64,000 nucleotides of DNA, taken from the NCBI RefSeq assembly GCF_001571385.1, contig NZ_BCNW01000001.1, positions 2,209,470 through 2,273,469 of the forward strand, given 5' to 3'. Position 1 is the first letter of the stretch, and every line of letters starts with the position of its first letter. Positions 1-64,000 of the stretch are shown piece after piece. The translations under genes were made by a program, and so were the position numbers. This DNA comes from Methanofollis ethanolicus. GTDB taxonomy: Archaea > Halobacteriota > Methanomicrobia > Methanomicrobiales > Methanofollaceae. The notes below the pieces were generated by a model. The model ran no database searches, had not been told where the DNA came from, and worked only from the letters and a program-made list of their open reading frames with translations.

Positions 1-1
1 C

Positions 2-1705
2 ATCAGAGAGAACGAAGAGGTCTTCATCGGCAAAAAAATTATCCAGACCACTCAATGGGCCTGCAACGCTCTCGGGGAGGAGCGGTTGCTTGTCATCACA
101 AAAAAACCCGTCCTTGATGATTGCGGCAATGTCATCTCTGCGGTCTGCACGGCAGAGGACATCACCGACAGGAGGCGTGCTGAAGATACGGCGCTCAGGC
201 GGGATGCGATCCTCGATGCCGTGGGATATGCTGCGGACGCCCTGATGAAACAGGGAGAGTGGAGCGACGAGATGCCGGAGGTCCTCCGGCGCCTGGGGGA
301 GGCGACCGGGGTGAGCAGGGCCTACCTCTTCGAAAACAGCAGGACTGCGGCAGACCCGTCCAGACCCCGGTGCTGGGAGTGGACCGCGGCAGGGATCAGG
401 CCACGGGGGAAGAACCGGCAGATCGTCTCCCCGGAAGAGACACCGGGGTGGTACGCCGACCTTGCCGCGGGCCGTCCGGTCGCCGCCGGGTCGGGAGAAT
501 TCCCTGAGAAGGCGCAAAAATATCTATCTTCAGGGCAGGTCCTCTCCCTCGTCGCGGTCCCTCTCATCGTCGAGAGGGAGTGGTGGGGGTGCCTCGTCCT
601 CGACGACTGCCGAGAGGAGAGGACGTGGCCGGGAGCGGAGATCGAGGCACTCAAGGTTGCAACGCGGATCATCGGCGCCGCCATCCTGAGACAACGCGTC
701 GATGACCTCTACCGCCTGCCGGTCATGTACTCCTCCTCCGGAGTCTACCTGACCCAGGGCGGCACCATCAGGTACGTCAACCCCGGTTTCGGCAGACTCT
801 TCGGCTACACGGAGGCGGAGGTCGTCGGAGAGATGGGCCCGACAGAGATCATCGTCCCGGCCGACCTGCCCCGTTTCCAGGAGACCATGCAACATCTCCT
901 CTCCGGCGAGACGACCATGGCACGGGACGATGTCAGGGGACGCGGGAAAAACGGCCGCCCGCTCTCCCTCGAACACTTCGGGACACGGACGTCCTATCGC
1001 GGGATGCCGGCGGTCCTCGGGACGTTCATCGACAGGACCGCACAGAAACAGGCCGAGGCCGCCCTGACAGAGAGCGAGGAGAAGTACCGCGAACTCTTCA
1101 ACAATGCCAGAGACGCCATTTTTCTCATAGAACTCACAGACGACAACCATCCGGGACGCCTGATCGAGGTGAACCCGGCAGCCTGCACCTATCTCCAGTA
1201 CCCCAGGGAAGAACTCCTGTCCATGCCGCCCGGCGAGATCGAAGACCCGAAGACACAGGCCTCCCATGCCGGGAACATGGAAAACCTTCTCCTCCACGGT
1301 GAAACCGCCTTCGAGTCCGTCTTTGTCAGAAAGGACGGGTCAACCCTGCCGGTCGAGATGCGGTGCACCCTCTTTGAAATGGCCGGAAAGCCGGTGGTCC
1401 TTGCCGTCGCACGGGACATCACCGAGAGGATAGAACGGCAAAAAAAGGAGGCGGTGGCGTTCAGGCAGATCGAGAAGAACATGGAGCAGTTCGCCATCCT
1501 CAACGACCACATCAGAAATCCCCTGCAGGTGATCCTCGGGCTTGCCGTCCTGTACGACGAGGAGGTCGGGGGCAGGATCGCCGCAGAGGTCAGGGAGGTC
1601 GACGCCCAGGTGAAGAGCCTCGACCAGGGCTGGCTCCAGTCGGAGAAGATCAGGGCGGTGCTGCGCCGCCACTACGGGATGTTTCCTGACGGCACCGTGG
1701 GGTGA
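2..1705 (+). CDS. PAS/GAF multidomain sensory protein, 5' truncated by the window edge
   Basis: The reading frame is open from base 2, so the true start lies upstream and the TTG at 86 is internal. The visible part carries the end of one PAS/PAC unit (about 2-190, ending in the PAC-type AEDITDRRRAE), a GAF-like domain (about 200-690), and two more PAS domains (about 720-1050 and 1075-1430). The tail (1490-1700) contains AILNDHIRNPLQVI, which resembles a histidine-kinase dimerisation helix, but no HATPase catalytic domain follows before the stop. It is therefore probably a cytoplasmic signal receiver/transmitter that works with a separate kinase or output protein. PAS-rich proteins of this form are common in Methanomicrobiales. 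The ligand is unknown. Confidence 0.85.
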   Translation: MRENEEVFIGKKIIQTTQWACNALGEERLLVITKKPVLDDCGNVISAVCTAEDITDRRRAEDTALRRDAILDAVGYAADALMKQGEWSDEMPEVLRRLGEATGVSRAYLFENSRTAADPSRPRCWEWTAAGIRPRGKNRQIVSPEETPGWYADLAAGRPVAAGSGEFPEKAQKYLSSGQVLSLVAVPLIVEREWWGCLVLDDCREERTWPGAEIEALKVATRIIGAAILRQRVDDLYRLPVMYSSSGVYLTQGGTIRYVNPGFGRLFGYTEAEVVGEMGPTEIIVPADLPRFQETMQHLLSGETTMARDDVRGRGKNGRPLSLEHFGTRTSYRGMPAVLGTFIDRTAQKQAEAALTESEEKYRELFNNARDAIFLIELTDDNHPGRLIEVNPAACTYLQYPREELLSMPPGEIEDPKTQASHAGNMENLLLHGETAFESVFVRKDGSTLPVEMRCTLFEMAGKPVVLAVARDITERIERQKKEAVAFRQIEKNMEQFAILNDHIRNPLQVILGLAVLYDEEVGGRIAAEVREVDAQVKSLDQGWLQSEKIRAVLRRHYGMFPDGTVG

Positions 1706-1821
1706 CAGGGAGAGTGAGGAGGGGCGATCCGCGATCGTGCCTATCTATATCATACAGCCCCAAACCCTGTACCTGAACATGGCAAACCTGCACACACACC
1801 CGGCCGTGCAGGAGGGGCGGC

Positions 1822-2820
1822 GTGGCTGACCTCTTCCTGAAGGGCTGGGTCGAACAGGGCGGACGGCGCCTCTCTGAGGAGGAGGTGCTGGCCGTCCTGA
1901 CGGAGAACCCCCGCGACGTCTCTCTTTTCGGCGGCGAGTTCTGTCTTCGGTACGGCGAGTGGGAGGCGCGGGACCATTTCGGCATCGTGCCCGGGCCCTC
2001 GCCGGCAGGGACGGTCACCTGCGACGGCGAGGTCGTCGGCCCTGTGGACCCCTGCTATCCTGCCGGCGACCTCGACGAGGCGGTCGTCGAGGCGGTCGCC
2101 CTGCGGACGGTCGACGGCGCCGCGGTCGCCCTCTCGGGCGGCGTGGACTCAGCGCTCGTCGCCGCCCTCGCCCGTCTCCCCGCGGTCGTCGTCGGCCTGG
2201 ACGGTTCGCACGACCAGAGGCGGGCCCTCGCCCTTGCAGAAATTCTCGGGATCCCCTGCGACGCCGTCGCCGTCACCGAAGGTGAGGTGGAGGAGGCGCT
2301 GCACGAGGTCGTCGCCGTCCTCGGCGACCCGAACCCGGTGGACGCCTCCATCGCCACGACGGAATATTTTGTGTGCCGCTGGGCTGAGGAGCAGGGGTAT
2401 GGGCGCATCCTTGCCGGGCAGGGCGCCGACGAACTTTTCGGCGGCTACGCACGCTACCTCGACAACGACGACCTCGCCGCCGCCCTTGAGGCGGGCGTCG
2501 CCGACCTCCCGCGGCAGGTCGCACGGGACGGGGCGGTGGCCGCCCATTATGGTACCGCGTTCTCTCTCCCGTACCTGGACCTCCGCGTCGTGGCGGCGGC
2601 AGGCGCCATCCCCCCGGCCGAGAAAGTGCGGGACGGGGTGCGGAAGGCGCCGCTGCGGAAGGTCGCGGAGAGGCACATCCCGCCGGAATTCGCACGGGCC
2701 GAGAAGAAGGCGATGCAGTACGGGAGCGGGATCTGGAAGACCATCCAGAGACTCGCACGCCGTAACGGATACGATCACGTTACCGACTGGCTGAAGGCCA
2801 TGACGTGCGACGCCGAGTAA
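1822..2820 (+). CDS. Asparagine synthase-like PP-loop ATPase with a shrunken glutaminase domain
   Basis: The 332-residue protein starts at GTG 1822 behind a good Shine-Dalgarno site (GGAGGGG, 1811-1817). The synthetase half is clear: the PP-loop ALSGGVDSALVAAL near residue 100, then AGQGADELFGGYARY and a C-terminal KKAMQYGSGIW segment typical of asparagine synthase C-domains. The N-terminal ~65 residues keep only the end of the Ntn-amidotransferase fold (FGGEFCLRYGEWEARDHFGI) and lack the nucleophilic Cys at position 2. Normal glutamine-dependent AsnB has a ~200-residue glutaminase domain, so this enzyme should use free ammonia or act on another carboxylate. AMP-forming amidation is inferred and the substrate is unknown. 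Confidence 0.8.
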   Translation: MADLFLKGWVEQGGRRLSEEEVLAVLTENPRDVSLFGGEFCLRYGEWEARDHFGIVPGPSPAGTVTCDGEVVGPVDPCYPAGDLDEAVVEAVALRTVDGAAVALSGGVDSALVAALARLPAVVVGLDGSHDQRRALALAEILGIPCDAVAVTEGEVEEALHEVVAVLGDPNPVDASIATTEYFVCRWAEEQGYGRILAGQGADELFGGYARYLDNDDLAAALEAGVADLPRQVARDGAVAAHYGTAFSLPYLDLRVVAAAGAIPPAEKVRDGVRKAPLRKVAERHIPPEFARAEKKAMQYGSGIWKTIQRLARRNGYDHVTDWLKAMTCDAE

Positions 2821-2984
2821 CCGCCGTCGCCTGTTCCCGCTCCTTCACCGGCGGGGGTGTCGCCACCGTCGAGGAAGGGACCGCCGGAAAGAAAAGAAAA
2901 GGTGATATCTGGGCTCTGGAGAATCGGGCATGAGTCTCGGGGGACTCACGCATACGCGATGAAAATTGTTCTTTGGGGTCTGCT

Positions 2985-3130
2985 GGTCAACATGCCTTCC
3001 CCCACGCTCGCGCCGGGGGACTACCTCGAAGACCTTCGGTCTTCTCGTTGCCCCCGTACCCCCGCAGTGCGATAGGGCCGGGAAGGCAGAATGCGGACCT
3101 CCCATCTCTGAAAGGGGATGCTCGATGAGA
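2985..3130. repeat. Dispersed GC-hairpin repeat, copy A
   Basis: This non-coding stretch contains CGCCGGGGGAC, then a small inner hairpin (GAAGACC-TTC-GGTCTTC, near 3027-3045), then TTGCCCCCGTACCCCC and GCGATAGGGCCGGGAAGGCAGA. The same word order recurs at 37800, 55780 and 55995. Here the outer GGGGGAC/GCCCCC stem has its loop enlarged by the inner hairpin, as if one module were nested inside another. Confidence 0.65.
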
Positions 3131-3239
3131 GTCAGAGTCTCATGCAAACCCGGAGAGACGTTCTCCAAGATCATTTTCATGGTAAACCCTTGCGGGAAAG
3201 TACTTCCTGAAGTGATAGGGGAAAAAATTCTGTTCAGAC

Positions 3240-3425
3240 GTGCCAGGTCCGGGGGGGCTGCCGCCCCCCATACCCCCTGCCATTACGATAGGGGCAGGGA
3301 TGGCCTCCTCCTCCTCCAGGACTCCGACCCTTTCTTCCCGGGACCAATCCTCGCGCGGGGGTCCGGGGGCAAAAGTCCCCCGGCGAACGGGAAGGGGAAG
3401 GCAGAGGATCGGCACGCACAATCAA
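3240..3425 (-). repeat. Dispersed GC-hairpin repeat, copy B (inverted relative to copy D)
   Basis: Read on the minus strand this is nearly the same sequence as 37812-37975. It runs through a GGGGGACTTTTGCCCCC hairpin, GAGGATTGGTCCCGGGAAG, a (GGA)n tract and a second G/C hairpin near the other end. Over about 130 bases I see only a few substitutions plus one GGA-unit length difference. It lies in the 800-bp gap 2821-3621, where I find no gene. Confidence 0.8.
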
Positions 3426-3533
3426 CCGATGGAGGAGGATTTCTCCAGAGCCGAAATCTGAAAAAACACATTCAAAACCTCTACTTTTCTTTTATATCCC
3501 CTGCCTGCTATCTCTTCTCCGGGAGTCGCCGGG

Positions 3534-3545
3534 CCGACGTTCCCC
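3534..3545. repeat. 12-bp direct repeat, left copy (candidate element boundary)
   Basis: CCGACGTTCCCC occurs here and again at 14040-14051, in the same orientation. The two copies bracket the block of replication, regulatory and restriction-modification genes. This may be an attachment-like duplication, but it is short and no integrase lies between the copies. Confidence 0.35.
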
Positions 3546-3621
3546 TATCGCCTGCCCCTTCATGCGGCAGCATTTTTCCGGGCGTTCCCGGTCCCGGCAC
3601 CCCACACGGAGGCAGACCTCC

Positions 3622-3729
3622 ATGAACAGGAAAACGAAAAAAGTCAGACAGGAAGATAGCGACGCCCGCCAGGGCATCGGGAACCGGATGGTCGAAGTCG
3701 TCGAGGAGGAGAAGAGATGCAGGGCATAG
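3622..3729 (+). CDS. Small basic/acidic 35-residue peptide heading the primase operon
   Basis: ATG at 3622 is preceded by GGAGG at 3608-3612 with a 9-base spacer. The frame ends at TAG 3727-3729 and overlaps the start of the next gene (3717), a typical translational coupling. The peptide begins MNRKTKKVRQED and ends in a charged helix (MVEVVEEEKRC). I do not recognise it. Support comes from the ribosome-binding site and the overlap architecture rather than from homology. It could instead be only a leader for the downstream genes. Confidence 0.4.
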   Translation: MNRKTKKVRQEDSDARQGIGNRMVEVVEEEKRCRA

Positions 3730-3956
3730 ATGGCAGCCAGGACGTACATGGTTACCGCACCAACCGCCGGGCCGCCATCACAGAGTCGGAGGGCGCGGCA
3801 CATAAGCATAGCGATGTGATCGAGGCGGTGCCTCTCTACCTCGTCCCCCCCGCGGTCACGGCCAGCGTGAAGAAGTTCGGCGGGGCGATCCGCGAAATGC
3901 ACGTGACGCGGGGCGGCAGGCACATGTACGGGATCACGGTGGTGGTGCAGGAATGA
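3717..3956 (+). CDS. Hypothetical 79-residue protein of the primase operon
   Basis: ATG 3717 follows GGAGGAG (3704-3712). The protein has a hydrophilic N-terminus and a C-terminal half that looks like a compact beta-rich fold (DVIEAVPLYLVPPAVTASV, then GGRHMYGITVVVQE). Its stop overlaps the start of the next gene by 4 bases (ATGA at 3953). I do not recognise the family. Its position just ahead of a primase-helicase gene suggests an accessory replication or copy-control role, which is inference only. Confidence 0.6.
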   Translation: MQGIDGSQDVHGYRTNRRAAITESEGAAHKHSDVIEAVPLYLVPPAVTASVKKFGGAIREMHVTRGGRHMYGITVVVQE

Positions 3957-4249
3957 CGGCCACTCTCCGTCTCGGGTCCGACGACGCGGTCTACCTGCTC
4001 GTCGGTCGGGAGCGCTACCGGATCGCCCCTGAAAACCTGCGCCTCCTCCTCGTCCGCGGCCACGCGGTGCCGGTGTGGGACGGGGAGGCAATCGTGGGCC
4101 ACGCGGCGGTGAACGCCGCGGGCCGTGCGGTGAAGGTCTTCACCGTGGCGGGCCACTTCATCGTGCCGCTCGTCTCGTTCCGCCGCGTCGCCACGGGCGA
4201 GGCCCGTTCCGCGCCGCTCTTCCCCCTGGTGCCGGAGGGGCGGCCATGA
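3953..4249 (+). CDS. Hypothetical 98-residue protein of the primase operon
   Basis: The start codon overlaps the previous stop (ATGA). The stop at 4247-4249 overlaps the ATG of the primase at 4246, so the three proteins are translationally coupled. The sequence alternates short beta-like strands (AVYLLVGRERYRIAPENL, VFTVAGHFIVPLVSF) and has no zinc ligands or P-loop. It is not recognised; small proteins in this position often belong to the replication module of integrated archaeal elements. Confidence 0.6.
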   Translation: MTATLRLGSDDAVYLLVGRERYRIAPENLRLLLVRGHAVPVWDGEAIVGHAAVNAAGRAVKVFTVAGHFIVPLVSFRRVATGEARSAPLFPLVPEGRP

Positions 4250-7011
4250 TCCCCCGGGCCCTCGCCGCCCTGTTTCCCGGCGGCGTGGTGGAGGTGCGGG
4301 CGTTGGGGGACTATGCGACGCACTCCGGTTACTTCGACGATTTTGCCCGCCTTGCGGCGGCAGCCGAGGCCCTGGACGCCGACCCCGAGGTCCGCGGGAT
4401 CTATGTCACCCTGAACGAGGTGGACCCGGCCCTCCTGGCCCGAAGAGCGAACAGGGTGAAGATGCGGCTTTCCCGGAGCGACGCCACCACCGCGGACGCC
4501 GACATCGTGCGCCGGCGCTGGTTGCCCATCGACCTGGACCCGGTGCGGCCGAGCGGGGTCTCGTCCACGGATGCGGAGCACGCGGCGGCACTCGCGAAGG
4601 CCGACGAGATCGCCCTCTGGCTTTCCGAACGGGGCTTCCCCGCCCCGATCAGGGCCGACTCGGGCAACGGGGCGCACCTCCTCTACCGGGTGGACCTCCC
4701 GCCCGACGACGAGGCGACGGCCCTGGTGAAGGGCGTGCTCGCCACCCTCGACGCCCTCTTCTCTGATGAGCACGTCACCGTGGACACGGCGAACTTTAAC
4801 CCGGCCCGGATCTGGAAACTCTACGGGACACTCTCCCGAAAAGGCGACCACACCCCGGAGAGGCCGCACCGGCGGGCGAGGATCCTCTCGGCGCCCGAGA
4901 CGGCGGAGGTGGTGGCGCCCGACCTCCTCAGGGAGACCGCCGCCCTCCTCCCGGTCGAGGCCCCGGCCCCGGCGAAGGGATCCAAGACCGACCTCACCGC
5001 CTGGCTTTCTGAGCACGGCATTGCCGTGCGGAGCACGCGGCCCTGGCAGGGCGGCACGCTGTACGTCCTCGCCGACTGCCCCTTCTCGACCGCCCACCGC
5101 GACGGCGCCTTCGCCGTCCAGTTCCCGAGCGGTGCGGTCTATGCCGGGTGCCACCACGCCTCCTGCGGCGGCGGGGTGCAGAGGTGGCCAGAACTGCGGG
5201 ACAGGTACGAACCAAAACAGCAGAAGAGGCGGGAGGTGCCGCCACCTCCCCCGAAACCTCCGGCACCCGACCCCGCATACCGCGAGAAAGCCCTCGCCAT
5301 CCTCACCCGCGGCGACCCCCGCGCCTTCCTCCTCGACACCTTCAACCGCGAGCACGTCGGCGACCGCACCGTCGCCGAGTGCCTGGTGATGTCCCTCGCC
5401 TCGCAGTCGGTGGAGAACACGAACGGGTTGCACGTCTCGGTCTCCGGGACCTCAGGGAAAGGGAAGAGCCACGCCTGCACCACCATGCTCAAGCAGGTGC
5501 CGACCGGCTACCGCCTCGCCGGGACCGTCTCGAACAAGGCTCTCTACTACAACGACGATCTGCGGCCGAGCACCGTCTTCCTCTTCGACGACGTCACCCT
5601 CTCCGAGGACCTCCAGGAGGTCCTGAAGGCGGCGACGGCGAACTTCAGGGAGAGGATCGAGCACCACACCGTCTCGCCCGACCGCAAACTCCAGGTCTGC
5701 CGGATACCTGAACGCTGCGTCTGGTGGCTCGCCCGCGTGGAAGATCCTGGCGACGACCAGGTGATGAACCGCATGCTCACCGTCTGGATCGACGACTCGG
5801 CCGAGCAGGACGAGCGTGTCCTCAGGCACATGAAAGAGCGGGAGGCGCGGGAGGACGACGGCGACGACGAGGACCCGGACCTTCCCGTCTGCCGCGCCAT
5901 CTGGGAGGTCCTCAAAGAGGAACGCCTCCACGTCTCCATCCCGTACGCGGAGAGAGTTCACTTCTCCGCCACCACCAACCGCCGCAACCCCGGCATGCTC
6001 TTCGACCTCATCAAGTGCCACGCCCTCCTCCACCGTTTCCAGAGGGAGGCGTACGACGGCGGCATCAGGGCCGACAGGTCGGACTTCGCCGCCGCTGCCC
6101 GGATATATGCGGCGATCAACGGCGAGTCGGGCGGGCAGGAGACGAAACTCACGAAGAACGAGGCCGCCGCCCTGGAGACGGTGGCCACGATGGGGTGGGA
6201 GCAGTTCACCGTCAAGATGCTCCAGGACGCCCTCGGGCTTTCGTACCAACAGACCTACCGTATCCTCCACGGCTACGCAAGCCGGGGGATGACCTACTCC
6301 GGCCTTCTGGAGAAGTGCCCGGCGATCAGTTATCTCGACACCATGGTCACCGAGGACTGCGAGGGCTACGCGGTCCGCCGGCGGGAGCACCTCTTTCTCT
6401 TCGACCGCGAGACCTACCGGCGCTGGGCACGCGGCGGCGAGGTGTGGATCGATGAGGGAGGTGACCGGGACGACGGTCCCGGTCCCGACCGCGATGATAC
6501 TTTCAGCATTTCAGCACGTTTTCAGCAGAATTTCAGCACCTGCCGCGATAGAAAAAAGACAAGGGACGGCCCGGAAACTGACAGTACTAGTACAGATAGA
6601 GAGACGCGTCTCTCTCTCTGTACTAACTTACAGCAAAACACACACCCACACAGTGACACCTCTCCCCCGGCGTCCGGGTGTGCGGGTGGGTGTGATATGC
6701 GCGATGCTGAAAACGATCCCGCGATGTCGCCGCTTCGGGGGGATAATCCTGATCGGCCACCATCAACACATCCGTTGAATTTCAGCACCTTCCGAAAGTT
6801 GCTGAAAACTGCTGAAAGAAAAGGACCGACGACACTCCCCGGCGTCCTGGACCACCGGGAGTTCACGCGGGTCTCGACCGACCTCGGACGGTGCACTGTC
6901 TGCGACGAGGGGAGGGCGGTGTACCGCTCAGGCGACGGGCGGGCGAGACTCTGCGAGAGGTGTTATGGTCGGTTGGTGCAGGCGTGGAATGAGAGGAGGG
7001 GGATTGCGTGA
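4246..7011 (+). CDS. Primase-polymerase/helicase fusion replication protein of an integrated element
   Basis: The 921-residue protein starts at ATG 4246, overlapping the upstream stop. Residues about 90-205 match the archaeo-eukaryotic PrimPol pattern: IDLDP (95-99), SGNGAHLLYRV (139-149) and NPARIWKLYGTLSRKG (185-200). A Cys/His zinc-binding segment follows (CPF...GCHHASCGG, about 270-310). A P-loop ATPase then starts near residue 401 (SGTSGKGKSH) with a Walker B-like VFLFDDV near 443, then winged-helix-like segments. The last ~45 residues form a CxxC...CxxC zinc knuckle. This layout is typical of self-replicating plasmid or virus Rep proteins. The low-complexity linker (6490-6830) contains repeated octamers and a 38-bp palindrome and probably doubles as the origin. 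Confidence 0.85.
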   Translation: MIPRALAALFPGGVVEVRALGDYATHSGYFDDFARLAAAAEALDADPEVRGIYVTLNEVDPALLARRANRVKMRLSRSDATTADADIVRRRWLPIDLDPVRPSGVSSTDAEHAAALAKADEIALWLSERGFPAPIRADSGNGAHLLYRVDLPPDDEATALVKGVLATLDALFSDEHVTVDTANFNPARIWKLYGTLSRKGDHTPERPHRRARILSAPETAEVVAPDLLRETAALLPVEAPAPAKGSKTDLTAWLSEHGIAVRSTRPWQGGTLYVLADCPFSTAHRDGAFAVQFPSGAVYAGCHHASCGGGVQRWPELRDRYEPKQQKRREVPPPPPKPPAPDPAYREKALAILTRGDPRAFLLDTFNREHVGDRTVAECLVMSLASQSVENTNGLHVSVSGTSGKGKSHACTTMLKQVPTGYRLAGTVSNKALYYNDDLRPSTVFLFDDVTLSEDLQEVLKAATANFRERIEHHTVSPDRKLQVCRIPERCVWWLARVEDPGDDQVMNRMLTVWIDDSAEQDERVLRHMKEREAREDDGDDEDPDLPVCRAIWEVLKEERLHVSIPYAERVHFSATTNRRNPGMLFDLIKCHALLHRFQREAYDGGIRADRSDFAAAARIYAAINGESGGQETKLTKNEAAALETVATMGWEQFTVKMLQDALGLSYQQTYRILHGYASRGMTYSGLLEKCPAISYLDTMVTEDCEGYAVRRREHLFLFDRETYRRWARGGEVWIDEGGDRDDGPGPDRDDTFSISARFQQNFSTCRDRKKTRDGPETDSTSTDRETRLSLCTNLQQNTHPHSDTSPPASGCAGGCDMRDAENDPAMSPLRGDNPDRPPSTHPLNFSTFRKLLKTAERKGPTTLPGVLDHREFTRVSTDLGRCTVCDEGRAVYRSGDGRARLCERCYGRLVQAWNERRGIA
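6501..6817. other. Candidate replication origin: eight TTTCAGCA iterons around a 38-bp palindrome
   Basis: TTTCAGCA occurs on the plus strand at 6501, 6509, 6520, 6531 and 6780. Its complement TGCTGAAA occurs at 6705, 6800 and 6810. Between the two groups, 6588-6606 (TAGTACAGATAGAGAGACG) and 6607-6625 (CGTCTCTCTCTCTGTACTA) form an uninterrupted inverted repeat with 18 of 19 positions paired. Iterons of this type inside a replication gene are known from phage lambda O and related replicons. The encoded segment is a low-complexity linker, so the DNA may be under non-coding selection. Confidence 0.6.
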
Positions 7012-7134
7012 GTCCGTGGCGCATCAGCGGCACGCGCTGCCGGTGGCCCCGGGGGAGGAAGACATGCGGGAGAACTTTATGGAGGAAACGACCAGATCAC
7101 TCATGCGTCTGGCATGAGAGGGGAGAATACCGCG

Positions 7135-8817
7135 ATGTCCGGGGATCTGAAAGTTCAACTGCAGGAGATGCTGCTTCTACCGGCCGAGACCGAATGTATC
7201 GAGTTCAAAGAAGCAAGAAACAACTACGATTTCGACAAAATCGGCAAATATTTTTCTGCATTGAGCAATGAAGCCAATCTGAACGGGAAGCCGGCAGGTT
7301 GGCTGATCTTCGGCGTCACCGACAGACCGCCCAGAGAGGTTGTCGGCTCACATTATCGTCTCACTCCGCCCGGCCTCGATCGCCTCAAGGAGGAGATCGC
7401 ACACCATACGAATCATCGGATAACATTTGCCGCCATTCACGAACTCACCGTCGACTGTGGACGGGTGGTGATGTTCGAGATCCCTCCGTGCCCCCGCGGC
7501 ATTCCGACCACCTGGAAGGGTGTTGCATATGGCCGGAGTCATGAATCTCTCGAACCCCTTGCCCTCTACGAGATGGACCAGATACACAGCCAGCCCCCTC
7601 AGGACGACTGGTCGGCGAAGGTCTGTGAGGGCGCCACCCTTGCAGACCTCGATCCAGAGGCGATCGCCTTTGCACGGGAAAAATACAAAGAGAAACACCA
7701 GGGCCTTGCGAGCGAGGTCGACGAGTGGGACGACAGTACGTTCCTTGCCAAGGCAAAAGTCTGTCCTCAGGGTCGGATGACGAATGCCGCGATCATCCTC
7801 CTGGGAAAGAGCGAGGCCGCACATCTTCTCTCGCCTGCCATTGCACACATCACCTGGGTCCTCAGGGATAAGGACGAGGTGGAAGTAGACTATGCGCATT
7901 TCGGACCCCCGCTGATCCTCGCTGTCGACCGCGTTTTTCACAAGGTCCGAAACCTTACCATCCGCCATATCTCAGGGGAAACGCTCTTCCCCCTGGAAGT
8001 GTCGCAATATGACCCCTGGGTGATCCGCGAGGCGTTGCACAACTGCATCGCCCACCAGGACTACCGACAGTCGGCCCGCATCACGGTGACCGAGAGGCCG
8101 GGCTCCCTGATGTTTACCAACCGCGGCGAGTTTATTCCCGGCACGGTGCTGAGCGTGATCGAGCGCGATGTGCCGCCCGACCGGTATCGAAACCCCTTCC
8201 TTGCCAATGCGATGGTCGAATTGAAGATGATCGACACCATCGGCAGCGGGATCAAAAGGATGTTCCGGATACAGCGGGACCGCAATTTTCCGATGCCTGA
8301 TTATGACCTCGACGAAGAGGGCGTGGTGCGGGTCACGATTCCCGGTCGGGTGATTGATGAGAAGTACACCCGGATGCTCGTCAAAAGGAAGGAGTTGACG
8401 CTGACGGATGTGATCGCCCTCGACAAGGTGCAAAAGGGCCATCCCATCACTCCAGAGGAACGGACTATTCTGCGGAAGAAGAAACTCATCGAGGGACGAT
8501 ATCCGAACCTGTACGTTTCGGAGAGTGTCGCGGCCGAGATCGATACGAAGGCCGATTATATCCGGAAGAGGCCGTTTGACAGGGCGCATTTCAAGAGCAT
8601 GGTGGTGGCGTACCTCCGGACGTACCATGAGGCGAGGCTGGCGGAGATTGAAGACCTGCTGCTGGACAAGGTTTCCGATGCTCTGAACGAAGACCAGAGG
8701 CGCCATTTCATCAAGGATCTGCTCCAGGAGATGCGTAAGGAAGGGACGATCACGACCATCGGGAAGACGAAGGGCGCGAAGTGGGTGCTCACCCCCGACC
8801 CTGCCAATGAGGTATGA
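7135..8817 (+). CDS. Schlafen AlbA_2-type ATP-binding regulator (COG2865-like)
   Basis: The 560-residue protein most likely starts at ATG 7135 behind GAGGGGAG (7117-7125); ATG 7114 is an alternative. The N-terminal ~140 residues fit the Schlafen AlbA_2 domain (TECIEFKEARNN, GWLIFGVTD). The middle contains the HATPase_c_4 signature (EALHNCIAHQDY, then FTNRGEFIPGT, and IGSGIKRMFRIQRDR). A long C-terminal winged-helix region follows. Such proteins are treated as ATP-dependent transcriptional regulators or element-maintenance factors; the target is unknown. It follows the primase gene by 123 bases and ends in the 256-bp gap before orc1. Confidence 0.8.
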   Translation: MSGDLKVQLQEMLLLPAETECIEFKEARNNYDFDKIGKYFSALSNEANLNGKPAGWLIFGVTDRPPREVVGSHYRLTPPGLDRLKEEIAHHTNHRITFAAIHELTVDCGRVVMFEIPPCPRGIPTTWKGVAYGRSHESLEPLALYEMDQIHSQPPQDDWSAKVCEGATLADLDPEAIAFAREKYKEKHQGLASEVDEWDDSTFLAKAKVCPQGRMTNAAIILLGKSEAAHLLSPAIAHITWVLRDKDEVEVDYAHFGPPLILAVDRVFHKVRNLTIRHISGETLFPLEVSQYDPWVIREALHNCIAHQDYRQSARITVTERPGSLMFTNRGEFIPGTVLSVIERDVPPDRYRNPFLANAMVELKMIDTIGSGIKRMFRIQRDRNFPMPDYDLDEEGVVRVTIPGRVIDEKYTRMLVKRKELTLTDVIALDKVQKGHPITPEERTILRKKKLIEGRYPNLYVSESVAAEIDTKADYIRKRPFDRAHFKSMVVAYLRTYHEARLAEIEDLLLDKVSDALNEDQRRHFIKDLLQEMRKEGTITTIGKTKGAKWVLTPDPANEV

Positions 8818-8936
8818 TTGGCGGAAAGAATTAGCGAAGATTGACGAAACGAATCCGGATATTTCTGACTGAATTGCAAAATAAACAATTTTTGAGGGGT
8901 GTTTTGAAACCCGAATTGGGTGAATGATTGGAGATT

Positions 8937-8972
8937 GTAAACAAAGTGAACACGGTGGACAAAGTAGACACC
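8937..8972. repeat. Four tandem 9-bp repeats (GTRRACAMV)
   Basis: GTAAACAAA, GTGAACACG, GTGGACAAA and GTAGACACC stand head to tail in the gap between the convergent Schlafen-like and orc1 genes. The array could be a protein-binding iteron set near the initiator gene. It is also what a short coding repeat (V-N/D-K/T) would look like, but no gene spans it. Confidence 0.55.
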
Positions 8973-9073
8973 TCACTTTTTCCGAGACCAATTCAAATCT
9001 AGCGTGATCTTGGCCCACGACACAGAGACATCTCTCTAAGACTCCCCGAACTCCTCCGAGAGGGCGACCGCGA

Positions 9074-10273
9074 TCACCGCCCACCATCATATCGACACTT
9101 TCCATCGTCCGCAACACCGGCCGGAGACACAACCGATACCTCCGCCGAACCAGAAGGAGCGATCACCTCCCCCACGCCGTCCCTCACCTCGATCACCCGC
9201 GTCCTCCCCTTCCCCTGCCGCACCGCGAGGTCCACGAGGCGCAGGTGCTCCAACTTCTTCAGCCTCTCGTGGAAGGTCGTGTAACTCGTCCTCCCCCCTG
9301 CGCAGACCCGCTCGTACGCCATCCCGGCCGTCACCGGCCCGCCTCCCTCCCGCTCCAGGGCGAGGACCGCGTCGAGCACCGCCCTCTCCCCCGCCGCGAG
9401 GGACCGCACTGCAATCGCCACATGCAGGTGCCGGGAGAGGGAGTACGCCGTCAGCACGTCCTCGACCGTCACCTCGGTCCTCGCCTCCTTCTCCGCCGCA
9501 AGCACCGCCCTCTTCACCATGTCCAGACCGATCCGCAGGTCGCCGCAGGCCATCGTCCGCTCCACCAGGAGGTCCATCGCCGCCGGCGGCAGCACGCCCG
9601 GGTACAGCCCGACCAGCACGCGCTCGCCGATGATGCCCCGCACTTCGTCGGCGGTGTAGGGCGGGAAGGCAACCTCGTTCGGGCAGAGCACCGAAAACGT
9701 CGGGCGGTCGAGGTCGCGGAGGAGGTCGAACGCCGGGCACGAGACGGTCATCCACACCCCGGTCCGTGCGCCCGGATAACTCTCGTGGAGGCGGAGGATG
9801 GCGGCGAGCACCTCGTTCAGCACGCCGTCGGGGAGGAGTGCGTCGGCGTCGTCGAGGCAGACGACGAGAACCGCCTCGCGCGTGGCCAGGAGGTGCCCCA
9901 CCTCGTCGACGATCTTGGTGTAGGGCACGCCGACCGCCGGGGGTTTGTGGCCCGCGATCCCCTCGTAGATGCGGGCGAAGACCGCCGGCCGCGTCCTGTC
10001 CTTCTGGCAGGAGACGAGGACGGGCACGACCATCTGCGTCGTCTCCTCGACCTCGGCGAAGATGCGGCGGACAGCGGTGGTCTTCCCCGTGCCGGGCGGT
10101 CCCCGGAGGACGGTGTTGAGGGGGCGGGTGCCGCGGAGGGCGGGCCGCAGGGCGAAGGCGAGGTCTTTGACCTGGGTGTCGCGGTAGTTGAACTGTTCGG
10201 GGAGGCGGTCGAACTCGAAGAGGTCGGGGTCGCGGAAGAGCGTCTGGTCGCTCATGAGGAGGGAGGGTGTCAT
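9074..10273 (-). CDS. Orc1/Cdc6-family replication initiator AAA+ ATPase
   Basis: The 399-residue length is normal for archaeal Orc1/Cdc6. It shows Walker A GPPGTGKTT (58-66), Walker B VVCLDDAD (137-144), sensor motifs further on, and a C-terminal winged helix (SYTTFHERLKKLEHLRLV). A TATATA at 10296-10301 lies 23 bp before ATG 10273, fitting a leaderless transcript and favouring that start over the internal Met7. Its place in a block with a primase-helicase suggests an element-borne copy, but a chromosomal initiator cannot be excluded. I see no clear canonical ORB element beside it. Confidence 0.9.
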   Translation of the reverse strand: MTPSLLMSDQTLFRDPDLFEFDRLPEQFNYRDTQVKDLAFALRPALRGTRPLNTVLRGPPGTGKTTAVRRIFAEVEETTQMVVPVLVSCQKDRTRPAVFARIYEGIAGHKPPAVGVPYTKIVDEVGHLLATREAVLVVCLDDADALLPDGVLNEVLAAILRLHESYPGARTGVWMTVSCPAFDLLRDLDRPTFSVLCPNEVAFPPYTADEVRGIIGERVLVGLYPGVLPPAAMDLLVERTMACGDLRIGLDMVKRAVLAAEKEARTEVTVEDVLTAYSLSRHLHVAIAVRSLAAGERAVLDAVLALEREGGGPVTAGMAYERVCAGGRTSYTTFHERLKKLEHLRLVDLAVRQGKGRTRVIEVRDGVGEVIAPSGSAEVSVVSPAGVADDGKCRYDGGR

Positions 10274-10337
10274 GGGAGAGGGGTGGCGGTCGGGGTATAT
10301 AGGGGTGGGCCGTGTGCGGGGTGAATGTGAACGGCCT

Positions 10338-10580
10338 TCACCCCCACCCGATCACCTTCACCACCACGGCGACGATACCGCCGACGACCCCGCCCGCGCC
10401 GGCGGCGATCTGGCGTTCCCGCCGTTCCTCCCCTGCCGCCTCGCTCCGCCACCCTTCGAGGGCGCGGAGGCGGCCCTCCATCTCGGCGTCGCGGTCTTTC
10501 ATCTCGGCCAGGGTCCGGCAGATCCATTTCACGTCTCGGGCGGTCTCGACGACCAGTTCCCGGGTGCTCTTCTCGGGCAT
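10338..10580 (-). CDS. Small coiled-coil/transmembrane protein, 80 residues
   Basis: The frame is open far upstream, but the sequence becomes protein-like only from the ATG at 10580 (MPEKSTRELVVETARDVKW). About 50 charged helical residues are followed by a Gly/Val/Ala-rich membrane segment (GAGGVVGGIVAVVVKVIGW) at the very C-terminus. This resembles the short XhlA/BhlA-type holin-associated proteins of bacterial phages in size and layout. That likeness is structural only. It would be tail-anchored with the coiled coil in the cytoplasm. Confidence 0.6.
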   Translation of the reverse strand: MPEKSTRELVVETARDVKWICRTLAEMKDRDAEMEGRLRALEGWRSEAAGEERRERQIAAGAGGVVGGIVAVVVKVIGWG

Positions 10581-10616
10581 GATTGAAGAAACCTCTCCGC
10601 GGTCAAGGTAGATTAA

Positions 10617-10633
10617 TATTACTTGTGGTAATA
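10617..10633. promoter_or_regulatory. Inverted repeat TATTAC-N5-GTAATA in a divergent promoter region
   Basis: Perfect 6-bp arms with a 5-bp spacer lie in the 105-bp gap between the divergent genes starting at 10580 (minus) and 10686 (plus). It overlaps the only AT-rich stretch there, where TATA boxes would lie. A shared operator is plausible. Confidence 0.45.
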
Positions 10634-10685
10634 GTTCTCTCCAGCCTGTGATGGACCCGGGACCTCCAGGCAGGAGATCGAACAC

Positions 10686-11189
10686 ATGGCAGACTTTGCC
10701 CTGTCCACCACGAACAAGACGTCGGTGCGGAAACTGACCGTGCCGATCGAGGATGCTGCCACTTTCAATGGCATCATCGAGAATGTCCTGACGAACAACC
10801 CCTGGGGCTGCACCTCCTGGGAGGGAGCGGGCGTCTCGCACGACCCGGTCGAGAAGGCCGGCGAGGCCTACACGGCCCGGGTCATGTACGAGAACACCCT
10901 CGGCCGCGTCGTCGGCACGGCCGCGGCACGCGCTCCCACTCTCGCCGGGTTCAACGCGGCGAAGACCGAGATCCTCGGGAACACCGCACTCGAGACCGCC
11001 ATCGGCGGTTCCGCGGTCGCCGACCCGGACAGCGAGGCGTACACCTGCCGCCTCAAGTGCCACGCGGCAAACGGCGAGGTGTACTCCGTCGCCTTCACCC
11101 GCACCTCGGTGCGGGTCTCGTCCTACGAGGACGATGCCGTCCTCGCGGCGGTCGAGGCATGGGCAGACGGCGTGGCCGCGCTGGGGTGA
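10686..11189 (+). CDS. Hypothetical 167-residue protein of the mobile block
   Basis: ATG 10686 follows GGAG about 10 bases upstream. The protein has no signal peptide or membrane segment and is rich in Ala, Thr and Val with regular beta/alpha alternation (SVRKLTVPIEDAATFNGII, TLGRVVGTAAARAPT, VYSVAFTRTSVRVSSY). Two Cys near residue 122 (CRLKC) could bind metal. I do not recognise a family. A structural or accessory protein of an archaeal virus-like element is possible but unproven. A T-tract at 11217-11223 after the stop probably terminates it. Confidence 0.6.
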   Translation: MADFALSTTNKTSVRKLTVPIEDAATFNGIIENVLTNNPWGCTSWEGAGVSHDPVEKAGEAYTARVMYENTLGRVVGTAAARAPTLAGFNAAKTEILGNTALETAIGGSAVADPDSEAYTCRLKCHAANGEVYSVAFTRTSVRVSSYEDDAVLAAVEAWADGVAALG

Positions 11190-11283
11190 GAGGGGATCTT
11201 CCCCCCTCCCTGACCTCTTTTTTCGTGGTTCTGTCCGGGAATACGGGCAGGATGGGCTTCTTTTCAGAAACGACCAATGAGAG

Positions 11284-11311
11284 ATTATTTCGGTATTCGA
11301 CAGGAAATAAT
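11284..11311. repeat. 28-bp inverted repeat ATTATTTC-N12-GAAATAAT
   Basis: The 8-bp arms are perfect and extend poorly into the spacer. The site stands in a 164-bp gap between the hypothetical gene ending at 11189 and a decayed gene. Its 28-bp length is that of Xer dif sites, but I see no match to known archaeal dif sequences. Confidence 0.4.
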
Positions 11312-11353
11312 GCGTTTTCATCAGGGCGGAGACGGCGAAGACGCGGGGCTTGA

Positions 11354-11635
11354 GTGTGCTCAGGCAGCGGGCCGAGCACGGCGAGGGGGGGGCTGTCGAA
11401 TGCGGAGATCAGGCAGATCACCCGTCTGGACCGGTATCAGGTGGTGCGGCTGATAAAAGAGTTGCAGCGCGAGAACCCTGCGGTTGTCCGCGAGGGTGTG
11501 GGAAAGGGCAGCCGGTATCGGCACCTGCCGGGCGGGCGCGAACGCCGGGTTCTGTGGTCTGCACATGTCTCTCTTGTGGGAGGGGACCGCACGGTCATCG
11601 TGTGCTCGTCTCACGGTACACGGTGGACACCGTGA
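11354..11635 (+). pseudogene. Remnant of a winged-helix (Schlafen/helicase-type C-terminus) gene, frameshifted at poly-G
   Basis: The frame gives LSNAEIRQITRLDRYQVV followed by a basic wing (REGVGKGSRYRHL), the normal end of COG2865-like or related regulators. Just upstream, a different frame reads LRQRAEHGEGG, which would join naturally if one G of the G7 run at 11384-11390 were changed. No start, no N-terminal domains and no continuation are present. It looks like the 3' debris of a second Schlafen-type gene. A sequencing error in the G run would restore only a fragment. Confidence 0.5.
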
Positions 11636-11660
11636 TCCTCTCACCGCGAAACAGCGAGGT

Positions 11661-11801
11661 TCACTCTTTCCTGTACTCGTCACCTTTGCAGACGCGGCAC
11701 GGCGGGAGGGTGTCGGTGGTGTGGTCGAGGGTGAGGACCTTTCCGCACCCGAGGCAGAGGTATCTGCCCGTGCCCGGTCTGTCGCCTGATGTGTATGACA
11801 T
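11661..11801 (-). CDS. 46-residue zinc-ribbon protein
   Basis: The ATG at 11801 opens a 46-residue frame beginning MSYTSGDRPGTGRYLCLGCG, followed about 20 residues later by a second Cys pair (PPCRVC), and ending GDEYRKE. The two CxxC knuckles and the GDRPGTG lead-in match the small zinc-ribbon proteins found across archaea and bacteria. Its exact role is unknown; rubredoxin-like metal binding is expected. It runs antiparallel to the decayed frame on the plus strand. Confidence 0.75.
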   Translation of the reverse strand: MSYTSGDRPGTGRYLCLGCGKVLTLDHTTDTLPPCRVCKGDEYRKE

Positions 11802-12129
11802 AAAGAGAGAACGGAGTTAGGTCCGATAAAGGTGGGCTGTGCGGGGGCTGAAAGTGTGGGGTGAATCTGCCGACGGCCCGCAGTGCTCGCAGCACACCAG
11901 GGGCCTCCTCCCCGATCTGGGTGGGTGGGCTTCGTCGCTCCTGCTCCTCGCCGGCGGCTGTGCCGTGTCCTCGCAGAGCACCGTGCCGCCGGCACCGTGC
12001 TCCGTTCGGGGGCGAAACCCAATGCTCCCCATTATTGGGACCAAAAAATATTCTCTCCATTATCCAAATATCCCCGATACGAACTCAAAATGATCATTTT
12101 ATCATTCACAACATTCTGATCAAGATCGT
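11802..12129. other. Gap with no recognisable gene
   Basis: This 328-bp stretch holds no supported gene. It contains an inverted repeat CCCAAT-N10-ATTGGG (12018-12039) and an AT-rich zone (12041-12129) that should hold the promoter of the endonuclease gene. Confidence 0.5.
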
Positions 12130-12825
12130 ATGTATCCCAACGGCCTTTTTGAAGAAGCAGAGGATATAATATCTATTTTACGTGAAAAACTTCCCAAACA
12201 CGTCGATGGAAAAGACGCGATTCTGGAATTAAAAGAGGCCGACTACCAATGGCGCCAGATGGAATGGGTCGGGTGGTATTATGAATACAAGATATTTTCC
12301 GTCCTCTCCGAAACCCTCGGGGGCGCCCTCGGTCCGGCCTATGGAAACACGACATTTGATTATAAGCGGCACCTCGTCTGGGACCTGAAGGCACACCCGA
12401 AACATACGAACAAAGGGACACCAAACGAACCGATGATCCTCAATGATCAGGAAGCAGTCGAGTCGTGTGTTGCGGAGAACGGTGGAGTGGGTTTCATCGT
12501 CGTAAAAGGAGAAGCACAATTCGATAACTCCGGGGAGTTCAAAGTATGGCACGACATCCTAAAAGGCGGGACTTCGGCATACGAACATGAACGGGTCAGG
12601 CGCGGTGCAACGTCCAGAATGAGAAAAGTCGCATTCGACATCGACAGCATCGATGCCTACTTCATAGAGGATCAATCCGTTCTCGATAGGGGTATTGAAG
12701 AAGGGTGGCTGAAATTTTTCCAGAAAGGTATGCGGAATGCCGACGGCAGCCCAAGACGTGCAAAATATGCACTTCGGACCGACAAAGCCCCTCGTTCACT
12801 GAAAGTCGCCTCTGTGAGGTATTGA
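12130..12825 (+). CDS. Putative type II restriction endonuclease
   Basis: The 231-residue protein converges on an adenine/cytosine-N4 methyltransferase 46 bp away, the classic type II pair arrangement. A PD-(D/E)xK-like core is visible around residues 70-95: YGNTTFDYKR followed by HLVWDLKAHP, where D and DLK could supply the metal ligands. It is markedly richer in A/T codons and Lys/Asn than the chromosomal genes nearby, consistent with recent acquisition. I cannot assign a recognition site. The assignment rests on context plus the weak motif. Confidence 0.65.
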   Translation: MYPNGLFEEAEDIISILREKLPKHVDGKDAILELKEADYQWRQMEWVGWYYEYKIFSVLSETLGGALGPAYGNTTFDYKRHLVWDLKAHPKHTNKGTPNEPMILNDQEAVESCVAENGGVGFIVVKGEAQFDNSGEFKVWHDILKGGTSAYEHERVRRGATSRMRKVAFDIDSIDAYFIEDQSVLDRGIEEGWLKFFQKGMRNADGSPRRAKYALRTDKAPRSLKVASVRY

Positions 12826-12871
12826 TCGTTCCTGCCATTCTTCACAGGGAAAAAAAACAGGGAAAAAAAAG

Positions 12872-13930
12872 TTATTCATAAGAAAGAACTGATTGACCTC
12901 TGAGCGTTCCATCACCTACTTTTTTCTTCGGTCTGCCTCGTTTGCCATTGGACTGGCCCAGATTCTTCAGCATCTTCTCAAGGGACCACCGGCCTCGGCC
13001 AAGTTCCTTTTCCAGTATTTCTATCGTGTTTTTCTTTGTTTCGCCGGATTCGATAAGCTGATTGAACCTGATCAGCAGGGCCTTTTTCTCATCTTCGGTC
13101 CATGCCTTGCCCTGGTTCGCCTTCTCCTCGATCTCAGGATCTCTGAGTGTGGACAGAAGACTTCCTGGTTTGATGTTTGTTATTTCTTCGGTTTTCGTAT
13201 CAAACATCGAAGGGGAGATCTCAAAACCCGTCGCCCGGCGATTCAGACCGATAGCAATTTTTGCGGTTGAAAAGCCTCCCAGGAACATATCACAGACCAG
13301 ATCCCCTTCATTGCTACTGTACTGTATCATTTTCGTGAGCAGGGCAGTCGGCAATTCATTCTTGTTTTTCACCTGCCCCGGCTTGTATTCACGGTTGATG
13401 ATCCAGACATCTTCACGGTCCTGATAGTTCAATGAACCATTATCCACTGCTTTTTCCGTAACCCCGAACCGCGATTCCAGATTAAATGTCCTGTTCCCAC
13501 CTGGTTTCTGGTAATAGAGAATGTGATAATGGGACGACACATATTTTTTGCTGGTATAGACTCCGAAATTGTATTTCCAGATTATGTGATTGATTTCTTC
13601 AAGACAGGTCTGCCGAAGAGCAGAGAGAATATGATAGAGGTTCGTATATCCCGAAACAATGTAGATGGATCCACCCGGCTTAAGAATGCGCTCCGCCTCT
13701 TTTATCCAGTTCAGACTAAATTCACCATATTCTGACGCGGGAACTTCGACATACCCTTCAACGACAAAAGCCTCGTTTCTATTATAGTGCAGGTGGAGTT
13801 TATCCCCATTGATGCCATACGGGGGATCGGTGATGATAAGATCGACAGAATTTGATTCTATATGTTTTTTTGCCCCCGATATGCAGTCTTCATTGTAAAA
13901 TTTACCCGTGGGCGTAATTATCGGTTCCAT
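12872..13930 (-). CDS. DNA methyltransferase, DPPY type (N6-adenine or N4-cytosine), type II RM
   Basis: The 352-residue protein has the catalytic motif IV TDPPYGING near residue 35 and the AdoMet-binding motif I (CDMFLGGFSTAKIAIG) about 200 residues later. This is the beta-class order (IV, target recognition, I). A basic C-terminal tail (GRGRWSLEKMLKNLG, then KRGRPKKK) resembles a DNA-binding appendage. It is low in GC compared with the chromosomal genes. It faces the endonuclease tail to tail, and A-rich tracts between them (12849-12871) act as terminators in both directions. The methylated sequence is not readable from this. Confidence 0.9.
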   Translation of the reverse strand: MEPIITPTGKFYNEDCISGAKKHIESNSVDLIITDPPYGINGDKLHLHYNRNEAFVVEGYVEVPASEYGEFSLNWIKEAERILKPGGSIYIVSGYTNLYHILSALRQTCLEEINHIIWKYNFGVYTSKKYVSSHYHILYYQKPGGNRTFNLESRFGVTEKAVDNGSLNYQDREDVWIINREYKPGQVKNKNELPTALLTKMIQYSSNEGDLVCDMFLGGFSTAKIAIGLNRRATGFEISPSMFDTKTEEITNIKPGSLLSTLRDPEIEEKANQGKAWTEDEKKALLIRFNQLIESGETKKNTIEILEKELGRGRWSLEKMLKNLGQSNGKRGRPKKKVGDGTLRGQSVLSYE

Positions 13931-14680
13931 GTGTACGTACCTCCGTGCTGATTCATTTCAATCTGCCGACATTCTGCAAATAGTGATGAGTTCATATCTT
14001 TTTCACCCTTTCTAATCCTTTTCATTTTCTCTTCTTTCCCCGACGTTCCCCCTCAGGGGATGGGCGAGCATCCCCTTCGGGTGAAGTCGGCACACCCGCC
14101 CGCCGCCTCTCGGTCGCTCCTCCCCTCCGGGGCAGTCTGTTGCGATAGGGGGGGTCCGGCGGTCGGTGCGTCAGCACGGGCCGCCGGCGGGGGTAGGGTG
14201 GCGATGAAGGAGGCCGGTCCCCCGGTGAGCCAGTCCACCGCCCGCACCACGTCAGCGGCCGTCCCCTCCCGGATATGCCTGAGTGAGCCACCCGTCGGGC
14301 CGCCTGGTTCTCGGCCACCGGCGCAGGATCGGTTCCGGTCATCGCACACAAAAACGCCGCATGGAGCGAACCGGTAAAGTTGGGCCGTGCACGACCCGAA
14401 AAAGCGCGGCTGAGGCCTCCGGCAGGCCGAAAACCATGGGCGCCGTCCCCCCGTACGGCCCGTGAAAATAGGATCTTTTGTGCCGATGCGCCGCCCGCGG
14501 ACGGTGATGAGAGAGAATCTTTACCCGGACGGCACGGCGATCCAGACTCAGGTACACATGCGGGTATTTTATTACCGTGTGGGGATCAACCTTCAGACAG
14601 GAAAATTACCCTCGCCGAAAAAAAGGCCGGCATTTCCCGGTTATAATAATCAATTCATGCTGTTGGCAGCAGGATAACGG
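13931..14680. other. Long gap without a convincing gene
   Basis: About 750 bp between the methyltransferase and the gat promoter. A minus-strand frame (14053-14349) contains a helix-like piece (LRHIREGTAADVVRAVDWL) that might be a decayed fragment, but composition bias can produce this. The left part carries the right copy of the 12-bp repeat at 14040. Confidence 0.4.
14040..14051. repeat. 12-bp direct repeat, right copy (candidate element boundary)
   Basis: CCGACGTTCCCC is identical to 3534-3545. With that copy it encloses about 10.5 kb holding the primase, orc1 and RM genes. Confidence 0.35.
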
Positions 14681-14687
14681 TTATATA
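14681..14687 (+). promoter_or_regulatory. TATA box of the gat-top operon
   Basis: TTATATA lies 49 bp before the gatC start, predicting transcription from about 14708-14712 and a leader of roughly 20 bases. It is the only clear AT-rich box near this start. Confidence 0.6.
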
Positions 14688-14729
14688 CGTCGGTACAGGG
14701 GTACTTAACTGACATGGGTAGGGACATGC

Positions 14730-14999
14730 ATGGTTTCTGAATCAGACGTGGCACACATTGCCATACTTGCAGATATCGGGATAACCCGCGACGAACTGGC
14801 CGAGTTCACCGGACAGTTCAACGCAATCCTGGAATACTTCGACCTCCTGGACCAGGTCGAGGCGAGCGAAAAACCGGAGGCGGAAAAGATCAATATCTTC
14901 AGGGAAGATGAGGTCGTGCCGTCCCTCACCGTCGCCGCCGCCCTCGATAACGCCGGAGAGACGGAAGACGACTATATCAAGGCCCCGAAGGTGATGTGA
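14730..14999 (+). CDS. gatC: Aspartyl/glutamyl-tRNA amidotransferase subunit C
   Basis: The 89-residue protein matches GatC: an N-terminal VAHIAILADIGITRDE helix, FTGQFNAILEYFDLLDQV, then the extended LREDEV-type segment (NIFREDEVVPSLTVAAAL) and a tail ending KAPKVM. GatC wraps around GatA and stabilises the GatCAB complex, which converts misacylated Asp-tRNA(Asn) and/or Glu-tRNA(Gln). It is the first gene of the run; its stop is directly followed by the GTG of gatA. Confidence 0.95.
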   Translation: MVSESDVAHIAILADIGITRDELAEFTGQFNAILEYFDLLDQVEASEKPEAEKINIFREDEVVPSLTVAAALDNAGETEDDYIKAPKVM

Positions 15000-16295
15000 G
15001 TGGGGAAGATCACCTGTGACGCGGACGACCGCTGGAACGCCTTCATCACCCTCTGCCGCGAGGCGGAGCACGGCGACGGCCCCCTGGCCGGCGTGCCCGT
15101 GGCCGTCAAGGACAACATCTCGACGGCCGGCATCCAGACCTCCTGCGGGTCGGCGGTCCTGAAGGGCTATGTCCCGCCGTACGACGCCTTCGTCGTCGAG
15201 CGCCTGAAGGCCGCCGGGGCCGCCATCGTCGGCAAGACCAACATGGACGAGTTCGGCATGGGCACGACGACCGAGTCGAGCGCCTTCGGGCCGACCACCA
15301 ACCCGGTGGACACGACCCGCGTCCCCGGCGGGTCCTCGGGCGGAAGCGCCGCCGCCGTCGCCGCGGGCATGGTTCCGATGGCCCTCGGCACCGACACAGG
15401 CGGCTCTATCCGCTGCCCCGCCGCCTTCTGCGGCATCGTCGGGCTGAAGCCGACCTACGGCCGCACCTCCCGGTACGGCCTCATCGCCTATGCGAACTCC
15501 CTCGAAGGCATCGGCCCGATGGGGAGGACGGTGGACGACGTCTCCCGCCTGTTTGCGGCGATCGCCGGGCACGACCCCCGCGACGCCACCTCCCTCGACC
15601 GGCCGTACACCCACACGCCTTCGGCCGAGATCAGGGGACTGCGGGTCGGCGTGCCGCATGAGTTCTTCGGCGAAGGCGTCGACCCCGCCGTCGGAAAGAC
15701 CGTCAGGGCGGCGATCGACAGGTTCGCCGACCTCGGCGCCGAGATCGTCGAGTGCTCCATGCCGAGCATGAAGTACGCCCTCGCGGCCTACTATGTCACC
15801 TGCACGAGCGAAGCCTCCTCGAACCTCGCCCGGTTCGACGGCGTCAGGTACGGCCCGGCAAACGACATCATCCCCTCCTGGCACGAGTCATACCAGGAAC
15901 ACCGCAAGACCCACTTCGGCAAGGAGGTGCGCCGCCGCATCATGCTCGGCACCTTCGCCCTCTCCGCCGGGTACTACGGGAAATACTATGCGAAGGCCCA
16001 GGCGGCACGCAAAAACGTCCGCGACGACTTCGCCCGCCTCTTCGCCGACGTGGACGTCGTCGCCGGCCCGACCATGCCGACGACCGCCTTCAGACTCGGC
16101 GAGAAGACCGACCCCCTCTCCATGTACCTCGCCGACATCCTCACCGTCCCGGCAAACCTCGCCGGCGTCCCGGCGATCTCGGTCCCCTGCGGCACCGTGA
16201 GCGGCCTGCCCGTCGGCCTGCAACTCATCGGCAGACACTGCGAGGAGGAGCGGATCATCGACGCCGCCCGTGCCTACGAGGAGGTGAGGGCATGA
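15000..16295 (+). CDS. gatA: Aspartyl/glutamyl-tRNA amidotransferase subunit A
   Basis: The 431-residue amidase begins at GTG 15000, the base after the gatC stop. The amidase signature is complete: VAVKDNIST (catalytic Lys), the Gly/Ser-rich VPGGSSGGSAAAVAAG and the DTGGSIRCPAAFCG segment with the Ser-cisSer-Lys triad residues. GatA releases ammonia from glutamine for the GatB reaction. It is slightly shorter than most bacterial GatA proteins (about 480) at the N-terminus, as is common in archaea. It overlaps gatB by 4 bases. Confidence 0.97.
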   Translation: MGKITCDADDRWNAFITLCREAEHGDGPLAGVPVAVKDNISTAGIQTSCGSAVLKGYVPPYDAFVVERLKAAGAAIVGKTNMDEFGMGTTTESSAFGPTTNPVDTTRVPGGSSGGSAAAVAAGMVPMALGTDTGGSIRCPAAFCGIVGLKPTYGRTSRYGLIAYANSLEGIGPMGRTVDDVSRLFAAIAGHDPRDATSLDRPYTHTPSAEIRGLRVGVPHEFFGEGVDPAVGKTVRAAIDRFADLGAEIVECSMPSMKYALAAYYVTCTSEASSNLARFDGVRYGPANDIIPSWHESYQEHRKTHFGKEVRRRIMLGTFALSAGYYGKYYAKAQAARKNVRDDFARLFADVDVVAGPTMPTTAFRLGEKTDPLSMYLADILTVPANLAGVPAISVPCGTVSGLPVGLQLIGRHCEEERIIDAARAYEEVRA

Positions 16296-17731
16296 GCGAC
16301 ACGACAGACGTGATCATCGGGCTCGAGATCCACTGCCAGTTGAACACGAAGACCAAACTCTTCTGCGGGTGCTCGACCGACTACAAGAACGACGGCCCGA
16401 ACACCCATGTCTGCCCCATCTGCATGGGCCTGCCCGGCGCAATGCCGATGATCAACAAAAAGGCCGTCGAGTACGGCCTGAAGGTCGCCCGCGCCCTCAA
16501 CCTGGAGATCCCCGAGGAAGGAGAGTTCTCACGGAAGAACTACTTCTACCCCGACCTCCCGAAGGGCTACCAGATCACGATGTACGACAGGCCCCTCGCG
16601 GTGAAGGGCTACCTCGAGATCGAGGACGACAACGGAATCGAGAAGAAGGTCGAGATCACCAGGATCCACCTGGAAGAGGACCCCGGCAAACTCGTCCACG
16701 TCGGCGGCACCGCCCGCGCCCATTACACCCTCGTCGACTACAACAGGAGCGGCATCCCTCTCATCGAGATCGTCACCGAACCCGACCTCAGGTCGCCGAA
16801 AGAGGCGCGTCGGTTCCTCACCAAGATGCGGGCGACCCTCGAATACCTCGGCGTCTTCGACGGCGAGCGCGAGGGCGCCCTCCGTGTGGACGCAAACATC
16901 TCCATCAGGGGATCGGAGAGGGTCGAGATCAAGAACATCACATCGTACAGGGGCGTCGAAAAGGCGCTCACCTTCGAGATCACCCGGCAGAAGGGCATGA
17001 TCAGGCGCGGCGGCAGGGTCGTGCGCGAGACCCGCCACTTCCAGGAGGCCCGCGGCATCACCACCTCGGCGCGGTCCAAGGAGACGGAAACCGACTACCG
17101 CTACTTCCCCGAACCCGACCTCTGCCCCCTGCGGGTGCGGGACTGGGCACGGGACGTCGTCCTCCCCGAACTCCCTGACGCCCGGCGCGACCGCTTCATG
17201 GCCCGGTACGGCCTCTCCCTCAACCATGCCCGGACCCTCACCGGCGACCTCCGCCTCGCCGAGTTCTACGAGGCCCTTGCGGCGAAGGCCGACCCGGCCC
17301 TGGCCGCCACCTGGACAGCGGACACCCTCCTCGGCGAACTGAACTACCGGGACATGCCCGTGACGACGGTGCCCCTCGACCACTTCGCCGACCTCATCGC
17401 CCTCGCCGGCAAGAACGAGATCACTGACAGGGTCGCCGTCGACGTGCTGCGGGCGATCCTCGACGCCGTCATGAAGGGCGAGACGCCCGAGATGCCGACA
17501 GACTATGTCCGCACCCACAACCTCGGCAAGGGGAGCGCCGACGCCTTCACCGCCGTCATCGACGAGGTGATCGCGGAGAACGAGCAGGCGGTCGCGGACG
17601 TCCGCGCCGGCAAGAACGCCGCTCTCAACTTCCTTGTCGGCCAGGTGATGAAAAAGACCAGGGGCAAAGCCGACCCGAAGGAGATCACGCCCCTTATTGC
17701 CGCCCGTATCACCCCAGAGGGGGGAACATAG
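16292..17731 (+). CDS. gatB: Aspartyl/glutamyl-tRNA amidotransferase subunit B
   Basis: The frame is open further upstream inside gatA, but the start is ATG 16292 (ATGA overlap). The 479-residue protein begins with IGLEIHCQLNTKTKLFCGC and has the Cys cluster CGC...CPICMG for zinc, KNYFYPDLPKGYQIT and the EDPGKL segment of the kinase-like ATP site, and a C-terminal YqeY/tail domain for tRNA binding. It activates the tRNA-bound Asp or Glu for amidation. Together with class-specific synthetases this implies indirect Asn-tRNA formation; archaeal Gln-tRNA usually uses GatDE. Confidence 0.97.
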   Translation: MSDTTDVIIGLEIHCQLNTKTKLFCGCSTDYKNDGPNTHVCPICMGLPGAMPMINKKAVEYGLKVARALNLEIPEEGEFSRKNYFYPDLPKGYQITMYDRPLAVKGYLEIEDDNGIEKKVEITRIHLEEDPGKLVHVGGTARAHYTLVDYNRSGIPLIEIVTEPDLRSPKEARRFLTKMRATLEYLGVFDGEREGALRVDANISIRGSERVEIKNITSYRGVEKALTFEITRQKGMIRRGGRVVRETRHFQEARGITTSARSKETETDYRYFPEPDLCPLRVRDWARDVVLPELPDARRDRFMARYGLSLNHARTLTGDLRLAEFYEALAAKADPALAATWTADTLLGELNYRDMPVTTVPLDHFADLIALAGKNEITDRVAVDVLRAILDAVMKGETPEMPTDYVRTHNLGKGSADAFTAVIDEVIAENEQAVADVRAGKNAALNFLVGQVMKKTRGKADPKEITPLIAARITPEGGT

Positions 17732-17734
17732 GCC

Positions 17735-20554
17735 GTGCACCTCATTGTCGCAGAAAAGAACATCTCGGCGCGGCGGATCGCCGCCATCCTCGCCAGAGAC
17801 CAGAAGGTCACCACCCGGAAAGAGGGGGGCGTCGACACCTACGCCTTCGGCGACACCGTCGTCGTCGGCCTGAAAGGCCATGTCGTCGAGGTCGACTTCG
17901 AGGCCGGATATACCAACTGGCGGAGCGAGGAGCGCCCGCCGCGTAGCCTCATCGACGCCGGGATCGTCAAGAAACCGACAGAAAAGAAGATCGTCGCCCT
18001 TCTCCAGAAACTCGCGAAGAAGGCCGACCGCGTCGTCATCGCCACCGACTTCGATGCCGAGGGCGAACTGATCGGCAAGGAGGCCCTCGAACTCGTGAGG
18101 GAAGTGAATAAGGGCGTGCAGATCCTGCGGGCGAAGTTCTCGGCAATCACGCCGCAGGAGATCAACCGCGCCTTCTCCGAACTCGCGGAACTCGACTTCG
18201 CCCTTGCGGCCGCGGGCGAATCGCGCCAGGTCATCGACCTGATGTGGGGCGCATCCCTCACGCGGTTCATCTCCATCGCCGCGAAACGCGGCGGGGAAAA
18301 TATCCTCTCGGTCGGCCGCGTCCAGAGTCCGACCCTTGCGATGATCGTCGACCGCGAGAGGGAGATCGAGGCCTTCGTGCCCGAGAAGTACTGGATGCTC
18401 ACCGTCGATACGAAGAAGGGCGCCGACTCCCTTGAACTCCGCCACACCCACGGCCGGTTCACCGACCACGCGGAGGCCCTCGCCGCAGAGGCGCGGACAC
18501 AGGAACCTCTCACCGTCACCGAGGTGCGGGAAGGGGTCAAGAACGACCGGGCGCCGACGCCCTTCGACACCACGGCCCTCCTCGTCGCCGCAGGCAGGAT
18601 CGGTTTTTCCGCATCGAACGCGATGCGCATCGCCGAAGACCTGTACATGAACGGTTTCATCTCGTACCCGAGGACGGACAACACCGTCTATCCGGCAAGC
18701 CTGAACCTCGGCGAGGTGCTTGATACACTGAAAAACACGGTCTTCGCACGGGACGTCGCCTGGGTCGAGATGCACAGGCGGCCCGAACCGACGCGGGGGA
18801 AGAAGTCGAGCACCGACCACCCGCCCATCCACCCGACCGGCGCCGCCGGCCGCGAGCAACTCGGCGACGACCGGTGGAAGATCTACGAACTCGTCGTCCG
18901 GCGGTTCCTTGCGACCCTCTCGCCCGACGCCGTCTGGAATACCATGAAGGTGAACGTCGACGCTGGCGGCGAACCCTACACCGTCACCGGCGGACGCCTG
19001 AAGGAAGAGGGGTGGCGGCGGGTCTACCCGTACAGCGAGGCCGCGGAACACGTGATCCCGGCCTGCACCGTCGGCGAACGCCTCCCCATCCTCGGAAAAG
19101 ACCTTGAAGAGAAGGAGACCACCCCGCCGCCGCGCTACACCCAGAGCCGCCTCATCCAGACGATGGAGGAACTCGGCCTCGGCACGAAGTCCACGCGCCA
19201 CGAGGTGATCCAGAAACTCGTCTCCCGGCGGTACGTGCAGGGCACCCCCCTGCGCCCCACCCTCGTCGGCATGGCGGTGATCGAGTCCCTGGAAGGCCAC
19301 GCGGACACGATCACGCGGCCCGACATGACCCGCCTCCTCGAGTCCCACATGCAGCAGATCAAGGAGAACAGACGGACAAAGGACGACGTCGTCGGCGAGT
19401 CGCGGGAGATGCTCCACTCCGTCTTCGAAGACCTTGAGGCGCATGAGGACCAGATCGGGGACGAGATCATCGGCAGGACCGTCGAGGAGAAGACCGTCGG
19501 CCCCTGCCCGGTCTGCGGGAAACCCCTCCGGATCCGGCAGGCACACGGGGCCTCGCAGTTCATCGGATGCTCGGGATACCCCGAATGCACCTTCAACATC
19601 AGCCTCCCCGGCGTCCAGTGGGGGAAGGCGATCAGGCTCGACAAAGTCTGCGAACGCCACGAACTCAACCATATCAGGCTGATCAGGAAAGGCGCACGGC
19701 CCTGGGACATCGGCTGCCCGCTCTGCTCGCACATCGAGTCGAACACCGAGACCCTGCGGATGATGCCCCACATGACAGACGGCCTCATCGGACGTCTCCA
19801 CGCCCGTCACATCTACACGGTCCCCGAACTCGCCCATATGCCGGCAGGGGACATGGCACGGAAACTCGATGTCGACGAGAAGACGGCCGGGATACTCGTC
19901 TCCGAGGCAAACGAGGTGCTCGACAGCCTCCGCAGGCGCTCCGAACTGAAGAAGTTCATCAGGGCCGAGATCCCGCCAAGGCGCGGGAGAAGCCATGCGA
20001 AGATCGCAAAGAAACTGCTTGAGGTCGGTATCGACGACATCGCCGCCCTTGCCGCGGCGAACCCGCAAAAAATCGCCCAGACCGGGATCTCCGCAGAGGA
20101 GGCAGACGGACTCCTGGCAAAGGCCCGGGCCCTCTGCAGCGAGCGCCGGTTACGGGAGGTCGGTCTCCCCGCAGTGAGCATCAAAAAATATGTCGGCGCA
20201 GGGCTCCAGGGCCCCGAGGACTTCGCCACCCTCCACCCTGCGTACATCAGCACGGCGAGCGGGATCAGGGTCGAGACGGTCTGCCGCCACGCCGAGGCGG
20301 CCTGCAGCACCATCGGGCTGAAAACCCCGGCAAAGATCACCCAGAAGAAACTGGAAAAAGGGCGGGAAGAACTCCTGGCACTACCGGGCCTCGGCGAGGC
20401 GACTCTCGAAAAACTCTACAAGGCCGGGATCACCGACGCGGCCAGCCTCGCCGCCGCCGAACCCGTTGAAGCCGCACGGAAGAGCGGCATCCCCGCAGAA
20501 AAGATCAGGGAGTACAGCGCATCTCTATCGACAGGACACCCTCCACAGAAGTGA
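17735..20554 (+). CDS. topA: DNA topoisomerase I (type IA) with long helix-hairpin-helix C-terminus
   Basis: The 939-residue protein starts at GTG 17735, 3 bases after the gatB stop. The Toprim region ([23 protein letters not shown] near 108-116) and the active-site Tyr311 ([10 protein letters not shown]) are present. A four-Cys zinc finger (CPVCG...CSGYPEC) lies around residues 590-625, with another Cys cluster before 700. The remaining ~250 residues are a series of helix-hairpin-helix-like units ([36 protein letters not shown]). Most TopA proteins end after the zinc fingers, so this tail is unusual. It may add DNA binding or a repair coupling. Confidence 0.95.
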
Positions 20555-20558
20555 ACAC

Positions 20559-21257
20559 ATGACGGATATGCATCAGAACTGGAAAAATTGGGCACATGTG
20601 ACGAAACTCGACCCCGACAGGCACCTCACCCAGGACGCAGTCGAAGGGGTCGCCACGAGCGGGACCGACGCGGTCCTCCTCTCCGGCACCCTGAATGTGA
20701 CACCCGAGAACCTTGCCGACCTGCGCGAGCAGGTCGAAGGCTACGGCATCCCCCTCGTCGTCGAACCGGCCGACCCCTCGGGGGCCGTCTTCGAAGGCGT
20801 CGACATGCTCTTCGTCCCGAGCGTCCTCAACACCCCGGACGCCCGCTGGGTCGTCGGCAAACACCAGCAGTGGGCGCTCCAGAGCCCGGACATCCCCTGG
20901 GACCGCGTCGTCCCCGAGGCCTACGTCGTCCTCAACCCGGCCTCCTCGGTCGGGAAGGTGACGAAGGCCGTCTGCGACCTCACGCCTGCGGAGGTCGCCG
21001 CCTATGCCCGGACCGCCGAGCACTACTTCCACTTCCCGGTCGTGTACATCGAGTACTCGGGTACCTACGGCGACCCCGCCGTCGTGAAAGCGGCGTCAGA
21101 GGCGATCGACACCGCGGTGCTCTACTACGGCGGCGGCATCGACTCCGCGGAGAAGGCCGCGGAGATGGGGCGGTATGCCGACACGATCGTCGTCGGCAAC
21201 GCCGTCTATGAAAAAGGCCTCGATGCCCTGAGGGCGACTGTCCGGGCCGTCCAGTGA
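20559..21257 (+). CDS. Geranylgeranylglyceryl phosphate synthase
   Basis: The 232-residue TIM-barrel enzyme makes the first ether bond of archaeal membrane lipids from sn-glycerol-1-phosphate and geranylgeranyl diphosphate. Diagnostic segments are [55 protein letters not shown] and [15 protein letters not shown]. The ATG at 20559 sits 4 bases after the topA stop; a second Met three codons on is an alternative start. It overlaps the next gene by 4 bases. The presence of this enzyme settles the archaeal origin of the chromosome. Confidence 0.95.
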
Positions 21258-21976
21258 CCGGCATGCCCGAGATTGCGATCGTCCTCGTGGAACCCCTGTA
21301 CGAAGGCAATGTCGGTTCCGTCGCCCGGGCCATGAAGAACTTCGGGTTCACCAGACTCGTGCTGGTCGACCCCTGCCCCCTCGGGGACGAGGCCCATGCC
21401 CATGCCTCCCACGCGCTCGACGTCCTCGAAGGCGCGGAGAGAAAGACTCTCGACGAGGTCTATGCAGAGAGCGACCTCGTCGTGGCGACGACAGGCGAAC
21501 TCTCCAAGTCGGTCTGCACCTCGATGCGGATGCCCTACTACACGCCGGCCGAGATCCGGTCGGTCGTCGGCGAGGTCGACGGACGGGTGAGCATCCTCTT
21601 CGGCCGGGAGAACTGGGGACTGAACAACGACGAGGTCTCGCGCTGCGACCTCATCTGCACCATCCCGACCGCCGAGATCTACCCGATCATGAACCTCTCC
21701 CATGCCGTCGCCGTCGTCTGCTACGAACTCGCCCACCTGCCGCGCGGCACCTACCGCCTTGCCGGAAAGACCCAGCGCGAGGCCCTCATCGAGCACTTCG
21801 GAAACTTTCTCGCGAGGATCGAGCACCCCGACCACAAGCGCGCCAACACCCTGCTGATGCTCCGCCGCGTCCTCGGGAGGACGGCGCTGACCACGCGCGA
21901 GGTCACGACCTTCCACGGCCTCCTCCGCAGGACAGAGTGGCACCTCGACCACCCGGGCGAGGAGCAATCACCTTAA
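21254..21976 (+). CDS. trmJ: SPOUT-family tRNA (cytidine/uridine-2'-O-)-methyltransferase, TrmJ type
   Basis: The 240-residue protein starts with [26 protein letters not shown] and contains the knotted AdoMet site motifs [15 protein letters not shown] and [24 protein letters not shown]. TrmJ methylates ribose at position 32 of tRNAs; archaeal members act on C32 and sometimes U32. A short C-terminal helical extension is normal. The GTG at 21254 overlaps the upstream stop; ATG 21263 would also fit. Confidence 0.9.
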
Positions 21977-22002
21977 TTCTCCTGACAACGTACTCCTACC
22001 CA

Positions 22003-22560
22003 ATGATCCTTGTTGACTGGCAGATCGAGGACCGCATCAGGCGGGGGCAGATCAGCATCGACCCCTATGACCCGGCCCTCATACAACCCAACTCCCTGGA
22101 CATCAGGCTCGGGGACCATTTTGTCTGGTACGAACCGGGCGAGGACGTCATCGATCCCTACGAGAAAGAGAGCGTCACCTCCCATGTGCGCGAGACCCGC
22201 GCCGCCTCGGTCGTCATGAATCCGGGCGACTTCATGCTCGCGGAGACGCTCGAAGCCGTGACCCTCCCGGACAACGTCGTCGCCAGCATCGAAGGGAAAA
22301 GTTCCATCGCCCGTCTCGGAATCGAACTCCACCAGACCGGCGGATGGATTGACGCAGGTTTCCGGGGCACCATCACCCTGGAGATGTGCAATGTCAACCA
22401 GCGGCCTGTGCGCATGTATGCCGGGATGCCGATCGGCCAGCTCGTCTTCTACACGACCGAACGTGCACAGAACCCGTATAACCTGAAGAAGGACGCAAAA
22501 TACATGGACCAGCGCCAGGCGACTCTCTCGCGGTACCACGAGAACGAGAAGAGTGTTTGA
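22003..22560 (+). CDS. dcd: dCTP deaminase (possibly bifunctional with dUTPase activity)
   Basis: The 185-residue protein begins at ATG 22003, [19 protein letters not shown]. Family motifs are [39 protein letters not shown] and [11 protein letters not shown], typical of the trimeric Dcd/dUTPase fold. In some methanogens (for example the Methanocaldococcus enzyme) one protein deaminates dCTP and hydrolyses the dUTP; the sequence alone does not decide. It lies 26 bases after trmJ and probably shares its transcript. Confidence 0.92.
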
Positions 22561-22621
22561 AGATAAATAGAGGGAACACGTACAATTACGGAGATTATAG
22601 ATCGTAAAGAAGGGGTTTTCC

Positions 22622-24466
22622 ATGCGGCTTCTCTTAATTCACTCAGACCACATTGATTATAAGGCGCAGAAGAAGACGTCGGTCGCCGAGGAGGGGGCAG
22701 TCCTCTCCGACGCCCTCGACGAGGCGCTCGTCGCCTTCTGTGCCATCGAATCGGCAGACGAAGAAGATATCGACGACGTCGTCGCCCAGGCGGCCGCCGA
22801 GGTCAGGAAGACGACGGCTCAGCTCCAGACCGACCGGGTGCTCATCTACCCGTACGCCCACCTGAGCTCCGACCTTGCGGCACCCGACGTTGCCAAAAAG
22901 GCGCTCACGGCCATCGAAGAGGACCTCAAGGCCTCCGGCGACCTGACCGTGAAGCGCGCTCCCTTCGGCTGGTACAAGGCCTTCACCCTCTCGTGCAAGG
23001 GTCACCCCCTCTCCGAACTCTCCCGGACCATCCTGCCGGGAGAAGGGGAAGAGGGTGCGGCAAAGCCTGCGAAGAAGCAGGTCACCCACACGTTCTTCGT
23101 CCTCACCCCCGAGGGCGAGCGGCTGGACGCCGAGTCCTGCTGCGACGACTCGGCCTTCGGGTCCCTCGTGAAGAAGGAACTCGGGAAGCCGACGCCTGCC
23201 GGCGGCGAACCGATCCACGTCGACCTGATGCGCTCCAAGGAGCTCGTCGACTACGAACCGGCCTCAGATGTCGGCCACCTCCGCTGGATGCCCCGCGGCA
23301 GGCTGGTGCGCGACCTCCTCGAGGACTACGTCCTCGGCCTCGTCCTGGACTACGGCGGCATGCCCGTCGAGACGCCGGTGATGTACGACCTCGGCGACCC
23401 CGCGATCTCCGAGCACGCCGCAAAGTTCGGTGAGAGGCAGTACCGCTTCAAGAGCGGGAACAGGAACATGATGCTCCGGTTTGCGGCATGCTTCGGCATG
23501 TTCTCGTTCATGCGCGACATGCACATCTCCCCGAACACCCTGCCGATGAAGATGTACGAACTCTCCACGTACTCGTTCAGGCACGAGCAGTCGGGCGAGG
23601 TCATCGGGCTGAAGAGGCTCCGGGCCTTCACGATGCCGGACATGCACACCCTCTGCCGGGACATGGACAACGCTCTCACCTGCTTCGAGGAACAGCTCCG
23701 CATGGGCTGGCAGAGCGGTGTCGACCTGGGGACGCCGCTCGTCGGGGCGTTCAGGTGCACGCAGGAGTTCTACGACCAGCACGAGGACTGGATCAAGAAG
23801 ATCGTGAAGGAGTCGGGCGTGCCCCTCTTCATCGAGGTGCTCTCCGACCGCGTCCACTACTGGATCGCGAAGATCGACCTCGCCGCCATCGACGGCCAGG
23901 GCAGACCGATCGAGAACCCGACCGTCCAGATTGACGTGGAGAGTTCCACCCGGTTCAATATCAGTTACCGCGACGTCGCGGGCACCGAGGTCCACCCGCC
24001 GATCCTCCACTGCTCCCCGACAGGATCGATCGAGCGCGTCATCTGCGCCATGCTCGAAAACACCGCTTACCAGCCTGTGCCGCACCTGCCCACCTGGCTC
24101 TCCCCGACGCAGGTCCGCTTCGTCCCGGTCGCGGAGAGGCATGTGGCCTATGCCGCCGACCTCTGCGAAAAGTTCAACGCCGCCGGTGTCAGGGCCGACC
24201 ACGACGACCGCGACGAGTCGGTGAACAAGAAAATCCGCGAGGCCGGGACCGAGTGGGTGCCCTATGTGGCCGTCATCGGCGACCGCGAGATGGACGAGGG
24301 GAAACTGACCGTGACTGTCAGGAAACTCTCCGAGCCGAAGAAGCCGCACAAGGAAGAGATGACGGCCGACGCTCTCATCGCCGCCGTGAAGGAGGAGTGC
24401 ACAGGCAAGCCCTTCCGCCCGATGTACACCGCAAAGAAACTCTCTATCAGGCCGCGGTTCATCTGA
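22622..24466 (+). CDS. thrS: Threonyl-tRNA synthetase, archaeal type
   Basis: The 614-residue protein has the archaeal N-terminal editing domain related to D-Tyr deacylase ([21 protein letters not shown] to about residue 145), not the bacterial TGS domain. Class II catalytic motifs follow ([48 protein letters not shown]) and an anticodon-binding domain closes it. It charges tRNA(Thr) and removes mischarged Ser. A hairpin/T-tract follows at 24481. It starts 61 bp after dcd and may be cotranscribed or have its own promoter (AT-rich 22562-22620). Confidence 0.97.
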
Positions 24467-24480
24467 ACCCCCCACACATT

Positions 24481-24507
24481 GGTGAAAATTTCACCACCTC
24501 TTTTTTT
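24481..24507 (+). terminator. Terminator after thrS
   Basis: GGTGAAA and TTTCACC form an inverted repeat followed by CCTC and a run of seven T at 24501-24507, 14 bp after the stop. Archaeal termination depends mainly on the T-tract. Confidence 0.6.
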
Positions 24508-24876
24508 CTCCGGGGGTAAAAAGTCCCCATACCTGAGCGACCCATGATAAAAACTCGCGACAGTGCCAACTTTTCATATCTCCAGAATAAGATAAATTAT
24601 ATATAATAATTTGTCGTGTATAGGACTCACCGGACGTGGAGCCCAGAGAAAAACATCATCGACGCACACCATCGAGCGATTACATCCATGCATACCAGAA
24701 CCGCACTTTATACACATTATTCGCGGGCAACCGTCGGTCCCGCAGGGATCGGGGACGTCGCCTCCCGGTCTTGCAGGTACGGCCGTCCTTCGTGAACGGC
24801 AGATACAACCGAAATGTACCGCAGACCCCGGAAGGGTTGGCAATGCGGTGATCGCCCTCTCCGGGATGGTGAGAGA
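24508..24876. promoter_or_regulatory. Upstream region of the surface-protein pair
   Basis: No gene is supported here. AATTATATATAATAAT at 24595-24610 is a strong TATA-like zone and would give a long leader (about 250 bases); CTTTATACAC near 24709 is a second, weaker one. A plus-strand frame through the region does not look protein-like. Confidence 0.4.
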
Positions 24877-25608
24877 ATGATACGACAGATAGGCATCTCA
24901 GCAATACTCCTTGCCGGCCTCGTTGCCGTTGTTCTGGCCGGGCCCGCGTTCGATGCGGGCGAAAACGTGGCCATAGACGTTGGAAAGACCGTAGAGATCC
25001 CGATCACCCTCACAGGGGTCGATACAGGGATTTCAGGATACAACATCACGCTTGCTCTCACCGAACCCGGGGTTGCGGAGATCACGGGCCTTGCCTTTCC
25101 GGAGTGGGCCGGCCTTCATACGGCAGGGACGGTCCCGGCCGACACGACCTGGATGCAGGCGGTGGACCTCGGCAAAAAGGCTGAAACAGGGAATGGCACC
25201 GCCCTCGTCGGGACCGTCACCATCAGGGGTGAGAAGGACGGTCTGACCGGCCTCATGATCAGACCTGTACAGGTGCAAAACGACAGGGGCGAGGACTACC
25301 AGGTCGAAGACCTCAGGACGGAGATCTCGGTCGGGACAACCGGCAGTGCATCATCCTCGTCTTCGTCGGATGGGAACAGCGTGACCCCGCTCCAGACGGA
25401 GACGATCACACCACCGGCACCGGAATTGACGACCGCATTACCGGCGACGCCGGAAACACCGGCACAGGTTTCGACGACCGCATACGGGACCGACGCAGTC
25501 GCGGTGACCGGGACCGCGGGGGAACCGACGCCGAAGCCTGCACCGCTCTGCCCGGTGCTCCTCGTGGCGACACTCGTCTGGGTATTCTGGCTCAAGAAAA
25601 GGAAGTGA
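24877..25608 (+). CDS. Secreted surface protein with cohesin-like domain and C-terminal anchor
   Basis: The 243-residue protein starts at ATG 24877. It has a signal peptide (MIRQIGISAILLAGLVAVVL, cleavage around AGPA), then a beta-sandwich of cohesin type (residues ~25-150; IDVGKTVEIPITLTGVD, ISGYNITLAL). A low-complexity Ser/Thr/Pro stalk (TGSASSSSSS, then TPE/TTA repeats) leads to a hydrophobic helix with basic end (PVLLVATLVWVFWLKKRK). This is the build of a cell-surface anchored adhesin or scaffold. It is followed 7 bases later by a dockerin-bearing protein, so the two may bind each other. Confidence 0.8.
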   Translation: MIRQIGISAILLAGLVAVVLAGPAFDAGENVAIDVGKTVEIPITLTGVDTGISGYNITLALTEPGVAEITGLAFPEWAGLHTAGTVPADTTWMQAVDLGKKAETGNGTALVGTVTIRGEKDGLTGLMIRPVQVQNDRGEDYQVEDLRTEISVGTTGSASSSSSSDGNSVTPLQTETITPPAPELTTALPATPETPAQVSTTAYGTDAVAVTGTAGEPTPKPAPLCPVLLVATLVWVFWLKKRK

Positions 25609-25615
25609 AAGACAT

Positions 25616-27472
25616 ATGAAATCAATACATTGGATGCCTTTGATCGGCATCGTACTGCTCGCCTGCATCTTTCCGGTGCAGGGGGCTCCGGACGACGGTC
25701 CGGGATTCGTAGCGAACCAGATGGACATTACTCTCAGCCTCATGCCCGCAGAGGCGGAGATCGGCACGAACGAGACGACGACCTATGACGTGGTGGGAGC
25801 CTGCAACCCGCCGGGAGCGATGAACGAGACGGCGTGCATCGACAGTTACAACATCACCGTCAGCCTCGACGACGGTATGGTGGGCGAGATCACGGAGATC
25901 GTCTTCCCCGAAGATGTAAGCATGGGTGAGAGCGGAACGGTACCCGGCGACAGCGTCTGGGTAACAGCCCAGAACCTCACCCCGCCGGCTGCCGCCGCTG
26001 AGAACCAGACTCTCTTCACGGTGACGGTGCGCGGCGACGCCGCGGGCACGACCGGGGTCACCCTGACACCCGACATGGTCGTTGACGGGCAGGGCGGCAC
26101 GCCGACGGTCACCACCGTCCCGGCAAACCTGACGGTCACCGGCGAGGCAGGCCAGACCATCTACGAGACCGCGGTCGCCGACGGGAACGTCACGACTCTC
26201 GTTACCGCCCTCGACCTCACGGGCCTGAACGCCACGCTCGATGAACCGGGAACGTACACCGTCTTCGCACCGACAGACGACGCATTTGCGAACCTGCCGG
26301 CAGGCGTGCTCGACAGCCTCGTCAATGACACCGACGCACTCGAAGACGTCCTCCTCTACCATGTGGCCGGAGAGACGTACACCGCAGCAGATATTGCCGG
26401 GATGACCGAACTCCAGACGCTGCTCGGTGAGAACGTCACCGTCACCGTGGACGAGGCGAACGGCACCGTCATGATCAACGACGCCATGGTGACAGCCGCG
26501 GACATCGAGTGCACGAACGGCATCGTCCATGTCATCGACGCGGTCCTGATCCCGCCGGAAGAGCCCGAACCCGCAGGACTTGAGGCCAATTTCTCGGCCG
26601 ACGTGACGAAGGGAGAGGCGCCGCTGACCGTCCAGTTCACCGACCTCTCCACAGGCGACGTGACCGTCTGGTACTGGGACTTCGGTGACGGCGCGTTCTC
26701 GACCGAGCAGAACCCTGCTCATATGTATAACACCAGCGGGACCTTCACCGTCAACCTGACCGTGGCCGACGACACCGGCGCCAGTGACAACTTTGAAATC
26801 CTCGACTACATCAATGTCAGCGAGGCGCCGCCGGTCATCGTCCCCGAGATCTTCTTCGAGCCCCTGAACGCATCTGTCGACGTGGGGAGCACGGTCGAAT
26901 ACGCCCTGATCCTCAACACGGCCCCTGACGGCCTTGCCGGATACACCCTGAACGTGGACACGGGAGCCGAAGGTGTCGCCGAGATCGTCAATGTCACCTA
27001 TCCTGACTGGGCGATGCCGACCAACACCTCGGCACTGCCCGACACGATTGTGGAGATCAAGGCCGGCGACATGATGGACACCATCGCGGCCGGGGCCACG
27101 AATGTCAGTCTTGCAAACATAACGGTCCTCGGCGTGATGGAGGGCCAGACAAACCTCAGCGTCGAGGTCGTCAGGATGACGGCCGACGGAGGAGGACCGA
27201 TCATGCCCGACATGATGACCGCCTCCCTCAACGTGACGCCGATAGCACCGCCACCGGCGTTCCCGGGATACGAGAACCCGCCGACAGACCCGAATAACGA
27301 CGGGAAGTACGAGGACGTCAATGGGAACGGGGAGATCGAGTACGACGACGTCATCGCCCTCAACACCAACATGCAGTGGGTCGAGGAGAACAACCTGGTA
27401 CCCCTCTTCGACTTCAACACCAATGGCAAGGTCGACTATGACGACATTGTCATGCTCTTCGACATGATCTAA
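25616..27472 (+). CDS. Secreted modular protein: cohesin-like, fasciclin, PKD, cohesin-like, dockerin
   Basis: The 618-residue protein has a signal peptide (SIHWMPLIGIVLLACIFPVQG). Residues ~33-170 form a cohesin-like beta domain. 183-312 is a fasciclin/FAS1 domain (YTVFAPTDDAFANLPAG, then NGIVHVIDAVLIP). 324-398 is a PKD domain (VWYWDFGDGAFSTEQNPAH). 409-541 is a second cohesin-like domain. 558-618 carries two dockerin type I calcium loops (DVNGNGEIEYDDV and DFNTNGKVDYDDI). There is no C-terminal anchor. It is probably held at the surface through dockerin-cohesin contact, perhaps with the anchored protein just upstream. A T-tract at 27485-27492 ends the unit. Confidence 0.85.
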   Translation: MKSIHWMPLIGIVLLACIFPVQGAPDDGPGFVANQMDITLSLMPAEAEIGTNETTTYDVVGACNPPGAMNETACIDSYNITVSLDDGMVGEITEIVFPEDVSMGESGTVPGDSVWVTAQNLTPPAAAAENQTLFTVTVRGDAAGTTGVTLTPDMVVDGQGGTPTVTTVPANLTVTGEAGQTIYETAVADGNVTTLVTALDLTGLNATLDEPGTYTVFAPTDDAFANLPAGVLDSLVNDTDALEDVLLYHVAGETYTAADIAGMTELQTLLGENVTVTVDEANGTVMINDAMVTAADIECTNGIVHVIDAVLIPPEEPEPAGLEANFSADVTKGEAPLTVQFTDLSTGDVTVWYWDFGDGAFSTEQNPAHMYNTSGTFTVNLTVADDTGASDNFEILDYINVSEAPPVIVPEIFFEPLNASVDVGSTVEYALILNTAPDGLAGYTLNVDTGAEGVAEIVNVTYPDWAMPTNTSALPDTIVEIKAGDMMDTIAAGATNVSLANITVLGVMEGQTNLSVEVVRMTADGGGPIMPDMMTASLNVTPIAPPPAFPGYENPPTDPNNDGKYEDVNGNGEIEYDDVIALNTNMQWVEENNLVPLFDFNTNGKVDYDDIVMLFDMI

Positions 27473-27648
27473 ACCCCAAATTTTCTTTTTTAGTCATAAA
27501 AACCGAATTTAAACAATGATTTTCGAATTAGGTATAAAATTGTGAGCAGGTGAGATTAGAACGACAGAAAAACGAGAAATAGTGATCTGTGGTATGAGGA
27601 GAGCATATATCGACAGATGGACAGGTACGAGAATCATTTAAAAATGAA

Positions 27649-27658
27649 TATATTATAT
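27649..27658 (+). promoter_or_regulatory. TATA box of the histidine kinase gene
   Basis: TATATTATAT lies 27-36 bp before the start cluster at 27686-27698, the right spacing for an almost leaderless transcript. Confidence 0.6.
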
Positions 27659-27685
27659 CGGGGCACTATTTTTGAATAATACCCC

Positions 27686-29590
27686 GTGATGACATACATG
27701 AACATGCCAGGAATTTTACCGGGAAAAAACAGTTCTTTCCATAAAAACCTCCTGATCTGCGTCCTGGTCATTATCGTCATTGTCATCGCCCTCCTCTCAT
27801 CAATTTCGTACATCGAGGCGCAGAACGAACTCATCGACAAGAACCGTCTCCTCAAGGACGAGACCGAGATCAGCGTCACGCAGTGGATGATCCTCGTCGA
27901 CCAGGGCCTCAAGATGTACGACGATACCCTGAACGCACAGATGAAAGAGAGGTTCAAAGGGTTTATCGAAACGTACGAACGCGCAGGGAGAGACCCCGCA
28001 CAGATGGACCTCATCGCGCTGAAGGAAGAACTCGGCGGGACGATGGACCTGTATGTGATCACCAGCACCGGGGTCATCGAATACAGCACCTACGCGCCTG
28101 AAGTCGGCCTCGACTTCAAGAATGTCCCCTACTTCTACGAATACATCACAGATATCCGCGAAGGAGATTCCTTCTCTGCCGACCGGGTGGTGCGGGAGCA
28201 GTCGACCGGGGCTGTCAGGAAATTTGCTTACATGCCCTCGCCCGACCACCGCTACCTCTTCGAACTGGGCCTGGTCCCCGACCAGTTGAAGGACCGGAAA
28301 CTCGGTCTCTCCTATGTCCAGACCGCCGAGGCCCTCAAGAACCTCAACCCCGACCTCGAAACGATCCGGATCTTCGACACGATGGGGAAGGTCGTCGGGA
28401 ACAAGAGTTATGTGCCGGACCCGGTCCAGAAGATGCGGGTCATGAAGGCCCTTGCCGGGAGAGAGAGCAGTGTCTACCCCGACCCCGGGCAGAAAAAAGA
28501 GTACCGTTACCTGTATGTCGACCTGCGCGATCCCGACTACGCCTCCGACATGAGCATGGTGATCGAACTCACCTACACGACCGCCCCCATGGAGAGCAAA
28601 CTGGCCGGCCTCTTTCTCTCGCACCTGACGATCGCCCTCCTCGCGGTCCTCGGCAGTGTCCTTGTCTCCTATGGCGTTGTCAGTTATATCTCCAGGCCGG
28701 TTTCGCAGGTGGTCGAGGACATCGACCGCATTGCGCGGGGCGACCTCGACCACCGTATCAGGCACACGCATGGTATCGAGTTCCGCCGCCTCGAAGACAG
28801 CATCAATGCGATGGTCGCATCGCTCAAGGAGAACATCCGGAGGGCGAAGGAGTCCGAAGACGCACTGAAAAAGACCAACGAGAACCTCGAAGAGATCATC
28901 GGCCGCCGCACCGCCGCCCTCACCAGGGCGAACGAGGAGGCAAACCTCTACCTGGACATCATGTCCCATGACATCAACAATGCAAACACCGTCGCCCTCG
29001 GCTATGCCCAGATGCTGCTCATGCACCTTGTCGAGAAGGAAAAGTACCAGGCCGACAGGATCAGGCAGAGCGTTCTCAGGAGTTCGGAGATCATCCAGAA
29101 TGTGGCGACGATCAGGCTGATCCACCAGAAAAACCTCCCCCTCGAAAGGGTGGACCTGGACGCCATGATCAGGGAGGCGGTCAATCACCACCCTGACGCC
29201 GCCATCTTCTACGAAGGGAGGACGGTGATGGTCTGGGCGGACGCACTCCTGCCCGAGGTCCTCTCGAACCTGATCGGGAACGCGGTGAAGTTCATGGACG
29301 GGCAGGGCGAGGTCTTTGTGAAGGTCGAGGACGAGGAAAGAGAGGTCCGCGTCTCGGTGGAGGACACGGGGTCCGGCATCCCGGACGAGATGAAAGGTGT
29401 TATCTTCACCCGCTTCAGGAAGGGGACGAACAAGCGGAGCGGGAAAGGTCTCGGCCTCTATATCGTGCGGTCCCTGGTAGAGAGGTACGGTGGCAGGGTC
29501 TGGGCCGACGACCGCGTGCCCGGAGAGTCCGGCCGCGGGGCGGCGGTCCGCTTCACCCTCAGGAAGGCGCCTGACGAGCGGCAGGAATAA
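27686..29590 (+). CDS. Membrane sensor histidine kinase with extracellular sensor and HAMP
   Basis: Start codons cluster at GTG 27686, ATG 27689 and ATG 27698; the exact one is uncertain. The 634-residue protein has a first membrane helix (LLICVLVIIVIVIALLSSI), an extracytoplasmic ~270-residue domain of the Cache type (TGVIEYSTYAPEVGLDFKN), a second helix (about 311-336), a HAMP linker (RPVSQVVEDIDRIARGDLD) and a coiled coil. The phosphoacceptor is His428 (IMSHDINNANTVALGYA). The HATPase shows N box GNAVKF, DTGSGIP and GKGLGLYIV. No response regulator is adjacent, so the partner lies elsewhere. The ligand may be a small carboxylate or other cell-surface cue, by analogy only. Confidence 0.92.
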   Translation: MMTYMNMPGILPGKNSSFHKNLLICVLVIIVIVIALLSSISYIEAQNELIDKNRLLKDETEISVTQWMILVDQGLKMYDDTLNAQMKERFKGFIETYERAGRDPAQMDLIALKEELGGTMDLYVITSTGVIEYSTYAPEVGLDFKNVPYFYEYITDIREGDSFSADRVVREQSTGAVRKFAYMPSPDHRYLFELGLVPDQLKDRKLGLSYVQTAEALKNLNPDLETIRIFDTMGKVVGNKSYVPDPVQKMRVMKALAGRESSVYPDPGQKKEYRYLYVDLRDPDYASDMSMVIELTYTTAPMESKLAGLFLSHLTIALLAVLGSVLVSYGVVSYISRPVSQVVEDIDRIARGDLDHRIRHTHGIEFRRLEDSINAMVASLKENIRRAKESEDALKKTNENLEEIIGRRTAALTRANEEANLYLDIMSHDINNANTVALGYAQMLLMHLVEKEKYQADRIRQSVLRSSEIIQNVATIRLIHQKNLPLERVDLDAMIREAVNHHPDAAIFYEGRTVMVWADALLPEVLSNLIGNAVKFMDGQGEVFVKVEDEEREVRVSVEDTGSGIPDEMKGVIFTRFRKGTNKRSGKGLGLYIVRSLVERYGGRVWADDRVPGESGRGAAVRFTLRKAPDERQE

Positions 29591-29616
29591 GTGGGCCCTG
29601 AGGGGATCACCCTGCG

Positions 29617-30777
29617 ATGGACCCCCTGCTCCAGGTGATCCTGGTCCTTGTCGTGGCGAAGGTCTTCGGGGAGATCGTCGAGAGGACGGGCTATCCGGCC
29701 CTGATCGGGGAGATCGGCGCCGGGGTCCTGCTGGGGCCGTCTGTGCTCGGCCTCGTGGCGTATGGCGGGGCCATCGAGTTTTTTGCCGATATCGGGATCA
29801 TCGCGCTGCTCTTCATCAGCGGGGTCCAGATGAACATGAAGTCCTTTGCGGCCTCGGAGAAGGCGGCCGTCTCGACGGCGCTCGCGGGGGTCGGCGTGCC
29901 TCTCGCCCTCGGCATCCTCCTCGGGATGGCGGCGGGCTTTTCCCCTGTGGAGACGCTCTTTGTCGGCATCGCCCTCTCCATCACCTCGATCGGGATCGCG
30001 GTGCGGGCCCTGATCGACCTGCGGCGCCTGGACACCCCCGCCGGGACGACGATCACGGGGGCGGCGGTGATCGACGATATCCTCGGGATCGTCCTCCTCG
30101 CGGTGCTCACCGCCGTCGTCTCGGGGAGCGGCGGGGCGGCGGCGTACACGGTGGCGGCGGGGGCGGCCTTTATCCTGGGGAGCATCATTATCGGGAAGCG
30201 CCTCCTGCCGTACATTCTGGTCAGGGCGCGGCAGAGCAGGACGCACGAGATGCCGTACTCGGCGGCGATCGCCATTGCCCTGCTGATGGGCTGGCTCTCC
30301 AACCTCGCCGGTCTCCACTACGCGGTCGGGGCGTTCTTCGCGGGCCTGCTCCTCGGCGACCAGATCCGGAACGACAGGGAACTCTTCGACGGGCTTGCCG
30401 ATTTCGCGTTCGGCTTTTTCGTGACGATCTTTTTTGCATCCGTCGGCCTGCTCTTCGAGGCGGGCCCGGAGGTCGTCCTCTCCCCCCTTGTCCCGCCCCT
30501 CGTCGTCGTCGCCTTTGCAGGCAAGATCCTCGGCGGCTACCTCGGGGCCCTCCCCTTTATGGCAAGCCGGGCCGAGGCCCTGGTCGTCGGCATCGGCCTC
30601 TGCCCGCGGGGGGAGATCACCCTGGTGGTGGCGAAGGTCGCCCTCATCGGCGGCCTGATCACGCCCCCCCTCTTCTCGGCCTTCATGGTGACGGTCATCG
30701 TCACGGTCGTCGTCACCCCGGCCCTGATGGCGGCCGCCTGCCGGCGGTGGCTCCCTACAGGTGGCCGGCCACCCTGA
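29617..30777 (+). CDS. Cation:proton antiporter, CPA2 (Kef/NapA) family
   Basis: The 386-residue protein is almost entirely membrane helices (about 12). It opens with VILVLVVAKVFGEIVERTGYPALIGEIGAGVLLGPSVLGLV, a family hallmark given here in overlapping parts. The ion site is visible as TGAAVIDDILGIVLL (paired Asp) in the middle. There is no C-terminal TrkA-N domain, so this is a NapA-like exchanger rather than a KefB-like K+ channel. It begins 26 bases after the kinase stop, and its tail overlaps the convergent CBS gene by 23 bases. Confidence 0.9.
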   Translation: MDPLLQVILVLVVAKVFGEIVERTGYPALIGEIGAGVLLGPSVLGLVAYGGAIEFFADIGIIALLFISGVQMNMKSFAASEKAAVSTALAGVGVPLALGILLGMAAGFSPVETLFVGIALSITSIGIAVRALIDLRRLDTPAGTTITGAAVIDDILGIVLLAVLTAVVSGSGGAAAYTVAAGAAFILGSIIIGKRLLPYILVRARQSRTHEMPYSAAIAIALLMGWLSNLAGLHYAVGAFFAGLLLGDQIRNDRELFDGLADFAFGFFVTIFFASVGLLFEAGPEVVLSPLVPPLVVVAFAGKILGGYLGALPFMASRAEALVVGIGLCPRGEITLVVAKVALIGGLITPPLFSAFMVTVIVTVVVTPALMAAACRRWLPTGGRPP

Positions 30778-31201
30778 GGTGGGCGATGATCATGCAGACT
30801 TCGAGTCTGCCGACGGCGACCCCGTCCCTGTCGACGACGATGAGCACGGGGTAGCGGTAGCGTTCCATCGCCTCCATCGCCTCCCTCAGGGTGGCGGTGG
30901 CCGGGACGGTGATGTGGCTCCGGGTCATGATGTCGGCGGCCACGGTGACGTCGCGCCTGAGGAGGCACTCCAGGCAGGCGGTCTTCCGGCGGCTCCGCAC
31001 GCCGACGACAGGCCCGACGGCGGCGAGGAGGTCGAGAGCGGTGATGAAGCCCAGGAAGCGGTTGTCCTCCCCGGCGACGACGAGGTCGGTGCAGCCCGGT
31101 GCGGCGAAGCGCTCGAAGACCTCGGGCAGGGGGGTGGCCGGGCCGATAGTGGGGACGCCCTCTGCCATGACCGCGGCGACCGGGATGTCGGTGGGCTGCA
31201 T
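30755..31201 (-). CDS. CBS-domain pair protein
   Basis: The frame stays open upstream, but ATG 31201 (MQPTDIPVAAVMAEGVPTIG) is the real start. A TATA-like TATAGA at 31231 (read on the minus strand) lies about 30 bp upstream, giving a leaderless transcript. The 148 residues form two CBS motifs: VMAEGVPTIGPATPLPEVFERF, given in two overlapping parts, with FLGFITALDLL; and IMTRSHITVPATATLREAM with VLIVVDRDGVAVGRLEV. Such modules bind adenine nucleotides and sense energy state. A role with the convergent antiporter is possible, but only by position. Confidence 0.85.
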   Translation of the reverse strand: MQPTDIPVAAVMAEGVPTIGPATPLPEVFERFAAPGCTDLVVAGEDNRFLGFITALDLLAAVGPVVGVRSRRKTACLECLLRRDVTVAADIMTRSHITVPATATLREAMEAMERYRYPVLIVVDRDGVAVGRLEVCMIIAHLRVAGHL

Positions 31202-31285
31202 GGGATCAGGGGTGTGTGGGGGTGGAGGGGTATAGAGGTTTTGGGGAGGTATTTTCAAACAGGCAGGATGAAAGAGGTGATGAGA

Positions 31286-31498
31286 ATGTATCGATATCTC
31301 ATCGTTATCGAAAAGACGGAAGGGAACTATTCGGCACATTCTCCCGACCTGCCGGGGTGCGTGGCGACAGGGAAGACGCGGGAGGAGGCGGAGGAGAAGA
31401 TGCAGGTCGCCATTGAGATGCATGTCAGGGGACTGATCGAAGACGGTCTCCCGGTGCCCGAGCCGCAGTCCTCCGCGTCCTATGTGAGTGTGCAATAA
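31286..31498 (+). CDS. Orphan HicB-like protein
   Basis: Among the in-frame ATGs at 31268, 31280 and 31286 the last is best placed behind GAGGTG (31274-31279). The 70-residue protein has the HicB core: YRYLIVIEKTEGNYSAHSPD, LPGCVATGKTREEAEEKM, AIEMHVRGLIEDGLPVPEP. HicB normally neutralises the HicA RNase toxin. No HicA-like gene lies within 300 bases on either side, so it is a solitary antitoxin or has another role. The C-terminal DNA-binding helix found in longer HicB proteins is absent. Confidence 0.8.
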   Translation: MYRYLIVIEKTEGNYSAHSPDLPGCVATGKTREEAEEKMQVAIEMHVRGLIEDGLPVPEPQSSASYVSVQ

Positions 31499-31574
31499 GG
31501 TGCATGCAAGACCATCTCAGAATCTCTTTCAAAATCCGAAGCAGGCAGACGGCCTCCTCACTCCCGACGAGAGT

Positions 31575-31676
31575 ATGGTCCCCGTTCAGTGCCCGCACTG
31601 CAAAACCATTGTCGGGCCGACCACCCGGCATTGTCCCGACGACTGCGGGCGCCTCTCGCCGACGACACCGAGGTGA
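31575..31676 (+). CDS. Possible 33-residue zinc-binding mini-protein
   Basis: From ATG 31575 the frame reads MVPVQCPHCKTIVGPTTRHC then PDDCGRLSPTTPR. This gives two Cys pairs (CPHC and CPDDC) with a spacing that could hold zinc. The frame is open back to a GTG at 31488, but that extension is not protein-like. Support is the motif only. It could instead be a fragment of a decayed gene. Confidence 0.4.
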   Translation: MVPVQCPHCKTIVGPTTRHCPDDCGRLSPTTPR

Positions 31677-31781
31677 CCCGGGCACGGTCGGACGCCGGAT
31701 ATGGTGAGGTAGAGGATCAGGAAGAGACGAGGCGGCAGTAACCAGGTCGGACGTCACCGGGACAGGACATAAAAAAAGGGA

Positions 31782-32561
31782 TCAGGTGAGGTTTAAAAAA
31801 TATACAACACCCATCCCGACAAGGGTTGCAACGCTGTAACTTAGCAGCGTCCCGGTGAGAATGTATTCGCTCATGTCTCTTTTATCAGTATACCGGAATA
31901 TCGCCTTCGCACCCACTAAAAATCCTATGGCCGTATACTGATCCACGAGAATGAAGGAGAGTATCAAAAAACGTTCGAGATAACCGATATATGTCCCTGC
32001 ATTTTTTAACCCGTCATCTTCGGTTCCTTTGTTCTCTTTGTTCGCCTTTAATTCAATATAACCCATGAGTTTCCCGATACAGACGCCCCCGGGCCAGAGG
32101 ACAATGAGATACCCAAGAAGGATGACGATCACGGTGGAGATCGTGACATCATCACAAGACAGATTCGACGTTGCCGGGTTGAGGCCACAGATACACCACC
32201 ATATCAATATCACCACCAGAATATGGAGCGCCTGGTCTATGAAAAAAAGACGGACATCCGTGTATGTCGCGGAGTTCCCATCTGTATCGTTCAATTGTGC
32301 TTTAAAACCATCAATAATGAGATGAGTGAGGCAGACGATGATAAAGACCCCTATCGCCAGAGTCCACCCACAAAAATAAAGAGTCGGTACAAAAGCGAGG
32401 ACGCCGGCAAGAGTGCCATGTATGTAAAGATAAGACGAGTGCCATTTATTTTTGGTTTTATCCGCAACCCAGCGATCGGGTTGAAGAACAAAATCAACCA
32501 ACAGATGAGACATAACCAAGGAAAGGAAAAAGGCAAAACTCATCTCTGTCAGGGGATCCAT
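31782..32561 (-). CDS. DUF3307 membrane protein
   Basis: The 259-residue protein has about seven membrane segments and the DUF3307 hallmarks near its start: HLLVDFVLQPDRWVADKTKNK (given as two overlapping pieces, HLLVDFVLQPDRW and RWVADKTKNK) and LTHLIIDGFKAQL. The His/Asp-containing helices (HLLVDF, THLIID) look like a metal or catalytic pair. It is divergent from the satD gene across a 272-bp control region. In other prokaryotes DUF3307 genes also sit beside satD, so the pair acts together, function unknown. Confidence 0.8.
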   Translation of the reverse strand: MDPLTEMSFAFFLSLVMSHLLVDFVLQPDRWVADKTKNKWHSSYLYIHGTLAGVLAFVPTLYFCGWTLAIGVFIIVCLTHLIIDGFKAQLNDTDGNSATYTDVRLFFIDQALHILVVILIWWCICGLNPATSNLSCDDVTISTVIVILLGYLIVLWPGGVCIGKLMGYIELKANKENKGTEDDGLKNAGTYIGYLERFLILSFILVDQYTAIGFLVGAKAIFRYTDKRDMSEYILTGTLLSYSVATLVGMGVVYFLNLT

Positions 32562-32703
32562 CCGCTATCGGGAACAGATGTGCAGCAGCGCATAATAAAC
32601 GTTCTGGAATTGCCGGATATCTCGATTTTTATCCTCAAACAAAAGAGCAGGGGCATCAGCACTCTGACATCATACACAGAATTTTTTAAAGAGTTATTAA
32701 GTA

Positions 32704-32790
32704 TGGAGTTCATATCTTACAATTATGAATAATATAGTTAATATCTTACAATTATCAACTGTGGAGTTCATAATTGACAAACTATAAGTA
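32704..32790. repeat. Three tandem 29-bp repeats between DUF3307 and satD
   Basis: Units start at 32704, 32733 and 32762. TGGAGTTCATA recurs at 32704 and 32762, and ATATCTTACAATTAT recurs exactly at 32712 and 32741. The first unit also contains the inverted repeat TTCATA-N9-TATGAA. With a period of 29 bp (nearly three helical turns) the array presents repeated sites to one face of the DNA. It ends 43 bp before the satD ATG, so it probably controls one or both divergent genes. Confidence 0.7.
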
Positions 32791-32833
32791 AAGGGATCTG
32801 ACATATCACATGTGCGGGAGTTGACGGGTTTAT

Positions 32834-33547
32834 ATGGCCGACAGGGGGATCTACGGGGTTTTAACAGGCGATATAATCAAATCAACAAAATTAAAGGATA
32901 AATATGGCGACGAGTTGATCGCGTTTATTAGAAATACCCTCGAAGACGCAGGAAAAAACACTATAAAGCCATATTCGATTTTCAGAGGGGATTCATTCCA
33001 GGGCATAACACGAAATCCGGAAAACGCCCTTGAAGATGCAATTCTCCTGCGACTCGCCCTTATTTCGAGCAAATATTCCGGGAATCTCAGGCAGGAGCAC
33101 CTCGATGCACGGGTGGCAGTAGGTATCGGCACCGTTGACTACCTCCCTGAAGACAGGCCGGTCAGTGAAGGGGACGGGGAGGCATTCAGAAACTCCGGCC
33201 CCGAACTGGACAGGATGAAGAACGACAGAAAAAAAATGGTCGTGAAAACTCCGTGGGCCGGTATCAATGAAGAGTTCGAGATCTACTGTGCCTTTCTCGA
33301 TCGCTCTTTCGATTCGATTACACCCAGGCAGGCAGAGGCACTGGTCTGTCTCTTCAAAGGATTGTCACAGCAAGAGATTGCCGAGAAATCAGGAGTATCA
33401 CAATCCGCAATCTCGCATCGGATCAAAAAGACCGATTACGACATCATAAAGAAGATCATAGCCAGATATCACCACAAGATCCGGGAAGCATTGAATTCAG
33501 AATCAAATTCCAGAGATCTAAAAATAAAAATCGATAACCTTGCTTGA
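32834..33547 (+). CDS. satD: SatD-family protein with C-terminal helix-turn-helix
   Basis: The 237-residue protein begins GIYGVLTGDIIKSTKL, a SatD hallmark, followed by IFRGDSFQG and ARVAVGIGTVDYL in the nucleotide-cyclase-like fold. Residues ~155-215 are a sigma70 region 4/LuxR-like helix-turn-helix (TPRQAEALVCLFKGLSQQEI, SQSAISHRIKKT). It is thus a ligand-sensing domain joined to a DNA-binding domain. The likely targets are the 29-bp repeats directly upstream (autoregulation). Codon use is more A/T-rich than in the housekeeping genes. ATG 32834 was chosen because the family core starts at once. Confidence 0.85.
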   Translation: MADRGIYGVLTGDIIKSTKLKDKYGDELIAFIRNTLEDAGKNTIKPYSIFRGDSFQGITRNPENALEDAILLRLALISSKYSGNLRQEHLDARVAVGIGTVDYLPEDRPVSEGDGEAFRNSGPELDRMKNDRKKMVVKTPWAGINEEFEIYCAFLDRSFDSITPRQAEALVCLFKGLSQQEIAEKSGVSQSAISHRIKKTDYDIIKKIIARYHHKIREALNSESNSRDLKIKIDNLA

Positions 33548-33568
33548 ATTGAGAACAGAGTGTTCAAT

Positions 33569-33640
33569 ACCCCCGCCCGGATTCGAACCGGGGTCGCCGG
33601 ATCCAAAGTCCTGCATGATTGACCACTACACTACGGGGGT
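33569..33640 (-). tRNA. tRNA-Gln (anticodon UUG)
   Basis: On the minus strand, 7-bp acceptor arms ACCCCCG and CGGGGGT pair. A GTTCGAATC T-loop (GATTCGAAC on the plus strand) closes it, and the anticodon loop reads CTTTGGA, giving TTG (Gln). It is 72 bases, without an encoded CCA and without an evident intron. It stands alone between satD and fdhD. Confidence 0.93.
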
Positions 33641-33673
33641 GAACGGTCGGTACCTGTTGGTTTTCCAGATATA

Positions 33674-34441
33674 TCATTCTGTTTTTTGATCCGCACCCTC
33701 AACCCGACCAGGATGGCTGTAGATGTTCAACTTTCCCCCCCGCGCGAACCCCACCACCGTGAGCCCGGTCTTCTCCGCCGTCTCCACGGCAAGGGAGGTC
33801 GTCGCACCGCGGGAGACGATCAGGGGGATGTTCGCGACAAGACACTTGCGGACCATCTCCGAGGAGATGCGGCCCGACGAGACGACATAGGTCAGGGAGA
33901 AGTCGACGCCGTTCCGGAGGCCGTAGCCGATCACCCGGTCGAGGGCATTGTGCCTGCCGATATCCTCCGCGACCGCGATCACCTTCTCGCGGTCGAGCAG
34001 GGCGACGATGTGGACGCCGCCGGTCGCCGTGTGGATCTCCGAGGTGAGGACCGACTGCACGGCGCCGAGGACCTCGGCGGGCGTGACCGTCAGGTCGGAG
34101 CAGACCGTCGGGAGTTTCTCCGTGTCGATATACGAGACGCTCCCCCCGCAGCCCGAAAGGATCGTCTTCTTTGTCCCGATGGACTTGAACGGGTTCGTCG
34201 TCAGGACGCTCACCCGGTTCTTCTCGACCTTGATCGACTCGATCTCCCCGGGCCCCTTTATGATCTCTTCGGTGAAGAGATAGCCGACGACAAAATCCTC
34301 GAAGTTGCCCGGGCTCATCATCGCAGTCATCGCATGCCTCCCGTTGACGAAGAGGGCCACAGGAAGTTCTTCCACGACGTCGTGAGCGATCGTCTCGAAT
34401 CCTTCGCCGTCAAAACGGATGCAGGGTATTTTTCTGAACAT
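33674..34441 (-). CDS. fdhD: Formate dehydrogenase accessory sulfurtransferase FdhD
   Basis: The 255-residue protein shows FdhD segments: GNFEDFVVGYLFTEEII, GVHIVALLDREKVIAVAEDIGRHNALDRVIGY (two overlapping stretches) and VVSSGRISSEMVRKC. FdhD passes sulfur from a cysteine desulfurase to the molybdenum/tungsten cofactor of formate dehydrogenase. The usual CxxC loop is reduced to SGCGG with one Cys (Cys98); in the E. coli protein the two loop cysteines are important. Divergently next to it (308 bp away) stands a cysteine desulfurase fusion, a plausible sulfur donor. Confidence 0.92.
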   Translation of the reverse strand: MFRKIPCIRFDGEGFETIAHDVVEELPVALFVNGRHAMTAMMSPGNFEDFVVGYLFTEEIIKGPGEIESIKVEKNRVSVLTTNPFKSIGTKKTILSGCGGSVSYIDTEKLPTVCSDLTVTPAEVLGAVQSVLTSEIHTATGGVHIVALLDREKVIAVAEDIGRHNALDRVIGYGLRNGVDFSLTYVVSSGRISSEMVRKCLVANIPLIVSRGATTSLAVETAEKTGLTVVGFARGGKLNIYSHPGRVEGADQKTE

Positions 34442-34700
34442 ACACTCTTCCTCTGTCGATCCGGGAGATCATTCCGGGCGGTCGACCTGTGTTTCGCCGT
34501 GTCGCCCCTCCGGGCAGGCGCCAGAGAGGAGGACACGGTCCGATATACAGGTTCCCGCCATGCCGATATCTATGTTCGGTAGACCGGTTCCGGAGGATCG
34601 CCTTGAAACAAAGTTTCAGACAGTACACCGGGAAACACCCGCGACCGAAAGGCAGGAAAACAATCTATACATAGGAGGCATGCAGATAGTACGGCACGAC

Positions 34701-34716
34701 ATTCACAATTGTGAAT
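34701..34716. promoter_or_regulatory. Perfect 16-bp palindrome ATTCACAATTGTGAAT
   Basis: It lies 34-49 bp before ATG 34750 of the desulfurase fusion and about 30 bp after a TATA-like CTATACATAG (34665-34674). It is therefore around or just after the expected transcription start, a typical repressor site. The fdhD start is 260 bp away on the other side. Confidence 0.7.
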
Positions 34717-34749
34717 ACGCCGCAGGGATACACCCGGGGTAGACCACTC

Positions 34750-37410
34750 ATGAGTACCAAAGAAATGTATATGGGGCGCGAACCGCCGGTAAAAAAGGTC
34801 CTCTTCTGGTGCGACCGCTGCAATGTCCCCCTGATCGGACAGAAGTGCGGGTGCGGGGCCGAAGGGAAAAAAATCTCTCTCCTCCAGCCCTATGAGGTGC
34901 GCCCCGCGCTGAAAGGGGACATGGACCTCATCACCAGACTCGTGCACGAACAGTTCGGCACCGTCCCCCTTCCCCGGATCATGCTCCTGAACAAGACCGG
35001 CGGGGTCGACCGCGCCGACCTCGTCATCGCGCATGGCGGGCGCTTCGGCTGGCTCACCTTCGACCCCGTGAACCGGCGGTTCACTTTCGACATCGCCCCC
35101 GAGGCACTCCCGTACATCCTCGACCATGCAAGCAAAGGGATCGTCGACCTCGATAGCGTCGCGGCTCCCGGCGAAGTCAGGGGACGGATCGGCGGCAAGA
35201 AGTTCACCCTCACCGTCAATGTCCCCGAAGGGACGGTGATCGTGAAGTACAGGAACAGGTACGGCACCGGCACCGTGAAGGAGGGGCAGATCAGGGTGAA
35301 GGAAGTCGTGACGGTGGAGACACGCAGGCCTGCAAACCCGGACTGGAACGTCGCGATCAGGAAGAACCAGACCCAGCTCAAGAACCTCGAACAGGAAGCC
35401 ATTCGCACCATCCGCAGGCACATGAACGACCGCCCGACGGCGAACATCTCGTTCTCCGGCGGCAAGGACAGCACCGCGGCCCTCCACCTCGCACGCAAGG
35501 CAGGGATCGAGACGGCGTTCTTCATCGACACCGGCATCGAGATCCAGGAGACCCTCGACTTTGTCGCCTCCCGACCCGGCGTCGAGATCATCGAGAAGGG
35601 CGGCGACTTCTGGCAGGCGGTGGAAAAGACCGGGCCGCCCGGCAAGGACAACCGCTGGTGCTGCAAACTCCTGAAACTCCAGCCTCTCAAACTCTACCTC
35701 GCCGGGGTCGGCCCCTGCGTCACCGTGCAGGGCAACCGCTGGTACGAGTCCTGGAACCGTGCGAGCCTTGAAGAAACGAGCCAGAACCCTGCAAACCCGC
35801 TGCAGTTGAACGTCTCCCCGATCCGGGCCTGGCGGGCGCTCGAAGTCTTCCTCTACCTCTGGTGGCAGAAGGTGGAGATCAACCCCCTCTATGATATGGG
35901 GCTCGAACGCATCGGGTGCTTCCTCTGCCCGTCGATGCTGGAGAGCGAATACGAGTTGCTGAGGGAGACGCACCCGGACATGGTTGCGCGCTGGGACGCC
36001 TTCCTCGAAAAATGGGCCGAAAGAAAGGGGCTTCCCGACGAATACTGCCGGTGGGGCCTCTGGCGGTGGCGCGCCCTGCCCCCGAAGATGCGGGAGGTCT
36101 GCAGGGACAGGGGGATCGCCTTCAACGACGACTACAGTGTGCGTGCAACACAAGAGAGGGTCGTGCGGCCTGTCGAAGTCGTCCGGGGAGAAGCAGCGCC
36201 CGGCCCCGCGATCGAAGAGGCGGGATTCCCGGTAGAGAGGATCCGCCGGGACTTCCCGATCCTGGGGGACCTCGTGTACCTCGACAACGCGGCGACCAGT
36301 TTCTCGCCCGAGGCAGTGGTCGAGGCGATGGTCGAGTTCGAGCACAGGTACCGCGCCAATGTCGGCCGGGGCGTGCACCGTCTCACCCAGATCGCATCGC
36401 AGCGTTACTGGCACGCCCATGAGAAGGTGGCCGCCTTCATCGGCGGGAAGGACGGCGTCACGGTCTTCACGAAGAACACCACCGAGGCGGTCAACATGGT
36501 GGCGCAGGGCCTCTCATGGAAGCCCGGCGACCGCGTCGTCACGACTATCCTGGAGCACCACTCCAACCTCCTGCCCTGGACGCACCTGAAGGAGCAGGGC
36601 GTCGAGGTCGTGGTCATACCGGTCAGGCCCGACTTCTCCCTCGACCTCGACGCCTTCAGGGAGGCGGTCGAGGCCGCGCCTCCGCGCCTGGTCGCCGTCA
36701 CCCATGCCTCGAATGTCCTCGGCACGGTCACGCCGGTGGAGGAGATCGCCCGGATCTGCCATGAGCACGGCTCGCTCCTCCTGGTGGACGGGGCGCAGAG
36801 TGTCCCGCACATGCCGGTCGACGTCGCCCGTATCGGCTGCGACGTCTTCTGCTTCTCCGGCCACAAGATGCTCGGGCCGACCGGGACCGGCGTCCTGTGG
36901 ATGAAGGAACCTATCCTCGAACCGACGATGCTCGGCGGCGGCATGGTCGAGGCGGTCACCGCCGACGGCTTCACCCCGGCGGAAGGCTACCAGCAGTACG
37001 AGGCCGGGACGCCGAATATCGGCGGCGGCATCGGGCTCGGTGCGGCGGTCGGGTACCTGGAAAAGATCGGGATGGAGGAGGTCAGGCAATACGAGGAGGA
37101 ACTCACCTCCCGCCTCATCGACGGGCTGAAGGGCATCGAAGGGGTGCACGTCTACGCGGCCGAAGACCCGGCGGCCCGCATCGGGGTGGTCTCCTTCACC
37201 ATCGACGGCCTGCACCCGCACGAGGTCGCGCAGCGCCTCGACGAGGGCGCGGAGATCATGGTGCGGTCGGGGCACCACTGCTGCATGCCGCTCATGGAGC
37301 ACCTCGGCCTCCCCGAGGGGACGGTGCGGGCGAGTCTCGCCCTGTACACCACCAGGCAGGAGGTGGACCTCCTCGTCGCAAGCGTGGCCGAGATCTGCCG
37401 CGGCCTCTGA
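34750..37410 (+). CDS. Zinc/PUA/PP-loop (PAPS reductase-like) fused to a SufS-type cysteine desulfurase
   Basis: The 886-residue protein starts at ATG 34750 (ATG 34765 is possible). It opens with a Cys-rich knuckle (CDRC...CGCG, residues ~18-37). A PUA-like domain follows (~50-120). Next is a PP-loop ATPase of the PAPS reductase family, with SFSGGKDSTAALHLA near 235 and later NRWCCKLLKLQPL and GCFLCPS. From about 495 a complete class V aminotransferase appears: VYLDNAATSFSP, FSGHKMLGPTG (PLP Lys706), and RSGHHCCMP (persulfide Cys844). The desulfurase could hand sulfur directly to the PP-loop domain, as in tRNA thiolation (ThiI/TtuA-like chemistry). In most genomes these are separate proteins. 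Confidence 0.9.
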   Translation: MSTKEMYMGREPPVKKVLFWCDRCNVPLIGQKCGCGAEGKKISLLQPYEVRPALKGDMDLITRLVHEQFGTVPLPRIMLLNKTGGVDRADLVIAHGGRFGWLTFDPVNRRFTFDIAPEALPYILDHASKGIVDLDSVAAPGEVRGRIGGKKFTLTVNVPEGTVIVKYRNRYGTGTVKEGQIRVKEVVTVETRRPANPDWNVAIRKNQTQLKNLEQEAIRTIRRHMNDRPTANISFSGGKDSTAALHLARKAGIETAFFIDTGIEIQETLDFVASRPGVEIIEKGGDFWQAVEKTGPPGKDNRWCCKLLKLQPLKLYLAGVGPCVTVQGNRWYESWNRASLEETSQNPANPLQLNVSPIRAWRALEVFLYLWWQKVEINPLYDMGLERIGCFLCPSMLESEYELLRETHPDMVARWDAFLEKWAERKGLPDEYCRWGLWRWRALPPKMREVCRDRGIAFNDDYSVRATQERVVRPVEVVRGEAAPGPAIEEAGFPVERIRRDFPILGDLVYLDNAATSFSPEAVVEAMVEFEHRYRANVGRGVHRLTQIASQRYWHAHEKVAAFIGGKDGVTVFTKNTTEAVNMVAQGLSWKPGDRVVTTILEHHSNLLPWTHLKEQGVEVVVIPVRPDFSLDLDAFREAVEAAPPRLVAVTHASNVLGTVTPVEEIARICHEHGSLLLVDGAQSVPHMPVDVARIGCDVFCFSGHKMLGPTGTGVLWMKEPILEPTMLGGGMVEAVTADGFTPAEGYQQYEAGTPNIGGGIGLGAAVGYLEKIGMEEVRQYEEELTSRLIDGLKGIEGVHVYAAEDPAARIGVVSFTIDGLHPHEVAQRLDEGAEIMVRSGHHCCMPLMEHLGLPEGTVRASLALYTTRQEVDLLVASVAEICRGL

Positions 37411-37534
37411 AAAATAGGCTCTGTAGAATTCCTCCTCCATAGGTTGATAGTGAGGTCATCCCAAAACTGATCTACTGTCTGTCCTGTCGATGGAATGATC
37501 GGTATGTGGTTCTGAAAAATCCTGTTCTCGTGTC

Positions 37535-37680
37535 TGTTCGGGGGGTTTCACCCCCCGGTCCCCCCTCCTCATTGCGAGAGGGGGCGGAGGGCAATCCCCT
37601 TCATCAGGATCTCTCTTCCCTGACCCTATCCTGTTTCGGGGGTCCGGGGGCGTCGGTCCCCCGGCAGAGACATGGGGGAA
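37535..37680. repeat. Dispersed GC-hairpin repeat, copy C (diverged)
   Basis: GGGGGTTTCACCCCCC and, about 100 bp on, GGGGGTCCGGGGGCGTCGG followed by TCCCCCGG form two G/C hairpins flanking a CCCTATCCTG word. This is the family layout with a diverged middle. Confidence 0.55.
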
Positions 37681-37799
37681 GGCGGTGGTTTCGCATGATT
37701 CTTCAGGGAATTCGGGAAGACATCGACCCGATCATGAAGTTTTCTCCCGAGCCCCCATGCAGAGATGGGGAGAGTGAACGAGAGTTTTGGGATATGCTC

Positions 37800-37975
37800 A
37801 GTGCGTGCTGATCCTCTGCCTTTCCCTTCCCGTTCGCCGGGGGACTTTTGCCCCCGGACCCCCGCGCGAGGATTGGTCCCGGGAAGAAAGGGTCGGAGTC
37901 CTGGAGGAGGAGGTCATCCCTGCCCCTATCCTGTACCAGGGGACCGGGGGCGGCAGTCCCCCGGCACAGTAGTGA
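37800..37975 (+). repeat. Dispersed GC-hairpin repeat, copy D (near-identical to copy B)
   Basis: It runs GTTCGCCGGGGGACTTTTG, CCCCCGGACCCCCGCGCGAG, GATTGGTCCCGGGAAGAAAG, a (GGA)n tract, GCCCCTATCCTG and a closing hairpin (CCGGGGG-CGGCAG-TCCCCCGG). It occupies most of the 647-bp gap 37411-38057, in which I see no gene. Confidence 0.8.
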
Positions 37976-38057
37976 CCCACTGCTTTCTCCACGGGTCGAA
38001 GACCTTCGAAGGAGTCCGGACAGAGGTATCTTCTCCCCCGCGGACAGAAGCGGTGCC

Positions 38058-38891
38058 GTGCAGATCGCGATCCTCGGGGCCGAGTCGCTCGGCGCACGGT
38101 CGATGGCGACCGTCGTCCGGACCGCCGACCGGACGGTGCTCATCGACCCCGGCGTCGCCCTCGCCCCGAAAAGGTCGGGCTTCCCGCCCCACCCCAGGGA
38201 GGTGGAGGCTGCCGACAGGGTGAGGGAGGCGGTGCTCGCGTGGCTGCCGCGGGCGACCGACATCGTCATCACCCACTTCCATGGCGACCATATGCCCCTT
38301 GCAGACGCCGACCCGTACCAGGTCTCCCTCTCGGCATTCGTACCGCCGCGGGGGTGCCGGGTCCGGGTGCCGGGCGAGGAGGGCCAGTCAGGACAGGCGC
38401 GGGCGCGGCGCCGGGCCCTCGTGCAGGCCCTCGGCCGTCCCCTCCCCTCAGCCGGGGGGAAGGACGACGGCGTTGTCGCCTGCGCCGGCCCCTTCCCCCA
38501 CGGCGGTGGAGGCGGAGGCGTGATGATCGTCGCGGTGAGGGAGGGGAACGCCTGTTTCGTTCATGCCTCCGACACGCAACTCCTCTCCCCCGAAGCGGTC
38601 GGGACAGTCCTCCGCTGGCGGCCGTCCGTGGTCTACACCTCTGGCCCGGCCCTGTACCTCCCGGAGGTCACCTGGGAGGAGGTCGACCTCGCCCGCGCCC
38701 ATGCCGCCCGCATCGCCGCGGCGACCAGAACCCTCGTCATCGACCACCACCCCCTCAGGGGGGAGGGCGGCCTCCGGTGGGTCGAAGACGCCGGCGGGAT
38801 ATTGGCCGCCACATTCATGGGCGTCAGGCCCACCCTCTTCGAGGCGCGGCGCCGGGACCTCTGGGGGCGACCGCCCGCAGGTATTTATTGA
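38058..38891 (+). CDS. UPF0282 metallo-beta-lactamase-fold hydrolase
   Basis: The 277-residue protein starts at GTG 38058, which places IAILGAESLGARSMATVV at the N-terminus as in UPF0282 proteins. The metal site is THFHGDHMP, with later ASDTQLL and IDHHPLRGEGG. UPF0282 is an archaeal family of unknown substrate; hydrolase activity is expected from the fold. The frame runs open upstream through repeat DNA, which is not part of the gene. It ends 31 bp before the Nudix gene and may be cotranscribed with it. Confidence 0.88.
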   Translation: MQIAILGAESLGARSMATVVRTADRTVLIDPGVALAPKRSGFPPHPREVEAADRVREAVLAWLPRATDIVITHFHGDHMPLADADPYQVSLSAFVPPRGCRVRVPGEEGQSGQARARRRALVQALGRPLPSAGGKDDGVVACAGPFPHGGGGGGVMIVAVREGNACFVHASDTQLLSPEAVGTVLRWRPSVVYTSGPALYLPEVTWEEVDLARAHAARIAAATRTLVIDHHPLRGEGGLRWVEDAGGILAATFMGVRPTLFEARRRDLWGRPPAGIY

Positions 38892-38922
38892 TCCCGGTGG
38901 ATATCACGCCGGGGAGGGCATC

Positions 38923-39321
38923 ATGACGGAAGGCGAGTTGCCGACCGATGTGCGGGCGATCATCACCGACGAGGAGGGGAGGTTCCTCCTTCTCAGGCGT
39001 GCAGAAGGGTTGAAAAAATATTCCGATCTCTGGGAACTCCCCGGAGGCTGGGTGAGGCCGGGAGAATCTCTCCCCCGGTGCCTTGAACGCACCGTCTTCG
39101 AGGAGACCGGGTTGACCCTCGACGTCTGCGGGTGCAGCGGGTTCTGTGAGTCGGTCTGGGAGGGAAAGACAGAGGTCCACCAGATCTGGGTGGCGCACCC
39201 GCAACGAAAGGAGGTCCGCCTCGCACCCGGACACACGTCATCGACCTGGGCGGGCCGAGACGAGATCGAAATGTTCCGGACGGTCCCCTGGCTGACAGAT
39301 GCGGTCGGGCAGGTCTTCTGA
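38923..39321 (+). CDS. Nudix hydrolase
   Basis: The 132-residue protein has the Nudix box GWVRPGESLPRCLERTVFEE followed by TGL. Measured against GX5EX7REUXEEXGU, the first Glu of the RE pair is Thr (RT), while the metal-binding EE pair is kept, so activity is probably retained. Lead-in IITDEEGRFLLLRR is typical of small ADP-ribose or NTP hydrolases. The start at ATG 38923 was chosen because sequence upstream belongs to the UPF0282 gene. It converges on the DJ-1-like gene 3 bp away. Confidence 0.88.
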   Translation: MTEGELPTDVRAIITDEEGRFLLLRRAEGLKKYSDLWELPGGWVRPGESLPRCLERTVFEETGLTLDVCGCSGFCESVWEGKTEVHQIWVAHPQRKEVRLAPGHTSSTWAGRDEIEMFRTVPWLTDAVGQVF

Positions 39322-39324
39322 CCG

Positions 39325-39834
39325 TCATTTCACTTTTTTCAGCGACTCCCTGACAAATGCCGGGATGTCGGCCGGTTGCCTGCTGGTGACGAGGTTTCCG
39401 TCCACGACGACCTCGGCGTCGACATAGTCGGCCCCCGCGTTCCGCAGGTCCTGCACGATCGACCTCCAGCCGGTGACCCGCCTGCCTTCGAGCACCTGCG
39501 CCGAGATCAGGAGTTGCGGCCCGTGGCAGATGGCAAAGACCGGCTTTCCGCTCTCCACGAAAGACCGCACGAACTCCACGGCATGAGCGTCGCCCCTCAG
39601 GATGTCGGGGGAGAAGCCACCGGGGATGAGGAGGGCGTCGAAGTCGTCGGGCGTCGCGTTCCTGACGGCCCCGTCGACCTGCACCTGTGTCCCTTCTCTC
39701 TTCCCGGTGACCGTGGCCCCGGCCTTCAGCCCGAGTCGAACGACCTCGTGGCCTGCCTCGTCGAACGCCTGGACAGGCTTTGTGTACTCAGAGTTTTCGA
39801 ACATGTCCGTGATCAGGACGGCAATACGGCTCAT
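39325..39834 (-). CDS. DJ-1/PfpI family protein (deglycase/protease type)
   Basis: The 169-residue protein begins at ATG 39834 (MSRIAVLITDMFENSEY). The family signature is FDALLIPGGFSPDILRGD with the nucleophile elbow AICHGPQLL (Cys-His), and an upstream Glu in FENSEY. PfpI-like proteins of methanogens are variously described as intracellular proteases or glyoxal deglycases. A strong TATATATA at 39893-39900 serves as its promoter about 60 bp upstream. Confidence 0.92.
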   Translation of the reverse strand: MSRIAVLITDMFENSEYTKPVQAFDEAGHEVVRLGLKAGATVTGKREGTQVQVDGAVRNATPDDFDALLIPGGFSPDILRGDAHAVEFVRSFVESGKPVFAICHGPQLLISAQVLEGRRVTGWRSIVQDLRNAGADYVDAEVVVDGNLVTSRQPADIPAFVRESLKKVK

Positions 39835-40088
39835 GGTGATCCTCCGCTCCAGTCTCTCCTTGACCGGAGCAGCGGGAGATATGGGGAGGGGGCATATATA
39901 TCTCCCGGCACCGGCTTCCGGCGAGGGCCCGCAGATATATAGCAACATACGGTTTATGGCGCTGTGCCGGAAGCCGCACGTCCCCACCATCCCGGATATT
40001 TGGAACGCGTATTCAAAAAAAGGGGGATGCAGACGGGCACAGGGCCCGCATACGGATCGCCAGAGCGTACAGGGAGGACACACAGAAA

Positions 40089-41012
40089 TTAATCCCGCCC
40101 CCCGTCATGCGAGAGCGGGAAGTACTGCCGATACACGGCCTGCCTCTCGTCGAGATCTGTGTGCAGGTAGATCTCGGTCGTCTTGATGGAGGCATGGCCG
40201 AGGTTCTCCTGGACGACACGGAGGTTCTTCGAGCGCCGGTAGAGTTCAGAGGCATAGGAGTGCCGGATCTTGTGCGGCGTGATGCCGGGAGGGGCGTATC
40301 GCTGGAAAATCCGCTGGACTGTTCTCGGAGAGAGGCCCTTGCCCTGCTGGCCCACGAAAAGAGGCCCCATGATTTTGTTCCCGATATAGTCCTCGACCTC
40401 TGCAAGAGTCTCGTCGTCCACAAACACCGTCCGGATCTTATCGCCCTTGCCCCGCACCCGGATAGTGCCTTCATCAAAGTCAATATCGCCGATGTCGATA
40501 GTACAGAGCTCGGAAACACGGACGCCGGTCGCGTAGATCAACCGCACGATCAGGCGATCGCGCTCGTCTTCGATCGACCGGAGGAGACGCATCACCTGGT
40601 TGTGCTTCAGGTATTTCAGTTCCTGATTCTTGATCCGCGGGCGTTCCACCGCAGGCATCGGATCTGCAGAGACTGCCCCCTGCGCATAGAGATAGGAATA
40701 GAAGGACGACAGCGACGAGATCATGCGATGAAGGGTTTTTGGTTTATAGGCGTGCTGCTCTGCAAGCCAGGTGAAATAATCAGTCACCATCGAGGTGGGC
40801 ACCTCCGCCCGAGTCTGTAGGGAGGCGGGCTTGAAGGCCTGCGCATCGCACATGGGCGACTCGCCCAGAGGAGTGTGCCGGCAGACCCAGACATAGTGGG
40901 CGAAGTGCCGGACTGTTTCTCCATAACTTCTGACAGTCCTGGACGAGTAATTTCGCATTCGGAGGTAATTTTCGAACTTATACAGCCACTCCGAAAAATA
41001 ACCCTTCTCCAT
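40089..41012 (-). CDS. xerA: XerA-type tyrosine recombinase
   Basis: The 307-residue protein has an N-terminal SAM-like core-binding domain and a complete catalytic set: Arg165 (GVRVSELC), a Lys in RGKGDK (~189-192), His247/Arg250 (PHKIRHSYA), His273 (LGHASIKTTE) and nucleophile Tyr282 (IYLHTD). Archaeal XerA resolves chromosome dimers at dif without a partner. A 60-residue insertion-like linker (CRHTPLGESPMC) separates the first helices. Just before its start stands a 26-bp perfect inverted repeat. It could also be an element recombinase. Confidence 0.9.
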   Translation of the reverse strand: MEKGYFSEWLYKFENYLRMRNYSSRTVRSYGETVRHFAHYVWVCRHTPLGESPMCDAQAFKPASLQTRAEVPTSMVTDYFTWLAEQHAYKPKTLHRMISSLSSFYSYLYAQGAVSADPMPAVERPRIKNQELKYLKHNQVMRLLRSIEDERDRLIVRLIYATGVRVSELCTIDIGDIDFDEGTIRVRGKGDKIRTVFVDDETLAEVEDYIGNKIMGPLFVGQQGKGLSPRTVQRIFQRYAPPGITPHKIRHSYASELYRRSKNLRVVQENLGHASIKTTEIYLHTDLDERQAVYRQYFPLSHDGGRD

Positions 41013-41046
41013 CAGTTATTTTGTCTGTTTTGACCGCATATAAGTT

Positions 41047-41072
41047 TGTCGCAGAATATACATTCTGCGACA
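41047..41072. promoter_or_regulatory. 26-bp perfect inverted repeat beside xerA
   Basis: TGTCGCAGAAT and ATTCTGCGACA (11-bp arms) flank the spacer ATAC. It lies 35-60 bp before the xerA start and 42 bp before the HNH gene, so it sits in a divergent promoter. It may be an operator, or a Xer-type core site (11-bp arms fit, but the 4-bp spacer is shorter than the usual 6). Confidence 0.65.
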
Positions 41073-41113
41073 GATCGCACACCTTAATAGTCAGGCATTA
41101 CGTACTGGGCATC

Positions 41114-41509
41114 ATGCAGGGAAGTAACAGGAAACAGAACCTCCCGATTTCAAGCATGGAAGATAAAAAAGAATATCTTCGCCTGTATCGACAGAAAAAC
41201 AAGGAAAGAATCCGCCAATATAATAAAGAGACGTACGTCCGCAGAAACCTCCTACCCCACCGGAAAAACAAAGAGGAAATTATCAAATATAAAGGGGGGA
41301 AGTGCCAGAAATGCGGTGTCTCGTTTGACGGAACCAACGCGGCAATATTTGACCTCCATCACCCAGATCCCGATACTAAAGAGAAGAATATCAGCAGCAA
41401 CCCGCTCTCAACCCACAGAGAAGAGGTCGACAGGTGTATTTTAGTATGCAGAAATTGCCATGCACTCCTTCACTACCAGCTCACGAATGAAAAATATGGC
41501 CTACAATAA
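41114..41509 (+). CDS. HNH endonuclease-domain protein
   Basis: The 131-residue protein (ATG 41114; MEDKKEYLRLYRQ at 41156 is an alternative) has a basic helical N-terminus and a zinc-braced HNH core: CQKCG, FDLHHPDPDTKEKN, CILVCRNCHALLH. The His-His/Asn/His set is complete. Such small HNH proteins are nicking enzymes of phages, homing elements or defence. The A/T-rich codons differ from the neighbours and suggest acquisition. It is divergent from xerA. Confidence 0.82.
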   Translation: MQGSNRKQNLPISSMEDKKEYLRLYRQKNKERIRQYNKETYVRRNLLPHRKNKEEIIKYKGGKCQKCGVSFDGTNAAIFDLHHPDPDTKEKNISSNPLSTHREEVDRCILVCRNCHALLHYQLTNEKYGLQ

Positions 41510-43409
41510 GCCCCTATTCCCCGGCAAAGCAAAAAGTAGGTGCGACAGAAGGAGCCTACCGACAGTAACATCGCTACGTCAGAGCCCGAACAGGGCAACT
41601 ATATAAAGAACCGTCCTCACGCCACAAGGAGCCTATTTTTACAGAAAGAGATGTTAGGAGATGACCCCCTACATTTCGGACCATAGAAGAGCCATGAAAG
41701 AGACAGGAAATTGGAGATTTTGGCAACACCATTACAGCCAAGAAGCAACTCCTCATTACCGAAAAGACGAGGATAATGATCGTCCTCTCGACATCGAGAG
41801 CAAGTCAGAAGATCAGACCGGACTCACCCCACAAGAGAGAGAGATCACCCAGTCTTTTCAAACTCACTATCGATCGTTCTGTGAAGGCCTTCAAACGTCT
41901 TGATTCCCTTCGGTCGCCCCCCATTTATAGGCCGGGCTGGGGAAAAAAAGACCCAGAGATCGTGACGAGGACGATTGCCGCCCCGCCTGATCCAGCACCC
42001 CGAAGAGAAAATCGCTCCCACCACCCGTTCCGGAGCCCGCCTTGCACAGAGCGAACAGATATTCTTGAGAGTAGGGGGCCTCCCCGGGGGCGATATCATA
42101 CGGGAAATGTCAGTCGCACGCGTGCAACGAGACTGAAGCGCCCGAATAGATGATGACGCGGATCCTTTCGGCCGTACAACCCCGGGCCCTGCCACCTGAG
42201 GTTTTACGACTCTTTCCCCCGTGTGCTCGCGGCCTTCACTTTCTCCCCGCACGGCCCCCCTTTATCTGGCGGCCCCCCAATGTTCATGCAAGGGACCCCA
42301 ACCCGCCTTTGGGTATCCCGGCATCCTCAAACCTTGTGAATGTGGTGGAGCACAATCTCCATCTTCCCGACCTTTAGGATAGGGATTTTCCTCTCTATCC
42401 TTAAAACTTTAAGAGGCCGACTTTCCTTTTCAGCCCATTATTTATCTCTGCACCCTATTTGGGATTTGAAGACAGTTTTTCGGGCTGCCCCCTATGAGGT
42501 TCGCTCCTTTGGCCAGTACACTCTTTCGCCTGCGATAGATAGAACGTCGGGGTGCACTGATCCTCCCCCATACAGCGAAGACACATCAATCGGCGGCCCA
42601 TCAAAAATGTGCACGCACAGGAAAATCTTTGATTTTCCCTCTTCCCAAAAAACACGCGCCGGGAACCCTCAAAGGTCTTCGACCTCTCATGCTCGTTATC
42701 GCTCGCAGCCCCAGGACATCGAAGATTTCGCCTTCTCGACTCCCCCGGTCGTTCAACCATTGCGAGTGGCCAGGGGAAGACAGAACAGATATCCTGAGGT
42801 GAGAGATTATCCTATCCCCGCCTATCCTGGATCTGAGGTCCAGGGGCGTAGTCCCGGAGGAGTGTGCGGGCTCACGGTCTTTCCCACTCAACAGAACCGG
42901 GAACTTTGCCCCCCCAGACAGTAAAAGACCGGGAAGTCTTCTCATACTCGCTTCGCTCGCACCTCGAAGATCAAGATTCAGGGAAGACCGGAGGTCATTC
43001 CGTGCACAGAAAACGCCAGGGCATTTTCTTGACGGGATTTACCGTCTCAGATAATTTTTGATCCCCCGCTCTCAAACTCACGTGCACTCGCACCCCGAAG
43101 GCCTTCGACCCTCCCGACCCCACATCATCGGGACTTCAAAGAACACAGATACTCTCGACTCCCGCAGGCCGTCAGCGAAAGCCCGTGGCGGTTCGTTCCC
43201 TGCCCGGGAGAAGGGCGGGCCCAACCGCCCCCATTCAGGATCTCCAACCCATTCTTCCGGCCCCCGCCCCCGACCCGGCACCGTACACGCGCCCCACACC
43301 GGCCACACATAAACCGTATGATGCTATATGTACGGATCGGCCCCTGAGGCCCGGCGGCGAGGGACAGACCGGTAATCTTGATACTCCGGAAAACCAATCC
43401 CGTAGTTAA
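41510..43409. other. 1.9-kb gene-free, repeat-rich gap
   Basis: No frame here is convincing. The left third (41510-41930) is AT-balanced with a possible 80-residue frame at 41661-41903 of no known type. From about 41990 the DNA consists of worn fragments of the dispersed hairpin family (CTCGC/GCTCGC words, TCTTCGACC, GATCGAAGATTTTC, GGGGGC). It looks like a landing zone for these repeats or a decayed element next to the HNH gene. Confidence 0.5.
42700..42925. repeat. Dispersed GC-hairpin repeat, copy G (degenerate)
   Basis: ATCGAAGATTTCGCC and CCCCGCCTATCCTGGATCTG followed by CCAGGGGCGTAGTCCCGGAG preserve the family order. The outer G/C stems have lost several pairs, so this is an old copy. 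Confidence 0.5.
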
Positions 43410-43940
43410 ATGAGCGATCCCGCAGACCGCACCGACGAGATCAACAAATACCGAAAGTTCAAGAAGGTCGAAGGCTCGACCTACCGGCGGGTCAACCAGT
43501 TCCTGCGCAAACACACCTACATCACCGCGCGGGAGTGGGCGATCGCCCGTCTCTGTGCCGACTTCCAGACCACAAGCGGCGCGGAGATGACCTTCGTCGG
43601 TGCGCACCTGCCGGAACTCGTCCCCTTCATGACCGAGCCCTACACCCCGCAGGCGGTGAACCAGGCCCGCAACGCCTTCAAGAGAAAGGTGAAGATGGCC
43701 GGGGCCACCTTCTTCTACGGTGCGATGTGCGGGTTCTTCACACCCGAAGAACTCGACGACATCCTCTTCGAGGCAAGCGAGGTGGCCCGCTTCCTCATGG
43801 AGATCGAGGGCACGGCCCTGGAGATCGACGACGAGATCGATGTCGAGGACAGAGTCGCCGAAGTCATGAAAAACATATCCCGTGCATCGTCCGACCTTCT
43901 CAAGGAACGGACCAGACGGGCAGAGAGCGAGGAGGAATAA
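43410..43940 (+). CDS. DUF5806-like conserved archaeal protein
   Basis: The 176-residue protein is conserved in euryarchaea as I recall it (KYRKFKKVEGSTYRRVNQFL, YITAREWAIARLCADFQT, PYTPQAVNQARNAFKRKV, ATFFYGAMCGFFTPEELDD). It is helical, soluble and ends in an acidic tail. The region YITAREWAIARL looks like a helix-turn-helix. It is followed after 1 base by the MobB-MoaE gene, so it is probably an operon partner. Function unknown; DNA binding is a guess. Confidence 0.75.
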   Translation: MSDPADRTDEINKYRKFKKVEGSTYRRVNQFLRKHTYITAREWAIARLCADFQTTSGAEMTFVGAHLPELVPFMTEPYTPQAVNQARNAFKRKVKMAGATFFYGAMCGFFTPEELDDILFEASEVARFLMEIEGTALEIDDEIDVEDRVAEVMKNISRASSDLLKERTRRAESEEE

Positions 43941-43941
43941 G

Positions 43942-44694
43942 ATGAAGATCATCCAGTTTGTCGGAAGGTCGAACTCCGGCAAGACGACATGTATCGAGGG
44001 ACTGATCAGGGCCCTCAAAGAGAGAGGGAGCGTCGCCGCCGTCAAGCACCTCGGCCACGATCGGTACGCCCTCGAAGAAGGAAAAGACACGACAAAATAT
44101 GCAGAGGCAGGCGCCGACCGCGCGGTCGGCATCGACGACGTCAGGGCCGTGACCGCCAGCCAGAGCCCCGACCTCACCGCCGTACTCACCGACCTCTGCG
44201 ACGCCGGCATCGAGTACTGCATCGTCGAAGGCTTCAAGACAATTCCCTTCCCGAGAATCGTGATCGGAGATCTCGAATCCGACAACGTCGTCCTGAGAAA
44301 CCCGACCATCGAGGAGACACTCGAACACCTCGACGCGTTCGAGGACTTCCAGACCCTGCAGGGCGTTGTCAGGGACCTGCGGCGCGCGTACCCGTTGGAA
44401 AGAGCGGGGGCCGTCCTCACCTTCAACGGCATCGTCAGGGAACTGACCGGCGACGAACGTACAGAGTACCTCGATTTCCCTGCCGGCATCGACACCCTCG
44501 TCGACGACCTCAGGAAGGAGGCCGAACAGACGCCCGGCGTCATCGGCGCCAGGTTCTATCACAGGAAAGGGCGGCTGTACGCCGGCGAGGACATCACCTA
44601 CTTCGCCATCCTCGCCGAACACCGGCAGGAAGCCTTCGCCGCAATGGCGCAGGCGATCGACCGCCTCAAACAAGAGTGTCATGACAGAAAATGA
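43942..44694 (+). CDS. mobB-moaE: MobB-MoaE fusion for molybdopterin biosynthesis
   Basis: ATG 43942 follows GGAGG (43931-43935). Residues 1-~125 are MobB: P-loop FVGRSNSGKTTCIEGLI, VAAVKHLGHD and IVEGFKT. Residues ~140-250 are MoaE (AGAVLTFNGIVRELTG, then VIGARFYHRKGRLYAGED, EHRQEAFAAM), the large subunit of molybdopterin synthase. MoaE's catalytic Lys segment is the part I match least well. The fusion joins sulfur insertion into the pterin with GTP-dependent cofactor maturation, serving formate dehydrogenase and formylmethanofuran dehydrogenase. It overlaps the frame of the next gene. Confidence 0.88.
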   Translation: MKIIQFVGRSNSGKTTCIEGLIRALKERGSVAAVKHLGHDRYALEEGKDTTKYAEAGADRAVGIDDVRAVTASQSPDLTAVLTDLCDAGIEYCIVEGFKTIPFPRIVIGDLESDNVVLRNPTIEETLEHLDAFEDFQTLQGVVRDLRRAYPLERAGAVLTFNGIVRELTGDERTEYLDFPAGIDTLVDDLRKEAEQTPGVIGARFYHRKGRLYAGEDITYFAILAEHRQEAFAAMAQAIDRLKQECHDRK

Positions 44695-44704
44695 AGGGAT
44701 GCAT

Positions 44705-46084
44705 ATGAGCACAGAGAGAGTACAAAAACGGATCTTCGGGACAAACGGTGTGCGTGGCGTCATCGGCAAGGACATGACCCCCGACCTCGTGATGCGGATA
44801 GGCAAGGCCCTCGGCACGATGAGAAAAGGACGGATCGCCGTCGGGCGGGACACGAGAACCTCGGGCGAGGCCCTCGCCGCCGCCGTCTCTGCCGGCCTGA
44901 TGGCGACAGGGTGCGAGGTCGTCGACTGCGGCGTCCTCCCGACCCCGGCCCTCCAGTACCTTATCATGGAGCACTTCGACGGCGGGGCGATGATCACCGC
45001 CTCCCACAACCCCCCGGAGTACAACGGCGTCAAGGTCATCGAACCCGACGGCACCGAGATGGGCGACGAGGAGACCCTGAAACTCGAAGAGATCCTCTTC
45101 TCCGGCGCCTTCGACGAGGTCTCCTGGGAGAAGGTCGGCGGCAAGAAGGACGCCCCCGACCTCAAGGAGGAGTACATCGACGCAATCGTCTCGCACTTCC
45201 CGCCCGGCATCGGCGCCGGCCTGACCGTCGTCGTCGACCCGGGTTCAGGGCCCGCGGCAGACACGACGCCGGCGATCCTCTCCCGCCTCGGCTGCACCGT
45301 CCACACCATCAACGCCCAGAAAGACGGGCGCTTCCCGGGCAGACTCCCCGAACCCAGCCCAGAAGGACTCGCACCCCTTGCAGAACTGGTCGTCGAAACC
45401 GGTGCGGCCTTCGGCGTCGCCCATGACGGTGACGCCGACCGCGCCGTCTTCGTCGACGACCAGGGGAGGTACGTGGAGGAGAACAGGGAGTTCGCCCTTG
45501 TCGGGAGTTACGTCTGCAGGAAGACGAAGGGCCGTGTCGTGACCCCGGTCTCCACCTCCCTCATCGCCGAGAAGATCGCCGCCATGCACGGGTGCACGGT
45601 CGAGTACACCCCGGTCGGGAGCATCTATGTGGCAAGGCGCATGCGTGAACTCCTCGGGGAAGGGAAAGAGGTCGCCTTCGGCGGCGAAGGGAACGGCGGG
45701 CTCATCTATCCCGACCACCAGTTCTGCCGCGACGGCGGTATGACGGCCGCCACGATGGCCGGCCTCCTCCAGGCCGAAGGGACGTCTCTTTCGGCACTCC
45801 TTGACGCCCTGCCGACCTATCATATCATCAAAGAGAAGGTGAAGACACAGGCGGCCGACGCCGTCGTCGCCGCCCTGAAAAAGCACTATGCCGGGGAAAA
45901 GATCGACTGCCGGGACGGGATCAGGATCAACAGGCCGGGCAGCTGGGCACTGGTCCGCCCCTCAGGGACGGAACCGATGATGCGGGTCGTCGTCGAAGCG
46001 GAGAGCAGAGAGGATGGAGAAGACTTTTTCAGGGAAATCATGGCCGTCGTCAGGGCGGCCGCACCGGATCTCACGTCCGCGTGA
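44705..46084 (+). CDS. Phosphohexomutase (phosphoglucosamine/phosphomannomutase)
   Basis: I choose ATG 44705, with GAAGGGA at 44693-44699 as its ribosome-binding site; ATG 44681 and 44699 are in frame. The 459-residue enzyme begins RIFGTNGVRGVIG. It has the phosphoserine loop MITASHNPPEYNG, the magnesium loop DGDADRAV, the sugar loop GEGNGGLIY and the phosphate loop RPSGTEP. In methanogens such proteins interconvert hexosamine or hexose 1- and 6-phosphates for UDP-sugar and glycan synthesis (GlmM-like). The TASHNPP and FGTNGVRG features favour GlmM over ManB. Confidence 0.92.
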   Translation: MSTERVQKRIFGTNGVRGVIGKDMTPDLVMRIGKALGTMRKGRIAVGRDTRTSGEALAAAVSAGLMATGCEVVDCGVLPTPALQYLIMEHFDGGAMITASHNPPEYNGVKVIEPDGTEMGDEETLKLEEILFSGAFDEVSWEKVGGKKDAPDLKEEYIDAIVSHFPPGIGAGLTVVVDPGSGPAADTTPAILSRLGCTVHTINAQKDGRFPGRLPEPSPEGLAPLAELVVETGAAFGVAHDGDADRAVFVDDQGRYVEENREFALVGSYVCRKTKGRVVTPVSTSLIAEKIAAMHGCTVEYTPVGSIYVARRMRELLGEGKEVAFGGEGNGGLIYPDHQFCRDGGMTAATMAGLLQAEGTSLSALLDALPTYHIIKEKVKTQAADAVVAALKKHYAGEKIDCRDGIRINRPGSWALVRPSGTEPMMRVVVEAESREDGEDFFREIMAVVRAAAPDLTSA

Positions 46085-46279
46085 ATACTTTGAAAAATAT
46101 AAAAATCACAATCTATTTTTTTATTGCACTCCGATTAACCCGGAGATAGAGAAATCCCCGGGTCGTACCGGGACGATAGATAAAATAATCTTTGATTTTC
46201 TTTTGCGTTACGAATCTCAAAAGTCACCATAGAGAATGTTTATCTACTATTATCCAAATATATTCAGTCAGGATGAGCC

Positions 46280-49200
46280 GTGCCTGCAACTGAGATAGAT
46301 ATTTTAAAAAGAATACATCAGGTGGTCGCGCGGGGAGACCAGGGAGAGATCGAGACCTTACTGAGCGACATCTCTGATATCCCGAAGAGAAAGGAGAAAA
46401 AGGAGTTACTCGAAGAGATCCATGCAACCATACTCGATACAGCCTTCAGCGAGAATCATCCCGAGTTGACAAAAATCCCGTTGTCGCTCCCGAAAAACGA
46501 TATCTTCGAACACATCCTGCACGCGACCCGGATCTATATCGACACCCGGGACCAGGCATGGCTCCAGGCCGTCTACGACCTCTCGAACTCGCTCGACAGG
46601 AAGAGTTCACAGTCCATCATCCTTGCCGAGGTGACCAAGAACCTCATCGAGGCCGGAGTCGACCGCGCCGATGCCGACCTGATCAGGGTGGGCATGGAGG
46701 TCTACCACCAGATCAGCTTCAGGAAGTACCGCTCAGCCCTCCTGATGGACATCGTCCCCCTGCATATCGTCTGGAGCGTCACCATCAGGGACACCACCCT
46801 CCTCACCGAGGCCGCCTTCCTCATCGAAGGGATCGGCGACATCTCCAAACGTTCCCTCCTCCAGAGCGAAGTCGCAAAGGCGATCGGGCGGATTGGCGTC
46901 TCCACGCGCGACTTCGAACTCATCGTCAGGGCGCTCAGGTCGGCCGCCGACATCAAGCAGAAGATCCGGCGGACAAACTGCATCGCCTACATCGTCGGCC
47001 AGACCTGGAAATCCCCCCTCAGTTCACAGATCTCGGACGTCATGGAGGTCCTCAAGAGGCTGGACGACCTCCCGGAGACAGAGATCGCGGAGATCTCCGC
47101 AGCCATGGCAGAGGAGATGATCGCACGGAACCACGACAAAGGCGCCGTCGTCGTCACTCTCGAAGCACTGGTCCGGGCCTATCCCTTCACCCTCCAGGGC
47201 ATCATCACCGAACTCCTGAAAGCGGCGGAGAAGACCGGCGACCCCTACTATCTTGAGGCAGGGCTCACATTCAACACGCGCCTCGAACCGTCCGATGAGG
47301 TCCAGATCAGGGAAGTCGTCAGGGCCAGCATCGCCGTCGTCGAAAGGACGGGCGAGGCCAGGTTCATCCTCCAGGTCGTCCCCATCGTCGAGGAGGCGAT
47401 CTCGGGCCCGAAGGCCTTCGCCATCTACCTCTCCCTCGTCCACACGATGCTCGAACGCGGGGCATTCACCCATGCCGTCGACATCTTCGGGAGGATCACC
47501 TCCTTCACCGAGATCGCCCAGATGGGGAACCAGTTCTGGGACACCACCGTGCTCCTGGTAAGCACAGGCGTCCTGCGGGACAGGGTCGACGACGTCAAGA
47601 CACGCGTCTTCGCACGGATGGACACCGAGACGAAGGAGAGCCTGGTCCAGCGGAGCGTCACCGACCTCTGCAAAAACACCCCCTTCAACGATATTGTCCG
47701 GCACATCCCGTCCCTCGTAGCCCTCTGCGGCCTTCACAGGCGGCGCGACGAACAACTGCAGACGGCCATCGACCTCCTCATCGAAAGACAGTTCATCGAG
47801 TCCCTCGACCCCTCGTACCTCGTCGAGATCGCGAGAAACATCGGCAACCCTGAGGCAAGCGGAAGTTCTGTCTCGCGGATCGTCGCCAATATCGCAGACT
47901 ACGGCGTGTCCCACAGGAACCGCGACTACCTCCAGCGTGCCGTCGGCCTCACCTGCGAGATCAGGGAGCAGAAGATGCGGTCGGAGGCGCTCTGCAGCAT
48001 CATCGACCGCGCCGCAGACCTTGCCGTCTACCAGGGCGACCTCACGCTCCTGAAACGGATGCGCGGCTGGACCGACCCCCTGCTCGAAAAGGAGTACGGT
48101 CTCTACACCGCCGGCAACATCGTCCGCGGCATGGTCAAGTACGGCATCGACAAGGTGGCCCCTCACGCCCTGGAGAACGCCTACCAGATCGCACGGGAGA
48201 TCGAAGACCCGTCCCTACGCCAGCAACTCCACGAACAGATCACCGAGGGGTTCATCAGGGCCGGGTGCCTGATGATGACCGAACCCCTCACCGCCGAGAA
48301 CGTCGACCTCCTGGAGAACCGGATCTCGGTCTTCAGGCGGGCGATCGAGGTCCTCAAGGAGACAGTGGTCGAGAGGCGGTACTCCATCAGGATCGCACGG
48401 AGCATCGACATCATCGAGGAGTACGTCGCCAGTGCGCGGAACCCGTACCATGCCATCCCTCTTGCGATGTTCGTCCTGGAGATCAGCAGCAACGCCGAGC
48501 GGGACGCGATGATCGCACGGGTCATCGTCGATTTCGAGGACTACCTCGACGACCTCGCCTCCACCGACCCCTACGAGATGATGGCATTCATGCTCGCCCG
48601 TCTCGAATATGCGCGGGGTTCGCCCGAGGTGATGGAACTCACCCGTCTCCTCCTCCTCCAGATCGCAAGTCCGTACACACGGTACTCGGGGATGTGCACC
48701 CTCGCCGAGGGGTATCTCAGGATCAACGACACCGATAGGGCGACGACGATCCTGGACGGCATCCGCGACGGGGTCAGGGAGATGGAAGTCCCCCATGAAA
48801 AGACCCTGATCCTCTCCGACCTCGCGGGCCTGATGGCACGGGTCAACATCAAGGACGCCTACACCTGCTTTGACGAGGCCCTCTCCCTCATCCCCGTGGT
48901 CGACCCGGAGATGGGCGGCGTCGTCAGGAAACACCTGGTCTTCGCCCTTGTCAGTCTTCATGCCACCGAGCCGCGGGAGGAGAACATCGCCGGCGTCAAC
49001 GATCTGATCATGACCATCGACGACCCGGTCGACTATGTGAACTCCCTCGTCGCCGCCTTCGGCATGGTCTCCCAGGGAGGGAGGACGGCAGAGGTGCTTG
49101 AGAAGATCTATGACGGCATTGCGGCCATTCCCTTCCCGTACGACCGCGCCTCCATGCTCATCTCGGTCGCTCCCATCGCCGAGAAATACGGGCAGGAACG

Positions 49201-49855
49201 CGACGCCGAGATGCTCCTCGCCGAGGCCGACAGGATCACCGCAGAGATCCAGATCCCGGTCGTCGCCGCGATGGTGAAGAAGGGCGTGAGCCAGATGTTC
49301 CTGATGCTCGCCGCGGCCCGGAATGACGAAAGTCTCAGGACCAGGGCAATCGACGCGATCCAGAGTATCGAAGACGAGATTATCAGGAACCGCGTCTTCG
49401 CGCAGATCGGGGTCAGTCCCGAGACCCCGATCACCGATCCGGCATACTCCAGGCTCATGGACGCCGCACAGGAGGTCATCGGTGCCGCCACCTCACGCCC
49501 GGACACCTCGTCCCTCGAGTACCTCATCGAAGGCGTCTCGGACCGGGCCCAGAGGGCGCGCTACTGCTTCGAACTCTACCTCCTCTTCCGCGACGCCGGC
49601 AGGGACCGCCTTGCCGACCACATCCTTCTCACCGGGATCGACGAGGCGAGCATCATCAGGCCGCTCTCCAGGCGGGTGCACGTCCTCTGCGACATCGCCC
49701 TCTCCCTCCACGAGGTCGGCGAGAAGAAGAAGAGCCGGGACGTCGTCGGCATGGCGGTCAACGCCGCCACCAACATCAGGCAGGACGACCTGCGGGACGA
49801 GGTCTTCAACGACCTCGACGTGGTGATGCGGATCCTCCAGGAGGAGCGGGCATGA
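46280..49855 (+). CDS. Giant all-helical repeat protein, 1191 residues
   Basis: No signal peptide, membrane helix, P-loop or enzyme motif is visible. The whole length is short amphipathic helices of ~18-20 residues in repeating pairs, with recurring features such as IAxxIxxxGxxxxDxxxL, ALxxIxxRAADLAVYQGDL, and spacing near 35-40 residues, as in TPR or other alpha-solenoids. GTG 46280 is the start; an AT-rich box lies just upstream. It should be a cytoplasmic scaffold binding many partners. The gene is cotranscribed with acylphosphatase (4-base overlap). I do not recognise a named family. Confidence 0.8.
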   Translation: MPATEIDILKRIHQVVARGDQGEIETLLSDISDIPKRKEKKELLEEIHATILDTAFSENHPELTKIPLSLPKNDIFEHILHATRIYIDTRDQAWLQAVYDLSNSLDRKSSQSIILAEVTKNLIEAGVDRADADLIRVGMEVYHQISFRKYRSALLMDIVPLHIVWSVTIRDTTLLTEAAFLIEGIGDISKRSLLQSEVAKAIGRIGVSTRDFELIVRALRSAADIKQKIRRTNCIAYIVGQTWKSPLSSQISDVMEVLKRLDDLPETEIAEISAAMAEEMIARNHDKGAVVVTLEALVRAYPFTLQGIITELLKAAEKTGDPYYLEAGLTFNTRLEPSDEVQIREVVRASIAVVERTGEARFILQVVPIVEEAISGPKAFAIYLSLVHTMLERGAFTHAVDIFGRITSFTEIAQMGNQFWDTTVLLVSTGVLRDRVDDVKTRVFARMDTETKESLVQRSVTDLCKNTPFNDIVRHIPSLVALCGLHRRRDEQLQTAIDLLIERQFIESLDPSYLVEIARNIGNPEASGSSVSRIVANIADYGVSHRNRDYLQRAVGLTCEIREQKMRSEALCSIIDRAADLAVYQGDLTLLKRMRGWTDPLLEKEYGLYTAGNIVRGMVKYGIDKVAPHALENAYQIAREIEDPSLRQQLHEQITEGFIRAGCLMMTEPLTAENVDLLENRISVFRRAIEVLKETVVERRYSIRIARSIDIIEEYVASARNPYHAIPLAMFVLEISSNAERDAMIARVIVDFEDYLDDLASTDPYEMMAFMLARLEYARGSPEVMELTRLLLLQIASPYTRYSGMCTLAEGYLRINDTDRATTILDGIRDGVREMEVPHEKTLILSDLAGLMARVNIKDAYTCFDEALSLIPVVDPEMGGVVRKHLVFALVSLHATEPREENIAGVNDLIMTIDDPVDYVNSLVAAFGMVSQGGRTAEVLEKIYDGIAAIPFPYDRASMLISVAPIAEKYGQERDAEMLLAEADRITAEIQIPVVAAMVKKGVSQMFLMLAAARNDESLRTRAIDAIQSIEDEIIRNRVFAQIGVSPETPITDPAYSRLMDAAQEVIGAATSRPDTSSLEYLIEGVSDRAQRARYCFELYLLFRDAGRDRLADHILLTGIDEASIIRPLSRRVHVLCDIALSLHEVGEKKKSRDVVGMAVNAATNIRQDDLRDEVFNDLDVVMRILQEERA

Positions 49856-50130
49856 AAACGGTCCGGATGGTCGTCTCGGGAAAAGTCCAGCACGTGGGGT
49901 TCCGGGCCTGCACAAAGAGGATCGCGGTCAGCCTCGGGGTCGGCGGCGCGGTGAAGAACCTCGCCGACGGCACGGTCGAGATCACCGCCTCAGGCGACCC
50001 GGTGGTCCTGGACAAGTTCGTCGCCATGCTCTATTCCTGTCCCCGCGTCGTGGTCAGGGAGGTCGGGGTGACGGCCCTGCCCTTTCATGAATTCCCCGAC
50101 TTTTCCATCCTGCGCGAGATCCGTCAGTAA
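49852..50130 (+). CDS. Acylphosphatase
   Basis: The 92-residue protein matches the family over its length: VRMVVSGKVQHVGFRACTKR with the catalytic Arg in GFRACT, VGGAVKNLADGTVEITASG with the catalytic Asn, and a C-terminal beta strand. It hydrolyses carboxyl-phosphate bonds such as carbamoyl or acetyl phosphate. The ATGA overlap with the upstream helical protein implies translational coupling. Its tail overlaps the convergent cas1 by 7 bases. The arginine cluster nearby produces carbamoyl phosphate, a possible substrate. Confidence 0.93.
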   Translation: MKTVRMVVSGKVQHVGFRACTKRIAVSLGVGGAVKNLADGTVEITASGDPVVLDKFVAMLYSCPRVVVREVGVTALPFHEFPDFSILREIRQ

Positions 50131-51092
50131 ACAGGTGAAAACTCTTTTCCCGAGATCAGGGACGTCGACAGGTCTCGTGCGACCGACACGATCGGTTCGT
50201 CCTGAATGCTTGCATGGAGCGCCGGGAGCAGGCGACCGACAAGGGCGTCGGAGAGGATGCACCGCCCTGTCCCGGCCTCATAGTCGCCCGCGTCAAGGCC
50301 TGCACGCACCAGGGTAAAGACGGTCTCGTCCACCATAGCGGGCTTGAAGCCGTCGATCAGGTCGTTGACGAGAGCGCCGTTCCCCTCGTGGAGGGCGCCG
50401 GCGTTCGGGTCGAGGCCGGCGGCAAGGGCCGCACACTGTGCGACCCCGTACAGCATCGCATAGCCGAGAGAGAGCATCGCGTTGACGGGGTCGGGGTGAG
50501 GCCGCGCAGTCCGCCGCCTGAAGCCGGATCCGGGCGGGAGGGTCCTCGCCATCACTTCATAATAGGTGTCGGCGATCAGTCTGCTGACCCGCCTGAGTTC
50601 GTCCATTTTGATGAGGTACGGGAGTTCGTCCCTGTTCCTGTGGAAGAACTCAAGTTCCCCGTCATAGAGGAAAGACCAGCCGGATGAGTTTCCCATGCGT
50701 TCGATCGCGAGGATACGGGAGTCGGCCGCTTTCCGTGCGAAGGTCAGGGCATAGGTGTGCCCGAACATTTTTTTCTGGGCTTCCCTCACTCTCTCCCCTG
50801 CATCGTATCCGGAGGGGAGGACCTGGCCGGCAGGAAGGCCGTCGGCGTCGAAGAAGGAGATGGGCACGCCGGCGCGCCTGAGAGAGATCACGGCCGAGGT
50901 GTGGATGGTGTGGCCGCCGACGACGATGAGGTGGCCGACATTCTGGAGGTCATATTCCTGTACCGTGTTCATTCTCCGCACTGTCAGGGTGTTTCGGCTC
51001 GCCCTGACGTGCGCTCCCGAACCTGCGACCGTCACCCATCGTCCTGCCCTTTCCATGGTTAAAATCCCGGCACTGATGATCAGATGTGGCAT
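50124..51092 (-). CDS. cas1: Solo Cas1-family endonuclease/integrase
   Basis: The 322-residue protein has Cas1 features: an N-terminal beta sheet (HLIVVGGHTIHTSAVISLRR, VPISFFDADG), then helical motifs DPVNAMLSLGYAMLYG, GLDPNAGALHEG (His235) and LVNDLIDGFKP (Asp244). The expected third ligand, a Glu near 168-172, is not evident: Ser170 or Val169 occupies the place before LIADTYYEV. A shorter start at Met13 (51056) is possible. No cas2, effector genes, or repeat-spacer array appears in the window. Cas1-solo proteins of methanogens are known outside CRISPR loci, some as casposases; this copy lacks the polymerase and terminal repeats of a casposon. Confidence 0.85.
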   Translation of the reverse strand: MPHLIISAGILTMERAGRWVTVAGSGAHVRASRNTLTVRRMNTVQEYDLQNVGHLIVVGGHTIHTSAVISLRRAGVPISFFDADGLPAGQVLPSGYDAGERVREAQKKMFGHTYALTFARKAADSRILAIERMGNSSGWSFLYDGELEFFHRNRDELPYLIKMDELRRVSRLIADTYYEVMARTLPPGSGFRRRTARPHPDPVNAMLSLGYAMLYGVAQCAALAAGLDPNAGALHEGNGALVNDLIDGFKPAMVDETVFTLVRAGLDAGDYEAGTGRCILSDALVGRLLPALHASIQDEPIVSVARDLSTSLISGKEFSPVY

Positions 51093-52376
51093 CTCCCCCT
51101 AGATGAACAGATCGATATCCCCCGAACCTTGATTGCCGGGGACGTTCCTGAGAGGATCATGAAGGCCGGGGCAGGGGCAGAATGGCACACTCTCCGGGAC
51201 GTCCTGGTGCACGAGCCTGGTATCGAGGTCTTTTTCGCCCTGACGGCACCGAAGCACCACCTCTACGAACGGTTCTTCTGTCTCGACGCCGCACGGCAGG
51301 AGCACCGGGGGCTCTGCACGGTCCTCCACGACGATTTCGGCGTCCGCGTCCACCGCCTTGCCGGGGCCGTGCGCGATGGCGCCGCGGCAGACCACGCGGT
51401 CAGGGCGGCCCTCGAAGAGGTCGCCGCCGGCGGGGGCAGGGCGATGGACCCGCCGGCAGCAGACCGGGACGCCGGCAACCTCTTCCTGACGGCCGTCCTC
51501 GACCCGGTGGCCGGAGACGGCCGGGTGACTCTCGGGAAGACGATGCACAACCTCTACTTCATGCGCGACCAGCAGGTCTGCACAGCCCGCGGCATGGTGA
51601 CGGGGAGGATGGCGACGGCCGAAAGGCAGAGAGAGGTGGCGCTCACCGGCCTCGCCCTCGCGGCCCTCGGTGCGGGGCCTGTCGGCGCGGTGCGGGCAGG
51701 GAGATGCGAGGGCGGCGACGTCATCCCTGCCGGCGAGTTCGCCCTCGTCGGGTGCGGGTCGAGGAGCGACCGGGCGGGGATAGAATCCCTTCTCTCATGC
51801 GAGATCGGTTTCGACGAGGTGGCGGTCGTGCACGAACCTGTCCACCCCCTTGTCAGGGGCCGCGATCCTATGGTGAACATGCACCTCGACACCTACTGCA
51901 ACATCGCGGGCGACGGTATCGCCGTCGGCACCCCGGCCCTCCTCGATCGGGCGGCGGTCGAGGTGCTCCACCGGGAGGGAGACGGGTTCGTGACGGCCGG
52001 ATGGGAGGGGAACCTTACCTCTTACCTCGAAGAGAAGGAGTTTGCCGTCGTCCCGATCACCACTCTCGAACAACTCTGCTATGCCTCGAACTTTCTCTGC
52101 GTCAGGGACAGGGTGGCGGTCGCCGTCGACGCCGGGGCACTCGCCCCCCGCGTCCTCGAAAGGTTGCAGGAGAAGGCGGCGGAGAGGCCGGGGAAGTACG
52201 ACGCCCTCCTCGCGGCGGCCCGGGAAGACTACCGGCGCCTCATGGCCGGGGGCGGGTTCTTCCCGTACACGAAGGAGGTCGCCGCGGCGGGCCTGGAGAT
52301 GGTGCCTGTCGCGCTCACCAATGCCACAGGCGGGTATGGCGGGGCGCACTGCATGACCTGCACGGTCAGGCGGTGA
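51084..52376 (+). CDS. arcA: Arginine deiminase family enzyme
   Basis: The 430-residue protein has the guanidino-modifying fold: LRDVLVHEPG near the start, NLYFMRDQQVCT (cf. NLYFTRDP), CEGGDVIPAG (Asp/Glu substrate ligands), MHLDTYCNI (His-x-Asp-Thr) and a C-terminal NATGGYGGAHCMTC with the catalytic Cys. It should hydrolyse arginine to citrulline and ammonia. ATG 51084 lies divergently over the first codons of cas1, so one start must be re-examined. It converges on carbamate kinase with an 11-base overlap. Arginine use of this kind is uncommon in methanogens. Confidence 0.85.
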   Translation: MWHLPLDEQIDIPRTLIAGDVPERIMKAGAGAEWHTLRDVLVHEPGIEVFFALTAPKHHLYERFFCLDAARQEHRGLCTVLHDDFGVRVHRLAGAVRDGAAADHAVRAALEEVAAGGGRAMDPPAADRDAGNLFLTAVLDPVAGDGRVTLGKTMHNLYFMRDQQVCTARGMVTGRMATAERQREVALTGLALAALGAGPVGAVRAGRCEGGDVIPAGEFALVGCGSRSDRAGIESLLSCEIGFDEVAVVHEPVHPLVRGRDPMVNMHLDTYCNIAGDGIAVGTPALLDRAAVEVLHREGDGFVTAGWEGNLTSYLEEKEFAVVPITTLEQLCYASNFLCVRDRVAVAVDAGALAPRVLERLQEKAAERPGKYDALLAAAREDYRRLMAGGGFFPYTKEVAAAGLEMVPVALTNATGGYGGAHCMTCTVRR

Positions 52377-53301
52377 TACGCGTCCCGGCACGGCCCCTGA
52401 CGGCCTTCTCCGCATCGTCGAGATGGGCGATGACCGCCTCCCGACCGCCGCCACGGACAAACCTGACGGCCGCCTCGACCTTCGGCGCCATCGACCCTTC
52501 AGCAAACTCCCCGGCGGCGAGGAGACGTTCTGCCTCCGCAGCGTCCATCACGGGGATCCGTTCCTCTTCGGCCGTGCCGAAGCGGCGGTACGCCCCCCTC
52601 ACGTCGGTGAGCATGAGGAGGAGGTCGGCGCCGATGCCCGCGGCAATCCTCTCCGCGGCAAGGTCCTTGTCGACGACCGCATCGACACCGACAAGACGGC
52701 CGTCCCCCTCCCTGACCACGGGCACGCCCCCGCCGCCGCCCGCGATCACGACGGCGCCGCTCTCGAAGAGGGCCCGGATCGCCCGGACCTCAAGGACCTC
52801 GCGGGGAGCGGGGGAAGGGACCACCCGTCGCCAGCCCCGCCCCCCTTCCTCCCGCATCGTCCACCTCTCGGACGCACCGAGGGCCCGCGCCTCCGGCGCC
52901 GTATAATAGGGGCCGATCGCCTTGGAGGGGCGGGCACATGCCGGGTCAGACCTCTCCACCAGAGTCAGGGTCAGGACGGTCGCGACCGGCAGGTCGAGGC
53001 CGGCCGCATACAACCGGTTTGCCATGCACTGCTGGACCATGTAGCCGATCATCCCCTGGCTCTCGGCGCCGCAGACGTCGAGGGGCATCCGCGGCACCGC
53101 GTCCTTCGCGCACTCGTTCTGGAGGAGGATGTCGCCGACCTGCGGGCCGTTGCCGTGGGTGACCAGGACCTGGTGGCCGGTGGCGACCAGGGCGGCAAGA
53201 GGGGCCACGGCCGCGTCGATGTGGCCGAGTTGCTCCTCTGCGGTCCCCTCCTCCCTGTATCTGACGATGGCGTTGCCGCCGAGCGCCGCGACGATCTTCA
53301 T
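52366..53301 (-). CDS. arcC: Carbamate kinase
   Basis: The 311-residue protein has amino-acid-kinase-fold marks: ALGGNAIVRY, VTHGNGPQVGDILLQNE, PLDVCGAESQGMIGYM, AVVIAGGGGGVPVV, VDAVVDKDLAAERIA and EGSMAPKVEAAVRFV. In catabolic direction it uses carbamoyl phosphate to make ATP. Its start overlaps the stop of the upstream decarboxylase gene by 4 bases (ATGA), so the two form an operon. It is the opposite strand to arginine deiminase. No ornithine carbamoyltransferase lies in the window; the biosynthetic one would have to run in reverse. Confidence 0.95.
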   Translation of the reverse strand: MKIVAALGGNAIVRYREEGTAEEQLGHIDAAVAPLAALVATGHQVLVTHGNGPQVGDILLQNECAKDAVPRMPLDVCGAESQGMIGYMVQQCMANRLYAAGLDLPVATVLTLTLVERSDPACARPSKAIGPYYTAPEARALGASERWTMREEGGRGWRRVVPSPAPREVLEVRAIRALFESGAVVIAGGGGGVPVVREGDGRLVGVDAVVDKDLAAERIAAGIGADLLLMLTDVRGAYRRFGTAEEERIPVMDAAEAERLLAAGEFAEGSMAPKVEAAVRFVRGGGREAVIAHLDDAEKAVRGRAGTRITA

Positions 53302-55613
53302 CCGTCCTCCTTCAGGCAGAGGACGGAGACGACCTTCCCCTCCGCAGTCTGCCCGGAGACGACGCCGTGGATCTCGGTCTCGAAGCCCGGGAAGGCGGTG
53401 TCGAAGTCACCGTACAGGAGGAGGAAGTTGACGAGGCAGCGGTCCTCCTCAAGGACACGCTCGCCGGGCATCAGCACCGGGATGCCGGGCGGGTACGGGA
53501 CGACCATCACCGCCGCCGTCCTCCCGATGATCGAGCCGATGGGCACCGTCTCGGTCTCGCCGGCCACGAGGTGGCGGTAGGCCTCGGCCGGGGTCATCAC
53601 GGCCTCGGGGATGCCGGCGTACACCGTCTTCAGCACGCCTGCAATGTTCCGCCTCCTGAGGTAGGCGTGCATCGCGTCGCAGAGGTCGGCAAGCCCCATG
53701 TCGCCGTAGACTCCGGGGTGGGCGCGGGTGAGGGCCGGGAAGACCCGTTCGAGCGGGGCGTTCTCGTCATAGAGGTCCTTGAACTCGAAGAGCTGGGCGA
53801 TGAGGGTGCCCGATTTCCCTCGCGAGATCCCCATCGTGAAGAGGATGAGGAAAGAGTAGAAGCCGCTCTTCTCCACGACGATCCCGCGCGACTGGAGGAA
53901 GCGGGAGACGACCGGGGCCGGGATGCCGCGCATCCCCATGCCGCCGTCCGTCTCGACGCCCGGCGTGAGGACGGTCACTTTCAGGGGGTCGAGGAGGACA
54001 TAGCCCTCGTCCAGGCCCTCGAACCCGTGCCAGGCGTCGCCGGGCCGGAGGGTCCAGAAGGCGAGGTGTCTCTCCAGGTCGTCGCCGGCCTCGGGGCGGG
54101 GCGGCAGGTCGGGAAAGTCCCCGCCCTCGGGTTGCCAGATCCCGAACCACCACCTCTCCCCCGCCTCGTCGCCCGCCGCGAGTTGCTCGCCTATCTGGAC
54201 CATCTTCTGCCTGAAGATCAGCGCCTCCTCGAGGGTGTCGGCGATGAGGGCCGTGCCTGAGTCGCCCTCCATCATCTTCGCGGCGACGTCGAGGGAGGCG
54301 ATGATCGAGTAGGCGGGGGAGGTGGACGAGTGCATCATAAATGCCTCGTTGAAGCGTTCGGGGTCGACACGGCCATCCTCGGGGCGGTGGCCGTCGAGGA
54401 TGTGGACCATCGAGGCCTGGGAAAAGGCGGCGAGGACTTTGTGGGTGGACTGGGTGGCGTAGAGGACGGGGTCGTCCGGGCCGAGGCCTGCCCCGGACAT
54501 CGCGTACCGCCCCTCGTACAGGGGGTGGACACAGGCATAGCCGTACCACGCCTCGTCGAAGTGGAGGGCGTCCACCATGCCCCGCAGCCAGCCGCGGACA
54601 GCGCCGACGTCGTAGCAGAGGCCGTCATAGGTGGTGTTCGTGATGACGGCGAGTTTCGGGGCGGCATCGGGCTGCGCCAGCCTGTTCGACCGGATCTTTT
54701 CCAGGATTGCATCCTCCGAGAACTCGGACGCGGGGATGGGGCCGATGATCCCGTAGTTGTTCCGCGTCGGGACCAGGTAGACGGGGACGGCGCCCGTGAG
54801 GATGATCGCGTACATCACCGACTTGTGGCAGTTCCTGTCGACGAGGACGATGTCGCCGGGGGATACGCAGGACGAAAAGACGATCTTGTTCGCCGTCGAG
54901 GTCCCGTTCGTCACGAAATACGTCCTGTCGGCCCCGAAGATCCGGGCGGCGTCGGCCTCGGCCTCGCCCACCACCCCCGAGTGCTCCAGGAGGGACCCGA
55001 GTTCGGGGACGGAGACGGAGAGGTCGGCCCTGAGGGTGTTCTCCCCGAAGAATTCGTAGAAGAGTTTGCCGACCGGCGACTTGAGGAAGGCGGCGCCGCC
55101 GGTGTGGCCGGGGGTGTGCCAGGCATAGGTGTACTCCTGGGTGTACCTGACGAGTTCGCCGAAGAAGGCGGGGAGGAGGGTGTCGAGATAGTCGCCGGTG
55201 ACGTCCTCGATCCGGCCGGCGACGAACCGCGGGGTGTTGTCGAGTTTCCAGAAGTAGCCGTCGATGGTCCTGACCACCTCCAGGGGGATCTCGTTCACGG
55301 CCAGTTTGCGGGTGAACAGGAATATCGGGAGCGACCTGTTCCTCGTCCTGATCTCCCGGATCATCTCGGCCGGCCCCGGAGCGTCGGGGGCGTCGGCCTG
55401 GAGGTCCCAGTCGAGGAGGACGCCGGCGATCTCCGGGTACGACGACCGGAAGATGGAGAGGGCGTCGTCGATGGTCGTGGCCTCGACCACGTCGAAGTCG
55501 AGGTCTTTCAGGAGCCTGATGATCTCCCGGAGGGCGATGCCTCCCGCGGTCTTTGCCCCGAGTTCGGAGTCAATGATGAGGATGGAGAGGTCGAGGTTGC
55601 TGTACCATTCCAT
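53298..55613 (-). CDS. PLP-dependent Orn/Lys/Arg decarboxylase (fold type I)
   Basis: The 771-residue protein has the N-terminal receiver-like wing of the family (SILIIDSELGAKTAGG; LDWDLQADAPDAPG), the HTPGHTGGAAF loop, FVTNGTSTANKIVFSS, HFDEAWYGYACVH, and the PLP Lys in ATQSTHKVLAAFSQAS. A C-terminal domain follows (GISRGKSGTLIAQL...; PYPPGIPVLMPGE). This is the AdiA/SpeC/LdcC class; the sequence does not settle whether arginine, ornithine or lysine is used. With arginine deiminase and carbamate kinase, ornithine or arginine is likely. Methanogens generally use a pyruvoyl arginine decarboxylase instead. A TATA-like CTTTTATG (minus) lies about 40 bp upstream. Confidence 0.92.
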   Translation of the reverse strand: MEWYSNLDLSILIIDSELGAKTAGGIALREIIRLLKDLDFDVVEATTIDDALSIFRSSYPEIAGVLLDWDLQADAPDAPGPAEMIREIRTRNRSLPIFLFTRKLAVNEIPLEVVRTIDGYFWKLDNTPRFVAGRIEDVTGDYLDTLLPAFFGELVRYTQEYTYAWHTPGHTGGAAFLKSPVGKLFYEFFGENTLRADLSVSVPELGSLLEHSGVVGEAEADAARIFGADRTYFVTNGTSTANKIVFSSCVSPGDIVLVDRNCHKSVMYAIILTGAVPVYLVPTRNNYGIIGPIPASEFSEDAILEKIRSNRLAQPDAAPKLAVITNTTYDGLCYDVGAVRGWLRGMVDALHFDEAWYGYACVHPLYEGRYAMSGAGLGPDDPVLYATQSTHKVLAAFSQASMVHILDGHRPEDGRVDPERFNEAFMMHSSTSPAYSIIASLDVAAKMMEGDSGTALIADTLEEALIFRQKMVQIGEQLAAGDEAGERWWFGIWQPEGGDFPDLPPRPEAGDDLERHLAFWTLRPGDAWHGFEGLDEGYVLLDPLKVTVLTPGVETDGGMGMRGIPAPVVSRFLQSRGIVVEKSGFYSFLILFTMGISRGKSGTLIAQLFEFKDLYDENAPLERVFPALTRAHPGVYGDMGLADLCDAMHAYLRRRNIAGVLKTVYAGIPEAVMTPAEAYRHLVAGETETVPIGSIIGRTAAVMVVPYPPGIPVLMPGERVLEEDRCLVNFLLLYGDFDTAFPGFETEIHGVVSGQTAEGKVVSVLCLKEDG

Positions 55614-55764
55614 GGTCTCGTGCCCTCAGGGGGGAGTGGGCGAGGGAGGCATAAAAGGTATGGGTGAGGAGGGAGACATACCGACTTTCCCGAAACACAG
55701 GCAGGTTGCCACGTGAAGAGCGGCGCGGACCAACTGCCTTCCCAAAGCACAGGCCGGGGGCTAC

Positions 55765-55925
55765 GCCGGAAATCAAAGATTTTCTTGAACTCGCTATCGC
55801 TCGTTGCCCCCGGACCCCCGTTCAGGATTGGGCCGGGGAAGTCCGAAGAGGAGATCTGGAGGAAGATTGCCCTATCCACGCCTATCCTGCACCGGGGGGC
55901 CGGGGGCGGTAGTCCCCCGGCATGA
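55765..55925 (+). repeat. Dispersed GC-hairpin repeat, copy E
   Basis: TCAAAGATTTTCTTGAACTC and CGCTATCGCTCGTTGCCCCC then GGACCCCCGTTCAGGATTGG keep the word order of copy A/D. The closing hairpin CCGGGGG-CGGTAG-TCCCCCGG is perfect (55899-55920). Confidence 0.7.
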
Positions 55926-55989
55926 AACACAGATCAATCATCTTTCCCGCACACACCACAGGCGTCCCCCGGAGGAAAATCCCGACCCC

Positions 55990-56230
55990 CCGCCTTCCCC
56001 ACGCGGTTCGCCGGGGGCTATCGCCCCCGGACCCCACATTGGGATAGGGCCGGGGAAGACAGAGCAGAGATCCTTGAGGTAGGAGATAACCATCCCTCCG
56101 CCTATCCTGAGCGGGGTGCGAGCACAAGCGAGCATGAGAAGATCGAAGATCTTCGAGGGCCGAGGGCTGCGAACGAAGTGAGCACAAGAATATCTCTGAT
56201 TTTCGGCGGTAGTCCCCCGGAGGAGAACGT
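55990..56230 (+). repeat. Dispersed GC-hairpin repeat, copy F with nested module
   Basis: GTTCGCCGGGGGCTATCGCC and CCCGGACCCC open it, GATAGGGCCGGGGAAGACAG follows, and the closing TAGTCCCCCGG half lies 230 bp on. Between them a palindromic module around GATCGAAGATCTTCGAG has been inserted. Confidence 0.65.
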
Positions 56231-56332
56231 CGGCAGGACACATGGTATGGCGCAGGAACACCTTTCGGGAGTCCGATCCGAACCCGCGAGCCCCCGCTCT
56301 CGCCCTCGCCCTCGCATGCCGTGTCAACAGGA

Positions 56333-56370
56333 TCAAAAAAAAGAGGACCGGCCCCTCCCGCGGGGGCCGT
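56333..56370 (-). terminator. Terminator after lysS
   Basis: On the minus strand GGCCCCC-GCGGGA-GGGGCC forms a strong stem, followed after GGTCCTC by a run of eight T. It starts 12 bases after the lysS stop. Confidence 0.75.
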
Positions 56371-56381
56371 CTTCGAAAGCG

Positions 56382-57902
56382 TTACTCCTGCTTCTCTTCG
56401 GACTCGTCCGACTCTTCGGCCTGCGCCGCGATCGTCCGCATCGACGGGAAGAGGATCACTTCCTTGATGGAGTCGTTGCCGGTGAGGAGCATCACCGTGC
56501 GGTCGATACCGATGCCGACCCCGCCGGTCGGGGGCATGCCGTAGCCGAGGGCGTTGACGAAGTCGTAGTCGATCATCTGCGCCTCAAGGTCGCCGAGGCG
56601 GCGCTTTGCGTCCTGCTCCTCGAAACGCTGCTTCTGGTCGATCGGGTCGTTCAGTTCGGAGAAACCGTTCGCAAGTTCCATGCCGTTCACGAAGAGTTCG
56701 AAACGCTCGGTGAAGCCGGGCTTCGAGCGGTGGCGCTTCGCCAGCGGCGAGTTCTCGACCGGGAAGTCGTAGATGAAGGTCGGCTGGATGAGTTTCTCCT
56801 CGCAGTAGTGGTCGAAGAAGAGGGGGAGGTAGTCGCCGTGAGTCTGTGCCGTCTCGCACTTCTCTACCTTCTCCTTCGCGGCGATCCGGGCGAGTTCGTC
56901 GAGAGGCGTCGCATAGACGTCGATGCCGCCGTATTCCTTCACCGCGTCCTCCATACTGAGCCTCCTCCACGGCCGGGCAAAGGAGATCTCGTTGCCCGCG
57001 AAGGTGACAGTCGTCGTGCCGAGAGCGCTCTCGACAAGGTGGGTGATGACCTCCTCGGTGAGGTTCATCATGTCCTCGTAGTCATGGTAGGCCGCGTAGA
57101 TCTCCACCATCGAGAACTCGGGGTTGTGGTGGGTGTCGATATCCTCGTTCCTGAAGTTCTTCGCGATCTCGTAGACCTTCTCGAAGCCGCCGACGACAAG
57201 CCTCTTCAGGTAGAGTTCCGGGGCGATGCGGAGGAAGAGCTGCTGCTCCAGGGCGTTGTGGTAGGTGATGAAGGGCCGGGCATTGGCGCCGCCATAGACG
57301 GACTGGAGTGTCGGGGTCTCGAACTCCATGAAGCCCTGTCCGTTGAGGAAGTTCCGCAGAGCGGCGATTGCGCGACTGCGGGTGCGAAAGGTCTGCCGCG
57401 ACTCCTCGTTCATGATCAGGTCGAGGTACCGGTGGCGGTACCGCTGCTCGGTGTTCTTGAGCCCGTGGAACTTCTCAGGCATCGGGCAGACCGACTTGGT
57501 GAGGAGGTCGAAGCGGCTGACCCAGACAGTGATCTCGCCCATCTTCGTCCTGAAGACATGGCCTGTGGCACCGATGATATCGCCCGCGTCCAGGTACTTC
57601 TTGATGAACTCGAAAGGTTCGTCGCCGACGTCGTCCTTCCGCACATAGAGTTGCATGCGGGCCGAGGCGTCGCCGATGTCGATGAAAATCGTCTTGCCGT
57701 GGTGACGGAGGGCGTAGATCCTCCCGGCCGTCACGACCTCCTCCTCGCTCTGGTCGTGGCCGATCTCCGCAAAAGTTTCTTTGATCTCGCCGAGGGTCTG
57801 CTTCCGCTCATAGTGGGCCGGGTACAGGGTGAGCCCGGCCTCCTGGAGTTCGCGGTATTTCGTGAGTTTTGCCTCATCAAAACTGATCTGTGAATCGCTC
57901 AT
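56382..57902 (-). CDS. lysS: Lysyl-tRNA synthetase, class II
   Basis: The 506-residue protein has the OB-fold anticodon domain (TAGRIYALRHHGKTIFIDIG, two parts) and class II motifs: RSRAIAALRNFLNGQGFMEFETPTLQ (overlapping parts), FLRIAPELYLKRLVVGG, YEIAKNFRNEDIDTHHNPEF and GVGIGIDRTVMLLTGNDSI. Many methanogens use a class I LysRS; a class II enzyme like this one is of bacterial/eukaryotic type and may reflect old transfer. An acidic tail (EESDESEEKQE) is unusual. TATATA at 57961-57966 (minus) is a probable promoter. Confidence 0.96.
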   Translation of the reverse strand: MSDSQISFDEAKLTKYRELQEAGLTLYPAHYERKQTLGEIKETFAEIGHDQSEEEVVTAGRIYALRHHGKTIFIDIGDASARMQLYVRKDDVGDEPFEFIKKYLDAGDIIGATGHVFRTKMGEITVWVSRFDLLTKSVCPMPEKFHGLKNTEQRYRHRYLDLIMNEESRQTFRTRSRAIAALRNFLNGQGFMEFETPTLQSVYGGANARPFITYHNALEQQLFLRIAPELYLKRLVVGGFEKVYEIAKNFRNEDIDTHHNPEFSMVEIYAAYHDYEDMMNLTEEVITHLVESALGTTTVTFAGNEISFARPWRRLSMEDAVKEYGGIDVYATPLDELARIAAKEKVEKCETAQTHGDYLPLFFDHYCEEKLIQPTFIYDFPVENSPLAKRHRSKPGFTERFELFVNGMELANGFSELNDPIDQKQRFEEQDAKRRLGDLEAQMIDYDFVNALGYGMPPTGGVGIGIDRTVMLLTGNDSIKEVILFPSMRTIAAQAEESDESEEKQE

Positions 57903-58149
57903 GGTACCATTCCCGGGTGCAGGACTGGCCCGGCCACACGGCGCGGCCGGGTGAAATCGCTATATATCTTTTTTATCGGGGAGTATTAAGGGTATCAGTC
58001 TGAGAGAAAAGAGGTCCCCGGCCCGGTACCGCCGGGGGACGATCCCCGGAGACGGGAAGAGACCGCCATATGGGGGGCGATTGTCCGGCGCGATATGAAA
58101 GCGCATAAATAGTGCCTGCAAAATTTATTACTCTGTATGAGGAGGCAGG

Positions 58150-58476
58150 ATGGCCCAGTCCATTAAATCACGGTTCGAGACTTTTTCATCAGAGTGGCTT
58201 GAAAGGTGCACGGAATGCAAAAAAATGGCGATATCGGAGGATATGGCCGACAATGTCCGGAAAGAACTTGAAACCGATCTCTACTTCTTCAAACTGCAGG
58301 CAGGGATCGTCGGCGAGGAGACAGGAGACCTTGAAAAGGGCATCAGGCAACTGGAGAAATACGTCGAGATCGCCCTTGCGAAAGGGAAGGCAAACCATGC
58401 ACGAGAGGCGGACAGAGAAAAGAAACCCCCTCGCGCCCCGCTCAGGGACATCATGGCGGGCCTCCACAGAAAATAA
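58150..58476 (+). CDS. Hypothetical 108-residue helical protein
   Basis: ATG 58150 follows a strong GAGGAGG (58139-58145) with a TATA-like ATAAAT upstream. The protein is helical, with one CTEC motif near residue 20 (ERCTECKKM) and a long amphipathic helix (YFFKLQAGIVGEETGDLEKG). The tail is basic. I do not recognise it. The clear expression signals argue that it is a real, independently transcribed gene. Confidence 0.65.
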   Translation: MAQSIKSRFETFSSEWLERCTECKKMAISEDMADNVRKELETDLYFFKLQAGIVGEETGDLEKGIRQLEKYVEIALAKGKANHAREADREKKPPRAPLRDIMAGLHRK

Positions 58477-58552
58477 CCCCTGAAATTCTTTCCCTCAACG
58501 GACGGCCGGGGTGTTGCCCCAAAGATAGAGCATGGGTAGGTCAATTTCGCCA

Positions 58553-58562
58553 GAGATATATA
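58553..58562 (+). promoter_or_regulatory. TATA box of the tandem UvsE-like genes
   Basis: AGATATATAG lies 23-32 bp before the ATG at 58585, matching a leaderless transcript. Confidence 0.65.
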
Positions 58563-58584
58563 GTCCCTGAACCACGGAGATGCG

Positions 58585-59424
58585 ATGAAACTCGGGTACC
58601 CCTGCACCAACCTGACCATCGGGGCCATGAATGGTCTCTTCCCTGACCGCCGCCATGCCCGGGCGGAGGAGGTGGACGCAGCAGTCGTCGAGAACCTTGC
58701 CTGCCTGGCGAGGACCCTGGAGTTCAATGAAAAGGCCGACCTCTCCTTCTTCGCGATCAGTCCGCGGGCCGTCCCGCACAGGACAGCCGCGTATGCGGAG
58801 TGCCTTGCGGCCGTCGGGGCCTATGTGAGGGAGAAGAAGATGCGGGTCATGACCTGCCCTGCCAGGCCCGCCCTCATCCCGGAGAGGCGGGCCGCCGACC
58901 TCGTCCATCTCGCCTCCCTCCTCGACGCCATGGACCTCGACACGACGGCAAAGATCCCGGTCAGGATCTACGGCAGGGGCGACGCGGAGGAGTTCTGCCG
59001 GGAGTATGCCAGCCTCCCCGACGCGGTGACCCGGCGTCTTGTCATCAGAAACGACCGCTTTCACACGGTCGAAGACTGCTGCGCCGTCGGCCGGGCATGC
59101 GGCGTGCCCGTGGCCTACGACCGCCACCAGGCCCGGGGAGACCCCGGCGAGGCCGTCAGGGAGTGCGCCCGCACCTGGAGGAAGGATGACGGCGTGCCTG
59201 TCGTCTTCTACGGTTCCCTCGACCGGGACACGCCGCACCCGCCGTCGGTCGACCCCGCCGCATTCGGATCTTTCCTTGCGGCCACGGCCCCGACAGACAT
59301 CGACGTCATGCTCCTCTTCAGGGACAGGGAGAGGTCGGCCCTCATCGCGCGCCGGGTCGCGCACGACGACCCGCGGCTGGCGGCCGACAGGGTTATGAGC
59401 GCACCCGCCCACCACGCGCCCTGA
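58585..59424 (+). CDS. Degenerate UvsE (UV endonuclease)-like paralogue
   Basis: The 279-residue protein aligns over its length with the next gene: MKLGYPCTNLTIG, ENLACLARTLEFNEKADL, LVHLASLLDAMDLDTTAK, RRLVIRND. Most UvsE ligands are changed: His100 of the partner becomes Cys91, His143 becomes Arg127, Glu176 becomes Arg155, His204 becomes Gln182 and Glu274 becomes Leu244. Asp179 and His218 stay. It should not catalyse incision alone. The frame is intact with normal codon use, so it is maintained, perhaps as a subunit or damage-binding partner. Its stop overlaps the start of the partner. Confidence 0.8.
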   Translation: MKLGYPCTNLTIGAMNGLFPDRRHARAEEVDAAVVENLACLARTLEFNEKADLSFFAISPRAVPHRTAAYAECLAAVGAYVREKKMRVMTCPARPALIPERRAADLVHLASLLDAMDLDTTAKIPVRIYGRGDAEEFCREYASLPDAVTRRLVIRNDRFHTVEDCCAVGRACGVPVAYDRHQARGDPGEAVRECARTWRKDDGVPVVFYGSLDRDTPHPPSVDPAAFGSFLAATAPTDIDVMLLFRDRERSALIARRVAHDDPRLAADRVMSAPAHHAP

Positions 59425-60311
59425 TGCGGATCGGGTACCCCTGCATGAACACGGCCATCGGGTGCACTTCTGCCCGCACCTTCAGGCTGACGTCCTGGAA
59501 CGAGGAGAGGTTCCTCTCGACGGTCTCGGAGAACCTCGCCTGCCTCTCCCGCATCCTCGCGTTCAATGCCGAACACGACCTCCTCTTCTTCAGGGTCACC
59601 TCGGACCTCGTCCCCTTCGCCTCCCACCCGGTGAACGCCCTCGACTGGCCCGCGATCTTCGCGGAGGAGTTCGCCGGGATAGGGGCGTTTGTCCGGGACC
59701 ACGGCATGCGCATCTCCCTGCACCCGGACCAGTTCACCCTCCTCACCTCACCCGACGCGGGTGTCTGTGAGAGGAGCGTCGCCGAACTGGCGTACCACGC
59801 CGCGGTCCTCGACGCCATGGGCCTGGACACGACGGCGAAGGTCCAGGTCCACCTCGGCGGGGCCTACGGCGACAGGGAGGCGGCCGTCGGCCGGTTTCTC
59901 GACAGGTACCGCACCCTCCCCGCGGATGTACGGCGGCGCCTCGTCGTCGAGAACGACGACCGCCTGTACACCGAGGCGGAGTGCCGCGCCGTCAGCCGCG
60001 AGTGCGGCATCCCCGTCCTCTTCGACGCCTTCCACCACGAGTGCAACCCCTCCGCCCTCGGCACCGGTGCGGCCGTCGCCGCCTGCGCCGCCACCTGGTC
60101 GGAGAGGGACGGCGTCCCGATGGCCGACTACTCCTCCCAGGAACCGGGCGGGCGGCGCGGCCGCCATGCCCGCACCCTCGACCCCGCCCACTTCGCCGCC
60201 TTCCTCGCCGCCGCCCGACCCCGCGACCCCGACATCATGCTGGAGATCAAGGACAAGGAACAGAGCGCCCTCCGCGCCCTCGCGATCGTGCGGGCGGGCG
60301 ACAGATCCTGA
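59424..60311 (+). CDS. uvsE: UV damage endonuclease UvsE/UvdE family
   Basis: The 295-residue TIM-barrel protein keeps the metal set: His100 (ISLHPDQFTLL), His143 (VQVHLGG), Glu176 (LVVENDD), Asp201/His204 (VLFDAFHHE), His248 (GRHARTLDP) and Glu274 (IMLEIKDKEQSALRA). It should nick DNA 5' of UV photoproducts and start alternative excision repair. The start ATG shares a base with the stop of the first paralogue, so the two are translated together. UvsE is sporadic in archaea and often looks transferred from bacteria. Confidence 0.9.
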   Translation: MRIGYPCMNTAIGCTSARTFRLTSWNEERFLSTVSENLACLSRILAFNAEHDLLFFRVTSDLVPFASHPVNALDWPAIFAEEFAGIGAFVRDHGMRISLHPDQFTLLTSPDAGVCERSVAELAYHAAVLDAMGLDTTAKVQVHLGGAYGDREAAVGRFLDRYRTLPADVRRRLVVENDDRLYTEAECRAVSRECGIPVLFDAFHHECNPSALGTGAAVAACAATWSERDGVPMADYSSQEPGGRRGRHARTLDPAHFAAFLAAARPRDPDIMLEIKDKEQSALRALAIVRAGDRS

Positions 60312-60781
60312 GAGATAACGGCACGTGCCGGGACCTCCAGAACACATGCTGCCTCGCATCTATGAGGTCATCCCGGAACTCTCGTTCATTCAGCTCTGGA
60401 GAGACCCTCATGATCGGACCGATATCTCCCCCTGGATTCTATGACGAGCGGCGCGAACCTCCCGCCTTCCCCCTACTCCCCAACACAGGCACGCCGGAAC
60501 AGGGATTTTACAGAGCCCAAAAAAAGGCACACTTCGCCCAACACCGGAGGAGGACTGTTGCGGATCGACAGACTCGTGCAGGAGAAGGGAGGACGATACC
60601 AGGACCATGCCGGAAGTACCGACCCCCCCTATCGGCGCTGGTCCTGTACCTCCTACCGCGACGACAGCACCATACCCCCGCGCCATGTCAGAACATGGCA
60701 AGGTTATTGGGCGGCGGGGCCCAACTCTTTCTCAACCATCATGGGTGGTGACGCCGCCCTGATCAGAGGAAAAGTGTGCAC
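60312..60781. other. Gap before the first phenylacetate-CoA ligase
   Basis: Nothing certain in 470 bp. Minor open frames (for example 60441-60851) overlap the downstream gene in another frame and do not look protein-like. No good TATA box is visible, which leaves the ligase promoter undefined. Confidence 0.4.
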
Positions 60782-62071
60782 ATGTTCTGGAACAGGGAAA
60801 TGGAGACGATATCAGGGGCAGACCTCGAAGCGTTGCAGCTTTCACGACTGAAGTGGACTGTACACCACTCGCAGAACGTCGACTTCTACCGGCGGAAGTT
60901 CAGGGACGCCGGCGTCACGCCCGACGACATCACGACCCTCGCCGACGTGGAGAAACTCCCCTTCACCAGCAAAAAGGAGTTGCGAGACGCCTACCCCTTC
61001 GGCAACATCGCCGTCCCGATGAAGCAGGTCGTGCGCATCCACACCACCTCGGGCACGACAGGCAAACCGACCGTGGTCAGTTACACGCGACGTGACCTGG
61101 ACAACTGGTCTGAACTGATCGCGCGGAACCTCACCATGATCGGCCTGACCGACGAGGATGTCTTTCAGAATTCGGTGAACTACGGCCTCTTCACCGGCGG
61201 CCTCGGTTTCCACTACGGCGCCGAGAAGATCGGGGCGACGGTGGTCCCGAGCGCCACCGGCAACACCCGGCGGCAGATCGAGATGATCCAGGACTTCGGC
61301 GTCACCGCGATCCACTGCACGCCCAGTTACGGGATGCACCTCGCCGAGGTCGCCGAGGAGATGGGCGCGTCCCTCGACACCCTGCGGATCGGGATCTTCG
61401 GCGCCGAACCCTGGTCCGAGAACATGAGAAAGGAACTGGAGGAGAGACTCGGCGTCGAGGCCTTCGACTCGTACGGGATGTCCGAGATGTACGGCCCGGG
61501 CGCCGGATTCGAGTGCCCCGAGCACAACGGTCTCCACCTCTGGCACGACTGCTACCTTGCCGAGATCATCGATCCCGTCACGGGCGAACGCCTGCCCGAC
61601 GGCGAGAAGGGCGAACTGGTCGTCACGCCCCTGGTCAAGGAGGCGATGCCCCTGATCCGGTACCGCACCGGCGACATCACCTGCATCCTTCCCGACGACT
61701 GCCCGTGCGGCCGCGGCAAAAGAATAGCGCGCCTCACCGGCAGGGCCGACGACATGCTCGTCATCAGGGGGATCAACGTTTTCCCGTCCCAGATCGAGCA
61801 CACCCTCCTCTCCATCCCCGACGTGGGGGACCAGTTCATCGTATATGTAGACAGGATCAACCATCTTGACGAGATGACGATCGAGGTCGAGATCAACAGG
61901 AAGAGTTTCAGCGGCGAACTCGCCGACCTCGCCCGCCTCCAGAAGACGGTGGCGGCGGCGATCAAGGAGAACCTGAATCTCAGGGCGACCGTCAAACTCG
62001 TCGAACCCGGCAGCCTGCCCCGCTTTGAGGGGAAGGCCCGCCATGTTGTGGACAGGAGAAGTGATATCTGA
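60782..62071 (+). CDS. paaK: Phenylacetate-CoA ligase (AMP-forming), first copy
   Basis: The 429-residue protein (ATG 60782; GTG 60776 is in frame) has the AMP-forming signatures: TTSGTTGKPTVVSYTRRDLD, YGLFTGGLGFHYG, FGAEPWSENMRKELEE, DSYGMSEMYGPG and the C-terminal RADDMLVIRGINVFPSQIEH. PaaK-type enzymes activate aryl acids such as phenylacetate or indoleacetate to CoA thioesters. In methanogens they work with 2-oxoacid:ferredoxin oxidoreductases in aromatic amino acid metabolism. The stop overlaps the start of the second copy. Confidence 0.92.
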   Translation: MFWNREMETISGADLEALQLSRLKWTVHHSQNVDFYRRKFRDAGVTPDDITTLADVEKLPFTSKKELRDAYPFGNIAVPMKQVVRIHTTSGTTGKPTVVSYTRRDLDNWSELIARNLTMIGLTDEDVFQNSVNYGLFTGGLGFHYGAEKIGATVVPSATGNTRRQIEMIQDFGVTAIHCTPSYGMHLAEVAEEMGASLDTLRIGIFGAEPWSENMRKELEERLGVEAFDSYGMSEMYGPGAGFECPEHNGLHLWHDCYLAEIIDPVTGERLPDGEKGELVVTPLVKEAMPLIRYRTGDITCILPDDCPCGRGKRIARLTGRADDMLVIRGINVFPSQIEHTLLSIPDVGDQFIVYVDRINHLDEMTIEVEINRKSFSGELADLARLQKTVAAAIKENLNLRATVKLVEPGSLPRFEGKARHVVDRRSDI

Positions 62072-63375
62072 TGATGATGTGGGACCCCCGCGTTGAAGAG
62101 ATGCCGGTCGAGGACGTGAAAAAACTCCAGTACCGACTGCTGAAGACGCTCGTCTACCGGCTGTACAGTTTTTCCGACTTCTATCACACGCGGATGCGGG
62201 AGGCCGGCGTCCACCCCGACGACGTCAGGACGCTCGGCGACATCACGAAACTCCCCTTCATGCACAAGAGCGACCTGCGGGACAACTACCCGAACCGGAT
62301 CTTCACCGCCCCGCAGGAGGAGATCGCCCGTTACCATGTCTCGTCCGGGACGACCGGCAAGCCCACGGTCGTCGGCTACACCGCAAACGACCTTGAACTC
62401 TGGACCACTTCCCTCGCCCGCGCCCTCACCTCCTGCGGCGTCGGCAGGGGCGACGTCTTCCAGGTGAGTTACGGCTACGGCCTCTTCACCGGCGGCCTCG
62501 GCCTCCACTACGGCGTCGAAAGGGTGGGGGCGACGGTGCTCCCGACGAGCACGGGCAACACCGAGCGGCAGATCGAACTGATGCAGGACCTCCACGTGAC
62601 GGCGATCGCCTGCACCCCGTCGTATCTCATGCACCTCGGCGAGACCGCCGGGAAGATGGGGATCTCGATCGCAAACGATACCGACCTCCGTCTCGCCGTC
62701 CTCGGGGCCGAACCCTGGTCCGAGCAGATGAGAAAGAAGATCCAGGAGAACCTCGGGATCAAAGCCTACGACATCTACGGGACGAGCGAACTCTCGGGTC
62801 CGATGTTCACCGAGTGCGCCGAACAGAACGGCATCCATATCTGGGGGGACATCGCATACCCCGAGATCATCGACCCGGAGACCGGCGAGCAACTCCCGCC
62901 CGGGGAGAAGGGCGAACTGGTGATGACCATCCTGAAAAAGGAGGCTCTGCCAATGATCCGGTACCGCCTGGGGGACATTACGTCCCTCGACGACTCGGTC
63001 TGTGCCTGCGGCCGGACGTCGCCGCGGATCACGCGTATCCGGGGCCGCGTCGACGATATGCTCATCGTGCGCGGGATCAATGTCTTCCCGTCGCAGGTCG
63101 AGCACACTCTCATGGGCATCCCCGAGGTGGACGGGTCGGCCTTCCAGATCGAGGTGGACCGCCGCGGCGCGCTGGACTCCATGCTCGTGCGGGTGGAGAT
63201 GAGCAAGGAGGCCTTCTCCGACAAGATCAACGAGTTGATGAAGGTGCGGGCGAAGGTCGTCCACCAGTTGAAGAGTTCCCTCAATGTGGCTGCCGACGTC
63301 GAACTCGTGGCGCCGGGAACGCTCCCCCGCTTCGAGGGGAAGGCAAAGAGAGTGATTGACCGGAGAGTGTACTGA
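62071..63375 (+). CDS. paaK: Phenylacetate-CoA ligase (AMP-forming), second copy
   Basis: Starts are ATG 62071, 62074 or 62077. The 434-residue paralogue shows SSGTTGKPTVVGYTANDLEL, YGYGLFTGGLGLHYG, LGAEPWSEQMRKKIQE, DIYGTSELSGPMFTE and RVDDMLIVRGINVFPSQVEH. It differs from the first copy in the acyl-pocket loop (TSELSG versus MSEMYGPG), so the acid preferences probably differ. The three genes ligase-ligase-ACT are tightly packed and form one transcript. Confidence 0.92.
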   Translation: MMMWDPRVEEMPVEDVKKLQYRLLKTLVYRLYSFSDFYHTRMREAGVHPDDVRTLGDITKLPFMHKSDLRDNYPNRIFTAPQEEIARYHVSSGTTGKPTVVGYTANDLELWTTSLARALTSCGVGRGDVFQVSYGYGLFTGGLGLHYGVERVGATVLPTSTGNTERQIELMQDLHVTAIACTPSYLMHLGETAGKMGISIANDTDLRLAVLGAEPWSEQMRKKIQENLGIKAYDIYGTSELSGPMFTECAEQNGIHIWGDIAYPEIIDPETGEQLPPGEKGELVMTILKKEALPMIRYRLGDITSLDDSVCACGRTSPRITRIRGRVDDMLIVRGINVFPSQVEHTLMGIPEVDGSAFQIEVDRRGALDSMLVRVEMSKEAFSDKINELMKVRAKVVHQLKSSLNVAADVELVAPGTLPRFEGKAKRVIDRRVY

Positions 63376-63377
63376 AG

Positions 63378-63812
63378 ATGGCTGAGAAGAAGTATATCAT
63401 CAAGCAGGTCTCGATCTTTTCGGAGAACAAGCCCGGTCGCCTTGCGGCGATCGCCCGCGCCCTCGAAGAGGCCGGGATCAATATCCTCGCCTTCTCGATC
63501 GCGGAGGCGAACGGCTTCGGCGTCGTGCGGGCGCTGGTGAACAAGCCGGAGAAGGCCCACGACTGTCTCACGAAACTCGGTTTCATGATCTCCTTCACCG
63601 ATGTCATCGCCGTCGCCATGCGCGACGAGCCCGGCGGGCTCTTTGAGATCGCCCGCATCCTCGGCGACGCCGGGGTCAATATCGAGTACTCGTACGCCTA
63701 CTCGGGCAAGGATGCGGCGGTGCTCATCCTGCGGGTCGACCAGGTCGAGGAAGGGATCGACCGGATCCTGGCCGCGGGCGGGAAACTGCTCAGCGTTGAT
63801 CTTTTCCAGTGA
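63378..63812 (+). CDS. Double ACT-domain regulatory protein
   Basis: The 144-residue protein consists of two ACT domains: KQVSIFSENKPGRLAAIARA with NILAFSIAEANGFGVVRALV, and VIAVAMRDEPGGLFEIARIL with YSYAYSGKDAAVLILRV. ACT modules bind amino acids and usually regulate enzymes of their metabolism. The 2-base gap after the ligase implies control of aryl-CoA formation by an aromatic amino acid, an inference from position. Confidence 0.92.
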   Translation: MAEKKYIIKQVSIFSENKPGRLAAIARALEEAGINILAFSIAEANGFGVVRALVNKPEKAHDCLTKLGFMISFTDVIAVAMRDEPGGLFEIARILGDAGVNIEYSYAYSGKDAAVLILRVDQVEEGIDRILAAGGKLLSVDLFQ

Positions 63813-63813
63813 C

Positions 63814-63843
63814 GCCCCGCGGGGGCATGGCCCCTCTCTTTTT
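63814..63843 (+). terminator. Terminator after the ACT gene
   Basis: GCCCC-GC-GGGGGC stem directly after the stop, then TGGCCCC and a T5 run at 63839-63843. The 3' 120 bp of the window contains only repeat-like words (GATAGGACGAAAATCGAAG) and no gene. Confidence 0.6.
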
Positions 63844-64000
63844 GTGCAAACTGAGGGGTTCGATAGGACGAAAATCGAAGATTATCTCGGACCCAAACCG
63901 GCATGGGCGGGAATACAGCGCCCTCCCCTCAGAAACTCTGCTCCGTGTTCCCCCACTGCCCCATTCATCTTATCTGAGGGTACAGTCTATCTGATTTTAT

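Follow-up and report, generated by a model that had tools for sequence, protein, structure and literature searches.

A candidate iteron origin inside the PrimPol-MCM-type initiator gene of archaeal integrative elements covaries with the initiator's winged helix

Origins carried in or beside initiator genes

Lambda O is a protein without helicase or primase, and N15 RepA is a P4-alpha-like protein whose primase is of the bacterial type. In the lambdoid phages, iterons bound by the product of the O gene lie in the middle of that same gene, beside an AT-rich region (PMC5043065, PMC7466680). The N15 repA gene, which encodes a primase-helicase, contains the origin (PMC4165912), and the repA gene of PY54 is cited as a minimal replicon (PMC10612081). 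SaPI Rep and SCCmec Cch2 are self-loading helicases whose C-terminal domain recognises their own iterons downstream (PMC7581432). The PrimPol-helicase orf904 of pRN1 has its origin 3' of the gene, in the form of a stem-loop of about 100 bp with no iterons (PMC4234260). For mobile-element PrimPol-helicases of the PrimPol-PV1 supergroup and the PrimQH type, the winged helix is proposed as the origin recogniser (PMC5862659).

The locus described here belongs to a 64-kb stretch of archaeal DNA (the window) and bears an array of octamers within the gene of a PrimPol-MCM-type initiator. We consider it very probable that this array is an initiator-specific iteron origin that an integrative archaeal element carries within the linker-coding part of its own initiator gene. 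As in lambda O, the iterons are inside the gene of their putative reader and a low-GC region adjoins them; unlike in lambda O, the system is archaeal and the centre lies between two site sets that mostly point in opposite directions, the comparison being one of layout rather than of homology. With N15 and PY54 RepA it shares a multifunctional protein that unites primase, helicase and putative origin binder and whose gene holds the candidate origin; compared by description, it differs from them in having a PrimPol and an MCM-like AAA+ helicase, in being archaeal and in its apparent integration at tRNA genes. The iterons at the 3' side of a helicase gene and a C-terminal DNA-binding domain as presumptive reader recall SaPI Rep and SCCmec Cch2. 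The SaPI and SCCmec origins are found 3' of the gene, as are the arrays of one subclade of our homologues (L040, L068, L071 and L076), whereas otherwise the array is in frame here. The likeness to pRN1 consists of an archaeal PrimPol-helicase with a winged helix, together with a comparable potential stem-loop of 85 nt, but here iterons are present and inside the gene and the helicase is MCM-like rather than SF3; the iteron-free stem-loop of about 100 nt downstream of the gene, typical of the pRN1 origin, is not what we found. PrimPol-PV1 proteins are likewise described with a PrimPol, a zinc or PriCT domain, an AAA+ or MCM-type ATPase and a winged helix, and the descriptions that we compared do not mention an embedded origin, a linker or a C-terminal zinc ribbon (PMC5862659). 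In the open-licence PMC papers searched we found no iteron origin within an archaeal initiator gene. An earlier note on this DNA had proposed a new replicon type; since lambda O and N15 repA are earlier, bacterial examples of embedded origins, what is new is the archaeal PrimPol-MCM version and its coevolution code.

The initiator gene and its product

The initiator gene, at positions 4246 to 7011 of the window, is on the forward strand, as are all the domains given below, and encodes 921 amino acids from an ATG at 4246, in an open frame that starts at 4075. Its product showed no family match in Pfam or NCBIfam, and a sequence search of the PDB gave no convincing match. We describe it from an AlphaFold model, calculated with an alignment of 83 homologues, and from its motifs. 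The PrimPol domain (residues 1-236; 4246 to 4953) is seen in the model and contains the invariant D96/D98 and the SGNGAH motif. The AAA+ helicase core (residues 343-540; 5272 to 5865) shows an MCM-like fold with the Walker A sequence GTSGKGKS, and its best PDB structure matches in Foldseek were MCM helicases. A winged-helix domain (residues 637-735; 6154 to 6450), a zinc or PriCT-like region and a disordered linker at about residues 739-861 are also modelled, and a C-terminal zinc ribbon covers residues 862-917 (6829 to 6996). Model and motifs together indicate that PrimPol, AAA+ helicase and winged helix are combined in one protein. The entire array, our candidate embedded origin, falls within the DNA coding for the disordered linker, in a variable stretch from 6442 to 6834 whose pLDDT is about 30.

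The octamer array

The eight octamer positions reported in the earlier note were all exact. TTTCAGCA is present on the forward strand at 6501 to 6508, 6509 to 6516, 6520 to 6527 and 6531 to 6538 (iterons 1 to 4) and at 6780 to 6787 (iteron 7), and inverted at 6705 to 6712, 6800 to 6807 and 6810 to 6817 (iterons 6, 9 and 10). These are the only copies in the window, none lying outside 6501-6817, against 0.64 expected, and none of 100 whole-window shuffles reached eight. Two further sites that had been missed fit the conserved grid described below, namely TTACAGCA at 6628 to 6635 on the forward strand (iteron 5) and a degenerate copy, TTTCGGAA, at 6790 to 6797 on the reverse strand (iteron 8). 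The whole genome contains 81 copies of TTTCAGCA in 2.71 Mb, of which 66 are scattered and 15 form two clusters, the window array and a 90%-identical paralogue at G000:C1:593 kb. Pairs of copies 30 bp or less apart were found at these two places only, which shows that such clusters are not a genomic background, and the background itself predicts about 0.008 copies per 317 bp, close to the 0.01 estimated earlier. Because the octamers of the array occupy all three reading frames, repeated protein sequence cannot account for them. Moreover, the window linker has nine near-copies, whereas 40 synonymous-codon shuffles gave at most six.

Between the two site sets there is a low-GC stretch (6578 to 6627; GC 0.46 against 0.68 for the gene) that we regard as a candidate unwinding region. 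The spacerless inverted repeat noted previously was found as claimed at 6588 to 6625: two arms of 19 nt with 18 of 19 positions complementary, forming a 38-bp palindrome, AGAGAGACGCGTCTCTCT with its flanks, in the low-GC stretch of the window's lineage, with a folding z of -5.0.

A conserved grid of sites in homologous genes

The initiator family is common in Methanomicrobiales, with a match in 93 of 150 related genomes, often in several copies, and its closest named relatives are from Methanofollis. In some 100 homologues from Methanomicrobiales we saw no conservation of the linker protein, yet the repeats return at equal offsets; the reverse situation, a conserved linker protein with freely varying octamers, was absent. 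Counted from the first iteron, the sites are placed at 0, 8, 19 and 30 (+), in some loci at 40 (-), then at 127 (+) and 204 (-), and on the right side at 279 (+) and 289, 299-300, 309 and 330 (-). Spacing within the blocks is 10-11 nt, which matches one helical turn. Offsets were common to up to 42 of the 57 loci, across up to 16 iteron types, whereas random placements reached 15 at most. Within each gene the repeat sequence changes in concert and it differs between lineages, the variants being TTTCAGCA, TTGCAGCA, TGACAGCA, TTACAGCA, TGGCAGCA, CTTCAGCA, TTGCACC, TTTCACC, TTTCATC and others. As the repeat sequence switches, conservation of the octamer itself fails as a test, and the grid is the conserved object. 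The expectation that octamer spacing and palindrome would both be kept despite a variable linker thus holds for the grid, but the octamer is lineage-specific and the palindrome, significant in 21 of 47 loci, belongs chiefly to the window's lineage (Methanofollis) and is weaker or absent elsewhere while the iterons persist, so it is not a universal feature.

The exact octamer of each lineage has a density of 9.75/kb in the linker against 0.033/kb in the rest of the same loci, a difference of about 300 times, and no second octamer cluster was seen in the surrounding kilobases. Sixty-three of 95 linkers exceeded all of 40 shuffles that preserve protein and codons. In about one third of the linkers no motif clearly exceeded the synonymous shuffles, so that some copies may be decayed or have sites missed by the search. 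The low-GC centre recurs as well: in the homologous loci the 50 nt 5' of iteron 5 have a mean GC of 0.43 against 0.65 upstream in the gene, and in 44 of 49 loci their GC is below the average of the linker.

A natural control is provided by L040, L068, L071 and L076, where the frame stops 31 codons into the linker. In these loci five of about eight sites are in non-coding DNA with their order kept, and the left block has shifted with respect to the centre by a distance close to one helical turn. Since the sites persist as non-coding DNA, the array is a DNA element in its own right. In three other loci (L085, with a linker of 897 bp, L166 and L137) the right-hand iteron block is tandemly repeated. 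The periods, 153 bp in L085 and about 195 bp in L137, are divisible by three, and the array therefore seems to have been enlarged with the frame kept open.

Coevolution of the winged helix and the repeat

For each gene we compared the iteron consensus with the winged helix that the gene encodes. Base 3 of the iteron covaries with residues 668-669 (codons at 6247 to 6252) and base 6 with residue 679 (codon at 6280 to 6282); our scripts, which number from the start of the open frame, list as 739, 740 and 750 the residues that are 668, 669 and 679 when the 921 aa are counted from the ATG. Proteins with Q at 668 have T at base 3, those with H have G, those with Y mostly have G as well, and those in which Q is followed by K have A. 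For residue 679, S is found together with G at base 6, N in most cases with C, and A with A. By mutual information over 516 non-linker columns, 668 is the top column for base 3 and 679 for base 6, and both remain first among the 439 variable columns tested. Kinship was controlled with protein pairs whose tree paths do not overlap. In these disjoint pairs a difference at residue 668 comes with a difference at base 3 in 17 of 18 cases, against 2 of 22 if 668-669 agree (p = 4e-8), and a difference at 679 comes with one at base 6 in 15 of 17 cases, against 2 of 24 if 679 is the same (p = 2.5e-7). With a tree made from the winged helix without these sites the signal was kept (p = 8e-5 for base 3 and 4e-6 for base 6), so the covariation is not accounted for by winged helix and linker being exchanged together. 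Among homologues not used to derive the code, base 3 was correct in 17 of 17 and base 6 in 18 of 20 confident cases; this set came from another collection, was scored afterwards by manual tally up to L215, with the last three loci left out, and is not a fully independent sample because several of its members are related to the first set. The subclade members L040 and L071 fit the base-3 rule poorly.

The AlphaFold model places residues 668 and 669 within the recognition helix, which spans 667-675, and 679 at the wing tip, as the last residue of the wing's first strand; as modelled, 668 and 679 lie at usual DNA-contact positions of winged helices. Judging from this covariation, the iterons are very likely bound by the winged helix of their own protein, and we infer that base 3 would be read by the recognition helix and base 6 by the wing. 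With nucleotide-exact positions, a protein and repeats that vary, and a repeat that coevolves with its reader, there is strong support for the proposal in the earlier note that the linker owes its existence to the protein-binding sites in its DNA.

Alternative functions and the proposed mechanism

Coevolution would imply binding by the gene's own protein equally well if the array were an operator from which the protein represses transcription inside its own gene. We consider such autoregulation unlikely, given that the array is at the 3' end of the gene and that no promoter-near iteron cluster, the sign expected of it, was found in 54 loci. The genes downstream vary among loci, so no shared downstream promoter is served; furthermore, a PrimPol-helicase is an initiator-type protein, and the rigid arrangement of the sites around a low-GC centre resembles that of an origin. 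It seems somewhat less probable still that the array is a centromere-like, recombination or telomere-resolution site that uses the same protein. The central palindrome, strongest in the window's lineage, and the integrases nearby speak for it; against it, the iterons persist in loci without a significant palindrome, integration seems to be at the tRNA genes adjoining the integrases, away from the array, and the protein has primase and helicase domains.

The repeats could also act in the mRNA, through pairing of iterons 5 and 6 or of plus and minus copies. Iterons 5 and 6 are indeed the closing arms of a potential stem-loop of 85 nt (6628 to 6712) with a mean interior z of -1.24 compared with 0.15 upstream, yet this stem-loop is weak in many loci, and RNA structure leaves unexplained both the direct repeats 11 nt apart, one DNA turn, and the iteron bases that track recognition helix and wing, which makes it very improbable. 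That the array is chance low-complexity coding sequence, or repeats driven by the protein, agrees with the disordered linker, but the use of three frames, the counts above synonymous shuffles and the retention as non-coding DNA in four genomes rule out the repeats as a protein feature and reduce this explanation to a nearly negligible probability.

The origin that we favour contains multiple short repeat copies, with binding by the initiator suggested by the coevolution, and an AT-rich region beside them, the candidate unwinding region; the array lies within the coding frame of its putative reader. In the mechanism we propose by analogy, the winged helix would dock on the octamers as iterons, and the direct left block and the mostly inverted right block would seat the helicase on either side of the melting region. 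The low-GC centre, palindromic in some lineages, would melt, after which the protein would unwind the DNA and its PrimPol domain would prime. A change in winged-helix specificity would be followed by a change of the sites within the gene, giving each lineage its own initiator-origin pair. More broadly, these are probably widespread archaeal integrative replicons with the origin in the frame of a PrimPol-MCM initiator and a two-site code (668/base 3, 679/base 6), in which sweeping specificity shifts create incompatibility groups, several per genome.

Over 60 natural variants whose iterons could be read offer a recognition code for the winged helix of an MCM-type initiator, and this code is amenable to single-substitution tests: Q668H is predicted to change the preference from TTTCAGCA to TTGCAGCA, the H668 type, and S679N to TTTCACCA. 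The linker also offers a clear example of a single DNA stretch that evolves under two constraints simultaneously, those of a coding sequence and those of a site array, and the initiator gene is a candidate self-contained replicon for Methanomicrobiales vectors.

Element context and neighbouring genes

The homologous loci look like integrative elements. A tyrosine integrase is near the initiator in 24 loci (PF00589 in the one tested), and in several integrase-bearing loci, including the paralogue L038, a tRNA gene is close to it; for the L038 element we looked for a duplicate of the 3' end of tRNA-Ser, which would mark the att boundary, and did not find one. The window copy may be a partial element, as no recognisable integrase was seen close by. 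None of 22 short whole contigs had the overlapping ends of a circular or excised form. Searches of viral contigs gave only two distant relatives (33% across the helicase region), and phage and plasmid collections only partial matches on the PrimPol side.

A 98-aa gene at 3953 to 4249 (+) overlaps the initiator start and has relatives in 66 examined loci. An Orc1/Cdc6 gene at 9074 to 10273 (-) has counterparts beside the initiator in 32 loci. The genome has seven Orc1/Cdc6 matches, several of which adjoin copies of the initiator element (the window gene and those at 588, 882 and 1754 kb of G000:C1), and it looks as if an Orc1/Cdc6 comes with the element. A protein starting with MADF and a small XhlA/holin-like protein recur together near the initiator in 31 and 26 loci, respectively; in the window the pair is at 10338-11189 and neither matches Pfam. 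L008 (G000:C1:1407196-1407510) is a remnant that matches the linker region only (query 762-868), has one stop codon and still contains TTTCAGCA; it is probably a decayed copy of the element. At 12130-13930 of the window, a low-GC stretch contains a gene without assignment as well as an N6/N4 DNA methylase; the two may form a restriction-modification pair adjoining the element.

What the first reader, a model, noticed from the sequence alone, without database searches (positions are those of the whole stretch)
34750..37410. Single-chain sulfur-transfer machine: PUA + PP-loop + SufS-type desulfurase
All catalytic residues are visible in both halves: the PP-loop SGGKDS and Cys pairs, PLP Lys706 and persulfide Cys844. 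The PUA domain suggests an RNA substrate. A fused donor-acceptor pair would channel sulfur onto tRNA or another AMP-activated target. Methanogens often lack ordinary cysteine desulfurases, which makes a dedicated fusion notable.
Basis: partly seen in the sequence, partly recalled or inferred. Interest (0 to 1): 0.65.

Follow-up and report, generated by a model that had tools for sequence, protein, structure and literature searches.

The report
Fused sulfur donor and PP-loop enzyme
In one group of methane-making microbes, an enzyme that strips sulfur from cysteine is welded to an ATP-using, probably iron-sulfur enzyme; the weld is real and its steadiest gene partner is a protein that puts sulfur on molybdenum or tungsten cofactors, while what the other half acts on is unknown.

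Summary
The ORF is real (34750-37410, 886 aa) and the fusion is not an artefact: at least 135 of 232 genomes of its order carry it in one frame. Catalytic residues of both halves are invariant in 33 of 33 aligned relatives. The architecture is already in print as a "CysH-SufS" fusion confined to Methanomicrobiales (PMC11237513). "CysH" is unlikely: the PP-loop is intact, the CysH catalytic Cys is missing and the genus has no ATP sulfurylase. The N-half looks like an ATP-dependent [4Fe-4S] sulfurtransferase; its RNA substrate is unproven and Pfam finds no PUA in it. The halves are separable: the fusion arose once and the SufS half was split off or lost again several times. The SufS half tracks a cysteine-bearing FdhD paralogue: Cys-FdhD occurs in 14 of 15 sampled genomes with this SufS lineage and 0 of 8 without. 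Best reading: the FdhD-partnered cysteine desulfurase, fused to a second sulfur consumer. Other desulfurases are present in this genome, so the premise of scarcity fails here.

The parts
34750..37410 (+). fusion gene, 886 aa (start possibly ATG 34771)
34810..34854 (+). Cys4 zinc-ribbon-like motif, C21 C24 C33 C35
   Evidence: Cys in 31 of 31 non-gap rows of A1; metal binding inferred
34867..35319 (+). residues 40-190: N-terminal alpha/beta region, then the place where a paralogue has its PUA domain
   Evidence: hhalign to paralogue over residues 4-134; no PUA hit
35362..35949 (+). residues 205-400: PP-loop ATPase domain of the PAPS-reductase superfamily
   Evidence: Pfam; model pLDDT 90.6; Foldseek/VIA matches to APS/PAPS reductases, TtuA, LarE
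35455..35472 (+). PP-loop S236GGKDS241
   Evidence: invariant 33/33
35659..35664 (+). C304 C305, predicted [4Fe-4S] ligands
   Evidence: invariant 33/33; align with the CC of the 2goy APS reductase
35917..35928 (+). C390xxC393, predicted [4Fe-4S] ligands
   Evidence: invariant 33/33; align with GCxxC of 2goy
36145..36234 (+). variable linker, residues about 466-495
   Evidence: alignment A1; pLDDT under 50 at 469-490
36235..37407 (+). SufS-type cysteine desulfurase domain, residues 496-886
   Evidence: TIGR01979 422 bits; phmmer to 5b7s E 8.7e-105
36865..36867 (+). K706, PLP lysine
   Evidence: invariant 33/33
37279..37281 (+). C844, persulfide cysteine
   Evidence: invariant 33/33
33674..34441 (-). 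FdhD, divergent neighbour; Cys-bearing paralogue
   Evidence: TIGR00129 207.5 bits, cut-off 140.9; motif and tree
34148..34150 (-). FdhD C98 in SGCGG
   Evidence: Cys in 38 of 38 members of this FdhD clade, absent in 18 of 18 of the other clade

Best explanation
The protein is a two-module sulfur hub. The C-terminal half is the SufS-lineage cysteine desulfurase that in relatives is a separate gene beside a cysteine-bearing FdhD; it makes a persulfide on C844 with PLP on K706 and most likely passes sulfur to FdhD for sulfuration of the Mo/W-bis-pyranopterin cofactor of formate (and perhaps formylmethanofuran) dehydrogenases. Early in Methanomicrobiales it was fused behind a second sulfur user, a zinc-ribbon/PP-loop enzyme with four APS-reductase-type cysteines, which most likely activates an unknown acceptor with ATP and thiolates it through a [4Fe-4S] cluster, as TtuA/NcsA and [4Fe-4S] LarE do. 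Shown: fusion, intact residues, one origin, separability, FdhD linkage. Inferred: desulfurase activity, transfer to FdhD, cluster, ATP use, acceptor.
For: Invariant catalytic residues. Four Cys align with the Fe-S Cys of APS reductase; fold matches include TtuA with an Fe-S cluster and [4Fe-4S] LarE. SufS-domain tree: fusions plus the two split pairs form one group of 34 rows (SH-aLRT 97), with separate SufS genes of the same order outside it. FdhD lies directly downstream of 19 of 35 separate SufS genes and of the fusion in L049, L050, L053, L054, and within the held flanks of 12 of 32 fusion loci, in differing orientations. FdhD forms two clades: Cys in 38 of 38, no Cys in 18 of 18. Cys-FdhD is present in 14 of 15 genomes with the SufS lineage and 0 of 8 without (inputs 71, 90, 95; Fisher 1.8e-5, species not independent). 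PMC10609526 (passages): M. [quoted passage not shown] PMC12140954 (passages) and PMC6239281 (passages): E. coli IscS-FdhD interaction.
Against: G154 carries the split N-half/SufS pair but only a Cys-less FdhD. Two genomes with only a distant SufS homologue (G128, 43%; G156, 48%) were left out of the count: G128 has no FdhD, G156 only a Cys-less one; with them it is 14 of 17. 20 of 32 fusion loci show no FdhD in the held flank; in G157 and G043 the Cys-FdhD is not adjacent to the fusion. PMC6239281 reports that FdhD's CXXC Cys are not essential for active FDH. PP-loop plus four Cys does not prove an Fe-S cluster or thiolation. The full-length model has pTM 0.63, so no contact between the halves is predicted.
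Confidence: 0.55

Rival explanations
1. Single-chain tRNA thiolation enzyme: the SufS half hands its persulfide to the PP-loop half, which thiolates a tRNA base bound through the N-terminal domains.
For: PP-loop fold close to TtuA; zinc-ribbon Cys and a region that aligns with a paralogue whose following segment is a true PUA; fusion kept across six families.
Against: No PUA detectable in this family. ThiI and an NcsA-like enzyme, the usual s4U8 and s2U34 enzymes (roles recalled), are encoded elsewhere in the genome. N-half retained without the SufS half in G110, G111, G119, G129.
Confidence: 0.3
2. Assimilatory sulfate reduction enzyme: CysH (APS/PAPS reductase) fused to SufS, the label given in PMC11237513.
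For: PAPS_reduct domain; APS-reductase Cys pattern; published annotation.
Against: Intact ATP-binding SGGKDS in 33/33, where the 2goy APS reductase reads SFSGAED; no conserved Cys about 25 residues after C393, where APS reductase has its catalytic Cys (position recalled; Cys columns in 85); no ATP sulfurylase in 12 of 12 genomes of the genus; no CysD-like gene among the 4 PF01507 matches of the genome.
Confidence: 0.04
3. The SufS half is simply the housekeeping desulfurase for SufBC iron-sulfur assembly; the fused half is its client or is incidental.
For: A SufB/D-type gene is present, and the fusion holds the only SufS-lineage domain among the 10 PF00266 matches in this genome.
Against: FdhD, LarE and Moco genes were seen beside this SufS lineage (SufBC was not among the probes, so its absence there is untested). 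Four genomes of the genus and G111, G119, G129 live without this SufS.
Confidence: 0.1

Closest known systems
'CysH-SufS' fusion, cluster 536 of PMC11237513 (mSystems 2024)
   Same: same architecture, only in Methanomicrobiales, a few split cases
   Different: labelled there as assimilatory PAPS reductase; no function, Fe-S Cys, FdhD link or phylogeny in the passages read
SufS of Thermococcus onnurineus (5b7s)
   Same: closest solved desulfurase by sequence, 44-45% identity, aligned end to end
   Different: no N-terminal PP-loop module
IscS-FdhD relay of E. coli
   Same: desulfurase partnered with FdhD for bis-MGD sulfuration (passages)
   Different: SufS-type instead of IscS; FdhD here has one loop Cys (SGCGG) instead of CXXC; desulfurase fused to another enzyme
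TtuA/NcsA and [4Fe-4S] LarE sulfurtransferases
   Same: PP-loop ATPase fold; Fe-S cluster in the solved forms
   Different: different Cys pattern and accessory domains; not fused to a desulfurase
NCBIfam PRK13795 family (NF010366-NF010369)
   Same: N-half matches over 15-465, 394 bits
   Different: below the model's cut-off of 745; C-terminus replaced by SufS

Membership tests
SufS cysteine desulfurase (TIGR01979) | PLP Lys, persulfide Cys, active-site EHH | tested here: met
   K706, C844, E602 H603 H604 invariant 33/33; aligned with 5b7s. Roles of residues recalled.
SufS cysteine desulfurase (TIGR01979) | score above the curated cut-off 475.1 | tested here: not met
   422.1 bits; another fusion (L040) 447.6
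APS/PAPS reductase (CysH) | four Fe-S Cys (APS reductase type) | tested here: met
APS/PAPS reductase (CysH) | catalytic Cys in the C-terminal ECG(L/I)H segment (motif recalled) | tested here: not met
   no Cys column within 57 residues after C393; next is C451, 30 of 33
APS/PAPS reductase (CysH) | source of APS/PAPS in the cell | tested here: not met
   no PF01747 in 12 of 12 genomes; no CysD; novel enzymes not excluded
PUA RNA-binding domain (PF01472) | match to the family model | tested here: inconclusive
   no match in 26 of 27 N-halves; hhalign probability 0.4 against five PUA domains; region is collinear with a paralogue's PUA and no fold search of it alone was possible
[4Fe-4S] PP-loop sulfurtransferase (TtuA/LarE kind) | intact PP-loop ATPase motif | tested here: met
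[4Fe-4S] PP-loop sulfurtransferase (TtuA/LarE kind) | bound cluster and thiolation activity | not testable with these tools
   needs anaerobic protein
PRK13795 (NF010366) | score above cut-off 745 | tested here: not met
   393.9 bits
FdhD sulfurtransferase (the neighbour) | score above cut-off and loop Cys | tested here: met
   207.5 against 140.9; SGCGG; one Cys, not CXXC

The most novel reading that the evidence does not exclude
A branched persulfide hub: one desulfurase active site feeds both a dedicated cysteine-bearing FdhD (Mo/W cofactor of CO2/formate enzymes) in trans and an ATP-dependent [4Fe-4S] thiolase, perhaps acting on RNA, in cis, so that cofactor maturation and a new thiolation share and compete for one sulfur source.
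Probability: 0.25. Interest if true: 0.75.

Novelty: new variant of a known kind. Interest (0 to 1): 0.48.

Why it matters
The fusion itself was catalogued in 2024 as CysH-SufS, so its existence is not new. What would be new is that the label is probably wrong and that the SufS half has a dedicated partner: in this order a cysteine-bearing FdhD comes and goes with this desulfurase while a second, cysteine-less FdhD mostly stays. Sister species with and without the pair give a natural test of whether FdhD's loop cysteine is a sulfur-transfer residue, a point on which the papers read disagree. The N-half is one of three paralogues in the genome, from an archaeal family for which the paper searches made here turned up no assigned function.

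Tried and rejected
Rejected: frameshift or assembly join. CysH function. Fusion outside the order: in 392 genomes of the phylum (83 of the order, 309 others) every match spanning both halves was in the order (E <= 1e-100; match list cut, but sorted by score).

Led nowhere: a DNA pattern for PP-loops in the own genome (fewer matches than its reversed control); paper searches for PRK13795, arCOG00073/COG0175 (52), PUA with PAPS reductase, LarE with FdhD. Profile comparison of the N-terminal region with five PUA domains failed, but those profiles are shallow. Fold search of the full model returned only cysteine desulfurase or selenocysteine lyase chains in the 50 rows shown; no PUA structure appeared in the 50 rows shown for the N-half, where the PP-loop domain fills the list. 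Promoter/terminator scan uninformative (bacterial patterns).

Limits: gene calls in flanks used a home-made codon score, not a published gene finder. Trees are quick ones, SH-aLRT only. The 25 genomes were picked by their SufS/N-half state, not by FdhD; species are not independent; G091 and G093 of the genus (81% and 88% complete) were not among them. In one search not every second FdhD of each genome was read (e.g. that of G087). G128 and G156 were dropped from the 14/15 v 0/8 count as explained. The order-wide count is a lower bound; many genomes are fragments.

Full report
What is there. The window lies in a 2.71 Mb archaeal genome. The genus is probably Methanofollis: genome G094, of the same genus, shares a contig of identical length with a record titled 'uncultured Methanofollis sp.'. 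ORF 34750-37410 encodes 886 aa. Pfam sees a PAPS-reductase-type PP-loop domain and a class V aminotransferase domain; NCBIfam sees PRK13795 over 15-465 and SufS over 497-882.

Conservation. 60 ORFs with both halves were in the held loci (some are the same contig seen twice). In 33 aligned, S236GGKDS241, C304, C305, C390, C393, the EHH of 602-604, K706 and C844 are invariant, and the linker varies in length. The zinc-ribbon-like C21, C24, C33, C35 are Cys in 31 of 31 rows that reach that far. AlphaFold gives pLDDT 90.6 and pTM 0.89 for the N-half alone and pLDDT 84.6, pTM 0.63 for the whole, with a disordered linker, so no fixed arrangement of the halves is predicted.

Range. In the order, 129 of 232 genomes have one match spanning both halves (rows counted by me, check), plus 6 read as single frames after piecewise matches (L121-L124; L180 and L183). 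All six families have it; within the window's own genus only 4 of 12 genomes do. Among 309 other genomes of the phylum none showed a match spanning both halves. A 2024 survey of archaeal fusions already lists this protein: cluster 536, CysH with SufS, exclusively Methanomicrobiales, unfused gene sets in four assemblies (PMC11237513; passages only).

Not CysH. The profile of 27 N-halves aligns with the APS reductase 2goy so that C304-C305 and C390/C393 fall on its CC and CxxC. But the nucleotide loop is the intact SGGKDS where 2goy reads SFSGAED; no conserved Cys follows where the reductase has its catalytic Cys (position recalled); ATP sulfurylase is absent from 12 of 12 genomes of the genus, with 5 of 14 control genomes ringing; and the genome's only PF01507 matches are the fusion, two paralogues and the NcsA-like gene. 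Foldseek and VIA place the domain with APS/PAPS reductases, FAD synthase, TtuA with an Fe-S cluster and LarE. An ATP-dependent [4Fe-4S] sulfurtransferase is the most economical reading; it is an inference.

PUA. Only 1 of 27 N-half rows hits Pfam PUA; it is the third paralogue of this genome, as the genome search at L186 and the NCBIfam scan show. The fusion's place is not among 6 PUA matches in the genome at E <= 1. Profile comparison aligns the region with that paralogue over residues 4-134, up to where the paralogue's PUA begins, but not with five PUA domains.

History. The SufS-domain tree (70 rows) puts the 32 fusion rows and the two adjacent split pairs in one group (SH-aLRT 97); separate SufS genes of the same order lie outside it, then those of Methanotrichaceae and ANME-type lineages. 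In G154 the two halves are separate genes 5 bp apart, and in G067 also adjacent. The N-half tree shows SufS-less N-halves nested among fusions in several places (L117/L119, L176/L177, L178), so the donor half was lost repeatedly. The single-contig genomes G111 and G119 keep the N-half without any SufS of this lineage, having only desulfurase-like matches about 31-33% identical. Conversely G085 and G087, of the window's genus, keep a separate SufS followed by FdhD.

Neighbours. In 32 fusion loci the held flanks contain ThiM 15, ThiE 13, FdhD 12, LarE 5, MoeB 5, MoaE 5, NadA 5, MoaD 4, NcsA 2 (names by NCBIfam, except MoaD, named by position and sequence only). FdhD directly follows the fusion in four. 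Of 35 separate SufS genes (L067-L103, >50% identity), 19 have FdhD directly downstream on the same strand, several with LarE directly upstream. In the window FdhD is divergent, 33674-34441.

The FdhD test. I searched 25 genomes, chosen by SufS/N-half state, for FdhD: 24 have one or more. Reading the loop showed two clades (56 proteins, support 100): one with SGCG or GCGCG-type Cys in 38 of 38, coming from SufS or fusion loci and genomes, and one with Ser, Thr or Ala there in 18 of 18. By genome: Cys-FdhD in 14 of 15 with the SufS lineage (exception G154) and 0 of 8 without. The eight without are G086, G088, G090, G095, G110, G111, G119, G129; four of these keep the fusion-type N-half, so Cys-FdhD follows the SufS half, not the N-half. 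Fisher p is 1.8e-5, but species are not independent; within the genus alone it is 6 of 6 against 0 of 4. A review notes that M. [quoted passage not shown] another study finds the E. coli loop cysteines helpful but not essential and C121 stimulating IscS (PMC6239281, passages).

Premise check. The genome also encodes a NifS-type enzyme next to IscU, another NifS-type next to IscU, and a TIGR01977-type enzyme (IscU named from position and sequence), so desulfurases are not scarce here. PMC8351635 (passages) reports SufS in 30 of 32 Methanomicrobiales.

Verdict. The fusion is real, ancient within the order, with conserved catalytic residues on both sides, and already catalogued. The most likely role of the SufS half is persulfide supply to a dedicated FdhD; the N-half is a probable ATP-dependent Fe-S sulfurtransferase of unknown acceptor. 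Physical coupling may favour one client but is dispensable. I mark it a new variant of a known kind (desulfurase plus sulfur-accepting partner) because the partner and the probable chemistry differ from the published label; the architecture alone would be 'already known'.

Noticed in passing
L168:5251-6705 (own genome C1 about 2031250-2032700); L184; L185: The second, SufS-free N-half paralogue sits at the grpE-dnaK-dnaJ heat-shock genes in three genomes read (gene names from sequence only); why a PP-loop enzyme keeps this company is unexplained.
   Followed up: partly
L167 (own genome C1:830000-846000): A sulfur island without the fusion: TIGR01977 desulfurase, small ORF, ThiM- and ThiE-like genes, NcsA-like PP-loop enzyme, NifS, IscU-like, MoeB/ThiF-like and MoaE-like genes.
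   Followed up: partly
L214 (G043:C1:229409-230788): One open frame of 511 aa holds two FdhD matches in tandem, apparently a fused FdhD pair; its loop Cys is absent in the part read.
   Followed up: no
L093, L095, L096, L070, L072, L092: LarE-SufS-FdhD runs on one strand in Methanothrix-type, ANME-1-type and some Methanomicrobiales records, suggesting LarE draws on the same sulfur source.
   Followed up: partly
L064:450-3527: The linker between the halves is expanded to more than 100 residues of a Gly/Thr/Ala-rich repeat.
   Followed up: no
L104-L116: Woesearchaeota and Pacearchaeota SufS homologues (40-46% identity) often lie next to IscU-like and NcsA-like genes; no FdhD was seen there.
   Followed up: no
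window 40089-41012: A gene that reads like a tyrosine recombinase (XerC/D type by eye) lies 2.7 kb downstream.
   Followed up: no
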